From positions 1 through 36,785 of IMG/VR virus record IMGVR_UViG_3300046386_000084: a stretch of 36,785 nt of DNA. One strand, 5' to 3'. Every line of letters begins with the position of its first letter. Positions within the stretch are counted from its first letter, which is position 1. Below are positions 1 through 36,785 of this stretch, piece by piece. The translations under genes and the position numbers were made by a program. Under the pieces are notes generated by a model that worked only from the letters and a program-made list of their open reading frames with translations, was not told where the DNA came from and made no database searches. Source of the stretch: a virus.

Positions 1-147
1 CCCCTTGGAAAAAGTTATCCACACTAGTAGTGCATGTTATCCACAATTTTACTCTTATATAAGACTGATAACCTGTGGATAACTCTGGCATAAAACTTGC
101 TGACCTGTGGATAATGTATAACCTGTGGATATCCTGTGGATAACTTT
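1..147. other. DnaA-box cluster, putative replication origin
   Basis: Six matches to the DnaA box TTATNCACA lie within 130 bp. Two are on the plus strand (15-23 and 37-45). Four are on the minus strand (74-82, 106-114, 124-132 and 135-143). All are exact TTATCCACA except 124-132, which has one mismatch at its last base. The minus-strand boxes are mostly preceded by the same CC, so the copies look related by duplication. The cluster sits beside an AT-rich tandem repeat and outside any gene, which is the usual arrangement of a DnaA-dependent origin. Origin function is inferred. Confidence 0.75.
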
Positions 148-159
148 ATATATCGGTAC

Positions 160-289
160 ATGCTTATATGCTTATATATGAATATGCTTATATATGAATA
201 TGCTTATATATGAATATGCTTATATATGAATATGCTTATATATGAATATGCTTATATATGAATATGCTTATATATGAATATGCTTATAT
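160..289. repeat. AT-rich 16-bp tandem repeat (possible DNA unwinding element)
   Basis: Seven exact head-to-tail copies of ATGCTTATATATGAAT occupy 168-279, with partial copies at both ends (160-167 and 280-289). Each unit has only three G/C bases. No ORF of note crosses the array and no unique spacers are present, so it is not a CRISPR. Its position next to the DnaA boxes suggests a duplex-unwinding region or iterons for an initiator. Confidence 0.9.
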
Positions 290-374
290 TCGCCGCCGAT
301 CAAGTTTAGGCATTTTACTTTTGCAATTAGGCAAGCGGCTTTTCAAAACAAAATAGGAACGTAGGTTTTTGAAA

Positions 375-411
375 CAAAAATAACCCACCACGGATTTTTA
401 AACCGTAATGG
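375..411 (-). terminator. Rho-independent terminator of the leftward block
   Basis: Read on the minus strand, a 9-bp stem with two G-T wobbles (plus-strand arms 385-393 and 403-411) with a 9-nt loop is followed by a U-rich stretch. It lies just after the last leftward gene and would keep transcription out of the origin repeats. Confidence 0.6.
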
Positions 412-424
412 ATACATAGGATTT

Positions 425-847
425 TTAATTTACAAACTTATAAGCTTTATCATATTTACCAACACTCATGCCAATGTAATAAGCGCAATGGAAATAATCG
501 CTTTGACTATCTGATTTATCCCAATGATCTGCATACATAATCTCTTTAGCTTTTTGCATGTATTCCAAAGCTTTACCACTGAATGCATCTTCAAGGTAAT
601 AATGGTTGACATTTACTCTTTGCTCAAGTTTAGCCCAACCAATGGTCTGCTCTACATCCCTGTGAATACGTTTAGCTGCAATTGTCTCGCAGTAGTTATT
701 CACAAAGTCAATCTTACCTTCTGCAATAGTCAAGAACAAAGTACTATCACCTTTACCACTGAAAGTAGCTTTTACACCATACTCTTTATTGAGTGCTTTG
801 AGTGCAGCACGAGCTTTGGTGATTGTTTCTTTGCTAACGTAGGCCAA
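425..847 (-). CDS. LPD29-like phage protein, unknown function
   Basis: This 140-aa protein starts MAYVSKE and ends with an aromatic-rich stretch (DYFHCAYYIGMSVGKYDKAYKF). From memory this pattern resembles the LPD29 domain found in phage and plasmid proteins, whose biochemical role is not known. The start is TTG at 845-847, with a GGAG ribosome site six bases upstream; no ATG fits as well. A TGCTACAAT extended -10 lies upstream inside the 3' end of the HNH gene. It is the last gene of the leftward block before the terminator and origin. The family call is moderate and the gene call is strong. Confidence 0.75.
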   Translation of the reverse strand: MAYVSKETITKARAALKALNKEYGVKATFSGKGDSTLFLTIAEGKIDFVNNYCETIAAKRIHRDVEQTIGWAKLEQRVNVNHYYLEDAFSGKALEYMQKAKEIMYADHWDKSDSQSDYFHCAYYIGMSVGKYDKAYKFVN

Positions 848-874
848 TTTAATCTCCTGTTTGTTTAAGATAAT

Positions 875-1435
875 CTATTGTAGCACATGTTCTAAGAATT
901 TTTCGTCAAATTTATTTGATTTGCTAAGATTTTCTTTAGCGGAAATAACTTGTAAATTCCACGGCACATGTAAACCGCATACATTCTCACCTTGTAATGG
1001 AACTATATGATCTACATGATACTCTTGACCAGTGTAAAGTTTGAAAGCTTGTGCTATTTCATAAAATTCTTCAATCTGTTGAATCTGTTCTTTTGTCAAC
1101 CAATTAGGTGTGGCTTGAATTTTTGTTGCTCTTCTTTTTGCCTCTATAGCTGTTGCTTTTGATCTGTGTTTAATCTTCCAATTTTTATTAAGTTTTGAAA
1201 GTCTATCCTTGTTATTTATATAATAATCCTCACAAGATTTTTTATATTTATCTGGATTATTTGTTCGCCAATCTTGAGTTTTCTTTGTTGACTTATCTTT
1301 GTTTTTAATTTGGTATAGTTTACCAACAATTGATGTGCAGCTTTTACAATAATAGGCTAGTTTATCAGGTGATTTTGCACACTTATGATAATTACATATT
1401 TCTTTTTCAATATTGCATCTAGTACAATTTTTCAT
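875..1435 (-). CDS. HNH homing endonuclease (copy 1)
   Basis: This 186-aa protein has an N-terminal four-cysteine module (CTRC and CKSC), a Lys/Asn-rich middle and a C-terminal HNH core. The core reads HVDHIVPLQGENVCGLHVPW followed directly by NLQVI, supplying the HNH His, Asp and Asn residues. It should nick or cleave DNA at a target site and spread its own gene. I chose the ATG at 1433-1435, which follows GGGAA, over an in-frame ATG 45 bp upstream. A second, clearly related gene lies at 15986-16507: 57 of 80 C-terminal residues match by eye. Its final codons overlap the -10 of the next gene, suggesting a finely placed insertion. Confidence 0.9.
   Translation of the reverse strand: MKNCTRCNIEKEICNYHKCAKSPDKLAYYCKSCTSIVGKLYQIKNKDKSTKKTQDWRTNNPDKYKKSCEDYYINNKDRLSKLNKNWKIKHRSKATAIEAKRRATKIQATPNWLTKEQIQQIEEFYEIAQAFKLYTGQEYHVDHIVPLQGENVCGLHVPWNLQVISAKENLSKSNKFDEKFLEHVLQ
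877..885 (-). promoter_or_regulatory. Extended -10 promoter for 425-847
   Basis: Minus-strand TGCTACAAT, followed by an AAACAGGAG leader. The motif lies in the last codons of the HNH gene. Confidence 0.55.
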
Positions 1436-1476
1436 ATTAATTCCCATAAAATTCCACAATAATAAAAGTAGAAACC

Positions 1477-1520
1477 TCATGTGGGGTGAGGTTATTCGAA
1501 TAAGTTAATTACTCTTATTC
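1477..1520. repeat. Palindrome and hairpin cluster in the HNH leader
   Basis: Three symmetric elements are adjacent: AACCTCA/TGAGGTT arms around a CATGTGG-type loop (1476-1495 region), the 12-bp perfect palindrome TTATTCGAATAA, and GAATAAG/CTTATTC arms around a 9-nt loop. They lie between the promoter at 1535-1563 and the HNH coding region and could act as an operator or structured leader. Confidence 0.5.
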
Positions 1521-1534
1521 TATCTACAGTTATT

Positions 1535-1563
1535 ATTTTATCAGATATTTATGAGAATATCAA
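1535..1563 (-). promoter_or_regulatory. Sigma70-like promoter for HNH copy 1
   Basis: On the minus strand TTGATA (1558-1563) and TAAAAT (1535-1540) are separated by exactly 17 bp, reading toward the HNH gene. The 100-base leader that follows contains palindromes and hairpins. Confidence 0.55.
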
Positions 1564-1605
1564 GTATTATATTGGTCAGTTTACCTTACTAATTATACCA
1601 TGCTT

Positions 1606-1791
1606 TTAAGCTTGTGAACGCTCTTTGATAAATTCTCTTGCACCTTCCCATGTAGTAAACACAAGGATTACTTCTGCATCCATTACATGCACTGACATGC
1701 TCATGTTGTGTACAATAGCTTTGTAACCATAGCTTTTAAAGTACGTACAGATAGCTTCAAGCTTCACATAATCGTTAAAGTTGTCCATCAT
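1606..1791 (-). CDS. Small hypothetical protein
   Basis: This 61-aa protein is not recognised. It begins with two methionines and has a mixed composition (FNDYVKLEAICTYFKSYGYK) suggesting a small alpha/beta fold. Its start overlaps the stop codon of the upstream gene 1788-1958, so the two are probably translationally coupled. About 170 bp separate its end from the HNH gene. No promoter of its own is evident. Confidence 0.7.
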   Translation of the reverse strand: MMDNFNDYVKLEAICTYFKSYGYKAIVHNMSMSVHVMDAEVILVFTTWEGAREFIKERSQA

Positions 1792-1958
1792 AGTTCACCA
1801 CCTTGCATATAAGCCAATGTAAAATCTTCAATTTCAGCTTCTGTTAACCATTTACCAGCGAAGATGTGTTCAGAAGACAACGAGTGAATACCGTATGTAT
1901 TCCTCAGAGAAGCAGCAGCAAAGAAAAACTCTTTGTGCATCTTACGATATAAATTCAC
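1788..1958 (-). CDS. Small hypothetical protein (GTG start)
   Basis: This 56-aa ORF starts MNLYRKMHKEFFF and ends YMQGGEL. I prefer the GTG at 1956-1958 because it overlaps the upstream stop as GTGA and has GGAG eight bases before it. The later ATG at 1940 has no ribosome site. It overlaps the next gene by four bases. There is no recognisable motif, and the function is unknown. Confidence 0.65.
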   Translation of the reverse strand: MNLYRKMHKEFFFAAASLRNTYGIHSLSSEHIFAGKWLTEAEIEDFTLAYMQGGEL

Positions 1959-2206
1959 AATACAATCTCCATTTGTTGAGCTTCAGATACATCACCTTCT
2001 TCAACCAAGAAAGTAATACCGGATTCTCGCAGTTCTTCACCGATGTACGTAGGTGAATCACTTACGATACTGTGCTGAACTTTACCACCGTATTTTACAC
2101 GAGTTTCCTGCACGATGCCAGTAACCCAAGCTTGATCAAGGTACTTTGCAATAATCCATTGACCTTGACGATCAAAGTTAGAGCCTTCATTGTAGTTGCA
2201 TTTCAT
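1955..2206 (-). CDS. Hypothetical protein
   Basis: This 83-aa protein is acidic at its C terminus and beta-rich in the middle (GQWIIAKYLDQAWVTGIVQETRVK), which resembles a small barrel. No family is recognised. A promoter-like TGTTACAAT (around 2234-2242 on the minus strand) lies 30 bp upstream, inside the preceding gene. A CTTCAACAAC leader follows it, as in other leftward units. The GTGA overlap couples it to 1788-1958. Confidence 0.75.
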   Translation of the reverse strand: MKCNYNEGSNFDRQGQWIIAKYLDQAWVTGIVQETRVKYGGKVQHSIVSDSPTYIGEELRESGITFLVEEGDVSEAQQMEIVL

Positions 2207-2520
2207 GCTGTTCTTTCAGTTGTTGAAGCTTGGATTGTAACATACTTTTCGTAGGAATTCTCCCACTCTTGCATGAATTTATTATCGTGGCAATCCACTA
2301 CGGTTTCATCATCTGCAAGACCGAATGCTGAAACCCTAACCCAAGTGACAGCATCATCTACACTACGAATGTTAAGTTCAGCTTCCTCTACAGATTCGAT
2401 AGCATCTACAATTTCATCAAAGTTAGCACTGCGTTTGATCTGCCATTCTTCACCATCCCATACACTGATAGTACAATCTTTAGCAAGTGCATAAATAACC
2501 AAATGACGATAAGCTTTCAT
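2203..2520 (-). CDS. Hypothetical protein
   Basis: This 105-aa protein starts MKAYRHLVIYALAKD. I chose the ATG at 2518-2520 because AGGAG lies eight bases upstream. A longer in-frame reading would begin inside the promoter and leader. It is acidic, with no recognised domain. It has its own extended -10 promoter (TGATATACT) and overlaps 1955-2206 by four bases. Confidence 0.75.
   Translation of the reverse strand: MKAYRHLVIYALAKDCTISVWDGEEWQIKRSANFDEIVDAIESVEEAELNIRSVDDAVTWVRVSAFGLADDETVVDCHDNKFMQEWENSYEKYVTIQASTTERTA
2234..2242 (-). promoter_or_regulatory. Extended -10 promoter for 1955-2206
   Basis: Minus-strand TGTTACAAT followed by the leader GCTTCAACAAC. It lies inside the 3' end of 2203-2520. 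Confidence 0.5.
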
Positions 2521-2546
2521 TAAATTCTCCTGTTGTTGAAGACTAG

Positions 2547-2555
2547 AGTATATCA
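2547..2555 (-). promoter_or_regulatory. Extended -10 promoter for 2203-2520
   Basis: Minus-strand TGATATACT, then CTAGTCTTCAACAACAGGAG, directly before the start codon region. Confidence 0.6.
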
Positions 2556-2599
2556 CAGCTTTTTAACCTGCAAACATACCCTAGTAAAACATAAGGTCT

Positions 2600-2788
2600 T
2601 TAGTCGCTCAACCCTGCCTTATCCTCTTGCAAGTCTGCAGTACCGTCCCAATCCTTTGCGCTCTCAATACCCGCTAGAATCGCTGTTTTGATGCCTAGCA
2701 ATACAAATGCACGAGTCTCTTCTGATGTCATTTCAATGGTGAATACTGCACTACCATCTGAATTTTCTTTAGCTAATATAAGTTCCAT
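2600..2788 (-). CDS. Small hypothetical protein
   Basis: This 62-aa protein is preceded by AAAGGAT. The pattern of an acidic strand followed by SEETRAFVLLGIKTAILAGI suggests one beta hairpin and one helix, seen in many small phage proteins, but no function is known. It starts three bases after the stop of 2792-3007 and is the last gene of the 2600-3853 run. Confidence 0.7.
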   Translation of the reverse strand: MELILAKENSDGSAVFTIEMTSEETRAFVLLGIKTAILAGIESAKDWDGTADLQEDKAGLSD

Positions 2789-2791
2789 GAT

Positions 2792-3007
2792 TTATCCTTT
2801 AGTTAAATTACTCAAGCAATGATTTATATTTCGCCAAGCATCCCAAAGCTCTTGCTGATGCTCTTGATCTGAGATACAAATACCTGAGATACTAGGTTGA
2901 TAGGTATCAATTTGAGTTTTGATAATCTTCATGCATTCTTCTAGCTCTTCCTTTTGCATATCATAGAAGAACTTATTATTGAATGCACTACGGGTGATGT
3001 AATTCAT
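2792..3007 (-). CDS. Small hypothetical protein
   Basis: This 71-aa protein is not recognised. It is predicted mainly helical (EELEECMKIIKTQID, LWDAWRNINHCLSNL). The ATG overlaps the stop of the upstream gene (ATGA), so translation is probably coupled. It belongs to a compact leftward run of small genes. Confidence 0.7.
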   Translation of the reverse strand: MNYITRSAFNNKFFYDMQKEELEECMKIIKTQIDTYQPSISGICISDQEHQQELWDAWRNINHCLSNLTKG

Positions 3008-3213
3008 AGTTGAATCGCAATATTATACCAGTAATCTGTACCTTGCTTGGTGAATTCCCAAACAACTACTTCCCAAAGATCACCACTAGGTTGAAAGCCT
3101 TCAATCTCTCGCATTGGTCCATGCATGTACTGTGCTGCAGCTTCATCAATTAGTGCAACTTCTTCGATCAATTCCAGATAATCCAATTCATCTTGTGCAG
3201 TAGGTGTTTTCAT
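3004..3213 (-). CDS. Small hypothetical protein
   Basis: This 69-aa acidic protein has a helical N terminus (AQDELDYLELIEEVALIDEAAAQYM) and an aromatic strand near the end (WEVVVWEFTKQGTDYWYNI). No family is recognised. CAGGAG lies upstream, inside the tail of 3214-3342, whose TAA directly abuts this ATG. Confidence 0.7.
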   Translation of the reverse strand: MKTPTAQDELDYLELIEEVALIDEAAAQYMHGPMREIEGFQPSGDLWEVVVWEFTKQGTDYWYNIAIQL

Positions 3214-3342
3214 TTAATTCTCCTGATGTTGATTCTTTGCTTCACGTTTACGATCTTTATGCTTTTGTACAGCTTTACGCATAACAATAGCAACAAGATG
3301 ATTCCTTTGTTTCAGCTTTAGTTTCTTTAGCTTTTTACTCAT
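3214..3342 (-). CDS. Very basic 42-aa peptide
   Basis: This 42-aa ORF begins MSKKLKKLKLKQRNH and is about one-third Lys/Arg, so it could bind nucleic acid. It ends immediately before the ATG of 3004-3213 and supplies that gene's ribosome site. It fills what would otherwise be an unexplained gap in a dense operon. It is short, so the call is tentative. Confidence 0.5.
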   Translation of the reverse strand: MSKKLKKLKLKQRNHLVAIVMRKAVQKHKDRKREAKNQHQEN

Positions 3343-3348
3343 GATAGA

Positions 3349-3510
3349 TCAGTGTAAAGTATGCACATGAACTTCATATACATATGGTTTTTTGAGTTGA
3401 CGTAGATTTTTTAAAATCTTTACAACTTGTGTTTGACTATAGTACTGATATTCTTGTGGTAAATCTGCAACAAGAACACGCACTATATATTCTGTGATGA
3501 ATTGCTTCAT
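3349..3510 (-). CDS. Small hypothetical protein
   Basis: This 53-aa ORF begins MKQFITEYIVRVLVADLPQE and ends HVHTLH. It lies between 3515-3853 and 3214-3342 with gaps of only a few bases, consistent with the operon packing. AAAAGGTAAAAGC precedes the ATG as a weak ribosome site. No family is recognised. Confidence 0.55.
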   Translation of the reverse strand: MKQFITEYIVRVLVADLPQEYQYYSQTQVVKILKNLRQLKKPYVYEVHVHTLH

Positions 3511-3514
3511 GCTT

Positions 3515-3853
3515 TTACCTTTTTTTGATTGTATCCTTGAGATATTCTACCAGAAACAAACACATGTTTGCTCGTGGTTCCCAACCTTCTGGTGAAGTAA
3601 TTTTGCAATAATTATCAAAATCATTTTGCATTTCAATCTGCAATTTTTCAATCAATGAATATCCTGCAAATCCCAAGTCACCCAATGCATTACAAATACC
3701 GTTTGTGATATTAACATACTCTGCGTCTTTATTGCCCTCAAATTTTCCAAATCTATACTGTGAACTAAAGTACATTTCAGCAACTTGAGTAAGACCTTTG
3801 ATAAGTTCTTTGCGATCTTTCAGTGTCAGTTCTTTATTACGTACAAATTGCAT
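3515..3853 (-). CDS. Hypothetical protein
   Basis: This 112-aa protein begins MQFVRNKELTLKDRKELI. The ATG at 3851-3853 lies two bases after the upstream stop and has GCAGGG before it. Longer in-frame starts would run deep into the neighbour. It is helical with several aromatic residues; no motif is recognised. Confidence 0.7.
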   Translation of the reverse strand: MQFVRNKELTLKDRKELIKGLTQVAEMYFSSQYRFGKFEGNKDAEYVNITNGICNALGDLGFAGYSLIEKLQIEMQNDFDNYCKITSPEGWEPRANMCLFLVEYLKDTIKKR

Positions 3854-3855
3854 GA

Positions 3856-4176
3856 TTACACACCCTGCTCTTCTGCCATTGTAGCAGCAAATTTCAACCA
3901 TGCATAACGAGATTGTTGATTTTTCTCTACAAATTTACGATTATCTTTGAAAGCATTCAATGAATTAATGGGGCAACCCATGTTTTCCAAACCTTCTTTG
4001 ATCAGGCATAATTTTTCTATGTAATTTTCATAACCTTGCAGTTTAATGCAAGCTTCAGTTACTGCACAGCAAGAGAATTTGTCTTTGCTACCACCAAGTA
4101 CCCAATAATCATCAGGTGTGCTTGCCAAGCAGTTATCAGCAGCGTAGTGCAAGATTTCAGCGATTGTATATTTCAT
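3856..4176 (-). CDS. Hypothetical protein
   Basis: This 106-aa protein has several cysteines, including an adjacent pair (DKFSCCAVTEACIKL). It reads as a small helical domain. It overlaps the upstream coiled-coil gene as ATGA and is followed two bases later by 3515-3853. The function is not recognised. Confidence 0.75.
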   Translation of the reverse strand: MKYTIAEILHYAADNCLASTPDDYWVLGGSKDKFSCCAVTEACIKLQGYENYIEKLCLIKEGLENMGCPINSLNAFKDNRKFVEKNQQSRYAWLKFAATMAEEQGV

Positions 4177-4505
4177 TGTGTTACTTTCTTTGCAATATAA
4201 AGAGCAATACGAGTTGATACAGGCAGCAATTTTCTATAATATTCAGTTTCATGATTATCTTTTTCTTGTACACCCAATGCTGTCAACAACACGTTAGCAT
4301 GTTCGATTTGATCTTTAGCTTCATCACGAGATTCTGATGCATATTTTAGACTACTTTCTGTATCAGAAAGTTTCTTTTGCAGTTCAGCAATTTGCTTAAT
4401 CTGAGATTTATTACTGATGTACAAATTCGTAACTTGTACTTCATCTAACGCAAGTGTTACTGTTTCAGGTTCATCACCTTGAATTAAAATGTTAATTGTT
4501 TGCAT
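4173..4505 (-). CDS. Coiled-coil hypothetical protein
   Basis: In this 110-aa protein a beta-like N terminus (INILIQGDEPETVTLALDEVQV) is followed by a long heptad-rich helix (about residues 30-75), probably a dimerising coiled coil. No family is recognised. It starts about ten bases after the DUF2693-like gene and shares its transcript. Confidence 0.75.
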   Translation of the reverse strand: MQTINILIQGDEPETVTLALDEVQVTNLYISNKSQIKQIAELQKKLSDTESSLKYASESRDEAKDQIEHANVLLTALGVQEKDNHETEYYRKLLPVSTRIALYIAKKVTQ

Positions 4506-4515
4506 ACTTTACTCC

Positions 4516-4779
4516 TTAGACAGCTACAGCTTCGATACCTTGCATACGCAAACCAACAATTGTATTGCGGTTAACGCTGCGGTAGCCTTTGTTTTGCACA
4601 TCATAAATGCTGATGTATTCGTTGGTGTTAACGTTAAGTTTGCCACCTTTGAGATGCTTCTTGACACCAAGACGGCCATTGAGAATTCGTGTGCTACCAT
4701 CTTGTTTGATGAAAGTAACAGTAACCATCTTACCATTGGATTGGTCGATCATGTTGGCGAAAACTTTAGAGCTTGACAT
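4516..4779 (-). CDS. SH3-fold phage protein (DUF2693/WYL_2-like)
   Basis: This 87-aa protein has the pattern VTVTFIKQDGSTRILNGRLG, then VKKHLKGG, then ISIYDVQNKGYRSVN. This is typical of small phage SH3-like barrel proteins grouped as DUF2693/WYL_2, whose role is unknown. It has AAAGGAA before the ATG and its own extended -10 promoter. The family is recalled from pattern memory. Confidence 0.8.
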   Translation of the reverse strand: MSSSKVFANMIDQSNGKMVTVTFIKQDGSTRILNGRLGVKKHLKGGKLNVNTNEYISIYDVQNKGYRSVNRNTIVGLRMQGIEAVAV

Positions 4780-4810
4780 TGTGATTTCCTTTACGTTTGT
4801 TGAAGATTAG

Positions 4811-4819
4811 ATTATAACA
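4811..4819 (-). promoter_or_regulatory. Extended -10 promoter for 4516-4779
   Basis: Minus-strand TGTTATAAT, a perfect -10 hexamer with TGn, followed by a CTTCAACAAAC leader. Confidence 0.65.
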
Positions 4820-4830
4820 GAGATTTTTGA

Positions 4831-5274
4831 TTATTCACCGAACTTTTCAACTTTTTTAAACACTGCAACAACTCGCTTACCTGCAGGATTATCAAAAGTA
4901 TCAATGACCTTACCGTTGACTACAGCAAGTGCATGACCTGTGACGTTTACGATGTATTCACCAAAGGCAAGCTTAGGTAGCAACTTACCCAGTGTAATAC
5001 CCTCTTTAGCTTCACGCTTGGTAAAACGAGCTACATAAAGAGCTTGACATGTAGTACCATGTACAGATTCAACTACAAAACCAGCTTCAGCATAAGCTTT
5101 GTGCATTGTACCAAACTTTGCACCGCAGTGCTTCTTACGACCGTGTTTACTCAAAAGATTATGAGCATCAAAATAGTCAATGCCACCTGCATTTGCCAAT
5201 GCACGAACTGTGCAGTCGTTTTTCTCTAGACCACCTGCAGTTGCACCACGAGTAAAAGATTGGATTGTCTTCAT
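4831..5274 (-). CDS. Papain-like cysteine hydrolase domain protein
   Basis: This 147-aa protein carries a plausible papain-fold triad. NDC21 opens a helix (CTVRALANAG), GHALAVVNG supplies His114, and VIDTFDNPAG supplies Asp125 or Asn129. Phage and plasmid proteins with this layout are annotated as papain-like or C39-like, with unknown substrates. Neither a signal peptide nor a membrane segment is seen, so it should act in the cytoplasm, perhaps on a host protein. It has its own promoter (TGCTATAAT) and an ACTGGAG ribosome site. The fold is an inference from motif order only. Confidence 0.65.
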   Translation of the reverse strand: MKTIQSFTRGATAGGLEKNDCTVRALANAGGIDYFDAHNLLSKHGRKKHCGAKFGTMHKAYAEAGFVVESVHGTTCQALYVARFTKREAKEGITLGKLLPKLAFGEYIVNVTGHALAVVNGKVIDTFDNPAGKRVVAVFKKVEKFGE

Positions 5275-5305
5275 ATAAAACTCCAGTTGTGTTGTCGATG
5301 AATGA

Positions 5306-5314
5306 ATTATAGCA
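5306..5314 (-). promoter_or_regulatory. Extended -10 promoter for 4831-5274
   Basis: Minus-strand TGCTATAAT, preceded by AAAAATTCTC and followed by a leader with ACAACTGGAG. Confidence 0.65.
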
Positions 5315-5355
5315 GAGAATTTTTGATCAAACGAGAAGTTGACTAAAACAAAGGG

Positions 5356-5610
5356 TTATTCTTTGAAGTACAACTTGTGATTCTTGATCTGCCAGATTTG
5401 ATGCACAGGTTTACCATATTCATCTTCATCAATGCAAACATAAGCTACAGTCTTCATTACTCGTGCAAAACGTACACCATCTAGTACATCAACTTCGTGC
5501 ATGAAACCATGTTCAATAGCCCAAACGTTTGTGGTCTTACGATAAGTGAAATACTTACCATAGTCTTTCTCTTGGAACTCACCAGTATTAAAACCTTCAA
5601 ATGTCATCAT
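5356..5610 (-). CDS. Hypothetical protein
   Basis: This 84-aa protein is aromatic-rich (GKYFTYRKTTNVWAIEHGF) and probably a small beta-sheet fold. Two ATGs are in tandem, and the first fits AGGAG with six-base spacing. Its promoter TGCTACAAT overlaps the 3' end of the upstream gene 5632-5940. No family is recognised. Confidence 0.75.
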   Translation of the reverse strand: MMTFEGFNTGEFQEKDYGKYFTYRKTTNVWAIEHGFMHEVDVLDGVRFARVMKTVAYVCIDEDEYGKPVHQIWQIKNHKLYFKE

Positions 5611-5631
5611 GGGATACTCCTGTTATTGAAG

Positions 5632-5940
5632 TTAGATTGTAGCAGATTTCAATGCGTTCAAAGCGTAATCTACAGCTTTATTTCGATTGTAACCCTCGTA
5701 GTTACGAATAGGACTACGATTGTTTGTATGTTTGTAGGTATGTTCAGGATAGCAACCGGTCTTATCTTTATAAGCTTCAAAGAACAAAGAAGCATCACAA
5801 TCTTCTTCAAGATATGCTGTAGCACCACGCATGTAACTGTAGTTGCTAATCTGTGTGACGATACCAAGTTCCATCAACTCAGTGATCTTAACTGCAAGCC
5901 AACCATGACCGGGATCAGCGTAGAATTTGTATGTCTTCAT
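5632..5940 (-). CDS. Hypothetical protein
   Basis: This 102-aa protein starts MKTYKFYADPGHGWLAVKI. The strand-turn-helix start and conserved-looking PGHGWL motif recall small phage proteins annotated only as hypothetical. It overlaps the upstream 54-aa gene by four bases (ATGA). Its last codons contain the promoter of the next gene. Confidence 0.75.
   Translation of the reverse strand: MKTYKFYADPGHGWLAVKITELMELGIVTQISNYSYMRGATAYLEEDCDASLFFEAYKDKTGCYPEHTYKHTNNRSPIRNYEGYNRNKAVDYALNALKSATI
5636..5644 (-). promoter_or_regulatory. Extended -10 promoter for 5356-5610
   Basis: Minus-strand TGCTACAAT followed by CTTCAATAACAGGAG. It overlaps the end of the upstream gene. Confidence 0.6.
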
Positions 5941-6101
5941 TGTTCAACACCTTTGAAAAATTCATCAAGTTCAATCTTAAGTTCTTCAATAGATTCCCGA
6001 GCATAACTTCTGGACCAAATCGAACGGTTATCATAGTAATCACTATTTAATTGTTCACGTAGATCAAGATACTCTTCAAGTACATCGGTGAATTTTCGCA
6101 T
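5937..6101 (-). CDS. Small hypothetical protein
   Basis: This 54-aa ORF starts MRKFTDVLEEYLDLREQL and ends FFKGVEQ. It is highly charged and probably two helices. AAAGGAT lies upstream of the ATG, and an extended -10 (TGCTATAAT) lies about 40 bases upstream. The TGA overlaps the ATG of 5632-5940. No family is recognised. Confidence 0.65.
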   Translation of the reverse strand: MRKFTDVLEEYLDLREQLNSDYYDNRSIWSRSYARESIEELKIELDEFFKGVEQ

Positions 6102-6137
6102 GTTTGAAATCCTTTGAGTAGTTAACGTCTGGAGTGA

Positions 6138-6146
6138 ATTATAGCA
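6138..6146 (-). promoter_or_regulatory. Extended -10 promoter for 5937-6101
   Basis: Minus-strand TGCTATAAT, preceded by CAAAAGTT. The leader is about 35 bases and ends in AAAGGA. Confidence 0.6.
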
Positions 6147-6155
6147 AACTTTTGC

Positions 6156-6515
6156 TCATCGTGCGAAAATATTTGATCTTTTTTCAGAACAGCACATAAA
6201 TACTTCTTTGGCATTAGTTACTGGAGTTTTATTGAACGAAGTAACGAATGTATTGTACAAATAAGGATTGTACGTGATCTTCTCTCCTACTACATGCAGT
6301 GCATCTAAAGATTGCAACTGACCAATGACATAAGCATGAACGTTCTTGCGCTTTTCTTTGAGAACTCGTTGGCGACCAGCTTCTGATACTTTAAACATAG
6401 CATCAGTAAGTGTAACATTGTCAGAATGATTAATCACACGACCTTTGTTCGCACCTTCCAAAGCTTTGACACTGAAGGTTTTCTTGTGCAAGTTAAAGTA
6501 GACAGCGACTTTCAT
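6156..6515 (-). CDS. Hypothetical protein
   Basis: This 119-aa protein starts MKVAVYFNLHKKTFSVKALEG. The N terminus matches a beta-hairpin pattern common to small phage proteins of unknown role. It is basic overall. AAGGAG and a CTTCAACACA leader lie upstream, with TTGTATAAT as -10. A terminator for the upstream hydrolase sits directly before this promoter, so it is an independent unit. Confidence 0.75.
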   Translation of the reverse strand: MKVAVYFNLHKKTFSVKALEGANKGRVINHSDNVTLTDAMFKVSEAGRQRVLKEKRKNVHAYVIGQLQSLDALHVVGEKITYNPYLYNTFVTSFNKTPVTNAKEVFMCCSEKRSNIFAR

Positions 6516-6541
6516 GTGGAACTCCTTGTGTTGAAGCCTAG

Positions 6542-6550
6542 ATTATACAA
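6542..6550 (-). promoter_or_regulatory. Extended -10 promoter for 6156-6515
   Basis: Minus-strand TGTTGTATAAT region with a perfect TATAAT, followed by GGCTTCAACACAAGGAG. It lies immediately downstream of a terminator. Confidence 0.6.
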
Positions 6551-6551
6551 C

Positions 6552-6583
6552 AAAAAAATCCCTGTAGGATATACCCACAGGGA
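6552..6583 (-). terminator. Rho-independent terminator after the SleB-like gene
   Basis: On the minus strand TCCCTGT and ACAGGGA pair perfectly around an 11-nt loop and are followed by seven T residues. It sits just downstream of the hydrolase gene and just upstream of the next promoter. Confidence 0.85.
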
Positions 6584-6591
6584 AATAAAGG

Positions 6592-7155
6592 TTATTTCTT
6601 TTCTTTATCTTTATAGAACACATGATCACCGATTCTAGCAGCTACCTTCTTGGTTTTGGTCCAATAGTTTTTAATCTGCTTAGTTGCATAGAAACGCACT
6701 GAAGATTCTAGCACAGGTTTGAATTCTTCTGACATAACCCGTTCAGCTACTTCTTCAACTTTAGCGTAAGCTTTTACTTCCATTGGTCTAAAGTTAGCTT
6801 TGATGATTTCAACATCAGGTTTTCCTAGTAGGGTATAGCTGAATTGACTTTTCTGTTGAATAACACCACAATATGTGCTAGGATAATCAGGGTGCATCTT
6901 ACGGTTGTGAATCACTGCAGCTACAGCTTCAATACCATATAGCGATTGATTCCCTGCTTCATACCACAAAGCGTTCTTAAGGCAGTTCTTTTCAGCTTCC
7001 TTCTCTTGCCTGATCAAATCTTGACGTACAGCTTCAAGCTCCTGTAGCTGACGATACTCTCTGTATTGATCTGTGAGAAACATAGCAACGACAAAGATTA
7101 TAATGTATGCTGACCAGCGTTTAAGAAGTTGCATCATTTTCTTTCTTAACTTCAT
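6592..7155 (-). CDS. SleB/CwlJ-type cell-wall hydrolase with signal anchor
   Basis: This protein of about 187 aa has a basic N terminus and one membrane segment (SAYIIIFVVAMFL, about residues 15-27). A charged coiled coil follows, then a Hydrolase_2 (SleB-like) domain. The domain has NALWYEAGNQ with the likely catalytic Glu, AVIHNRK, and CGVIQQKSQFSYT. Such enzymes cleave peptidoglycan. A phage copy with an N-terminal anchor could be a signal-arrest-release type endolysin or a wall-modifying factor. The start is uncertain: ATG at 7155 adds a more basic N terminus, while ATG at 7137 is close to AAGAAAG. Either start overlaps the upstream zinc-finger ORF. Confidence 0.8.
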   Translation of the reverse strand: MKLRKKMMQLLKRWSAYIIIFVVAMFLTDQYREYRQLQELEAVRQDLIRQEKEAEKNCLKNALWYEAGNQSLYGIEAVAAVIHNRKMHPDYPSTYCGVIQQKSQFSYTLLGKPDVEIIKANFRPMEVKAYAKVEEVAERVMSEEFKPVLESSVRFYATKQIKNYWTKTKKVAARIGDHVFYKDKEKK

Positions 7156-7297
7156 ACCAATATTCATATGAATCATTGATACCAAAACCTTGCTCTTGTC
7201 TTGCGTGTTCTTCACAAAATGGATGATCACCTGCGAACTGAGTACTGCGAATCCAATCTGCAGGTTTATCGCACATTAGGCATGTTTCTTGTTTCAT
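7121..7297 (-). CDS. Small zinc-finger-like protein
   Basis: This 58-aa ORF begins MKQETCLMCDKPADWI and continues with CEEHARQ, giving a CxxC...CxxH arrangement that could bind one zinc. Its start overlaps the stop of 7294-7440 (ATGA), and its end overlaps the start of the cell-wall hydrolase by at least 17 bases in another frame. The function is unknown. Confidence 0.65.
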   Translation of the reverse strand: MKQETCLMCDKPADWIRSTQFAGDHPFCEEHARQEQGFGINDSYEYWYEVKKENDATS

Positions 7298-7440
7298 ACA
7301 AACTCTCCACGCTTTTGCTCACGTTGTTTACTAAAATCCTTCTTAGGTTTTTTAGTAGGTTTGACATTCTCTTCATAACCACCATCATCAAACTTGCGCT
7401 TGTTACGTTTGTTGTTCTGCAAAAATGAACCTTGTGACAT
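7294..7440 (-). CDS. Small very basic protein
   Basis: This 48-aa ORF begins MSQGSFLQNNKRNKRKF and contains clusters of Lys/Arg (KPTKKPKKDF), so it is probably disordered and nucleic-acid or membrane binding. CTTAAGGAAGATC precedes the ATG. It overlaps the zinc-finger ORF by four bases, supporting an operon. No family is recognised. Confidence 0.6.
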   Translation of the reverse strand: MSQGSFLQNNKRNKRKFDDGGYEENVKPTKKPKKDFSKQREQKRGEFV

Positions 7441-7457
7441 GATCTTCCTTAAGTTAG

Positions 7458-7622
7458 TTAGTTAGTTTCTTGTAGCTCTAGCATCATCGCTACAGCATGG
7501 TCGTATTGTACACCTTTTACGATGAAATCTACAGTTTCTTCAAAATAATTTACCATGACAATATCGTACAAACGATTTACTACGGTATTGCGAACGATTA
7601 GAACTTCTGTATCTTTTTCCAT
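7458..7622 (-). CDS. Small hypothetical protein
   Basis: This 54-aa ORF begins MEKDTEVLIVRNTVV and ends LELQETN. TAGGAGAATCAT provides a good ribosome site. A strong terminator lies directly upstream at 7645-7672. It is an alpha/beta mini-domain and is not recognised. Confidence 0.65.
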   Translation of the reverse strand: MEKDTEVLIVRNTVVNRLYDIVMVNYFEETVDFIVKGVQYDHAVAMMLELQETN

Positions 7623-7644
7623 ATGATTCTCCTAGATGTAAACG

Positions 7645-7672
7645 AAAGAAAAACCCTAGCGTTAACTAGGGT
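7645..7672 (-). terminator. Rho-independent terminator
   Basis: On the minus strand ACCCTAG and CTAGGGT form a perfect 7-bp stem with a 6-nt loop, followed by TTTTTC. It separates the 7681-9883 gene run from the 6592-7622 run. Confidence 0.85.
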
Positions 7673-7680
7673 ATTGAGAC

Positions 7681-7812
7681 TTATCGCTGTGTGTTCATGC
7701 GAATACAAGCTTTGTCTGCATCAGTCTTTAGACCATGCATTGATTCATCACGGTACTCTTGAGTGTTGAAAACTTTCCAGTAACCGTTGTTCCATTTTAC
7801 TACGTATTTCAT
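7681..7812 (-). CDS. Small hypothetical protein
   Basis: This 43-aa ORF begins MKYVVKWNNGYWKVFNT and is a likely three-strand sheet plus helix. It overlaps the upstream 7809-7979 gene as ATGA and has AAAGAAAGG before it. It resembles many very small phage proteins with no known role. Confidence 0.6.
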   Translation of the reverse strand: MKYVVKWNNGYWKVFNTQEYRDESMHGLKTDADKACIRMNTQR

Positions 7813-7979
7813 AAGTCAAACCTTTCTTTGTAAGCGTTTTCGATTGATAATTTTAAGATTGTTTCAGCAATAATTTTCTGACTATCTAGCACATGATAGA
7901 TATCACCAATATCTAGACCTGCCCGATTTGCTTGTCTAAATAAATCTTGAATACCAATATGAAAATCATCTAATGTCAT
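7809..7979 (-). CDS. Small hypothetical protein
   Basis: This 56-aa ORF begins MTLDDFHIGIQDLFRQANR and is helical throughout. It overlaps genes on both sides as ATGA, so it belongs to a translationally coupled chain of small genes (7681-8298). The function is not recognised. Confidence 0.65.
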   Translation of the reverse strand: MTLDDFHIGIQDLFRQANRAGLDIGDIYHVLDSQKIIAETILKLSIENAYKERFDL

Positions 7980-8164
7980 TCTGGTGTACCTTCTTGACTC
8001 TTAACTTGTAAACTTTGTAGATAATTGACAATGTTACTATCATACACCACTTCTGTAAACTGCTTTACAGTAGATAGATGCCCATATACTGCACCAGCAC
8101 CCACTTCACGAATACCTGTAGTTACTAGTGTATCTAGTTGTTGGCGAAATTCTTGTTCTGTCAT
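7976..8164 (-). CDS. Small hypothetical protein
   Basis: This 62-aa helical protein begins MTEQEFRQQLDTLV. It overlaps its neighbours by four bases on each side. It shares helical character and length with 7809-7979, but no obvious sequence identity. The function is unknown. Confidence 0.7.
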   Translation of the reverse strand: MTEQEFRQQLDTLVTTGIREVGAGAVYGHLSTVKQFTEVVYDSNIVNYLQSLQVKSQEGTPE

Positions 8165-8298
8165 TCTTCATTCCTTTCATAGTTATATTCATGCCAGCTA
8201 TCAAAGGATTGCAAAACCTGATAACTGTCTTCTTCTGTCACATACTCCAAATCACCTTCAGAGAATCTTGATTGTACATCAATTTTTGATTCATTCAT
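8161..8298 (-). CDS. Small acidic protein
   Basis: This 45-aa ORF begins MNESKIDVQSRFSEGDLEY and is rich in Glu, Asp and Tyr. It starts three bases after the stop of 8302-8778 and overlaps the next gene by four bases. Small acidic phage proteins are sometimes inhibitors of host enzymes, but nothing specific supports that here. Confidence 0.6.
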   Translation of the reverse strand: MNESKIDVQSRFSEGDLEYVTEEDSYQVLQSFDSWHEYNYERNEE

Positions 8299-8301
8299 CA
8301 A

Positions 8302-8778
8302 TTAATCCCACAATGATTGAAAATATTTACCAAACAGTTCACAACCTTTTTGGATTCTTTGCTGATAAATATCAAGTCCCTCACGGTCAAGTTTCATTGC
8401 ATGTACTTGCTCCATGATACCTTTTGTTTCATCAACTTCTGAATGATCCCAAAAGATTTCTTCACCTTTATTATGATTAGCAATTTCTTGCATAGCATAT
8501 ATCATTTCATTCATGACGTAATCCCAACGCAGATGCCAGTTATCGTCTGTATCCCATTCGTTTTCTTTAGCAGGTGCTGCAGTACTGCGTAAATGCTCAG
8601 GTACATCTGTATCATCTACATTAGGTGAACCTTGCTTTGTCTCTTTGAGTTGAATTAGCAAAGGTACAGCGATTAATGCAAGACTGTGATCTGCATTCCA
8701 ACTATCCCACTTATCAATCTTTACACTGATTTTACGCTCAGTATTATTTTTTGGAAATCTTCCAAGGCTTACTTTCAT
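8302..8778 (-). CDS. Conserved phage protein, unknown function
   Basis: This 158-aa protein matches from memory a widespread but uncharacterised phage family. The pattern includes KIDKWDSWNADHSLALIAVP, GSPNVDDTDVPEHLRSTAAP, then WHLRWDYVMNEMIYAMQEI and a C-terminal GLDIYQQRIQKGCELFGKYF. The many conserved Trp and Asp residues suggest a defined helical fold. It lies in an operon with 8781-9230. The biochemical role is not known to me. Confidence 0.8.
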   Translation of the reverse strand: MKVSLGRFPKNNTERKISVKIDKWDSWNADHSLALIAVPLLIQLKETKQGSPNVDDTDVPEHLRSTAAPAKENEWDTDDNWHLRWDYVMNEMIYAMQEIANHNKGEEIFWDHSEVDETKGIMEQVHAMKLDREGLDIYQQRIQKGCELFGKYFQSLWD

Positions 8779-8780
8779 GT

Positions 8781-9230
8781 TTACTCCTTTGCTCTGACTA
8801 CTGGCTTTTCACCACCAAACAATGAATAATGCTCACGAATAACTTCTACTTTACCCTGACGATGTAGGCTTTCAATGCTAACTAGCAAGAATAGATATTG
8901 TAGCATAGAAGATAGACTTTCAGGGTTAACTTCTAGTTCACCTTCACCTAAAGCCAAAATAAAGCATAACAAGCATAAACTCTCTAAGTCTTCTTCTGCT
9001 TGCTGTGACAGTACATTAAACTGCTCAAAGTTAGCTGTGTGAATATACTCTAAAGCACTTGACATTTCATAGATTTCAACATCATCTAGTTTTTCAAAGT
9101 ATTCACCTGCTGGTAGGAACCCTGAGTGCTTTACTTCAAAAGCACCCTTAAGTACCCAATTAGGAAGTTTTTTATTACTCAGGATTTTATCAATGCTGAT
9201 AAGTCGAAAGTTTTTTACAATTTCGTTCAA
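8781..9230 (-). CDS. Hypothetical protein (TTG start)
   Basis: This 149-aa protein is leucine-rich and largely helical, with an acidic middle section (EEDLESLCLLCFILALGEGE). It starts at TTG 9228-9230, with GAGGAA upstream, and overlaps the stop of 9227-9376. No domain is recognised. Confidence 0.7.
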   Translation of the reverse strand: MNEIVKNFRLISIDKILSNKKLPNWVLKGAFEVKHSGFLPAGEYFEKLDDVEIYEMSSALEYIHTANFEQFNVLSQQAEEDLESLCLLCFILALGEGELEVNPESLSSMLQYLFLLVSIESLHRQGKVEVIREHYSLFGGEKPVVRAKE

Positions 9231-9376
9231 AATGGTGATTCCTCATAATCGTTAGTATCGAGAACTTCCTTGGTCTTATAGTGCTTGCTATCAAGCAACT
9301 CTTGACTTTCTTTGGTGCGTTCACCATTGACTGTAGGAAAAGGCCAAACGCTAGGTGTTGTCTGCTGGTTCTGCAT
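9227..9376 (-). CDS. Small hypothetical protein
   Basis: This 49-aa ORF begins MQNQQTTPSVWPFPTVNGE. I chose the ATG at 9374-9376 because AAGGA lies five bases upstream. A longer reading would lie wholly inside the HU-like gene. It is hydrophilic and probably disordered, and overlaps both neighbours. The function is unknown. Confidence 0.6.
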   Translation of the reverse strand: MQNQQTTPSVWPFPTVNGERTKESQELLDSKHYKTKEVLDTNDYEESPF

Positions 9377-9674
9377 AGTGTTCCTTAAGATGGTTTTGTA
9401 AAAGAGCGTCAGATGCAACTGACAACCTGTACGCAGTATAGCACACTTCTGGACCTTCCGTAGAAAACATACGAGATACACGCATCTTTTTTACACGCAT
9501 AGTTCCAAGACCACTGATCTTTACATCTGTTCCTTCAGCAAGTAACAATTGCACATTACCTACCAAGTGATTTAGTACATCTTCTACTTCATATTGGTAG
9601 TAGCCCGAAGACTTAGCTACCATTTCAATTAATTGTTTGTACTTTTTTGATTTACGTTTGGCTTTGTTACCCAA
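9351..9674 (-). CDS. HU/IHF-like DNA-binding protein (TTG start)
   Basis: This 107-aa protein has the HU/IHF layout. An N-terminal helix pair (YKQLIEMVAKSSGYYQYEVE, then DVLNHLVGNVQLLLAEG) is followed by the diagnostic VKISGLGTMRVKK strand, where HU has the I-x-GFG-F motif. HU-family dimers bend DNA and could assist origin or packaging events. The start is TTG at 9672-9674 with GGAGG seven bases upstream. The first 46 bases overlap 9629-9883 in another frame, and the tail overlaps 9227-9376. The beta-arm region is shorter and less typical than in bacterial HU. Confidence 0.75.
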   Translation of the reverse strand: MGNKAKRKSKKYKQLIEMVAKSSGYYQYEVEDVLNHLVGNVQLLLAEGTDVKISGLGTMRVKKMRVSRMFSTEGPEVCYTAYRLSVASDALLQNHLKEHYAEPADNT

Positions 9675-9883
9675 GGGATTACCTCCATAAAGTTAGGTAG
9701 TGCAAATGCATTAAATATTTCTGCTGTTTCTGCGAATACTATTTCATTTGCTTTGCACATGACCTTAAAGATTCTACGGTTATCATCTCCAAAGAAACTA
9801 AACATGTCACCTTCTTTTAACTCTTTAAGTTTCAAAGGCGTAGTTAACATTTCCCAATCTTTTATATCGGTATCAGAAATCAT
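9629..9883 (-). CDS. Hypothetical protein
   Basis: This 84-aa protein has KELKEGDMFSFFGDDNRRIFKV, a pattern of a small beta-barrel (KOW or SH3-like) seen in phage proteins of unknown role. Its start overlaps the end of thyX and its end overlaps the HU-like gene by 46 bases, an unusually long overlap even for this genome. Confidence 0.7.
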   Translation of the reverse strand: MISDTDIKDWEMLTTPLKLKELKEGDMFSFFGDDNRRIFKVMCKANEIVFAETAEIFNAFALPNFMEVIPWVTKPNVNQKSTNN

Positions 9884-10544
9884 GTTTAAATACCTCCGAG
9901 ATAGCTTGTGCTACTTTTTGTGCTAATACGATATGCTCTAGCTGTGTACCGTTAGCCTTACGCACTTCAATGTAGTGAATAAAACTACGAATAGTTCCTT
10001 GAACGTACAATCGAGACATTGTACAACCTTCTGGTAATACAGCACGAGCTTGTTCTTTAGCTATACCATTTGCAATAGCAAAAGCATATGCATTTTGTGC
10101 AGTTTCGATAACCTTGTTCTGGTAATTCTCCCACATTGATTGCAATGCCAGATTATCAGTAACAACAGAGTTCTGACGATTCTTAGGGTCTTGTAGTCGT
10201 GCTTCACGAGTTACAAACGTCAAGTCCTTTGTAGGGTCTGCATAGCGTTGGCTAAACTCTTGAAATGTAAAACTACGGTGACGTAGTAGCTGACGAGCAA
10301 TGTCACGAGTTGTTTCAATTTCAATGGTAGCACTAGCCATTTCGAACGGACTAAAGTGCTTGTGCTTCAACAGATAACCAATCAACTTATCAGATGTTTC
10401 CATGTTAAGTTGGTTACTTGGGTTACTTACCCTAGCGCAGTACGCTACAAGGTCTTTAATGGTCTTAAATTGCCCTTTAAACTCTTCGGTAGCTTGTGAG
10501 TAAGCAATTAGCTTTGCTGTGGTGTAATCTTCAATTTTTTGCAT
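9873..10544 (-). CDS. thyX: FAD-dependent thymidylate synthase ThyX
   Basis: This 223-aa enzyme converts dUMP to dTMP using methylenetetrahydrofolate, NADPH and FAD. The ThyX signature RHRx7S is present (RHR 88-90, Ser98, followed by QRY). HKHFSPFEMA at 61-70 matches the conserved H-x-SPFEH-like segment before it. Length is normal for the family. It lies in the leftward block beside a metallophosphoesterase. With the deaminases and NrdAB elsewhere in the window it completes a phage dTTP route. The start ATG follows GGCTATAAATG with a weak ribosome site, but no better start exists. Confidence 0.96.
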   Translation of the reverse strand: MQKIEDYTTAKLIAYSQATEEFKGQFKTIKDLVAYCARVSNPSNQLNMETSDKLIGYLLKHKHFSPFEMASATIEIETTRDIARQLLRHRSFTFQEFSQRYADPTKDLTFVTREARLQDPKNRQNSVVTDNLALQSMWENYQNKVIETAQNAYAFAIANGIAKEQARAVLPEGCTMSRLYVQGTIRSFIHYIEVRKANGTQLEHIVLAQKVAQAISEVFKHDF

Positions 10545-11117
10545 TTATAGCCTTTCTTTATGATGATCTGCAATGTACAGTTCTTTTTCTTGCATGAACG
10601 CAATGATCTGATGTTCATCTAAAAATCCATGCTTACCGTACAGATTATATACCGAATCAATACCTACGTCAAGCATTTTACCTCGGTAATCTTTAAAGTT
10701 TCCATGACAATGACCGTGTAGATGATACGCACCATGACCCTGACGATGCCACGATGCAATAGGAAAGTGAAATAATACCACTGGTGTATCTTCCAATTTA
10801 ATCTCCTTATAATCATACCATGCTGCAATCAGTTCATCCCTTACAAGTTGATCTAGATGCTCTCGCTTGTCGTGATTACCTTTGATGAATATCTTGCTGC
10901 CTTTTAGTTGAGAGACAACACCAGCGACTTCATCGTAGTTTTTAAAGAACGAGAAATCTCCAAGATGATACACTAGATCACCTGCAGATACTTCTATATT
11001 CCAAAGGTCAATTAACCATCTGGTGTGATTATCTTGTGATAAACAGTCAACAGCACGATTTGTAAACTCTACAATTCGCTTATGACCGAAGTGCAAATCA
11101 CTTGTGAATATTTTCAT
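10545..11117 (-). CDS. Calcineurin-like metallophosphoesterase
   Basis: This 190-aa protein has all the family motifs: SDLHFGH at 6-12 (Asp and His metal ligands), YHLGDFSFF, KGNHDKRE, LFHFPIASW and HLHGHCHGN. It should hydrolyse a phosphomonoester or diester with two metals. The substrate cannot be told from sequence. Related phage and YfcE-like proteins are annotated simply as phosphoesterases. It abuts thyX with no gap and begins at the stop of 11117-11335. If it trims RNA or nucleotide phosphates it could serve the RNA-repair genes just upstream, but that is inference. Confidence 0.92.
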   Translation of the reverse strand: MKIFTSDLHFGHKRIVEFTNRAVDCLSQDNHTRWLIDLWNIEVSAGDLVYHLGDFSFFKNYDEVAGVVSQLKGSKIFIKGNHDKREHLDQLVRDELIAAWYDYKEIKLEDTPVVLFHFPIASWHRQGHGAYHLHGHCHGNFKDYRGKMLDVGIDSVYNLYGKHGFLDEHQIIAFMQEKELYIADHHKERL

Positions 11118-11335
11118 TATTTAACTCCTGCAATTTCCATAAGTTTAAAACGTAATTGTTTCTCAATTGGTTCTAATTCTTTCCAAGCTTTATCTTGTGA
11201 ACGATGATAATCTGTACTATCAAGTTGCCAAGCACGAGCATGTAACCGAGTAAACTTATTGAACAGATTACCAAGTTCAGTTGCGTCAAAAGCTTTAGCA
11301 ATTCTATGAATCTCAAGTATTTCAGCGTTTGTCAT
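11117..11335 (-). CDS. Small helical hypothetical protein
   Basis: This 72-aa protein is entirely helical in character (MTNAEILEIHRIAKAF and KAWKELEPIEKQLRFKLMEI). It overlaps both the phosphoesterase start by one base and the tail of 11322-11498 by 14 bases. No family is recognised. Confidence 0.7.
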   Translation of the reverse strand: MTNAEILEIHRIAKAFDATELGNLFNKFTRLHARAWQLDSTDYHRSQDKAWKELEPIEKQLRFKLMEIAGVK

Positions 11336-11498
11336 TGATTTCCTTTAAAATACTGATTAAATCTGGAATTACTTTCTTGTCAAAGACTACCGCAAGATTA
11401 TGATAAGTACTCAATCTGATATTAAAGATATTTTCATTAGCATCTTCAACTACAACATAGGTATTACCACTTGGTGTTTTAATAGGATATTCTTTCAT
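11322..11498 (-). CDS. Small hypothetical protein
   Basis: This 58-aa ORF begins MKEYPIKTPSGNTYVVVED and ends SILKEINDKR: a beta-hairpin then a helix. GAAAGGTAGATA precedes the ATG. It overlaps the next gene by 14 bases and its start adjoins the stop of 11498-11683. It fills the gap between them. The function is unknown. Confidence 0.65.
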   Translation of the reverse strand: MKEYPIKTPSGNTYVVVEDANENIFNIRLSTYHNLAVVFDKKVIPDLISILKEINDKR

Positions 11499-11683
11499 TA
11501 TCTACCTTTCATTTGTCCTTTGAGTTTCAAATACTCTTCGTCTTCTAATTCTCGTAATCCAATGCAAGGTTTATTAATCTGCTTTTCAGTAGCACGATTA
11601 TTCAAACGAATAAGGCCACAGCGATTGCAATACACAAACATACCTTTGGCGTGTAATGTACGATTAAACGTGTGACCTTGCAT
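11498..11683 (-). CDS. Small zinc-ribbon-like protein
   Basis: This 61-aa basic protein has CNRCGLIRLNNRAT, a typical half zinc ribbon, plus a third cysteine (KPCIGL) 21 residues later. It starts two bases after the stop of the RNA ligase. A nucleic-acid or protein-binding role is plausible, but the fourth ligand is not obvious. Confidence 0.7.
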   Translation of the reverse strand: MQGHTFNRTLHAKGMFVYCNRCGLIRLNNRATEKQINKPCIGLRELEDEEYLKLKGQMKGR

Positions 11684-11685
11684 AA

Positions 11686-12567
11686 TTAAACTCCTTTAAA
11701 ATCTTCAAGAATTACCCTACGTTGTTGATCGTTCATAGCTAACCATATATCTTTATTTACCCAGTGAACGATTTGCTCAGGGATTTCACTCCACATTTCA
11801 GGTAGTGCAAGAATCGTCAGTGGAAGATCATTATACATGATTTCAACGTTCTTTGCTGTCATACGCATCAATTTCTTTTTACCAATGTAGTATGGAGTCT
11901 TTAGTTTACAGCAGTTGTTGTAATCGTACGAACCATCAGATAGCATAGGGTATAGCATAAAGCCTTCACCACGATCAAACTTTGTAATTTTTAAAGCTTG
12001 TTCTAGTGTGCATTTAGTTGGACGTTCACCCATAGGATGAAAATTACCATTGGCCTTCTCACGTACACCGAGTAGATGCAAACCTTCACGCTCTTGTACA
12101 ATATGTGGGTCTTGAGGTACTACAACTTCGAACAGTGTACTGACTTCTCGTTCAATCACCAGATCATAATACTTGTAATCACGTTGGATTAATTCTTTAG
12201 CCCACTGAGCGTATTCACTTGTGGTTGTACCTGTAGTGCTTACAATCAATGCATCTTTGTGAAGTGTAGCACAAGCCATAAAACCATTGATTTTCTTGTA
12301 CATTTCAACTGGAGTATCTAAAGGCATATCACTCCAGTAATCACGCTCAAGATAGTTAAAGCTTTTACGTGGTGCAGCTTGCACGAGTTCTTTTGTGCTG
12401 TTGTAATACACATGACCCCTGCACTCTAACAAATCTGGAATTTGATACCATAGATAATCATACATTGCCCTGCGATGATATTTAAAAGTAGTATACTTAC
12501 CATCGTTTTTAAGCGTAGCTAATCCACGGCTAACTAGGTGCATCTGTTGTTCGTATGTCAATAGCAT
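11686..12567 (-). CDS. RNA ligase, T4 Rnl1-like
   Basis: This 293-aa protein resembles T4 RNA ligase 1. It has PRKSFNYLERDYW near residue 67 (T4-type F-K-F-F-N segment) and a nucleotidyl-lysine motif KINGF at 92-96. It also has FEVVVPQDPHIVQ (motif IIIa/IV region), EGFMLYP, and KLKTPYYIGKKK (motif V). It would join RNA ends through AMP-lysine and AMP-RNA intermediates. The usual motif I KxDG is KxNG here, an uncommon Asp to Asn change. I chose the ATG at 12565-12567 after AAAGGAT. It is next to a Cys4 ORF and a polynucleotide-kinase-like gene, as in an RNA end-healing and sealing set. Confidence 0.8.
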   Translation of the reverse strand: MLLTYEQQMHLVSRGLATLKNDGKYTTFKYHRRAMYDYLWYQIPDLLECRGHVYYNSTKELVQAAPRKSFNYLERDYWSDMPLDTPVEMYKKINGFMACATLHKDALIVSTTGTTTSEYAQWAKELIQRDYKYYDLVIEREVSTLFEVVVPQDPHIVQEREGLHLLGVREKANGNFHPMGERPTKCTLEQALKITKFDRGEGFMLYPMLSDGSYDYNNCCKLKTPYYIGKKKLMRMTAKNVEIMYNDLPLTILALPEMWSEIPEQIVHWVNKDIWLAMNDQQRRVILEDFKGV

Positions 12568-12709
12568 CTTTAATCCTTTTATGAAATTTAATTCGTTTAT
12601 ACAACTTGCACTCTTTACCATCTGTTGTTGTTTTAGCATCTAATGCGTCACAAAGAGAGTAAGTTTTTCCTTTTGTAAAATGTTTGCAACTACCGCAAGA
12701 GTTTATCAT
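12530..12709 (-). CDS. Small four-cysteine protein
   Basis: This 59-aa ORF begins MINSCGSCKHFTKGKTYSLC and has a further Cys (GKECKLY), so CxxC...C...C could hold one zinc. It resembles small phage proteins of the type C-x-x-C-x-F. It overlaps the kinase-like gene by four bases and the RNA ligase by 38 bases, tying all three into one unit. The function is unknown. Confidence 0.65.
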   Translation of the reverse strand: MINSCGSCKHFTKGKTYSLCDALDAKTTTDGKECKLYKRIKFHKRIKDAIDIRTTDAPS

Positions 12710-13212
12710 AATTTAATACTAAACTTTCGCTTCATCTGTTCGACTTTATCATCGGGGCAACCGTGAATGTTCTTACCTTCGTGCCGATTCTCAACAATGA
12801 TACTCACAAAGTTAGCTTCAGTCTCTCGTGCAATTGTAGCATAAATTTCAACTTCCCACTCAGCGCAAGATGTATTTGATACTGCTACCGACATGCCTTC
12901 ATACAGCGCCAGCCAAGTTTTACGCTTGCAATCATTGTGCGCTTGTTCAAGTTGAGTAGGATCAAACTGGTATTCACCGTTTTGTACAAAGTATTGATCA
13001 GCTTCATACACACGCTGTACTACAAACTCATCCAACAGAGATTGTGCAAAGGTTGATTTACCTGAACCGGGAACTCCACGGATTAAATACAAAGTAGGTT
13101 TACCTCTGGATGCATTTCGAGCTTTAGAAAATTGTTCATAACCTTCTAATGTACCTTCGCTGTAACCACCGTCACCAGCATGAATATCAGCGCCAGCTTT
13201 AATGTTGTTCAT
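12706..13212 (-). CDS. P-loop kinase (AAA_33), polynucleotide kinase-like
   Basis: This 168-aa protein has a Walker A (GVPGSGKST) after a short variable N terminus. The AAA_33 kinase pattern follows: EADQYF, AHNDCKRKTWLALYEGMSVA, VSNTSCAEWEVEIY, and a final NIHGCPDDKVEQM lid region. Proteins of this family phosphorylate polynucleotide 5'-OH ends (as in T4 Pnkp and N4BP2), but the phosphatase domain of Pnkp is absent. The ATG at 13210-13212 overlaps the upstream stop (ATGA). Its closeness to the Rnl1-like ligase supports a 5'-end healing role; the substrate is inferred. Confidence 0.8.
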   Translation of the reverse strand: MNNIKAGADIHAGDGGYSEGTLEGYEQFSKARNASRGKPTLYLIRGVPGSGKSTFAQSLLDEFVVQRVYEADQYFVQNGEYQFDPTQLEQAHNDCKRKTWLALYEGMSVAVSNTSCAEWEVEIYATIARETEANFVSIIVENRHEGKNIHGCPDDKVEQMKRKFSIKL

Positions 13213-13418
13213 TTTATCCACCAATGTAATAGTCCAAACAAATAGATAGCCGCAGAAGCAGCCTCCACTAAAATCAAAGCTTTATCTTTGTAATTAAAGC
13301 CTACGATGCACCAGAGTGTACCACCGATTGCACCAAATATTAAATTCAAAGGAAAAATATTTATAGCAGTCAGCAGCATACCGATCATGTAGAAGATTGT
13401 ACCAGACCAGCGTAGCAT
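13209..13418 (-). CDS. Small integral membrane protein
   Basis: This 69-aa protein is very hydrophobic with two or three membrane segments (about 7-22, 27-42 and 49-66; GTIFYMIGMLLTAINIF, LIFGAIGGTLWCIVGF, VEAASAAIYLFGLLHWW). Its start overlaps the stop of 13418-13702 by one base. It could be a holin-like or host-membrane protein, but its position among metabolic genes gives no support for lysis. Confidence 0.75.
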   Translation of the reverse strand: MLRWSGTIFYMIGMLLTAINIFPLNLIFGAIGGTLWCIVGFNYKDKALILVEAASAAIYLFGLLHWWIK

Positions 13419-13702
13419 TATTCTACAATCTCTGTAGATACATCAACACTAATAGTATAGAGCATCACAACATCATCTTCCCACTCCTGACCATAATCAT
13501 ATTCTACACGACCAATACCTTCGATAAAGCTGCGCTCTTCTCTTGTAATGCAAGCAGATGCAAATTCTACAAGTTCTTCGATAGTTTCTACACGGAAGAT
13601 GCATTCGCTGAATTCTTCGATTAGTGTATTTGTATTTACATTCGGATTGATACGAATTGTTACCTCTGATTCTACAACTACTGCTGCATTGTATGTTTTC
13701 AT
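13418..13702 (-). CDS. Hypothetical protein
   Basis: This 94-aa acidic protein has alternating strands at both ends (YNAAVVVESEVTIRI and DVVMLYTISVDVSTEIV) around a helix. No family is recognised. It is coupled by one-base overlaps to the genes on both sides. Confidence 0.75.
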   Translation of the reverse strand: MKTYNAAVVVESEVTIRINPNVNTNTLIEEFSECIFRVETIEELVEFASACITREERSFIEGIGRVEYDYGQEWEDDVVMLYTISVDVSTEIVE

Positions 13703-13995
13703 CAGATAACCTCTGCTTTCAAAAGTGTTTTATTATCTTCTGCCCATGTTAGGCGAAGGTTGTGTGGGTGCTCAGAACCACTATACAGGCTGTGAAAACC
13801 ATTAGCTTGGCGACCAACAAGAGTAGTAGTTACAATCTCTTTTGGTTTGATACGATATTCATAACCATCTTCAACGAATATCTTCACTCGATTATTAAAA
13901 TCATCACATTCAGACCACTGATCACCTAGATTAACTTCAATAGTCTCACCATTAATCCAAGCAATCAATACATCTTTTTGATCTTTCAATGCCAT
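13702..13995 (-). CDS. Conserved phage protein, unknown function
   Basis: This 97-aa protein has the pattern VLIAWINGETIEVNLGDQW followed by YEYRIKPKE. The pattern recurs in many small phage proteins (roughly W-x-x-G-x-x-I...W...YRIKP) of unknown role. TAAGGAGAAAC lies before the ATG. Its own promoter-like TGGTACAAT lies inside the end of the dCMP deaminase gene. Confidence 0.78.
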   Translation of the reverse strand: MALKDQKDVLIAWINGETIEVNLGDQWSECDDFNNRVKIFVEDGYEYRIKPKEIVTTTLVGRQANGFHSLYSGSEHPHNLRLTWAEDNKTLLKAEVI

Positions 13996-14007
13996 GTTAG
14001 TTTCTCC

Positions 14008-14451
14008 TTAAAGTTGATCATACAATTGTACCACTACATTCGATTCCTGCAGTAGCTTTACACCAGAATCATCTCTGTACTGTTGCAGATACACCACACG
14101 CTTAACACCAGCTTGTAGCATCATAGCAGCGCACTGTACACAAGGTGCTAGTGTAACATAGACTGTTGCATCTACACAACTTACACCTTCACGGGCAGCT
14201 TTCATGATGCAGTTTAGTTCTGCATGAATCACTTCTGCTTTTGTAACTCGTGTAACGAACCAGTCTTTATCAATGTGTTCTTCTTCACATTCGTTAGGGC
14301 GACCTACAGCAGTCCCATTGTAGCCAGTGAGGGTAACACCTTGCTTGGTAACTAAAATGGCTCCTACCTGCGCTCTACGGGCTTTAGATAGCTTGCTGTG
14401 CAATATAGCAGTACCCATGTAGGTTTCATCTAATTGTTTTTGATCAGCCAT
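14008..14451 (-). CDS. dCMP deaminase (ComEB-like)
   Basis: This 147-aa enzyme has the zinc-dependent deaminase core: HAE at 76-78 and APCVQC at 102-107, with Glu78 as the proton shuttle and His plus two Cys as zinc ligands. It converts dCMP to dUMP, the ThyX substrate. Length and the N-terminal VGAILV...GYNG segment fit the dCMP deaminase family. It overlaps the upstream gene by eight bases, and a second deaminase-fold gene lies 250 bp away. Confidence 0.92.
   Translation of the reverse strand: MADQKQLDETYMGTAILHSKLSKARRAQVGAILVTKQGVTLTGYNGTAVGRPNECEEEHIDKDWFVTRVTKAEVIHAELNCIMKAAREGVSCVDATVYVTLAPCVQCAAMMLQAGVKRVVYLQQYRDDSGVKLLQESNVVVQLYDQL
14025..14033 (-). promoter_or_regulatory. Extended -10 promoter for 13702-13995
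   Basis: Minus-strand TGGTACAAT inside the 3' end of the dCMP deaminase gene, with TAAGGAG about 25 bases downstream. Confidence 0.45.
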
Positions 14452-14713
14452 GAATTACTTTCATCTTATCTTTAGGTGTCTTCTTTGGATCAACCCATAC
14501 TTTATCACGCAACGCAATAGCTTCTGCTAAAGAATTACATGTGCAATATTTACTTGCGTATTCCCAATAGTTCCACCAGTGCGGTTCTTCATTGCGAAAC
14601 GTATTTGTTTCTTTATATTGCCAAGCAAGTAGATACCAGCGTCTGACCAAATATTTATCACCGCATTGCACAATGTGTGCTTTGAATGGATTATAAAACT
14701 TAAATAATTTCAT
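14444..14713 (-). CDS. Hypothetical protein
   Basis: This 89-aa protein starts MKLFKFYNPFKAHIVQ. I chose the ATG at 14711-14713, after AAGGA. It is aromatic-rich (CGDKYLVRRWYLLAWQYK, HWWNYWEYASKYC), suggesting a compact beta-rich domain. It lies between the two deaminase genes and overlaps both. No family is recognised. Confidence 0.7.
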   Translation of the reverse strand: MKLFKFYNPFKAHIVQCGDKYLVRRWYLLAWQYKETNTFRNEEPHWWNYWEYASKYCTCNSLAEAIALRDKVWVDPKKTPKDKMKVIHG

Positions 14714-15044
14714 ATTCTTTGATTCCTTCTTCAGTTGTAAAACGAACAATCTTAACACCAAAGCCTTTGAGCATAGCTTTGCAAGTAGGACATGGTGCAG
14801 CTATAGCCATAGAACCATCGTTATGAAACCTTTGCACAAAGATGCTGTGAATATTCTTACGACCAGATGCAAGTACAGCAGCTAGTTCAGCATGTACTTT
14901 ATCTTTTTGTTCTGATTCACCAGCTACTATAGCGAAGTGCTTTGCCAAAGGGTGACTACGGCTGTAATCATTTACACCTGTTCCAAGCACCTTACCTTTG
15001 CGGTCAAAGCAAGTTGCAACTATTTCATAACGCTTGCGTGTCAA
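14700..15044 (-). CDS. Second cytidine/deoxycytidylate deaminase-fold protein
   Basis: This 114-aa protein has HAELAAVLAS (His51, Glu53) and APCPTCKAML (Cys85, Cys88), the complete zinc-deaminase site. It is shorter than the dCMP deaminase at 14008-14451. Its middle segment (KNIHSIFVQRFHNDG) differs too, so the substrate may differ, for example a base-modified nucleotide or a nucleic acid. The start is TTG at 15042-15044 with AAGGG upstream. No ATG would retain the first strand of the fold. Two deaminase folds in one short operon are notable. Confidence 0.8.
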   Translation of the reverse strand: MTRKRYEIVATCFDRKGKVLGTGVNDYSRSHPLAKHFAIVAGESEQKDKVHAELAAVLASGRKNIHSIFVQRFHNDGSMAIAAPCPTCKAMLKGFGVKIVRFTTEEGIKEYEII

Positions 15045-15045
15045 T

Positions 15046-15471
15046 TTACTTACCCTTTTGTTTCTTCAGTTTATGTTGGATACGTGCAAGAGAAGCATGT
15101 GCTTTTTTGATCTTGCGTTGCTTTGTACGATACTCATTCATTACATTGAAGTATGGTTCTGTATCTTTATCATCAGGGTTGCTTTTATTCCAGCACTGTT
15201 CGATACGAATTTTCAACAAGTTTAATTGTTGTTCATCATTGGTAAGTACAAGAGCAAGACCATCTGTTAAAATCTGCAGTTCAGCTTGTGTCAAAGCATA
15301 CGGGTCAGCACTGCGTTCAAACTTTGTGCTTTTAAGCAATTTAGCTTCCTGTACTGGTTTACCTTGCATTGCTCGTTCAGCTTTCTCCCACACGATTTCA
15401 GCCAATGCTAGTTCACCATCTTCTAGACCAAGGTGGTTGACCATGTGTGAGAATTCATTCTTGAGTAGCAT
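15046..15471 (-). CDS. Hypothetical basic helical protein, first gene of the leftward block
   Basis: This 141-aa protein is helical and ends in a strongly basic tail (RKIKKAHASLARIQHKLKKQ). No family is recognised. As the promoter-proximal gene of the leftward block it is probably made very early. AAAGGAACTAAC gives the ribosome site, and an extended -10 (TGCTACAGT) lies about 35 bases upstream. Confidence 0.75.
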   Translation of the reverse strand: MLLKNEFSHMVNHLGLEDGELALAEIVWEKAERAMQGKPVQEAKLLKSTKFERSADPYALTQAELQILTDGLALVLTNDEQQLNLLKIRIEQCWNKSNPDDKDTEPYFNVMNEYRTKQRKIKKAHASLARIQHKLKKQKGK

Positions 15472-15504
15472 GTTAGTTCCTTTCGGTTGTTGATTGAAGG
15501 CTTA

Positions 15505-15533
15505 ACTGTAGCACAACTTTTCGCACAACACAA
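15505..15533 (-). promoter_or_regulatory. Leftward promoter of the divergent region
   Basis: Minus-strand TTGTGT and TACAGT with 17-bp spacing and TGC before the -10. The leader GCCTTCAATCAACAA resembles those of the other leftward promoters. Confidence 0.6.
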
Positions 15534-15566
15534 CAACTATTTTAAAATTATTTTGCAGATAGGGCT

Positions 15567-15595
15567 TGACAAGACTTGCGGATGTGTGTAGAATT
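15567..15595 (+). promoter_or_regulatory. Rightward sigma70 promoter of the divergent region
   Basis: Perfect TTGACA (15567-15572), 17-bp spacer, TAGAAT (15590-15595). It is the main candidate start for the rightward block. A 135-base leader follows, with a CGCTT/AAGCG long-loop hairpin. Confidence 0.8.
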
Positions 15596-15674
15596 CGCTT
15601 CAGGGGTCAGGGGCAGCAGAGGGACAAGCGAGAGTTGACAAGCTCAAGTTTCAAAAACTCAGTTTCAATTTAAG

Positions 15675-15715
15675 TATAACTTAAGTTATAACTGCAGTTA
15701 AGCATAAGTTTAAAC
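15675..15715. promoter_or_regulatory. Palindrome array, operator-like
   Basis: Three perfect palindromes lie in 41 bp: TATAACTTAAGTTATA (15675-15690), TAACTGCAGTTA (15689-15700) and GTTTAAAC (15708-15715). The first two share a TAACT half-site. They lie in the leader between the rightward promoter and the first rightward gene, where a repressor or activator could bind. No regulator gene is identified. Confidence 0.6.
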
Positions 15716-15735
15716 ACAAAGTAAAGGAGTAAATT

Positions 15736-15984
15736 ATGAATGAAATGAATACAACATCGCAAGAGAAACCATTGGTATACTATGTAGGTGTACCGGAGTT
15801 TTATAACTGGAATGATGATGAACGCTATCCTGTAGCTCGTCTGCAGTATGTCATCGGTCATCCAAAGCTTGGTAACTGCAGAGATGTAAGAACATCAACT
15901 GTATTGCACAAGTATTTTGACGGCACAATTGAGACTAGAAATACAATTTATAAGTCAATGGCTTCTGAGGGAATGGGTTCATAA
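15736..15984 (+). CDS. Hypothetical protein, first gene of the rightward block
   Basis: This 82-aa protein has a central YYVGVPEFYNWNDDERYPVA segment rich in aromatics. No family is recognised. AAGGAG with six-base spacing precedes the ATG. The HNH gene starts two bases after its stop, so the HNH gene appears inserted between this gene and 16482-16655. Confidence 0.75.
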   Translation: MNEMNTTSQEKPLVYYVGVPEFYNWNDDERYPVARLQYVIGHPKLGNCRDVRTSTVLHKYFDGTIETRNTIYKSMASEGMGS

Positions 15985-15985
15985 T

Positions 15986-16507
15986 GTGAAAACATGTATT
16001 AAATGCAAAGAACAAAAATCTTTAGATAGTTTCAGTAGATCATCTAAAAACTCTGATGGTCATCAACAATATTGCAAAATCTGCTATAAACAATATGATA
16101 AACACTACCATAGTTTAAATAGAGATGACCGTTTAATTCAAATGCAAGAATATCAAATGACTAATAAAGATAAAATTGCAAGTAGGAAACGAAGTTATCA
16201 GAAAAACAATAAAGATAAAATTAATGCAATTGAAGCCAAACGCAGGGCTAGTAAACTTCAAGCAACTCCTCACTGGTTAACCGAAGATGATCTTGAGCAA
16301 ATTAAAAATTTTTATTCTGAAGCACAGTTAAATCAGGCACTCAATGGTATAGAATATCATGTTGATCACATCGTACCACTGCAAGGTGAAAACGTGTGTG
16401 GTTTACATGTCCCGTGGAATTTGCAAGTTATTCCTGCAAAAGAAAACATGAGAAAATCTAATAGATTAGAAAAGGAAACCAATGAAGCTCAAAACAAAAG
16501 ACATTAA
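15986..16507 (+). CDS. HNH homing endonuclease (copy 2, GTG start)
   Basis: This 173-aa protein is a paralogue of the enzyme at 875-1435. It has the same N-terminal cysteine module (CIKCKEQ and CKICYK), a Lys/Asn-rich middle, and an almost identical HNH core around EYHVDHIVPLQGENVCGLH. The GTG at 15986-15988 is the only start close to the first Cys pair; the ribosome site (GAGGGAATGGG) is loosely placed. It should cut or nick DNA at a target allele. Its end overlaps the next gene by 26 bases, which supplies that gene's ribosome site. Confidence 0.88.
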   Translation: MKTCIKCKEQKSLDSFSRSSKNSDGHQQYCKICYKQYDKHYHSLNRDDRLIQMQEYQMTNKDKIASRKRSYQKNNKDKINAIEAKRRASKLQATPHWLTEDDLEQIKNFYSEAQLNQALNGIEYHVDHIVPLQGENVCGLHVPWNLQVIPAKENMRKSNRLEKETNEAQNKRH

Positions 16508-16655
16508 AAATATTCGTCTGACATGGCAAGAAGTTAAAAACGATGGTACAATCAGCAATCGTTCTTACGCTTGTGATGATAAAAGTGCAAGCTGGCATCT
16601 GATGCAAATGCGTAAGAGTCCTTCCCTTCGTAACATTAAAATGGAGAAGCTATGA
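16482..16655 (+). CDS. Small basic hypothetical protein
   Basis: This 57-aa ORF begins MKLKTKDIKNIRLTWQEVK and ends SLRNIKMEKL. AAAGGAAACCA precedes the ATG within the HNH gene's tail. Its stop overlaps the next ATG (ATGA). No family is recognised. Confidence 0.65.
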   Translation: MKLKTKDIKNIRLTWQEVKNDGTISNRSYACDDKSASWHLMQMRKSPSLRNIKMEKL

Positions 16656-16831
16656 GTGATACTTATAAGATGTATACTCCACCACAACCTGTAGGTGCAT
16701 GGGTCATTGATCCACCAGATAACGAAACAGGTGCTGGACCTTGTACATTGTTTTGTGTGTTTACAAAACCAAGTGAACAGCAGATTAAAAACACAGAAGA
16801 AACTTTTGGATGGAAATGGAGGGATATGTGA
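16652..16831 (+). CDS. Small hypothetical protein
   Basis: This 59-aa ORF begins MSDTYKMYTPPQPVGAWVID and ends TFGWKWRDM. ATGGAGAAGCT precedes the ATG. It is coupled to both neighbours by overlapping stop and start codons. It is proline-rich at the front with two Trp near the end. The function is unknown. Confidence 0.65.
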   Translation: MSDTYKMYTPPQPVGAWVIDPPDNETGAGPCTLFCVFTKPSEQQIKNTEETFGWKWRDM

Positions 16832-17061
16832 GTACCGCAGAAGAACGTATGCAAGATGCAATTGAAGAGTTAGAGCAAGAAAATCGTTTGTTGAGGGCAC
16901 GTAATATTCGGTTGGAAGCAAAGCAAGAATGGGTTGACCTAACCGACAGACAAATCGAAAGTATCTTTCTTGATGCAGGTTGGTCATGGGGTGAAAAAGC
17001 TGACATGTATGTACCTGCAGTAAGAGAAGTTCTGAAATTATTTAAGGAAGTTAACAAATGA
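16828..17061 (+). CDS. Coiled-coil hypothetical protein (GTG start)
   Basis: This 77-aa protein starts with a strong coiled coil (ERMQDAIEELEQENRLLRAR) and ends in a helical domain with DRQIESIFLDAGWSWGEKAD. I chose GTG at 16828-16830, with GGAGG five bases upstream and a GTGA overlap; an ATG 18 bases earlier lacks this spacing. The function is unknown. Confidence 0.7.
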   Translation: MSTAEERMQDAIEELEQENRLLRARNIRLEAKQEWVDLTDRQIESIFLDAGWSWGEKADMYVPAVREVLKLFKEVNK

Positions 17062-17210
17062 AATATTTTGTAACTATTAAGGTTGAAGAAACAATAGTAG
17101 TTGAAGCTGACAGTGAACAAGAAGCTGCTATACTTGCAGAACAAATGTTCGATCCTACTGCACTTGGAACTGAAATTGAAGAAATATGGAGTGACGAAGA
17201 TGACTACTGA
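17058..17210 (+). CDS. Small acidic hypothetical protein
   Basis: This 50-aa ORF begins MKYFVTIKVEETIVVEADSE. The two-strand, helix and acidic-tail pattern (IEEIWSDEDDY) is typical of a class of tiny phage proteins with a VEAxSEEEA motif. TAAGGAAGTTAAC precedes the ATG. It overlaps both neighbours. The function is unknown. Confidence 0.7.
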   Translation: MKYFVTIKVEETIVVEADSEQEAAILAEQMFDPTALGTEIEEIWSDEDDY

Positions 17211-17604
17211 AACTATTATTTGCAACGCTGTCATGACACCCGATGGTACATACCTGCGTAGCTATCACCGACATGACTACAATGAATACTTGGATAAAGT
17301 ATCTGGTGAAATCTACATTGTAGATGGTGGTAATGATTACTTGCGCCGTAGCGTAAATACAACACCTGCTACACCAATGGATGTGTACTTGAGTGATCCT
17401 TTTGAAACTATTCGTGAAGCTTTTGTGTGGAAGTCCTACGGTAAGTACGGTGAGCTTCTACCATATGGAAAATATATTTGCTTGTGCGATATGGAAGATG
17501 ATCACATTGCTGCTATACTTGAGACTCAAACGCACATCAAGGGAACTTACGTGGAGGACTTGATGATCCAAGAATGGAATTATCGAAAGGAAAATCATGA
17601 GTGA
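17200..17604 (+). CDS. Conserved phage-type hypothetical protein
   Basis: This 134-aa protein begins MTTETIICNAVMTPDGTYLR. The N-terminal SYHRHDYNEYLD plus IVDGGNDYLRRS motif resembles small phage proteins annotated as hypothetical that show this sequence in other phages. GGAG lies upstream of the ATG, within the previous gene. A role is not known. Confidence 0.75.
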   Translation: MTTETIICNAVMTPDGTYLRSYHRHDYNEYLDKVSGEIYIVDGGNDYLRRSVNTTPATPMDVYLSDPFETIREAFVWKSYGKYGELLPYGKYICLCDMEDDHIAAILETQTHIKGTYVEDLMIQEWNYRKENHE

Positions 17605-17734
17605 CGTAGAACAGTTTTGGTCTGCAGTAGCTGCAAAGTTTGGTGACAAGCGTACATGGCATCAGTTGAATCCAATGGAGCAACAGATGATCATCCAAGG
17701 TGTTAATATGATTTTGCAGGTGATTCAACGATGA
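17597..17734 (+). CDS. Small hypothetical protein
   Basis: This 45-aa ORF begins MSDVEQFWSAVAAKFGDKR and ends MILQVIQR. It is helical, overlaps its neighbours on both sides, and has GAAAGGAAAATC before the ATG. No family is recognised. Confidence 0.65.
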   Translation: MSDVEQFWSAVAAKFGDKRTWHQLNPMEQQMIIQGVNMILQVIQR

Positions 17735-17841
17735 ATTTTCCTAAATTTATTTGGCAATCACCTAAAATTTTCTACTATGCTGGTGTATACTTGAAGATCG
17801 GCAACAAACGATATCGCATTTTTAAAGTAGGAGCACGATGA
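17731..17841 (+). CDS. Very small basic protein
   Basis: This 36-aa ORF begins MNFPKFIWQSPKIFYYAGVY and ends IFKVGAR. It overlaps the previous stop and the ligase start as ATGA. The coupling is the main support. It may exist partly to deliver ribosomes to the ligase start. Confidence 0.5.
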   Translation: MNFPKFIWQSPKIFYYAGVYLKIGNKRYRIFKVGAR

Positions 17842-18731
17842 TGACAATTCCAGAAGGCTTTAAGCCAATGTTAGCTGTAGAACACAGTAAAGTAAAAACA
17901 CAAAATTTTCCATACTATCTATCTGAAAAACTTGATGGTATCCGTTGTATTGTCTTTGGTGGTGCAGCGTACAGTCGAAGCCTAAAGCTTATTCCTAATT
18001 TAAGTATTCAAGCTTATATGAAACTTCATGCTGAAACTTTAGAAGGTTTCGATGGTGAACTGATTGTTGGTGATAAAAATGCACCTGATGTTTTCAATCA
18101 AAGTACTTCTGGAGTTATGCGTATTGAAGGAGAGCCTGATTTTACCTTTTGGGTATTTGATAAGTATGTTTCTGGTACTAAATACACAAGTCGTATTGGT
18201 AAGATTCCCAGTGAACTACCAGATCGTGTTAAATTTCTACCACAGTTCTATGTAACAAAACAACATGAAGTTGATGACTGGGAAGCGAATTTTCTAAAAC
18301 GAGGTGCAGAAGGTGTAATGCTTCGTGATCCACACAGTATGTATAAATGCGGTCGATCTGGAACTAAGACACCAGAACTACAGAAGGTCAAACGCTTTGT
18401 TGATAATGAATTTGAAATCATTGGTTGGGAGCCTAAGTACACCAATACCAATGCTGCAACAGTCAATGAATTAGGACGCACAGCACGATCTACAGCTAAA
18501 GATGGTATGGTAGCCCTAGACACAATGGGATCGTTGATTCTACGCACTTCTAAAGGCGACACATTCAGTTGTGGTAGCGGTATGACTGACGCTATTCGAG
18601 AAGACTTGTGGGAACGTAGGGAAACATTGTCAGGTCAACTTGCAAAAGTTAAGTATTTTGATGTTGGAACAGGTTATAATGTACCCCGCTTTCCGGTACT
18701 AGTTGGTATCCGGCATAAAGACGATTTATGA
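17838..18731 (+). CDS. ATP-dependent DNA ligase
   Basis: This 297-aa ligase is in the size range of small viral enzymes such as T7 gp1.3. The adenylated lysine is in EKLDGIR (Lys31). Motif III is FDGELIVG, motif IV is RGAEGVMLR, and motif V is LQKVKRF. A C-terminal OB domain follows. It seals nicks on lagging-strand DNA together with the primase-helicase and polymerase downstream. The ATG at 17838 or the second at 17841 could start it; GTAGGAG precedes both. It lies directly before an RNA ligase gene. Confidence 0.93.
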   Translation: MMTIPEGFKPMLAVEHSKVKTQNFPYYLSEKLDGIRCIVFGGAAYSRSLKLIPNLSIQAYMKLHAETLEGFDGELIVGDKNAPDVFNQSTSGVMRIEGEPDFTFWVFDKYVSGTKYTSRIGKIPSELPDRVKFLPQFYVTKQHEVDDWEANFLKRGAEGVMLRDPHSMYKCGRSGTKTPELQKVKRFVDNEFEIIGWEPKYTNTNAATVNELGRTARSTAKDGMVALDTMGSLILRTSKGDTFSCGSGMTDAIREDLWERRETLSGQLAKVKYFDVGTGYNVPRFPVLVGIRHKDDL

Positions 18732-18762
18732 TATTTTGACGGAAACAGAAAAGGAGAAACAA

Positions 18763-19791
18763 ATGACAGAACGTAAATTAGCAACTATTCGTAAAATCGC
18801 AGCAATTGAACCCATCGAAGGTGCAGACGCTATTGAAGTCGCTGTAGTCGATGGTTGGAAAGTCGTAGTAAAGAAGGGTGAATTTGCAGTTGATTCACTC
18901 GCCGTGTACCTCGAAATTGATTCTTGGGTTCCAACAGAACTTGCACCATTCCTATCCAAAGGTAAAGAACCTCGTGAATTTGAAGGTGTAAAAGGTGAAC
19001 GCCTACGTACAGTAAAACTACGTGGTCAAATCTCACAAGGTTTATTGCTACCGTTGTCTACATTAGGTAAACCAGAAGAGACTTTTGCAATTGATGAAGA
19101 TTCAGTTGGTGCTGATGTAACTACGGAACTTGGCATCATCAAATGGGAACGCCCAATGAATGCTCAACTCGCTGGTATGGCACGAGGTAATTTCCCTGCG
19201 CTTGTACCAAAGACTGATCAAGAGCGTATCCAAAACTTGACACGATCTTTTGAGCAATATCAGCTTGATACGTGGTCAATCACAGAAAAACTTGATGGTT
19301 CATCTTGCACATTCTATCTTGATGACGAAGGTGTATTTCATGTATGCTCACGTAACTTAGACTTGAAAGAAGACGAAGCAAATTCATTCTGGAAAGTAGC
19401 ACGTAAGTTTCAAATTGAAGATATCATGCGTAGGAATTCTATGCTAGGTATGGCAATTCAAGGTGAAATGATCGGTGAAGGTATTCAAGGTAATCAGTAC
19501 AAAGTACAGCTTGACTTCTACGTTTACGACATGTACAATACTCATACAGGGCAATACATCTTGCCTGTACAACTTAAAGCAGCGTGTGAAAAGCTTGGGT
19601 TAAAGCATGTGCCTGTCATTGTAGAAGCCACTGAGATTAAAGAACAAACGATTCAAAGTATCTTGGAATACGCAGAAGGTAAGTCTTTAATCAACGGCAG
19701 TAACCGTGAAGGTATTGTGTTTAAGAGTAACACTGTGCATGACCGCAGCTTTAAGTCAATTTCAAATTCTTGGTTACTCAAAAATGAATAA
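18763..19791 (+). CDS. RNA ligase, DRB0094 (Rnl5)-type
   Basis: This 342-aa protein has an N-terminal OB-like domain (EGADAIEVAVVDGWKVVVKK through RTVKLRGQISQGLLLPL), as in Deinococcus DRB0094. A nucleotidyltransferase domain follows with EKLDGSS (Lys176), AIQGEMIGEGIQG (motif IIIa) and REGIVFKS (motif IV). Family members seal 3'-OH/5'-phosphate RNA nicks. I chose the ATG at 18763-18765, with AAAGGAG upstream. It is one of three ligases in this window, and not closely similar to the Rnl1-like enzyme at 11686-12567. Confidence 0.9.
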   Translation: MTERKLATIRKIAAIEPIEGADAIEVAVVDGWKVVVKKGEFAVDSLAVYLEIDSWVPTELAPFLSKGKEPREFEGVKGERLRTVKLRGQISQGLLLPLSTLGKPEETFAIDEDSVGADVTTELGIIKWERPMNAQLAGMARGNFPALVPKTDQERIQNLTRSFEQYQLDTWSITEKLDGSSCTFYLDDEGVFHVCSRNLDLKEDEANSFWKVARKFQIEDIMRRNSMLGMAIQGEMIGEGIQGNQYKVQLDFYVYDMYNTHTGQYILPVQLKAACEKLGLKHVPVIVEATEIKEQTIQSILEYAEGKSLINGSNREGIVFKSNTVHDRSFKSISNSWLLKNE

Positions 19792-19800
19792 GGAGCATAA

Positions 19801-19965
19801 ATGATCGAAGAAGGAAAATACATTACAGTTTGTGCTATTGAATATGAAGAATTACAATCACAATCTTTGTTTCTTGATGCTTTAGAAGCGGCAGGTGTTG
19901 ATAATTGGGAAGGTTATGATGAAGCTGTCGAAATATGGCACGAACTTCGCATGGAAAACAAATGA
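19801..19965 (+). CDS. Small acidic hypothetical protein
   Basis: This 54-aa ORF begins MIEEGKYITVCAIEYEELQ and ends IWHELRMENK. It is rich in Glu, with AAGGAG upstream of the ATG. It lies between the RNA ligase and the primase-helicase, and its end lies 13 bases before the helicase start. No family is recognised. Confidence 0.7.
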   Translation: MIEEGKYITVCAIEYEELQSQSLFLDALEAAGVDNWEGYDEAVEIWHELRMENK

Positions 19966-19978
19966 ATAAGGGGTAGAA

Positions 19979-21712
19979 TTGGCAGCATTTATCAAACACA
20001 TCAATTGTGAAGAGTGTGGTTCATCTGATGGTAAAGCAGTGTATGAGGACAATTCCACGCACTGCTTTGTCTGTGAGCATACTGTACCTTCGGATGAATT
20101 CAAAGAACAAAATTCCAAGAAGAAATCCAAAGTAAGATCATCAACATCAAAGGAAGAAAAAAGTATGGAAGTTAAACCAAGTAGTAAACCCGCTATGACA
20201 CCCGATGAAAATTTGGCTATTAAATTCGCAACTGGTGTGTCAGGTAAAGGTTTTCGTGGACTCAAAGATGAAACTACAAAACCATTTGGAGTTCGTTATT
20301 CATATGATGAAGATGAAGAAATTCAAGAGCAGTACTATCCGACTACACAAGATGGTCAGATCGTAGGATACAAAATCCGTGAAGTACCAAAGAACTTTTA
20401 TTCCAAAGGTCGTACTGGTGCTGACTGCGAACTGTTCATGCAGTTTAAGTTTAATCGTGGTGGCAAGTATGTGTTGATTACCGAAGGTGAACTTGATGCA
20501 CTATCTGCATATCAGATGTTTGCTGACTACAACAAATCTCGTGGTGGTGACTATGAGATGGCTGTCGTTAGTCCAACTACAGGTGCTAACTCGCATAAAC
20601 AAATTGCAGCGCAGTATCGTTTCTTTGATAGCTTTGATCAAATTGTTGTTTGCTATGACAATGATAAAGCTGGTAAAGAAGCAACTGAAAACGTAGTCAA
20701 GGCTTTACCAAAGGGTAAGGTCAAGATCATGCACATGCGATACAAAGACCCTAATACTTATCTTGAAGAAGGTAAGGAAGATGAATTTATTCGTAACTTC
20801 TATGAAGCTAAACGATATACTCCTGTTGGTGTATTGGGTAGTGGTGAACTGTACGATAAAATCCTAGCGCAAGCTGCTGTACCAAAAGTACCATTTCCGC
20901 ACTTCATGAATACACTCAACGAAATGCTTGTCGGTGGTTTACCTTTGGGACACATCATCAATATTGCTGCAGGTACTGGTCTTGGTAAAACATCCTTTGT
21001 TAACGAAATGGTTTATCATTGGATTTTTAACTCACCGCATAAAATTGGTATTGTTTCAATGGAGTTGGATTCTGGTCAATATGGTGAAACACTATTGGGT
21101 AGACACCTTAGTCGTAAAATCTCGTTGATTCAAGATGATGAAGCTAAGAAAGACTTGCTGGAGTCTGACAAAGTACGTGAGAAAGCAAACGAGCTTTTCT
21201 ACAATGAAGATGGTCAACATCGTTTTTATCTACTTGATAACCGTGATGGTACAATCGAAGAGATTCAAGATACAGTAGAAGAGCTTGTGGTATCATGCGG
21301 TTGCAGAATCATTGTGCTTGACCCTTTACAGGATATTCTAGATGGTTTATCCAATGAAGACCAAGCATTGTTTATGAAATGGTCCAAAGGTATCATCAAG
21401 AGTCATAACGTAACGTTGATTTTTATTAATCACGTTCGTAAGTCAGCTTCTGGAGTACAGAACTCTTCACAAGGTGGTTCATTTACTGAAGAAGAAATTC
21501 AAGGTAGTTCTACTATTATTAAATCAGCTTCAGCTAACATTTTGCTAAGTCGAAATAAATACGCAGAAGATGCAACTGAACGTAATACAACCAAAGTTGT
21601 ACTGAGTAAGAATCGTATTTGTGGATTGACTGGACCTGCTGGTAACGTGTACTATGACAACGATACTCACACATTGCACAACTTAGATGATTGGTTGAAC
21701 AATAACAACTAA
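19979..21712 (+). CDS. T7 gp4-like primase-helicase (TTG start)
   Basis: This 577-aa bifunctional replisome protein has an N-terminal zinc-binding domain with Cys10, 13, 29 and 32 (CEECGSSDG and CFVCEH), nearly matching T7 gp4. A TOPRIM primase core follows (ITEGELDALS, Glu169; VCYDNDKAGK, Asp227 and Asp229). The RecA-type helicase has Walker A AGTGLGKTS at 331-339, Walker B IIVLDPLQDIL, and FINHVRKS. It unwinds the fork and lays primers. The start is TTG at 19979-19981 with AAGGGG five bases upstream; no ATG preserves the zinc finger. The polymerase gene follows after a promoter and terminator. Confidence 0.96.
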   Translation: MAAFIKHINCEECGSSDGKAVYEDNSTHCFVCEHTVPSDEFKEQNSKKKSKVRSSTSKEEKSMEVKPSSKPAMTPDENLAIKFATGVSGKGFRGLKDETTKPFGVRYSYDEDEEIQEQYYPTTQDGQIVGYKIREVPKNFYSKGRTGADCELFMQFKFNRGGKYVLITEGELDALSAYQMFADYNKSRGGDYEMAVVSPTTGANSHKQIAAQYRFFDSFDQIVVCYDNDKAGKEATENVVKALPKGKVKIMHMRYKDPNTYLEEGKEDEFIRNFYEAKRYTPVGVLGSGELYDKILAQAAVPKVPFPHFMNTLNEMLVGGLPLGHIINIAAGTGLGKTSFVNEMVYHWIFNSPHKIGIVSMELDSGQYGETLLGRHLSRKISLIQDDEAKKDLLESDKVREKANELFYNEDGQHRFYLLDNRDGTIEEIQDTVEELVVSCGCRIIVLDPLQDILDGLSNEDQALFMKWSKGIIKSHNVTLIFINHVRKSASGVQNSSQGGSFTEEEIQGSSTIIKSASANILLSRNKYAEDATERNTTKVVLSKNRICGLTGPAGNVYYDNDTHTLHNLDDWLNNNN

Positions 21713-21715
21713 AGC

Positions 21716-21757
21716 TTGACGTAGACCTAGAGTTGTGATAGACTCTAGGTTTTCTTT
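21716..21757 (+). terminator. Terminator with embedded promoter before DNA polymerase
   Basis: ACCTAGAG (21725-21732) and CTCTAGGT (21743-21750) form an 8-bp stem followed by TTTTCTTT. The same DNA holds a promoter: TTGACG (21716-21721), 17-bp spacer, TAGACT (21739-21744) with TGA before the -10. The predicted start falls just after the hairpin. Upstream transcripts would stop here while a new polymerase transcript begins. Confidence 0.75.
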
Positions 21758-21772
21758 ATTGGAGAAGTATAA

Positions 21773-23959
21773 ATGGATTTGACAAGAGACTGGATTTATG
21801 ACCTTGAAACGTACAAGTCTGCATTTACGTTTGCTGTCATTCGTGCAGATGGTAAACACGCACGAGTATTTGAGGTTTCTAACCGCACAAATGAACTTGA
21901 GCGCATCTACGCTTGCGTTGATCACATTGAGGCTACTGCTGGTCGTTTGGTAGGCTTTAATAACGTAGGATTCGACTATCCGATCTTGCACGAAGTACTT
22001 ACAACTCGCAGTCGTTGGCTTTCCAAAACAGGCAAGCAAGTTGCTGTTGATGTACACAAGCTTGCACAAAAGCAGATTGATTCCTTCAAGGATAATGGCT
22101 TTGGTCACAGCATCAAAGCTGACGAACAAATCATTCCACAAGTTGACTTGTACCGGATTCATCACTTTAATAACAAAGCAAAAGCCACTGGTCTAAAGAT
22201 GCTGGAATTCAACATGCGTATGGATAACATTGAAGACCTACCTTATGCTGTAGATGCTGAGTTGACCGATGCTGAAATCGACAAGCTCAAAACCTATAAC
22301 ATGCACGATGTACGCTGTACTCTTGCGTTTTATTTGAAGTCTCTCACTCAGATTGAATTCAGGGACAACCTGAGTATTAAGCTTGGTCGTGACTTTACCA
22401 ATGCTGACGATACAAAGATTGGTGCAGAATTCTTTCAAATGAAGCTTGAAGAATCAGGTGTAAAGCTACACAAGTTCAAAGACGGTAAGAAAGTCATGAT
22501 GCAAACCAAGCGAGACAAGATTGCGATTAAAGACTGTCTGTTTAGTTATTACAAGTTTGATCGTCCAGAATTCCAAGCTGTTTATGACTGGTTTTCCAAG
22601 CAGGTGATAACTGAGACAAAGGGTGTTTTTTCAGACATTGAAGAGCATAATCTAGGGTTAGTGGCTAAATATTCAAACCTTACGGTAAAGCGCAAGAAGT
22701 TCAAAGGCGCTCCAACTGAAAGAGATACTGATGAATTCAAGAATGAACATCCATTGGGTTGGATTGAAGTAGAAGAACTCAAGGCTACAGAATATCTGTT
22801 TGATGCCAATGGTGAACACGTAATGGAATATCCATTGGATGCTGATGGTTGTCCAGACCTTACTAAGAAGCGCAAGAAGGTCAGAGTACCCAAGAAATCA
22901 TATTGGGGATGCTACCGTATTGCTGAGACACTAAACGTGCTTGTAGACGGTTATCGCATTGACTTTGGTGTAGGTGGTGTACATGCATCGTTGACTGAAA
23001 AGATTGTTAGTGCTGGTAAAACCTACATGGTTCGTGATGCTGATGTAAGTTCGATGTATCCTAATATTGCTATTTCAAATAAGATTTATCCTGAGCATTT
23101 AGGTGCAGAGTTTTGCGTTATTTATCAAGACATGTACGAGCAGCGCAAATCCTATGCTAAGAATACTCCTGAGAATGCAATGCTTAAACTTGCATTGAAT
23201 GGTACATACGGTAAGAGCAATGATAAATACTCTGTGTTCTATGATCCAAAGTTTACAATGTCAATTACTATTAACGGTCAATTGTCATTATTGATGCTTG
23301 CAGATCGTTTATTGCAGATTCCAAAGCTTAAACTTGTGCAGCTAAATACTGACGGTTTGACTGTAGCTATGACACGAGATAGTGAAGAGCAGTACAATGA
23401 AATTTGTTCGCAATGGCAAAAGGATGTAAAGCTTGAGTTAGAATTCGTGGATTATCAGAACATGTACATTCGTGATGTTAACAATTACATTGCTGTATAC
23501 ACAAACGGTAAGGTCAAACGCAAGGGTGCATATCAGTATGAAGACTTGGGTTGGCATCAAAATCAAGGCGGTCTAGTGATTCCAATGGCTGCAGAAGCTG
23601 CTATGCTGCATGGCAAGGATGTAAGAGAGTTCATTCAGGAGCGACTTGATCAAGGTCACATCTTTGATTTCATGCTGCGTACAAAAGTTCCTCGCAGTTC
23701 AAAACTTGTGCTAGAATTTGAAGATGGTCGTGTAGAGCAACAACAGAACATCTGCAGATACTATCCTTGTAAGACTGGTGGTAAACTTATCAAGTTGATG
23801 CCAGCATTGGAAGACAATGAAGATAAGAGCGACAGAAGATTAGGTATTGATACATCTTGGAATGTAAAGACCTGTAACAACATTGCTGATTTCGGTTATG
23901 ATGTTGATCTGGATTATTATGTAAGTGAAGCTGAAAAGCTAGTTATCAGAAAGGTTTGA
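21773..23959 (+). CDS. Family B DNA polymerase
   Basis: This 728-aa replicative polymerase has 3'-5' exonuclease motifs: DLE at 10-12, NNVGFD at 63-68 and YNMHD at 175-179. The polymerase motifs are motif A DVSSMYPNI (from 424), motif B KLALNGTYG (472-480) and motif C NTDG (525-528). The first Asp of the usual DTD is Asn. That position is the less critical one in family B enzymes, and the essential motif A and second motif C aspartates are kept. Length is shorter than T4 gp43. Pairing a family B polymerase with a T7-type primase-helicase is a mosaic arrangement. Confidence 0.95.
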   Translation: MDLTRDWIYDLETYKSAFTFAVIRADGKHARVFEVSNRTNELERIYACVDHIEATAGRLVGFNNVGFDYPILHEVLTTRSRWLSKTGKQVAVDVHKLAQKQIDSFKDNGFGHSIKADEQIIPQVDLYRIHHFNNKAKATGLKMLEFNMRMDNIEDLPYAVDAELTDAEIDKLKTYNMHDVRCTLAFYLKSLTQIEFRDNLSIKLGRDFTNADDTKIGAEFFQMKLEESGVKLHKFKDGKKVMMQTKRDKIAIKDCLFSYYKFDRPEFQAVYDWFSKQVITETKGVFSDIEEHNLGLVAKYSNLTVKRKKFKGAPTERDTDEFKNEHPLGWIEVEELKATEYLFDANGEHVMEYPLDADGCPDLTKKRKKVRVPKKSYWGCYRIAETLNVLVDGYRIDFGVGGVHASLTEKIVSAGKTYMVRDADVSSMYPNIAISNKIYPEHLGAEFCVIYQDMYEQRKSYAKNTPENAMLKLALNGTYGKSNDKYSVFYDPKFTMSITINGQLSLLMLADRLLQIPKLKLVQLNTDGLTVAMTRDSEEQYNEICSQWQKDVKLELEFVDYQNMYIRDVNNYIAVYTNGKVKRKGAYQYEDLGWHQNQGGLVIPMAAEAAMLHGKDVREFIQERLDQGHIFDFMLRTKVPRSSKLVLEFEDGRVEQQQNICRYYPCKTGGKLIKLMPALEDNEDKSDRRLGIDTSWNVKTCNNIADFGYDVDLDYYVSEAEKLVIRKV

Positions 23960-23960
23960 T

Positions 23961-24134
23961 ATGAATGAAGATTGTGATTGTGGGTGTAACGATCCTGTTG
24001 CTACTAATCCAAAAGAAATGTTGGAGTTTTTAGCTAATCGTTTTGAGTATGCTGGTGTATCCGATTCTGTAGCTAAATATTATGCTAGAGACATTCGTAA
24101 AATTCTCAAGGAATATTTTGGAGTACAATCATGA
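23961..24134 (+). CDS. Small cysteine-containing hypothetical protein
   Basis: This 57-aa ORF begins MNEDCDCGCNDPVATNPK, with three Cys in five residues, and ends in a helical segment. It starts one base after the polymerase stop and overlaps the next ATG as ATGA. AAAGGTTTGAT precedes it. The function is unknown. Confidence 0.7.
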   Translation: MNEDCDCGCNDPVATNPKEMLEFLANRFEYAGVSDSVAKYYARDIRKILKEYFGVQS

Positions 24135-24304
24135 GTTATGAGTACAAGTACAATAAAGAACACAGTACTCTAGAACAGTACAAAGATGGTATGCTCAGGG
24201 CTTGTATGCAAATGCCACAATGTGATCTAAACGAATTAGCTAGGTTGAACATCAAAGAAAATATTTTGCGAAATGTTGACACAAAGTTGAAAACTGATGT
24301 ATAA
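24131..24304 (+). CDS. Small hypothetical protein
   Basis: This 57-aa ORF begins MSYEYKYNKEHSTLEQYK and ends VDTKLKTDV. Its last 30 bases contain a consensus promoter for the tRNA gene: TTGACA lies within the VDT codons and the TAA stop is part of the TATAAT. AAGGAATATTTTGGAG lies upstream. No family is recognised. Confidence 0.65.
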   Translation: MSYEYKYNKEHSTLEQYKDGMLRACMQMPQCDLNELARLNIKENILRNVDTKLKTDV

Positions 24305-24305
24305 T
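24276..24305 (+). promoter_or_regulatory. Consensus sigma70 promoter for tRNA-Arg
   Basis: Perfect TTGACA (24276-24281) and TATAAT (24300-24305) with 18-bp spacing. The predicted start is only a few bases before the tRNA. Host RNA polymerase should use it strongly. Confidence 0.85.
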
Positions 24306-24314
24306 TTAGATTAA

Positions 24315-24391
24315 GCGAGTGTAGCTCAGTTGGATAGAGCACTGGTCTTCTACACCATTGGTCGGGGGTTCGAATCCCTCCACTCGCACCA
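24315..24391 (+). tRNA. tRNA-Arg (UCU)
   Basis: This 77-nt gene has a 7-bp acceptor stem (GCGAGTG with CACTCGC), a D arm GCTCAGTTGGATAGAGC, anticodon loop CTTCTAC with UCU at 34-36, and a T arm with TTCGAAT. ACCA is encoded at the 3' end. The body resembles E. coli tRNA-Arg(UCU). The anticodon stem has a C-T mismatch at its first pair. It would read AGA/AGG, rare in many hosts. Confidence 0.95.
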
Positions 24392-24707
24392 TAAATTAGT
24401 CCCGCCATGCTTGTTGCTCGTATCCCTAGAGTTAGCAGCACACTTCGGTCGAGGTAGGTGAAAGCCCTATCATTAAAAATGCAAGTACTGATGGTGTGGT
24501 ACTGCAGGATTTCCAAGACCAAAGGATTGTCGTCCGGATGTAACAAGACACTATAATACTGGTTTAGGGACCAGAGGTTATAGTTCAGTATATTTCAGGT
24601 TGGGTAAACGAACGTGGTTTACTATTTGGGTTTTATGACGCATGTGAGCTAAAGCATGACGAGGAACTAAGATACGGAATATACTGAACTATAACTAAGG
24701 AGTAGGA
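24392..24707 (+). ncRNA. Structured untranslated region, candidate novel RNA or leader
   Basis: About 315 bases without a convincing gene follow tRNA-Arg and precede a nucleotidyltransferase-like gene. Visible elements are: a GTTGCT/AGCAGC hairpin near 24415-24440; a GGTAGG/CCTATC hairpin near 24455-24471; an AGTAC/GTACT hairpin (24484-24503); and CTGGT/ACCAG (24559-24574) with loop TTAGGG. That hairpin lies inside ACTATAA/TTATAGT (24550-24584). A perfect 18-bp stem (24577-24594 with 24678-24695) encloses GTAAAC/GTTTAC. Loop TAGGGA (24565-24570) can pair with TCCCTA at 24423-24428. Bases 24578-24584 can pair upstream or downstream, so two folds compete next to the ribosome site. A weak TATAAT occurs at 24552-24557. 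I do not match it to a known RNA class. Confidence 0.55.
24577..24695 (+). repeat. 18-bp perfect inverted repeat upstream of 24708
   Basis: GTTATAGTTCAGTATATT (24577-24594) is the exact reverse complement of 24678-24695. An 83-nt interior contains its own hairpin. The right arm ends one base before TAAGGAG, the ribosome site of the next gene. Confidence 0.95.
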
Positions 24708-25520
24708 ATGAAAAATCTATTGATTGGTTCACAAGCATTGCAATACTGGAGTAACACCTTTAAGGTAAGACCAGATGCAGATTGGGATATTATTGGCGAA
24801 CATAAAATCACTGACAATACAAAGCGTGTTGAACATCATACGTTCGATACAATTGGTAACTACGATCTGCTAAACTATGCAAGTACGCACTGGGTTGAAA
24901 TCGCAGGTCAAAGAGTTTATGTGGTTAACCCTATTGGTCTTACCATTGTAAAGCGCAGTCACTTGTGGCGTGATCGTAAGTTTGAAAAGCACATGACACA
25001 ATACAATATGTACTTAAAAGTATTTCGTCCGTTCTTCACTGATAAGGATGAAGATGTGTTAAACAAACGCATCAAGCTTACCATGTCAGCATATCCACAA
25101 GGTAGTCCAAACTTGATGCAAAGTGTAGAAGGATTCTTTGATGATGCAGTAACTAAGAAGTATAATCATGACTACTTGCACGAGTTGTTTGCTTACCATG
25201 AAGAACCCTTGTATAAAAAACTACAAAAAGATTCAAGTTTAGCGTGGTGTGATAAAAAACTGTGGTACAATCTAAGCCATGCAGACAAACTTAGATGCAT
25301 TGCAGAGGAAGCTTATGTTATTTCAACTGAAAGGTTCTTAGTACCTAGCGATTGGAAGACACCAGCTAAACTAGCGTTTTACAAATCAATCAATAAAATT
25401 TGTACTACACTGTGTTCAGGTTGGTTTAGAGACTATACAATTGACAACTATACAGAAGTCTTGGATATGTTTGATGCTGCTAAGTTTGAAAATGTTAAAC
25501 AAATTTTACTAAAGGAGTAA
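24708..25520 (+). CDS. Nucleotidyltransferase-like phage protein
   Basis: This 270-aa protein begins with LLIGSQALQYW followed 12 residues later by RPDADWDIIG. The order GS...W...DxDxxI is that of the Pol-beta/MNT nucleotidyltransferase fold, in which two Asp bind metal. The rest is helical (for example GSPNLMQSVEGFFDDAV). Similar phage proteins are known but, as far as I recall, uncharacterised. The substrate could be a tRNA or other RNA, or a protein. It follows a structured untranslated region and lies between two tRNA genes. The ATG follows AAGGAGTAGGA. The fold assignment rests on one motif region. Confidence 0.75.
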   Translation: MKNLLIGSQALQYWSNTFKVRPDADWDIIGEHKITDNTKRVEHHTFDTIGNYDLLNYASTHWVEIAGQRVYVVNPIGLTIVKRSHLWRDRKFEKHMTQYNMYLKVFRPFFTDKDEDVLNKRIKLTMSAYPQGSPNLMQSVEGFFDDAVTKKYNHDYLHELFAYHEEPLYKKLQKDSSLAWCDKKLWYNLSHADKLRCIAEEAYVISTERFLVPSDWKTPAKLAFYKSINKICTTLCSGWFRDYTIDNYTEVLDMFDAAKFENVKQILLKE

Positions 25521-25521
25521 T

Positions 25522-25878
25522 ATGACTGATAAATTAATTGATAAAGTTTCTGCGTTACTTAGAAAAGCTGATGATGAAGTTAAAGATGCTTTTAACGGTG
25601 GTGATGTTAAGGATAAACCATATAGATGGGATGAAGATAGCGTTATAGAATTCAAAAAACAACTTACCGAAGCTAACCTTAATTTTGAACTCGTAGATCG
25701 CTATGGTGGTGAAGACCAAGGTTCTGAATACTGGAGTGTTTACTCATTCTCAGATGGTATGCAGGTTGTATTCATTAAGTTTGATGGTTGGTATGCATCA
25801 TACGATGGTTCAACTTATGAAGAATTCTATGAAGTCAAACCCGTAGAGAAAACTATTACTGTATTTGAAAAGAAATAA
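25522..25878 (+). CDS. Conserved phage protein, YGGEDQG family (copy 1)
   Basis: This 118-aa protein shares its C-terminal half with the next gene: VDRYGGEDQGSEYWSVYSF, then FIKFDGWYASYDGSTYEEF and EKTITVFE. The family recurs in phage genomes without a known function. The YGGE and GWYASxxGS segments look like conserved turn or active-site motifs. It starts one base after the nucleotidyltransferase-like gene, with AAAGGAG upstream. Confidence 0.82.
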   Translation: MTDKLIDKVSALLRKADDEVKDAFNGGDVKDKPYRWDEDSVIEFKKQLTEANLNFELVDRYGGEDQGSEYWSVYSFSDGMQVVFIKFDGWYASYDGSTYEEFYEVKPVEKTITVFEKK

Positions 25879-25888
25879 GGAGAGTTAT

Positions 25889-26200
25889 ATGATTCTTAAA
25901 GAAACTTTACAGATTATATTTGACGAATTAGATGAAAGTTCTTTAAAATGCATGATGCAAGAATACTGCGATGATGATACTGAAACTGCACTTGACAATC
26001 AATTAATTGTTTATACAGTTGAAGATAGTTATGGTGGTGAAGATCAAGGTTCTGACTATTGGTGTGTATGGAAATTTAGTAAAGATGGTGAAACATGCTT
26101 TGTAAAATTCTATGGTTGGTATGCATCACACTATGGTTCAGAATACCAAGGTTTTAAGTTTGTAACTGCACAAGAAAAAACCATTGTTGTCTACGAATAA
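25889..26200 (+). CDS. Conserved phage protein, YGGEDQG family (copy 2)
   Basis: This 103-aa protein is a diverged tandem duplicate of 25522-25878. It matches through YGGEDQGSDYWCVWKF, FVKFYGWYASHYGSEYQGF and EKTIVVYE, while the N-terminal halves differ. I chose ATG 25889-25891 with AAGGAG upstream. Retaining both copies suggests a heterodimer or split function, which is inference. Confidence 0.82.
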   Translation: MILKETLQIIFDELDESSLKCMMQEYCDDDTETALDNQLIVYTVEDSYGGEDQGSDYWCVWKFSKDGETCFVKFYGWYASHYGSEYQGFKFVTAQEKTIVVYE

Positions 26201-26210
26201 CTTTAGACAG

Positions 26211-26705
26211 ATGCAGGGACACTTAAAACAGTTCGATGCATCTGAACATGCTATTTATGACAATGCAGGTAAATCTGCAATGTTAAAATATCTCAATCAG
26301 CACTTGGCAAAGTATGATACAATTGAGAATCCAAATAAATATGGCATTGACTTGCTTACTTTAGATAAGGATTCCAGAGTACAATACTGTTGGGAAATTG
26401 AAGTGAGACACGGTAATTGGCAAACAGATACAAAATTTCCATTTCGAGAGATAAATTGTATTGAAAGAAAAGATTACCAGTGGAGACATGATAAAGAACT
26501 TTATGATAAGATTCCATTTCATGTTTCAGACAACTGTGTTGTATATTATGTGCAACTGAACAAGTTATGTAATCGTGCTGTAATAATTAGAGATTCGATC
26601 ATTTTACAATATCCATTAAAACCTTGGGCAAATAGAAAAGCTGAAAACGAATATGTAAGACAAGTTCCAATTTCTAGTACAACAGAAATTATTTTGGGTC
26701 AGTAG
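26211..26705 (+). CDS. Possible PD-(D/E)XK-like phage protein
   Basis: This 164-aa protein begins MQGHLKQFDASEHAIYDNAG. The segment NKYGIDLLTLDKDSRVQYCW followed by EIEVRHGNW has the Asp...Glu-x-Glu spacing of PD-(D/E)XK nucleases, but the lysine is replaced and no homologue is recalled, so the call is weak. The start may be ATG 26211 or a TTG 27 bases upstream; neither has a good ribosome site. Its last four codons and stop lie in the 5' part of the tRNA gene, an unusual overlap. Confidence 0.65.
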   Translation: MQGHLKQFDASEHAIYDNAGKSAMLKYLNQHLAKYDTIENPNKYGIDLLTLDKDSRVQYCWEIEVRHGNWQTDTKFPFREINCIERKDYQWRHDKELYDKIPFHVSDNCVVYYVQLNKLCNRAVIIRDSIILQYPLKPWANRKAENEYVRQVPISSTTEIILGQ

Positions 26706-26770
26706 CTTAAAGGTGAAGCCCTCGACTCATAATCGAGATAGTGCTGGTTCAAGTCCAGTCTGACCCACCA
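26696..26770 (+). tRNA. tRNA with CAU anticodon (Met or Ile2)
   Basis: This 75-nt gene has an acceptor GGGTCAG with CTGACCC, D arm GCTTAAAGGTGAAGC, anticodon arm CTCGA-CTCATAA-TCGAG (CAU), T arm GCTGG-TTCAAGT-CCAGT and encoded ACCA. The anticodon and T arms resemble E. coli tRNA-Ile2(CAU), which reads AUA after lysidine modification. The U4-A69 acceptor pair is more like elongator Met. The first 10 bases are also coding sequence of the upstream gene. Confidence 0.92.
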
Positions 26771-26775
26771 AACAC

Positions 26776-26866
26776 GGACATGATGTGTCAATTACCTGAT
26801 GCTGGTATGAAATTCCCTAATAGCATAGGGGGAAGAAGCGGGTTAGATTCCCGTTGTTGTCCACCA
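26776..26866 (+). tRNA. Degenerate or unusual tRNA-like element ending in CCA
   Basis: This 91-nt element opens with GGACA and closes with TGTCC-ACCA. It has a good T arm (GCGGG-TTAGATT-CCCGT) and a long variable-arm-like hairpin (CCCTA...TAGGG). A TACC-TGATGCT-GGTA hairpin occupies the anticodon position. A normal D arm is missing, U33 is G, and only five acceptor pairs form. It may be a decayed type II tRNA or a tRNA mimic. Confidence 0.45.
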
Positions 26867-26885
26867 AAATAAAGTCAATTAAGTA

Positions 26886-26914
26886 TTGACAAAGCATTTG
26901 CAGTTTGTTATAAT
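26886..26914 (+). promoter_or_regulatory. Perfect consensus promoter for the ssDNA-binding protein gene
   Basis: TTGACA (26886-26891), exactly 17 bp, TATAAT (26909-26914), plus TGT giving an extended -10. Both hexamers and the spacing are ideal. A CTACC/GGTAG hairpin (26928-26945) lies in the 5' leader. Confidence 0.92.
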
Positions 26915-26976
26915 TGTGATTCGGTCACTACCTCCGTTATGGTAGAGTCTTTTATTAATAGTCGAAAGGAAATATT

Positions 26977-27624
26977 ATGCAAAAACTAACAGGTATGCTT
27001 CTCTATGTGTCACTTAACAAGCCTCAAAAAGCTTACGTTAAACCCGGAGAGCCAGCAAAGCCAGATGAATGGAAAGCTTCAGTAGCGATCACGGATGAAG
27101 ACGTACTAGATCAGTACGAAGAATTCGCTAAGAATATTGATGCCAAAACTTCAATCAAGAAAGTAAAGACTGCTGAATTCGAAGGTATCTACAAAGTAGC
27201 ACCACCAGAAGATGCAGGTAAAAACATTTGGGTAGTAACTCTACGCAAGTCAACTCAACTAGGTAAAACTGGTAAAGAAGTACCTGATTTGTACAAGCCA
27301 AAAGTCTTTGAGAAAGTCGGTAAAACACTCGTTGATGTTACCAATAGTAAATTACCTGCAAATGGTTCTTATGGTTCAATCAGTATTGATAAGTTTGAGC
27401 GCACCAATGGTACTACATCATTATATCTAAAGAACGTACTAGTTACTTCAATGATTGAATATGTACCAGACGAAGGTTCAAGCTACAATCCCGGTGATGA
27501 ATTTGATGATGAACCCAAAGCAGAAGCTCCAAAAGCTAAAGCTGCAGAGAAGGCAGAAGCTAAACCAAAAGCTCGTGCTAAGGTTGAAACACCTGCTGAA
27601 GATGATGATGAAATCCCGTTTTGA
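26977..27624 (+). CDS. Single-stranded DNA-binding protein (T7 gp2.5-like)
   Basis: This 215-aa protein has an OB-like N-terminal domain (LTGMLLYVSLNKPQKAYVKP through WKASVAITDED). A C-terminal third follows that is rich in Ala, Lys and Pro and ends in EDDDEIPF. That acidic Asp-rich tail ending in Ile-Pro-Phe mimics the C-terminal tip of bacterial SSB, which recruits replication and repair proteins. The gene is driven by a perfect consensus promoter and has GAAAGGAAATATT upstream, fitting high expression. It would coat ssDNA for the phage polymerase and helicase. The OB-fold family is inferred from layout. Confidence 0.85.
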   Translation: MQKLTGMLLYVSLNKPQKAYVKPGEPAKPDEWKASVAITDEDVLDQYEEFAKNIDAKTSIKKVKTAEFEGIYKVAPPEDAGKNIWVVTLRKSTQLGKTGKEVPDLYKPKVFEKVGKTLVDVTNSKLPANGSYGSISIDKFERTNGTTSLYLKNVLVTSMIEYVPDEGSSYNPGDEFDDEPKAEAPKAKAAEKAEAKPKARAKVETPAEDDDEIPF

Positions 27625-27637
27625 TTGAAAGGTTAAC

Positions 27638-27847
27638 ATGACAAAACAAAATAAGGATATTATGACAATCGTAGCGTTGCTTGTATTTGCAATTTTACTA
27701 ATCATCTTTGGACCTCTTGCTATTATTTGGTCACTAAATACATTGTTTCCAATTCTAGCAATCCCATTTGGTTTCTATCAGTGGGCAGCGGTAGTTCTAT
27801 TGAATCTAACCGTATTCAGCAAAGCAGTTTTTACTAAGAAGGATTAA
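27638..27847 (+). CDS. Small membrane protein
   Basis: This 69-aa protein has two hydrophobic segments (about 10-32, IVALLVFAILLIIFGPLAII, and 36-62) and charged ends. GAAAGGTTAAC precedes the ATG. It lies between the ssDNA-binding protein and a small coiled-coil gene, in the same unit. The role is unknown; holin-like size alone is not enough to call it a holin. Confidence 0.78.
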   Translation: MTKQNKDIMTIVALLVFAILLIIFGPLAIIWSLNTLFPILAIPFGFYQWAAVVLLNLTVFSKAVFTKKD

Positions 27848-27848
27848 T

Positions 27849-28067
27849 ATGAATCAAAAAGAAGCAATCGCAAAATTAGTTCGTATTTATACTGAAGAGC
27901 AATCACTAGCTGAAGAAGCTAAGGAAATCAAAGATGAAGCTAAAGAATCGGGTCTTGATCCAGCAATCGTTAGTGCAGTAGCAAAAGCAATTGTTAAAAA
28001 CAAGGTTGATGAATTGAAAGCTAAATCAGATGAAATTCTGAAAGCTATCGACATTAGCCGAAGCTAA
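27849..28067 (+). CDS. Small coiled-coil protein, weakly GapR/DsbA-like
   Basis: This 72-aa helical protein has EEQSLAEEAKEIKDEAKESG followed by LDPAIVSAVAKAIVK. The pattern of a coiled coil, then a Gly-(L/F)-Asp, then a helix resembles the GapR (DUF2312) and T4 DsbA-type small dsDNA-binding proteins. The match is weak and has fewer basic residues. It starts one base after the previous gene and is followed by a strong terminator. Confidence 0.7.
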   Translation: MNQKEAIAKLVRIYTEEQSLAEEAKEIKDEAKESGLDPAIVSAVAKAIVKNKVDELKAKSDEILKAIDISRS

Positions 28068-28072
28068 TATTT

Positions 28073-28099
28073 ACCCGAGGCTAATACCCTCGGGTTTTT
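28073..28099 (+). terminator. Rho-independent terminator
   Basis: ACCCGAGG (28073-28080) and CCTCGGGT (28088-28095) form a perfect 8-bp GC-rich stem with a 7-nt loop, followed by TTTTTC. It ends the ssDNA-binding protein transcript. Confidence 0.92.
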
Positions 28100-28117
28100 C
28101 TTTAAGGAGAAGAGCCT

Positions 28118-29092
28118 ATGAGTAAAAGACTCTTAATCGTAGATGGTGACTTAGTAGCGTACAAACATGCTGCCGCTGCTGAAACTCGCACGATTATTGC
28201 AAAGCATTTAAAATCAGGTAGAGAAAAAGAATTTGGTACAAGAACTGAATTCAAGAAGTTTTTAGCAGACAAAGAGATTGAGTTTAAACCTGAAGCTTAT
28301 GAAATTACAGATCATCAACATCCTGTAGATATTTCATTTGCTGTAGGTACTGTCAATAAGAGCATTGAAAAACTTCTAGAATCAACATGGTGTGATGAAC
28401 TTGAAATCTACATCGGCAGCGGTAAAACCTTTAGACATGATCTACCTTTACCTACACCATATAAAGACAACAGACAAGATAACATCAAACCTGTGCATTT
28501 AACTGCAGTTAGAAATCATCTAAGACGCAAGTACAAAGCAAAGGTTGTTGATAACGGTCTAGAAGTAGATGATGTAGTAACCATACGTGCTTACGAAGCC
28601 CTCTATAGCGGTCAGGAAGCCGTGTTAGCAAGCGTAGATAAGGATAGCTACCAGTGTCAAGGAATTCACCTCTTTAACTGGACTGCAGAAAACCCCACGA
28701 TTGAACTAATCCCAGACGTAGGTACACTACGAAAAGAAAAATCTGCTGTAAAAGGTAATGGTTTAAAATTCTTAGCACTACAAGTTCTTTCTGGTGATAC
28801 TGCAGATACATATAAAGGTTATGAGTTATCCAATGTAAGTTATGGACCTGTCAAAGCAATGAAAGTGCTGCAAGATGCAAGTACAGAAAAAGAAATTATG
28901 CAGATCATGTTCAATGAATTCAAGCGTTTATACCCCGAACAATTTGAGTATACAGATTGTCATGGTAAACAACATGTTGCAACTTGGAAAGAAATGCTAG
29001 ACCTTTATTGGAAGTGTGCATACATGAAACGCAGTTGGAATGATCCTAGTAGTGTGTATGATTTTATGGATGAAAGAGGTATTATTTTATGA
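28118..29092 (+). CDS. 5'-3' exonuclease / flap endonuclease
   Basis: This 324-aa protein shows the FEN-family acidic sites: LIVDGDLVAYKHA at 6-18, LEVDDVVTIRAYEA, and LASVDKDSYQ, plus LSGDTADTYKG near the helix-3-turn region. The lysine/arginine helix (YKDNRQ) between them fits the arch. Phage members such as T7 gp6 and T5 D15 remove RNA primers and flaps and degrade host DNA. TTAAGGAG lies upstream. It follows a terminator without a clear promoter, so some read-through is likely. Confidence 0.9.
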   Translation: MSKRLLIVDGDLVAYKHAAAAETRTIIAKHLKSGREKEFGTRTEFKKFLADKEIEFKPEAYEITDHQHPVDISFAVGTVNKSIEKLLESTWCDELEIYIGSGKTFRHDLPLPTPYKDNRQDNIKPVHLTAVRNHLRRKYKAKVVDNGLEVDDVVTIRAYEALYSGQEAVLASVDKDSYQCQGIHLFNWTAENPTIELIPDVGTLRKEKSAVKGNGLKFLALQVLSGDTADTYKGYELSNVSYGPVKAMKVLQDASTEKEIMQIMFNEFKRLYPEQFEYTDCHGKQHVATWKEMLDLYWKCAYMKRSWNDPSSVYDFMDERGIIL

Positions 29093-29307
29093 AACCAGAA
29101 GAATCTTTAATTTATCGTTTAAGAAAACGTGCAGAGATTCGTAGAAGTATCAACTCTCGAAAGTCAGTGCAGGAAGGTAAACCCGACAGAATCTCTGACT
29201 TACTTGAAGAAGCCGCCGAAGAGATTTGCAAGTTAGAAGCTGTAATCGGTGAAATGGATGATATCATTGACCGATTAGAGCGAAGGTTGTTAGAACATGA
29301 CGATTGA
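29089..29307 (+). CDS. Small coiled-coil hypothetical protein
   Basis: This 72-aa protein has a basic N-terminal helix (IYRLRKRAEIRRSINSRKS) and an acidic C-terminal coiled coil (DLLEEAAEEICKLEAVIGEM). Small proteins with this layout are common in phage early regions. It overlaps the exonuclease stop (ATGA) and the endonuclease VII-like gene by 11 bases. The function is unknown. Confidence 0.75.
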   Translation: MKPEESLIYRLRKRAEIRRSINSRKSVQEGKPDRISDLLEEAAEEICKLEAVIGEMDDIIDRLERRLLEHDD

Positions 29308-29797
29308 CCTTTATAACACAGCAGACGTTAAAAAGGTACGAGAATTACTTACAAAAGAACAAGATAATAAGTGCGCTATAACTGGTTTAGAAATTCCAGT
29401 TAAACAGCACGTTCTTGATCACGCACACGATGAAACTCAATTTGTCCGTGGTGTATTGCATCGTCAAGTAAATGCGTTTGCAGGTAAGGCTGAGAATGCA
29501 TTCACACGTTTGATTGCTTGGTGGTATCCTAACGATCTACCTACCTTACTCAGAGAATGCGCTGATTACCTTGAAAAAGAACCCGATGGTAGATATCGTC
29601 ATAATGGTTGGATCAAAAAAATTAACACTGAATTTAATAAGCTAAAAGAAGCACAAAAAGATTTAGTACTGATTGCTTTAGGTAAATCTGCAGGTAAAAA
29701 TGCTACAGAGAGAAAGAAGTCATTTCAATCTGCTGTATTGACAAGGCAATTCACTTATGATACAATCCGAGATATTATCAACAGTATAAAGGAGTAA
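29297..29797 (+). CDS. Recombination endonuclease VII-like protein
   Basis: This 166-aa protein matches the T4 gp49 core: CAITGLEI, then LDHAHDETQFVRGVLHRQVN with Asp41, His42 and His44, and an Asn59 at the HNH-like position, then AFAGKAENAF. The family resolves Holliday junctions and branches before packaging. The four cysteines that hold zinc in T4 endonuclease VII are reduced to one here (Cys26); the C-x-x-C after VRG is replaced by H-R-Q-V. The active-site residues are kept, so it may work without structural zinc. Confidence 0.85.
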   Translation: MTIDLYNTADVKKVRELLTKEQDNKCAITGLEIPVKQHVLDHAHDETQFVRGVLHRQVNAFAGKAENAFTRLIAWWYPNDLPTLLRECADYLEKEPDGRYRHNGWIKKINTEFNKLKEAQKDLVLIALGKSAGKNATERKKSFQSAVLTRQFTYDTIRDIINSIKE

Positions 29798-29798
29798 C

Positions 29799-29981
29799 AT
29801 GAAAATCAAAGTAATAGACTGCGATGATGGACTTTTATGGTATGCTAAAAGAATCGGTGAAGAGTTCAAAGTAGAATTTATCGAAGACAAAGCATATTGG
29901 GCTAGAGAAGGTGGTCAATTCAATGCGCTAAATTGGATTAAGAAAGAACATGCAACCGTAACGGAAGGAAATGTAGAATGA
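29799..29981 (+). CDS. Small hypothetical protein
   Basis: This 60-aa protein begins MKIKVIDCDDGLLWYAKRIG. The alternating strand-helix pattern with DDGLLWY is similar to tiny phage proteins whose role is unknown. AAAGGAGTAAC lies upstream. Its stop overlaps the start of the HTH-exonuclease gene. Confidence 0.75.
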   Translation: MKIKVIDCDDGLLWYAKRIGEEFKVEFIEDKAYWAREGGQFNALNWIKKEHATVTEGNVE

Positions 29982-30937
29982 AGCATTCAGATTATATCGT
30001 AGAACAAGTCGTAAGAATGACAGGTGCTGGTATCAGTAGTCGTAAAGTTGCACAAGAGTTAGGTATCGGTAAATCTACTGTTAATGATATTTGGAATCGT
30101 TGGATTGCTGATCCTAAACCTTTCTATAACCCAGAAGACGTAGCATTTAAGCAAACAGAAGGTCCAAAGATTTTAGTATTTGATACTGAAACTGCAGCAG
30201 CTACTGCTCTTACCTTTGGTCGATTCAAAGTTAACTTATCACAAGATAACATTCTCGATAACGGTGGTTGGATTTTGTGTGCTTGCTGGCGCTGGTTGGG
30301 TAGTAATGTTACTCAAAGTATTTATCTTTCAGCAGAAGAAGTACTAAATAAAGACGACTCTCGTATTATCGCAAAGTTATTTGAACTGTATGAACAAGCA
30401 GACGCTGTACTTGCACACAATAGTATGGGTTTTGATCACAAAGTAGTTCAGGCACGAGCAATCTATAATGGTTTTCCTCCACTACCACAAGTCAAAGTGT
30501 TAGATACATTGCAACTAGCAAAGAAGTATTTGAAACTACCTAGCAATCGCTTAGATGCAATCGGTGAATTCTTTGGTCTAGGTCGCAAGATTAGCACTGG
30601 TGGAATTTCATTATGGCGTAAAGTACAAGAAGGTGATGAAGAAGCGATGGAGCAGATGGTAGAATATTGCCTACAAGACGTTGATCTACTCTATGAAGTT
30701 TATCTACGGACTCGTCAATTAGGTCGTGCAGGTTCAGACTTCAACGCAGCTTTGTATTACAATGATGATTTGGTACGATGCCGTGTATGTGGTAGCTCAG
30801 AAGTTGAAGCTACAGGTCGTACAGTAGAAACATCGTTGAATGTGTTTGATGAAATGCGTTGCAGTGAATGCGGTGCTGTACATCGTCACAGAACATCGAA
30901 GACTACAAAAGAAAAGCGTAAAAGCTTGTTGATGTAA
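29978..30937 (+). CDS. HTH plus DnaQ-like exonuclease plus zinc-ribbon fusion
   Basis: This 319-aa protein has three parts. Residues 6-45 form a helix-turn-helix (GISSRKVAQELGIGKSTVND), as in resolvases. Residues 64-245 form an RNase H-fold exonuclease with DEDDy motifs: FDTET (Asp69, Glu71), HNSMGFD (Asn148, Asp153) and YCLQD (Tyr230, Asp234). Residues 268-298 form a zinc ribbon (CRVC and CSEC). It should be a 3'-5' exonuclease targeted to particular DNA or RNA by its end domains. The polymerase in this window already has its own proofreading site, so another role is likely. Confidence 0.88.
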   Translation: MKHSDYIVEQVVRMTGAGISSRKVAQELGIGKSTVNDIWNRWIADPKPFYNPEDVAFKQTEGPKILVFDTETAAATALTFGRFKVNLSQDNILDNGGWILCACWRWLGSNVTQSIYLSAEEVLNKDDSRIIAKLFELYEQADAVLAHNSMGFDHKVVQARAIYNGFPPLPQVKVLDTLQLAKKYLKLPSNRLDAIGEFFGLGRKISTGGISLWRKVQEGDEEAMEQMVEYCLQDVDLLYEVYLRTRQLGRAGSDFNAALYYNDDLVRCRVCGSSEVEATGRTVETSLNVFDEMRCSECGAVHRHRTSKTTKEKRKSLLM

Positions 30938-30945
30938 CAAACTTG

Positions 30946-30954
30946 TGCTATACT
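30946..30954 (+). promoter_or_regulatory. Extended -10 promoter upstream of a hairpin
   Basis: TGCTATACT at 30946-30954 reads toward the MazG-like gene. Its predicted start is about 15 bases before the terminator at 30978, so new transcripts would meet that terminator at once. Confidence 0.5.
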
Positions 30955-30977
30955 AGCACTTACAATTTGAGTTCACA

Positions 30978-31003
30978 CCCCGGTTAACAGCCGGGGATTT
31001 TTT
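30978..31003 (+). terminator. Rho-independent terminator / possible attenuator
   Basis: CCCCGG (30978-30983) and CCGGGG (30991-30996) with a 7-nt loop, followed by ATTTTTTC. It ends the exonuclease operon, but also lies downstream of the extended -10 at 30946. Confidence 0.9.
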
Positions 31004-31020
31004 CTTAGTAAAGGAGTACT

Positions 31021-31524
31021 ATGACAGACGATTATGATATTTTAGAATTTCAAATGGATTGCTATTCATTTAATGATATCGCAGGTAAAGATAAACTAGG
31101 TAGCTTAAAGGATATTGAGTTTCAGTACAATTTAATCCTAGAGGAAACAAAAGAGATTAAAGATAAAGGTATTGATCAGAATAATGTAAAAGAAGTACTA
31201 GACGGTGTAATGGATGTAATGGTCACTGCATTAGGTTTGATGCAAAAGCTTGAATACCTTGGCGTAGATGTTAGAAAAGCTATGCGAGATACTGCATACA
31301 ATAATCTAACAAAGTATCCTTCAAAAGAACTAATTGCAATTCAAACTGCACAGAAGTATGAAGAAGATGGTATTCCTGTTACTGTAGAATACAATTCAGA
31401 ATACGAACTATTTGTTATTAAGAATTGGAATGATAAGGTTATGAAACCAATTGATTTTGAATCTAACGACTTATCTAATTGCATTCCTGCGGATTTACTA
31501 CTGAATGGTTTTAAGGAGGATTAA
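31021..31524 (+). CDS. MazG-like nucleotide pyrophosphohydrolase
   Basis: This 167-aa protein has the all-helical NTP-pyrophosphatase pattern. LILEETKEI (Glu41, 42, 45) and KEVLDGVMDVMV (Glu58, Asp61, Asp65) should bind magnesium, followed by YNNLTKYP, like the family's N-x-SK-P motif. It would hydrolyse NTPs or dNTPs to monophosphates, or in phage possibly alter ppGpp levels. A C-terminal 60 residues (TVEYNSEYELFVIKNW) is extra and not recognised. AAGGAG lies before the ATG. Confidence 0.85.
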   Translation: MTDDYDILEFQMDCYSFNDIAGKDKLGSLKDIEFQYNLILEETKEIKDKGIDQNNVKEVLDGVMDVMVTALGLMQKLEYLGVDVRKAMRDTAYNNLTKYPSKELIAIQTAQKYEEDGIPVTVEYNSEYELFVIKNWNDKVMKPIDFESNDLSNCIPADLLLNGFKED

Positions 31525-31526
31525 TC

Positions 31527-32093
31527 ATGAGTTTAAACAACATTATGATTGATGGTAAACAATACACACCTGTAGAAGATGATGGTGTTGATACATGCAA
31601 AGATTGTGCTTTTAGAAATAAGGCAGTTCTTTGTTACAATGCTAATCTAATCATGAAATGTGATGATCCTAAACCTTTACATTTTGTACCAGCTTCAACA
31701 GTAGACTTAAGATCAGCTACACAGCAAATGCAGGATTGGCAACCTACAAGTACTATTACAACGCAAGAAGATCAACCTATAGGTACTAAATATGATCAAG
31801 ATAAGTTGCAATATAGCTTAATTCCACCTTATGCGTTGGAACAAGTTGCAAAGAATCTTACAGTTGGTCTTAAGAAGTATAAAGAGCGTAACAACTGGAA
31901 GAAGGTAGAAGGTGCTGAACAGCGATATTTAGATGCTCTTTACAGGCACTTAGAAGCCCATAGAAGAGGCGAAGTGTATGATCCTGATAGTAGTGTACCG
32001 GATATGCCGCATTTGGCTGCTGTAGCCGTTAATGCAATGTTCCTACTAGAATTTATGCTAGACCCTGAACTTAAACAAAAGGATAACAAATGA
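31527..32093 (+). CDS. dATP/dGTP pyrophosphohydrolase-like protein (DUF5664)
   Basis: In this 188-aa protein the C-terminal domain reads GTKYDQDKLQYSLIPPYALE, GLKKYKERNNWKKVEG, YLDALYRHLEAHRRGEVYD and LAAVAVNAMFLLEF. This is the pattern of the MazG-related dATP/dGTP diphosphohydrolase family (DUF5664). The N-terminal 45 residues have four Cys (DTCKDCAFRNKAVLCYN and MKC), a possible zinc site. It follows another MazG-like gene by three bases. It probably adjusts the purine dNTP pool. Confidence 0.82.
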   Translation: MSLNNIMIDGKQYTPVEDDGVDTCKDCAFRNKAVLCYNANLIMKCDDPKPLHFVPASTVDLRSATQQMQDWQPTSTITTQEDQPIGTKYDQDKLQYSLIPPYALEQVAKNLTVGLKKYKERNNWKKVEGAEQRYLDALYRHLEAHRRGEVYDPDSSVPDMPHLAAVAVNAMFLLEFMLDPELKQKDNK

Positions 32094-32248
32094 TTGTAAT
32101 GCAAATAATTAGTCTATTAGTTTTAGTATTTGTAATCGTAACGATTTACTCTGTTGCTATTAAATTAGTAAACGAACACCGTGAACTACATAGTATTAAA
32201 GATGAACCAGAAGATCAAGATAACCTTGATTTAACCAATAAGCAGTGA
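32090..32248 (+). CDS. Small single-pass membrane protein
   Basis: This 52-aa ORF begins with a hydrophobic helix (IISLLVLVFVIVTIYSVAI) and ends in an acidic cytoplasmic or periplasmic tail. AAAGGATAACA precedes the ATG, which overlaps the previous stop. Its last codons contain the next promoter. The role is unknown. Confidence 0.7.
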   Translation: MIVMQIISLLVLVFVIVTIYSVAIKLVNEHRELHSIKDEPEDQDNLDLTNKQ

Positions 32249-32254
32249 TATAAT
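32226..32254 (+). promoter_or_regulatory. Sigma70 promoter for 32287 and the nrd genes
   Basis: TTGATT (32226-32231), 17-bp spacer, TATAAT (32249-32254) with TGA before the -10. It lies in the tail of the small membrane protein gene. Confidence 0.75.
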
Positions 32255-32286
32255 AGGACTCTCGTTTATTCTGAAAGGTAGTAACA

Positions 32287-32700
32287 ATGAATAAAAAACC
32301 AGCAACTCGCCCCAATGCAATCGTAGCATTATGTATTATTTCTGAATCAGAGATTATTAAAGTAATGCCAAATTACTCAAGTGAGTTTGAAAACAGGGAT
32401 GAAGAATTTAAGAACTTTCTTTATTCCTTAGGAATGAATGTAGATCGACCATACCAAAGGCAAGATGGTTTGCAGCATAGAAACCGTTTCAATGAAATTG
32501 TTGTGTGTAGTCGATGGGTGGGAGAGGAACGATTAGATAAAACTTGGATCACTAGTGGTTACGCAAGTAGACCTGCTATTGATAAAGCAAGTGGAAGTAA
32601 ATTAACAGAAGACATTTATCGTGCTAGATACGAAACAGAAGATGCACAGGCATTGTTAGAATCTAGAGATAAATATGCGACAACAACAGAGGAAGACTAA
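32287..32700 (+). CDS. Hypothetical protein preceding nrdA
   Basis: This 137-aa protein is hydrophilic (FNEIVVCSRWVGEERLDKTW) and has no recognised domain. It is the first gene of the promoter at 32226-32254 and directly abuts nrdA, so it may relate to nucleotide reduction, but only position suggests that. GAAAGGTAGTAAC precedes the ATG. Confidence 0.75.
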   Translation: MNKKPATRPNAIVALCIISESEIIKVMPNYSSEFENRDEEFKNFLYSLGMNVDRPYQRQDGLQHRNRFNEIVVCSRWVGEERLDKTWITSGYASRPAIDKASGSKLTEDIYRARYETEDAQALLESRDKYATTTEED

Positions 32701-34491
32701 ATGCAAATTAAGAAAGATTACACCCGAGATTCATTGTTCGATGAACTTGGTTTGAAACGATTAAAAGAATCGTACATGCGAGAGGATGAGGAATCACCTC
32801 AAGATAGATTTGCTTTTGTATCACAATCTTTCGCCACAGACGAAGCACATGCTCAACGTCTTTATGACTATGCCTCTAAGCATTGGTTATCATACTCTAC
32901 ACCGATTCTATCTTTTGGTAGAAACAAGCGTGGACTACCAATTAGTTGTTACTTGAATTTCTTGGATGATACATCTGAGGGTTTGGTTAACAATCTATCT
33001 GAAACAAACTGGCTATCTATGATGGGTGGTGGTGTAGGAGTACATGTAGGTATTCGTGGTTGTGATGATAAATCAGCAGGTGTAATGCCGCACTTAAAAG
33101 TATATGATGCATCTAGTTTGGCGTATAAACAAGGTACAACTCGCAGGGGTTCTTATGCTGCTTACTTAGATATCAGTCATCCAGATATTACTCAATTTTT
33201 AGAAATGCGTAAACCAACTGGTGATCAAAACATGCGTACACTGAATTTAAACCACGGTGTAAACATCAGTGATAAATTCATGCAGATTATTGAAAAATGC
33301 ATGATTGATCCAACAGCAGATGATTCGTGGGAATTGGTACAACCACACAGCGGTAAAGTAACGGAAGTTGTTTCTGCTAAGGCTCTTTGGATGAAACTGC
33401 TAGAATTGCGTATGCAAACTGGTGAACCATACCTTTGGTTTATTGATCGTGCAAATGAAGGACTACCTGAATATCAAAAGAAGCTAGGATTGAAAAATCA
33501 CGGCTCTAACTTGTGCAGTGAAATTTCATTAGCTACATCAGCAGAACGTACTGCAGTTTGTTGCTTAAGTTCAGTAAACTTGGAATACTTTGATACTTGG
33601 AAAAACGATCCTCAGTTTATTCCTGACATATTAGAGATGCTTGACAACGTTATTGAGTACTTCATTCAGAATGCTCCTGATGAAATTGCAAGAGCAAGAT
33701 TCAGTGCAATTCAAGAAAGGAGCGTAGGTGTTGGTGCGTTAGGTTATCATGCTTACTTACAAAAGAACAACATTGTCTTTGAGGGTGCATTAGCTAAGAG
33801 TACTAACATGAGAATGTTTAAACATATCAGAACACAACTTGATGCTGCAAATGAAAAGTTAGCAATCCTGCGTGGTCCTTGTCCAGATGCTGCAACCATG
33901 AATGTAATGAAGCGTTGTAGTCATGTTATGGCAGTTGCACCAAATGCATCTAGTTCAATTATCATGGGTAACACTTCACCAAGTATTGAGCCTTACTCAG
34001 CAAACGCATACCGTCAAGATACTACCTCTGGTGCATTCTTAAATAAGAATAGATTTCTAGATAAGATTATCAAAGAGGAAGCTTTGAAGCATGAAGACTC
34101 TTGGTATGATGATACGTGGGCAAGTATTATTGCAGACGATGGTTCAGTACAGAATCTAGAATGGATGAATCAATACACCAGAGATGTATTTAAAACTGCT
34201 GCTGAAATTGATCAACGATGGATTATTGAACAAACATCCGATAGGCAACAATTTGTAGATCAAGCAATCAGTACAAATCTGTTCTTTAGACCTGATGTTA
34301 GTGTGAAATACTTACATGCTGTTCACTTTCAAGCTTGGAAACAAGGACTGAAATCTTTGTACTACGTTCGTAGTTCTAAATTACGTAAAGCAGATAAAGT
34401 TGGTCAAAAGGTTGAACGAAGAAGAATTGAGGATGAAATCGACATGACATCATTAGTAAACAACGAAACTTGTTTAGCATGTGAAGGTTGA
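32701..34491 (+). CDS. nrdA: Class I ribonucleotide reductase large subunit
   Basis: This 596-aa enzyme reduces ribonucleoside diphosphates to deoxy forms with NrdB. Key residues are in place: ISCYLNF (Cys83) and CCLSSVNLE (Cys287 or 288) as the redox pair, NLCSEI (Asn270, the thiyl Cys272 and Glu274), and a C-terminal CLAC (591-594) that exchanges disulfides with a redoxin. It is much shorter than bacterial NrdA because the N-terminal ATP-cone is missing. Overall activity feedback by dATP is therefore probably absent, as in several phages. It is followed by nrdB and later a redoxin gene. Confidence 0.96.
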   Translation: MQIKKDYTRDSLFDELGLKRLKESYMREDEESPQDRFAFVSQSFATDEAHAQRLYDYASKHWLSYSTPILSFGRNKRGLPISCYLNFLDDTSEGLVNNLSETNWLSMMGGGVGVHVGIRGCDDKSAGVMPHLKVYDASSLAYKQGTTRRGSYAAYLDISHPDITQFLEMRKPTGDQNMRTLNLNHGVNISDKFMQIIEKCMIDPTADDSWELVQPHSGKVTEVVSAKALWMKLLELRMQTGEPYLWFIDRANEGLPEYQKKLGLKNHGSNLCSEISLATSAERTAVCCLSSVNLEYFDTWKNDPQFIPDILEMLDNVIEYFIQNAPDEIARARFSAIQERSVGVGALGYHAYLQKNNIVFEGALAKSTNMRMFKHIRTQLDAANEKLAILRGPCPDAATMNVMKRCSHVMAVAPNASSSIIMGNTSPSIEPYSANAYRQDTTSGAFLNKNRFLDKIIKEEALKHEDSWYDDTWASIIADDGSVQNLEWMNQYTRDVFKTAAEIDQRWIIEQTSDRQQFVDQAISTNLFFRPDVSVKYLHAVHFQAWKQGLKSLYYVRSSKLRKADKVGQKVERRRIEDEIDMTSLVNNETCLACEG

Positions 34492-34493
34492 TG

Positions 34494-34530
34494 TATAATA
34501 GGGGCTGCTTCGGCAGTCTCTTTCTATTTT
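34494..34530 (+). terminator. Hairpin with upstream -10 between nrdA and nrdB
   Basis: GGCTGC-TTCG-GCAGTC (34503-34518) is a stable UUCG hairpin followed by TCTTTCTATTTT. A perfect TATAAT (34494-34499) sits just before it, with TTGTTT 18 bp upstream. This can both weaken read-through from nrdA and restart transcription for nrdB. Confidence 0.55.
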
Positions 34531-34540
34531 AAGGATATAA

Positions 34541-35512
34541 ATGAAAACAAAATTAAAACTTACAGATAAACGCAGTTACTTTAAACCGTTTAGCTACCCT
34601 TGGGCATACGATGCTTTCTTAATGTCGGAAAAGATGCATTGGTTGCATACTGAAGTACCAATGATCGAAGATGTTAACGATTGGAAGAATAAACTTACAG
34701 AAAGTGAAAAGCAGTTTCTTACGCACATCTTTCGATTCTTTACGCAAGGTGATATTGATGTAGCTGGTGCTTATGTAACAAACTATCTGCCAAACTTTCC
34801 TGCACCTGAAGTACGAATGATGTTATCAAGTTTTGCAGCACGAGAAGCAATTCATGTTGCATCTTACTCGCACTTGATTGAAACCCTTGGTATGCCTGAA
34901 ACTACTTATAATGAGTTTTTGCAATACGAAGAAATGAAAGCTAAACACGATTATATTGAATCTTTTGTAGTGCAAGATGAAAAATCAAAAGCTCAACAGA
35001 TTGCAGTATTTAGTGCTTTTACTGAAGGAATGCAATTGTTTAGTTCTTTCATTATGTTGCTTAACTTTGCAAGATTCGGTAAGATGAAAGGTATGGGTCA
35101 AATTATTGTTTATTCAATTGCTGATGAATCGCACCATACCGACAGCATGATTAAACTGTTCCGGGAGTTCATTAAAGAAAACAAACAGATTTGGACAGAT
35201 GAACTAAAATCACAGTTATATACTATTGCGGAAACAATGGTTAAACTAGAAGATAAATTCATTGATTTAGCTTTTGGTGTAAACGAAATGCAAGGCTTAA
35301 CCAAGGAAGAAGTCAAAAACTACATTCGATATATCGCAGACCGAAGACTAATCTCTCTGGGTTTAAAAGGTATCTTTAAAATTAAGAAAAATCCACTACC
35401 TTGGGTTGAAGGAATGTTAGGCACAACTCACACTAATTTCTTTGAACAGAGGGTAACAGATTACGCCAAAGGAGCATTAACCGGGGATTGGCAAGATGTG
35501 TGGGCTAGTTAA
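34541..35512 (+). CDS. nrdB: Class I ribonucleotide reductase small subunit
   Basis: This 323-aa radical-generating subunit has GDID (Asp71 or 73), REAIHVASY (Glu102, His105 and the radical Tyr109), AFTEGMQ (Glu162) and ADESHH (Glu196, His199). These supply the di-iron ligands and tyrosyl radical. Length is typical of phage NrdB. TTTAAGGATATAA precedes the ATG. It follows nrdA after a hairpin, and a homing endonuclease gene separates it from the redoxin gene. Confidence 0.96.
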   Translation: MKTKLKLTDKRSYFKPFSYPWAYDAFLMSEKMHWLHTEVPMIEDVNDWKNKLTESEKQFLTHIFRFFTQGDIDVAGAYVTNYLPNFPAPEVRMMLSSFAAREAIHVASYSHLIETLGMPETTYNEFLQYEEMKAKHDYIESFVVQDEKSKAQQIAVFSAFTEGMQLFSSFIMLLNFARFGKMKGMGQIIVYSIADESHHTDSMIKLFREFIKENKQIWTDELKSQLYTIAETMVKLEDKFIDLAFGVNEMQGLTKEEVKNYIRYIADRRLISLGLKGIFKIKKNPLPWVEGMLGTTHTNFFEQRVTDYAKGALTGDWQDVWAS

Positions 35513-35548
35513 TAGCACAACGATGAGATGAATTGTTGCATATTTACC

Positions 35549-35577
35549 TTGCATTACTGACAACAATGTGTTATAAT
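35549..35577 (+). promoter_or_regulatory. Promoter for the GIY-YIG/HNH gene
   Basis: TTGCAT (35549-35554), 17-bp spacer, TATAAT (35572-35577) with TGT before it. The -10 overlaps the left arm of an inverted repeat. Confidence 0.75.
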
Positions 35578-35657
35578 AAAACATATACAATAGTTTTAGA
35601 GTAATTAACTAAAATGATAAAATATTTTCTCCGTAATATTTTTGTATATGTTTTATT
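35575..35657 (+). repeat. 16-bp perfect inverted repeat in the GIY-YIG/HNH leader
   Basis: AATAAAACATATACAA (35575-35590) and its exact reverse complement (35642-35657) enclose 51 bp. The interior has TTTTAG/CTAAAA arms and an AAAATATTTT palindrome. It overlaps the -10 and transcription start of the gene, so it may be an operator or a leader fold. Confidence 0.9.
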
Positions 35658-35678
35658 TATACGGTACAAGGAGAAATA

Positions 35679-36683
35679 ATGCAAGATAAAAATTACTGTG
35701 TATATTTTCACAGGCGTAAAGATACTGATGAAATTATATATGTAGGTGAAGGAAGAAAAGCTAGAGCAAAACTAGTTAGACTTGATAAAGGTAAGAATGC
35801 AAAACACCAAGAAATAGTTAAAACAGTTGGTGTTTATCACGAGGTTTATAGAGATAACCTGACTAAACTTGAAGCCGAAGAGTTGGAACAACAGTTAATT
35901 AAAAGCCTCAAGGAATTAGGTGTACCTATAACGAATGTAAACAGTAAGGCTACAGCATCTACAACTTACACAAGAGAAGAATTTGAAAATTTATTCTACG
36001 TTGATCCAACAAGTCCTAGTGGATTGCGTTGGAAAGAAGATCGAAGAAATGTTAAAGATGGTTATATTCTTGCAAAGAAAGACTCTGTAGCATGTTCTAA
36101 AAAGAAAACAACTGGCTATTGGTATTATAAAAATAAAGCATCTCATAGAATTGTTTATGCGCTTGTTTACGGAGAGTGCCCCTCAGACCTGACAATTGAT
36201 CACTTAGATTGTAATAAAGACAACAATTCAATTGAAAATCTTAGGTTACTTACTCGCAGTGAAAATTCAAGTAGGGGTAATATTTATAAAGTTATGCCAA
36301 GTGGTGAAGACGTGTCAACAGCGAAAGTCACAAATGCTCAGGTACTTGAGATATACAAACTATTTGAACAATTTAAAACTAACGCAGAAATTTCTGAACT
36401 TTTCACTCTCCACGAAAGATACATATCTTTAATCCGGCACGGGAAACGCTGGAAGAAACTTTATAAAGAATATGGCAAGATATTTCCAGAGTCTTTTACA
36501 GAGACAACAACAACTTATTCTCAAATTGAAGAAGCTTGGTATTTGATCACATTGGGTTTAACCAACAAAGATGTTGCTGCTGCTACGGGTATTGAAGTTA
36601 GTACAGTATCGAGAATTAGACATAAAAAGTTATTTAAAAATTTAATTGAAAGGATAGAAAATGCAAAAACTAGTAGTATTTAA
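35679..36683 (+). CDS. GIY-YIG plus HNH double-nuclease homing endonuclease
   Basis: This 334-aa protein has an N-terminal GIY-YIG-like domain: CVYFHRRKDTDEIIYVGEG at 7-25, then Arg-rich GRKARA, then LEAEELEQQLI with the metal-binding Glu. A central HNH domain follows: HRIVYALVYGECPSDLTIDH (156-175), LDCNKDNNSIENLRLL and TRSENSSRG. The C-terminal third has two helix-turn-helix-like repeats (QVLEIYKLFEQFKTNAEISE and LGLTNKDVAAATGIEVSTVS), probably for DNA recognition. Having both nuclease types in one chain is uncommon. It lies between nrdB and the redoxin gene and has its own promoter, typical of a free-standing mobile gene. Its end overlaps the redoxin start by 23 bases. Confidence 0.88.
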   Translation: MQDKNYCVYFHRRKDTDEIIYVGEGRKARAKLVRLDKGKNAKHQEIVKTVGVYHEVYRDNLTKLEAEELEQQLIKSLKELGVPITNVNSKATASTTYTREEFENLFYVDPTSPSGLRWKEDRRNVKDGYILAKKDSVACSKKKTTGYWYYKNKASHRIVYALVYGECPSDLTIDHLDCNKDNNSIENLRLLTRSENSSRGNIYKVMPSGEDVSTAKVTNAQVLEIYKLFEQFKTNAEISELFTLHERYISLIRHGKRWKKLYKEYGKIFPESFTETTTTYSQIEEAWYLITLGLTNKDVAAATGIEVSTVSRIRHKKLFKNLIERIENAKTSSI

Positions 36684-36785
36684 AGCACATTGGTGTGCTC
36701 CATGTAAAATGCTTGCGAAGACACTGCAGGATACCGATCTTGGTATTCCAGTGGAAACAGTAGATATTGATGCTGACCCTACAGC
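36661..36785 (+). CDS. Thioredoxin/glutaredoxin-like protein (partial at window end)
   Basis: The first 41 codons begin MQKLVVFKAHWCAPCKMLAK, with the WCAPC redox site (variant of WCGPC), and continue VETVDIDADP, as in thioredoxins. It would regenerate NrdA through the CLAC tail. GAAAGGATAGAAA lies before the ATG, within the homing endonuclease gene. The 3' end is beyond the window. Confidence 0.9.
   Translation, partial: MQKLVVFKAHWCAPCKMLAKTLQDTDLGIPVETVDIDADPT

Follow-up and report, generated by a model that had tools for sequence, protein, structure and literature searches.

The window analysed here is the whole 36,785-nt stretch of the IMG/VR virus record IMGVR_UViG_3300046386_000084, and the structured tract occupies positions 24392-24707 of its + strand, on which all the features given below lie. 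A candidate sigma-70-type promoter, recognised by consensus match alone, was found at 24276-24305 (TTGACA, an 18-nt spacer and TATAAT; 12/12 consensus positions), as the preliminary description had proposed, just 5' of a tRNA-Arg(TCT) gene (24315-24391) that was called by both ARAGORN and the Rfam tRNA model. Promoter-like boxes were also present 5' of the tRNA in two related loci (L004 and L007). The CCA end of the tRNA is separated by 3 nt from the modelled RNA, whose core, as delimited by our covariance model R1, spans 24395-24595 and has homologues in 24/25 loci found through the neighbouring protein and in many loci found with DNA patterns. Further downstream, the sequence contains a Shine-Dalgarno motif (AAGGAG, 24698-24703) in front of the next gene (24708-25520), which encodes a DUF7275 protein with a weak DUF7277 N-terminus (Pfam, E 1.4e-54). 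The 315 bases in between had been described as a structured RNA lacking a credible open reading frame; this observation was borne out and even understated, as the tract corresponds to a folded non-coding RNA that forms a family across phages.

The computed core of about 200 nt consists of a helix P1 enclosing the hairpins P2, P3 and P4, followed by P5 and P6, plus three long-range pairings (PK1 to PK3). We assessed 46 proposed pairs in A1, a plain MAFFT alignment of 40 divergent homologues that was not fitted to the structure. P1 (24398-24511) joins AGTCC (24398-24402) to GGATT (24507-24511); it was 90% paired in A1, with both-side changes in two columns, and takes the form GAGG/CCTC in subtype II and GAGT/GCTC in one further member (L188). 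P2 (24409-24439) carries the loop TCCCTA (24423-24428), which is the 5' half of PK1 and invariant in A1, while its stem was assigned by eye in divergent members. The P3 hairpin (GGTAGG/CCTATC, 24453-24471) was 97% paired with both-side changes in 5/6 pairs, and is absent from subtype II. P4 (24480-24506), which is supported by the A1 pair counts, exposes the loop GGT (24493-24495; 5' half of PK2), and P5 (GGAT/GTCC, 24524-24535; 97.5% paired) the loop GTC (24529-24531; 5' half of PK3). P6 comprises P6a, for which strand A (24550-24556) provides one side of the alternative helix A:B (85.7% paired; both-side changes in 5/7 columns), and the P6b hairpin (CTGG/CCAG, 24559-24574), whose loop TTTAGGGA contains TAGGGA (24565-24570), the 3' half of PK1. 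The preliminary description had closed this hairpin with CTGGT/ACCAG around TAGGGA, but those arms would leave TTAGGG as the loop, and the conserved arms are the shorter ones. The A-U step at the start of strand B was invariant (A186 T187 in the A1 alignment).

PK1 is predicted as a loop-loop kissing pair between L2 (UCCCUA) and L6 (UAGGGA), a complementarity already noticed in the preliminary description. PK3 joins L5 to J5/6 (GAC, 24547-24549) as GUC:GAC, with one compensatory G-C to C-G swap, CUC:GAG, in L018. Both were fully paired in A1 (40/40 for PK1, 100% for PK3), an invariance that is partly a selection effect because the motifs of PK1 or PK3 are part of several patterns with which members were collected; loci L001-L024, found by another route, are free of this effect. 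PK2 connects the P4 loop with J4/5 (ACC, 24518-24520) and, through its strong compensatory change, is the most telling of the pairings: the P4 loop reads GGU, GGC, UGC, AGU, AGC, CUG or UGU in different members and J4/5 reads its complement, so that 44/50 members matched their own partner when only Watson-Crick pairs were counted, against a mean of 20.5 and a maximum of 31 in 5000 shuffles.

Strand B (24577-24594) can pair either with A or with A' (24678-24695), as indicated by the inverted match, the stems of the family and folding predictions. Both arrangements had been pointed out before and are present in the sequence: the 18-bp inverted repeat B:A' is perfect, and reaches 21 bp when G.U ends are counted, and the competing 7-bp stem joins 24550-24556 to 24578-24584. 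Across the family, A lies just 5' of B and forms 4-9 bp with it (the shared part being only about 4 bp in subtype II), and A' lies 3' of an insert and forms mostly 13-24 bp. The long stem was found in most of 62 loci, and perfect 6-bp A:B matches in 26/53 members, where shuffled sequences gave a mean of 4 and a maximum of 12. The two helices are mutually exclusive and, by these comparisons, both conserved in most of the family. In the growing transcript of the window, the predicted probability of A:B was 0.99 until A' was made and 0 thereafter, in an energy model that leaves out pseudoknots. With the same restriction, B:A' was predicted at >=0.5 in the full-length RNAs of 33/34 members, and before A' was made A:B reached >=0.5 in 23/34 and was not the favoured helix in 11/34. 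We also considered that strand A might act in trans on the trailers of other tRNAs; this was dropped after inspection by eye of L180 and L175, where A fits its own B better.

The folding energy of the tract was moderately unusual (z = -2.3), and it is the comparative evidence, rather than this energy, that we consider decisive for a structured RNA. Standard pairs occupied 85.7% of the paired cells in A1, compared with 75% for shuffled partners and 37-47% for partners slid by 1-3 columns; 28/46 proposed pairs showed both-side changes, and 0/500 shuffles, which ignore the kinship of the sequences, reached the observed covariation score. The covariation that the preliminary description had named as its check was thus found, in pair counts set against slides and shuffles. 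Paired columns contained 140 G.U cells and 42 A.C cells, and therefore the + strand is taken as the RNA strand. The earlier statement that the tract holds no credible open reading frame also held across the family, since in any frame no more than 1/40 members stayed open through the core. Core lengths were spread evenly over the three classes modulo 3, and these two results together rule out a conserved peptide. Covariation beyond shuffles and slides, closed frames and strand-specific wobble, the general marks of a structured non-coding RNA, were all observed.

The DUF7275 protein search recovered 25 IMG/VR loci, 24 of which (L001-L024) carried the RNA upstream of the gene and one of which (L025) did not, while DNA patterns taken from either half of the RNA recovered many further contigs without a DUF7275 link. 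In total, the family comprised more than 50 distinct loci; most of them are IMG/VR contigs, and one belongs to the isolate Limnohabitans phage DC31, whose copy (84.5% identity, BLAST) was the sole core match among other GenBank phages; searches of GenBank phages with two divergent cores gave no matches. The genome paper of DC31 reports tRNAs, and such an RNA is not mentioned in its available part (PMC12195039). Model R1, which was built from 40 sequences, found one full copy in each of the 28 records searched whole, a second, partial match at a contig end (L174), and seven subtype II members outside the model (E 1e-14 to 1e-25). Scanning 84,980 genomes of bacteria and archaea with patterns gave 19 matches, all judged to be chance or coding on inspection, and an R1 search of 399 bacterial genomes from the order of Zoogloea oleivorans gave none, a weak negative as strict filters left few candidates to be scored. 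Outside the clade of the window, the RNA sits within tRNA arrays, often 1-7 nt past the CCA of a tRNA, and in many loci another tRNA follows downstream. In all, this RNA is carried among the tRNA genes of dozens of phages that differ widely from one another and are for the most part environmental.

At gathering score, Rfam 15 recognised only tRNAs in the window and in 10 divergent loci, with no riboswitch, ribozyme, group I/II intron, RNase P or tmRNA, and a lax scan of the locus (E up to 5) added chance-level matches, with neither GOLLD nor ROOL among them. Together with the covariation, this strongly supports the earlier label of an unassigned structured RNA. We found no description of the family in the main text of openly searchable papers; Fremin and colleagues reportedly catalogued candidate structured RNAs from viruses and phages on a large scale, and the family could be listed there unnamed. 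We regard it as a new family, to be placed among the few highly structured RNAs of phages that occur at tRNA islands.

Positions 24595-24677 hold an exchangeable insert, P7, which in the window is a three-way-junction module (TTTCAGGTTGG..TATTTGGG..CTAAGATACGG) whose edges overlap strands B and A'; elsewhere it is a simple hairpin, another folded domain or, in L018 and L019, a permuted-tRNA-like domain. The three-way-junction module also occurred without the core, directly behind tRNAs (L231-L236, L240 and L244), where the long stem opens with the tRNA's own CCA and closes with UGG. More generally, across the phage arrays surveyed, a hairpin of >=15 bp started at 26/319 tRNA CCA ends compared with 45/2452 other CCA triplets, and 20 of these 26 started exactly at the first C. 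A consensus CCA hairpin (CCATATTNAARCACA..GTGTGYTTNAATATGG) had at least 120 matches in IMG/VR; among the matches listed, we counted 113 distinct hairpins, 52 starting at an ARAGORN tRNA and 6 following an apparent RNA core. The long B:A' stem thus appears to belong to a more widespread element of phages, a long hairpin for which the CCA end of a tRNA is often the exact starting point. Strand B itself opens with CCA in several core members (e.g. GGCG-CCA-TATTG in L071), and therefore the core takes the place of a tRNA before the hairpin. In the clade of the window strand B begins with GGTTATAG, not CCA, so this parallel rests on the family and not on the window alone.

The consensus CCA hairpins measured 59-81 nt and were most often located at tRNA-Glu or tRNA-Lys, their arms being conserved and their loops free to vary; some of them seem to have their own promoter. 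CCA hairpins were seen in L071, L110, L055, L043, L185, L034, L154, L196 and L231-L244, and in at least some 100 other stretches of IMG/VR (from L246 on). In L288, L305 and similar stretches, a recurring CTGGGATTCCCTGGCCAGCAACACTGGC stood 20-45 nt before the hairpin and might represent yet another family of RNAs in these arrays. The P7 insert of L018 and L019 (about 4920-5000) was read by eye as a T arm, a short acceptor hairpin and a D arm, with the long stem replacing the anticodon arm; neither ARAGORN nor the Rfam tRNA model recognised the RNA itself as a tRNA. Within the window we observed a second unassigned RNA, a tRNA-like sequence at 26773-26868, with the acceptor GGACA../..TTGTCC-A-CCA, the T arm GCGGGTTAGATTCCCGT and an oversized anticodon-side hairpin AATTCCCTAATAGCATAGGGGGAAG, which was likewise called by neither program. 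This module recurred just 5' of the RNA in four other loci (L010, L014, L015 and L129), and L003, L005, L019 and L020 had tRNA-like genes 5' of the RNA with enlarged anticodon arms or inserts, none of which ARAGORN called.

Kissing-loop riboswitches such as those for cobalamin and lysine combine a hairpin junction, a loop-loop contact and an alternative pairing downstream; the present RNA differs from them in having no Rfam consensus match, no expression platform and no fixed downstream gene. In its topology, the kissing partner of PK1 lies outside P1 and the core lies upstream of a guide-like strand. Group I/II introns, RNase P, tmRNA and the cobalamin riboswitch were rejected, as no model matched and their topologies do not fit; a likeness to the tRNA-like domain of tmRNA or to permuted tRNAs was confined to the P7 insert of L018/L019, as seen by eye, the core being unrelated, and ARAGORN made no tmRNA call. 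By analogy, the closest kind would be GOLLD and ROOL, which are unrelated in sequence. GOLLD is a non-coding RNA of phages and prophages located near tRNA islands, with an elaborate fold, no known function and a linker that sometimes holds tRNAs, and its profile in that work was taken from Rfam (PMC12286853). The present RNA likewise occurs in phages near tRNA islands and has an intricate fold, but GOLLD often exceeds 800 nt and folds differently, whereas here the core has about 200 nt, with a conserved 5' part and a variable 3' part; the GOLLD covariance model gave no match above its gathering score in the window or in the divergent relatives scanned. ROOL is also a phage RNA often near tRNA islands, with a complex pseudoknotted fold and no known protein partner (PMC12286853). 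The location by tRNA islands and the complex pseudoknots are common to both, but ROOL has about 660 nt, and since the present RNA has no ROOL match in Rfam, there is no sign of common sequence or structure.

Of the three functions that the preliminary description had offered, two depend on the adjacent gene. One was a switch-like leader, in which a riboswitch or attenuator would control the DUF7275 gene in cis through the exchange between A:B and B:A'. The mutually exclusive conserved helices stood up, the kissing-loop architecture recalls some riboswitches, and in the clade of the window the long stem does end, as stated before, next to the ribosome site (2 nt from AAGGAG). However, we found no intrinsic terminator at the long stem, the ribosome site lies free outside it, no open reading frame follows directly in most of the wider family, and the stem inserts are unrelated between phages. 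These observations make it unlikely that the RNA is a genetic switch acting on the gene that follows, and very unlikely that it is a leader of DUF7275 in particular. The idea that the RNA is the partner of the nucleotidyltransferase-like DUF7275 protein fared worse: the tight linkage in 24/25 loci found via the protein speaks for it, but holds only within the clade of the window, outside which tRNAs or other sequence follow the RNA, and the core is missing from both L025 and Curvibacter phage P26059A, which do possess the gene. Loss of the tract from close relatives that retain the flanking genes, which had been named as counting against the RNA, was thus seen in part. The lost linkage disfavours both readings, the partner being hardly credible, and we do not judge the DUF7275 gene to be part of the RNA system. 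At the syntenic site of P26059A (KY981271, 3913-4901; L027), where the core is lacking, long inverted repeats follow one another over an unannotated 1 kb, together with an apparent permuted tRNA with a 7-bp acceptor.

The third function, a processed small RNA, is the best fit given the position of the element within tRNA arrays, often a few bases past a CCA and with a tRNA downstream, although the maturation itself is inferred. Release of a non-coding RNA from the arrays is the best-supported reading and draws on location and structure; in its full form, a stable phage RNA excised from the transcripts of tRNA arrays, for which B:A' would be the precursor hairpin and A:B the closing stem of the mature molecule, we consider it about as probable as all else combined. 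Transcription from the promoter at 24276 would yield the tRNA and the RNA together, the 5' side of the RNA would be freed by tRNA-type processing, and RNase P acting on the following tRNA, where present, would free the other side. During synthesis A:B would form first and A' would then capture B, giving a precursor hairpin of the same kind as the CCA-start hairpins and probably a site of RNase III-type processing. Once this hairpin was cut off, B would return to A and close P6 beneath the PK1 kissing loops, yielding a compact mature RNA, which during infection would most likely affect translation or RNA metabolism in trans as its final role.

Among the readings that keep the RNA but change its function, an oligomeric scaffold, suggested by analogy, is rather unlikely: L2 and L6 would pair between molecules, in the manner of loops in the phi29 packaging RNA or the cages of GOLLD and ROOL, with the variable P7 insert serving as cargo or linker. 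Two invariant and fully complementary 6-nt loops, the variable inserts (including tRNA-like ones) and the genomic niche common with GOLLD and ROOL (PMC12286853) are consistent with it, but the core is far shorter than either, and PK1 is equally possible within one molecule, so that sequence fits both arrangements. It is somewhat less probable that the core is an RNA machine, ribozyme or scaffold, that helps to mature or organise the RNAs of the array together with a widespread, hitherto undescribed system of CCA hairpins on tRNAs and other array RNAs, cleavage of the hairpin switching B from A' to A. A self-processing ribozyme, in which the multi-pseudoknot core sets A on B by the CCA-like junction so as to cleave or ligate at that point, seems improbable; it would account for the three tertiary pairings, for the invariant A-U step and for A staying complementary to B despite the better partner A', but no Rfam ribozyme model matched and the same hairpin occurs on other RNAs that lack the core. 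The DNA itself, as a recombination or insertion hot spot with palindromes that matter as DNA, could explain why long-stem inserts are swapped, why two stand in tandem in L149 and why tRNAs were inserted beside remnants of old arms in L022. The excess of G.U on the + strand and the covarying pseudoknots point to an RNA rather than a DNA feature, which makes this reading highly doubtful, and we retain the release of a stable non-coding RNA as the preferred one.

RNAs as complex as this one have rarely been described in phages, and the known ones, GOLLD and ROOL, are without established function. The present family is smaller than both and offers three predicted long-range pairings with comparative support, and since the isolate DC31, with its cultured host Limnohabitans sp. 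DCL3, carries the RNA, tests of expression, structure and knock-out are feasible. Phage tRNA arrays are usually annotated for their tRNAs alone; the CCA-anchored hairpins suggest a common rule for the way in which phages arrange and process the RNAs of these arrays.
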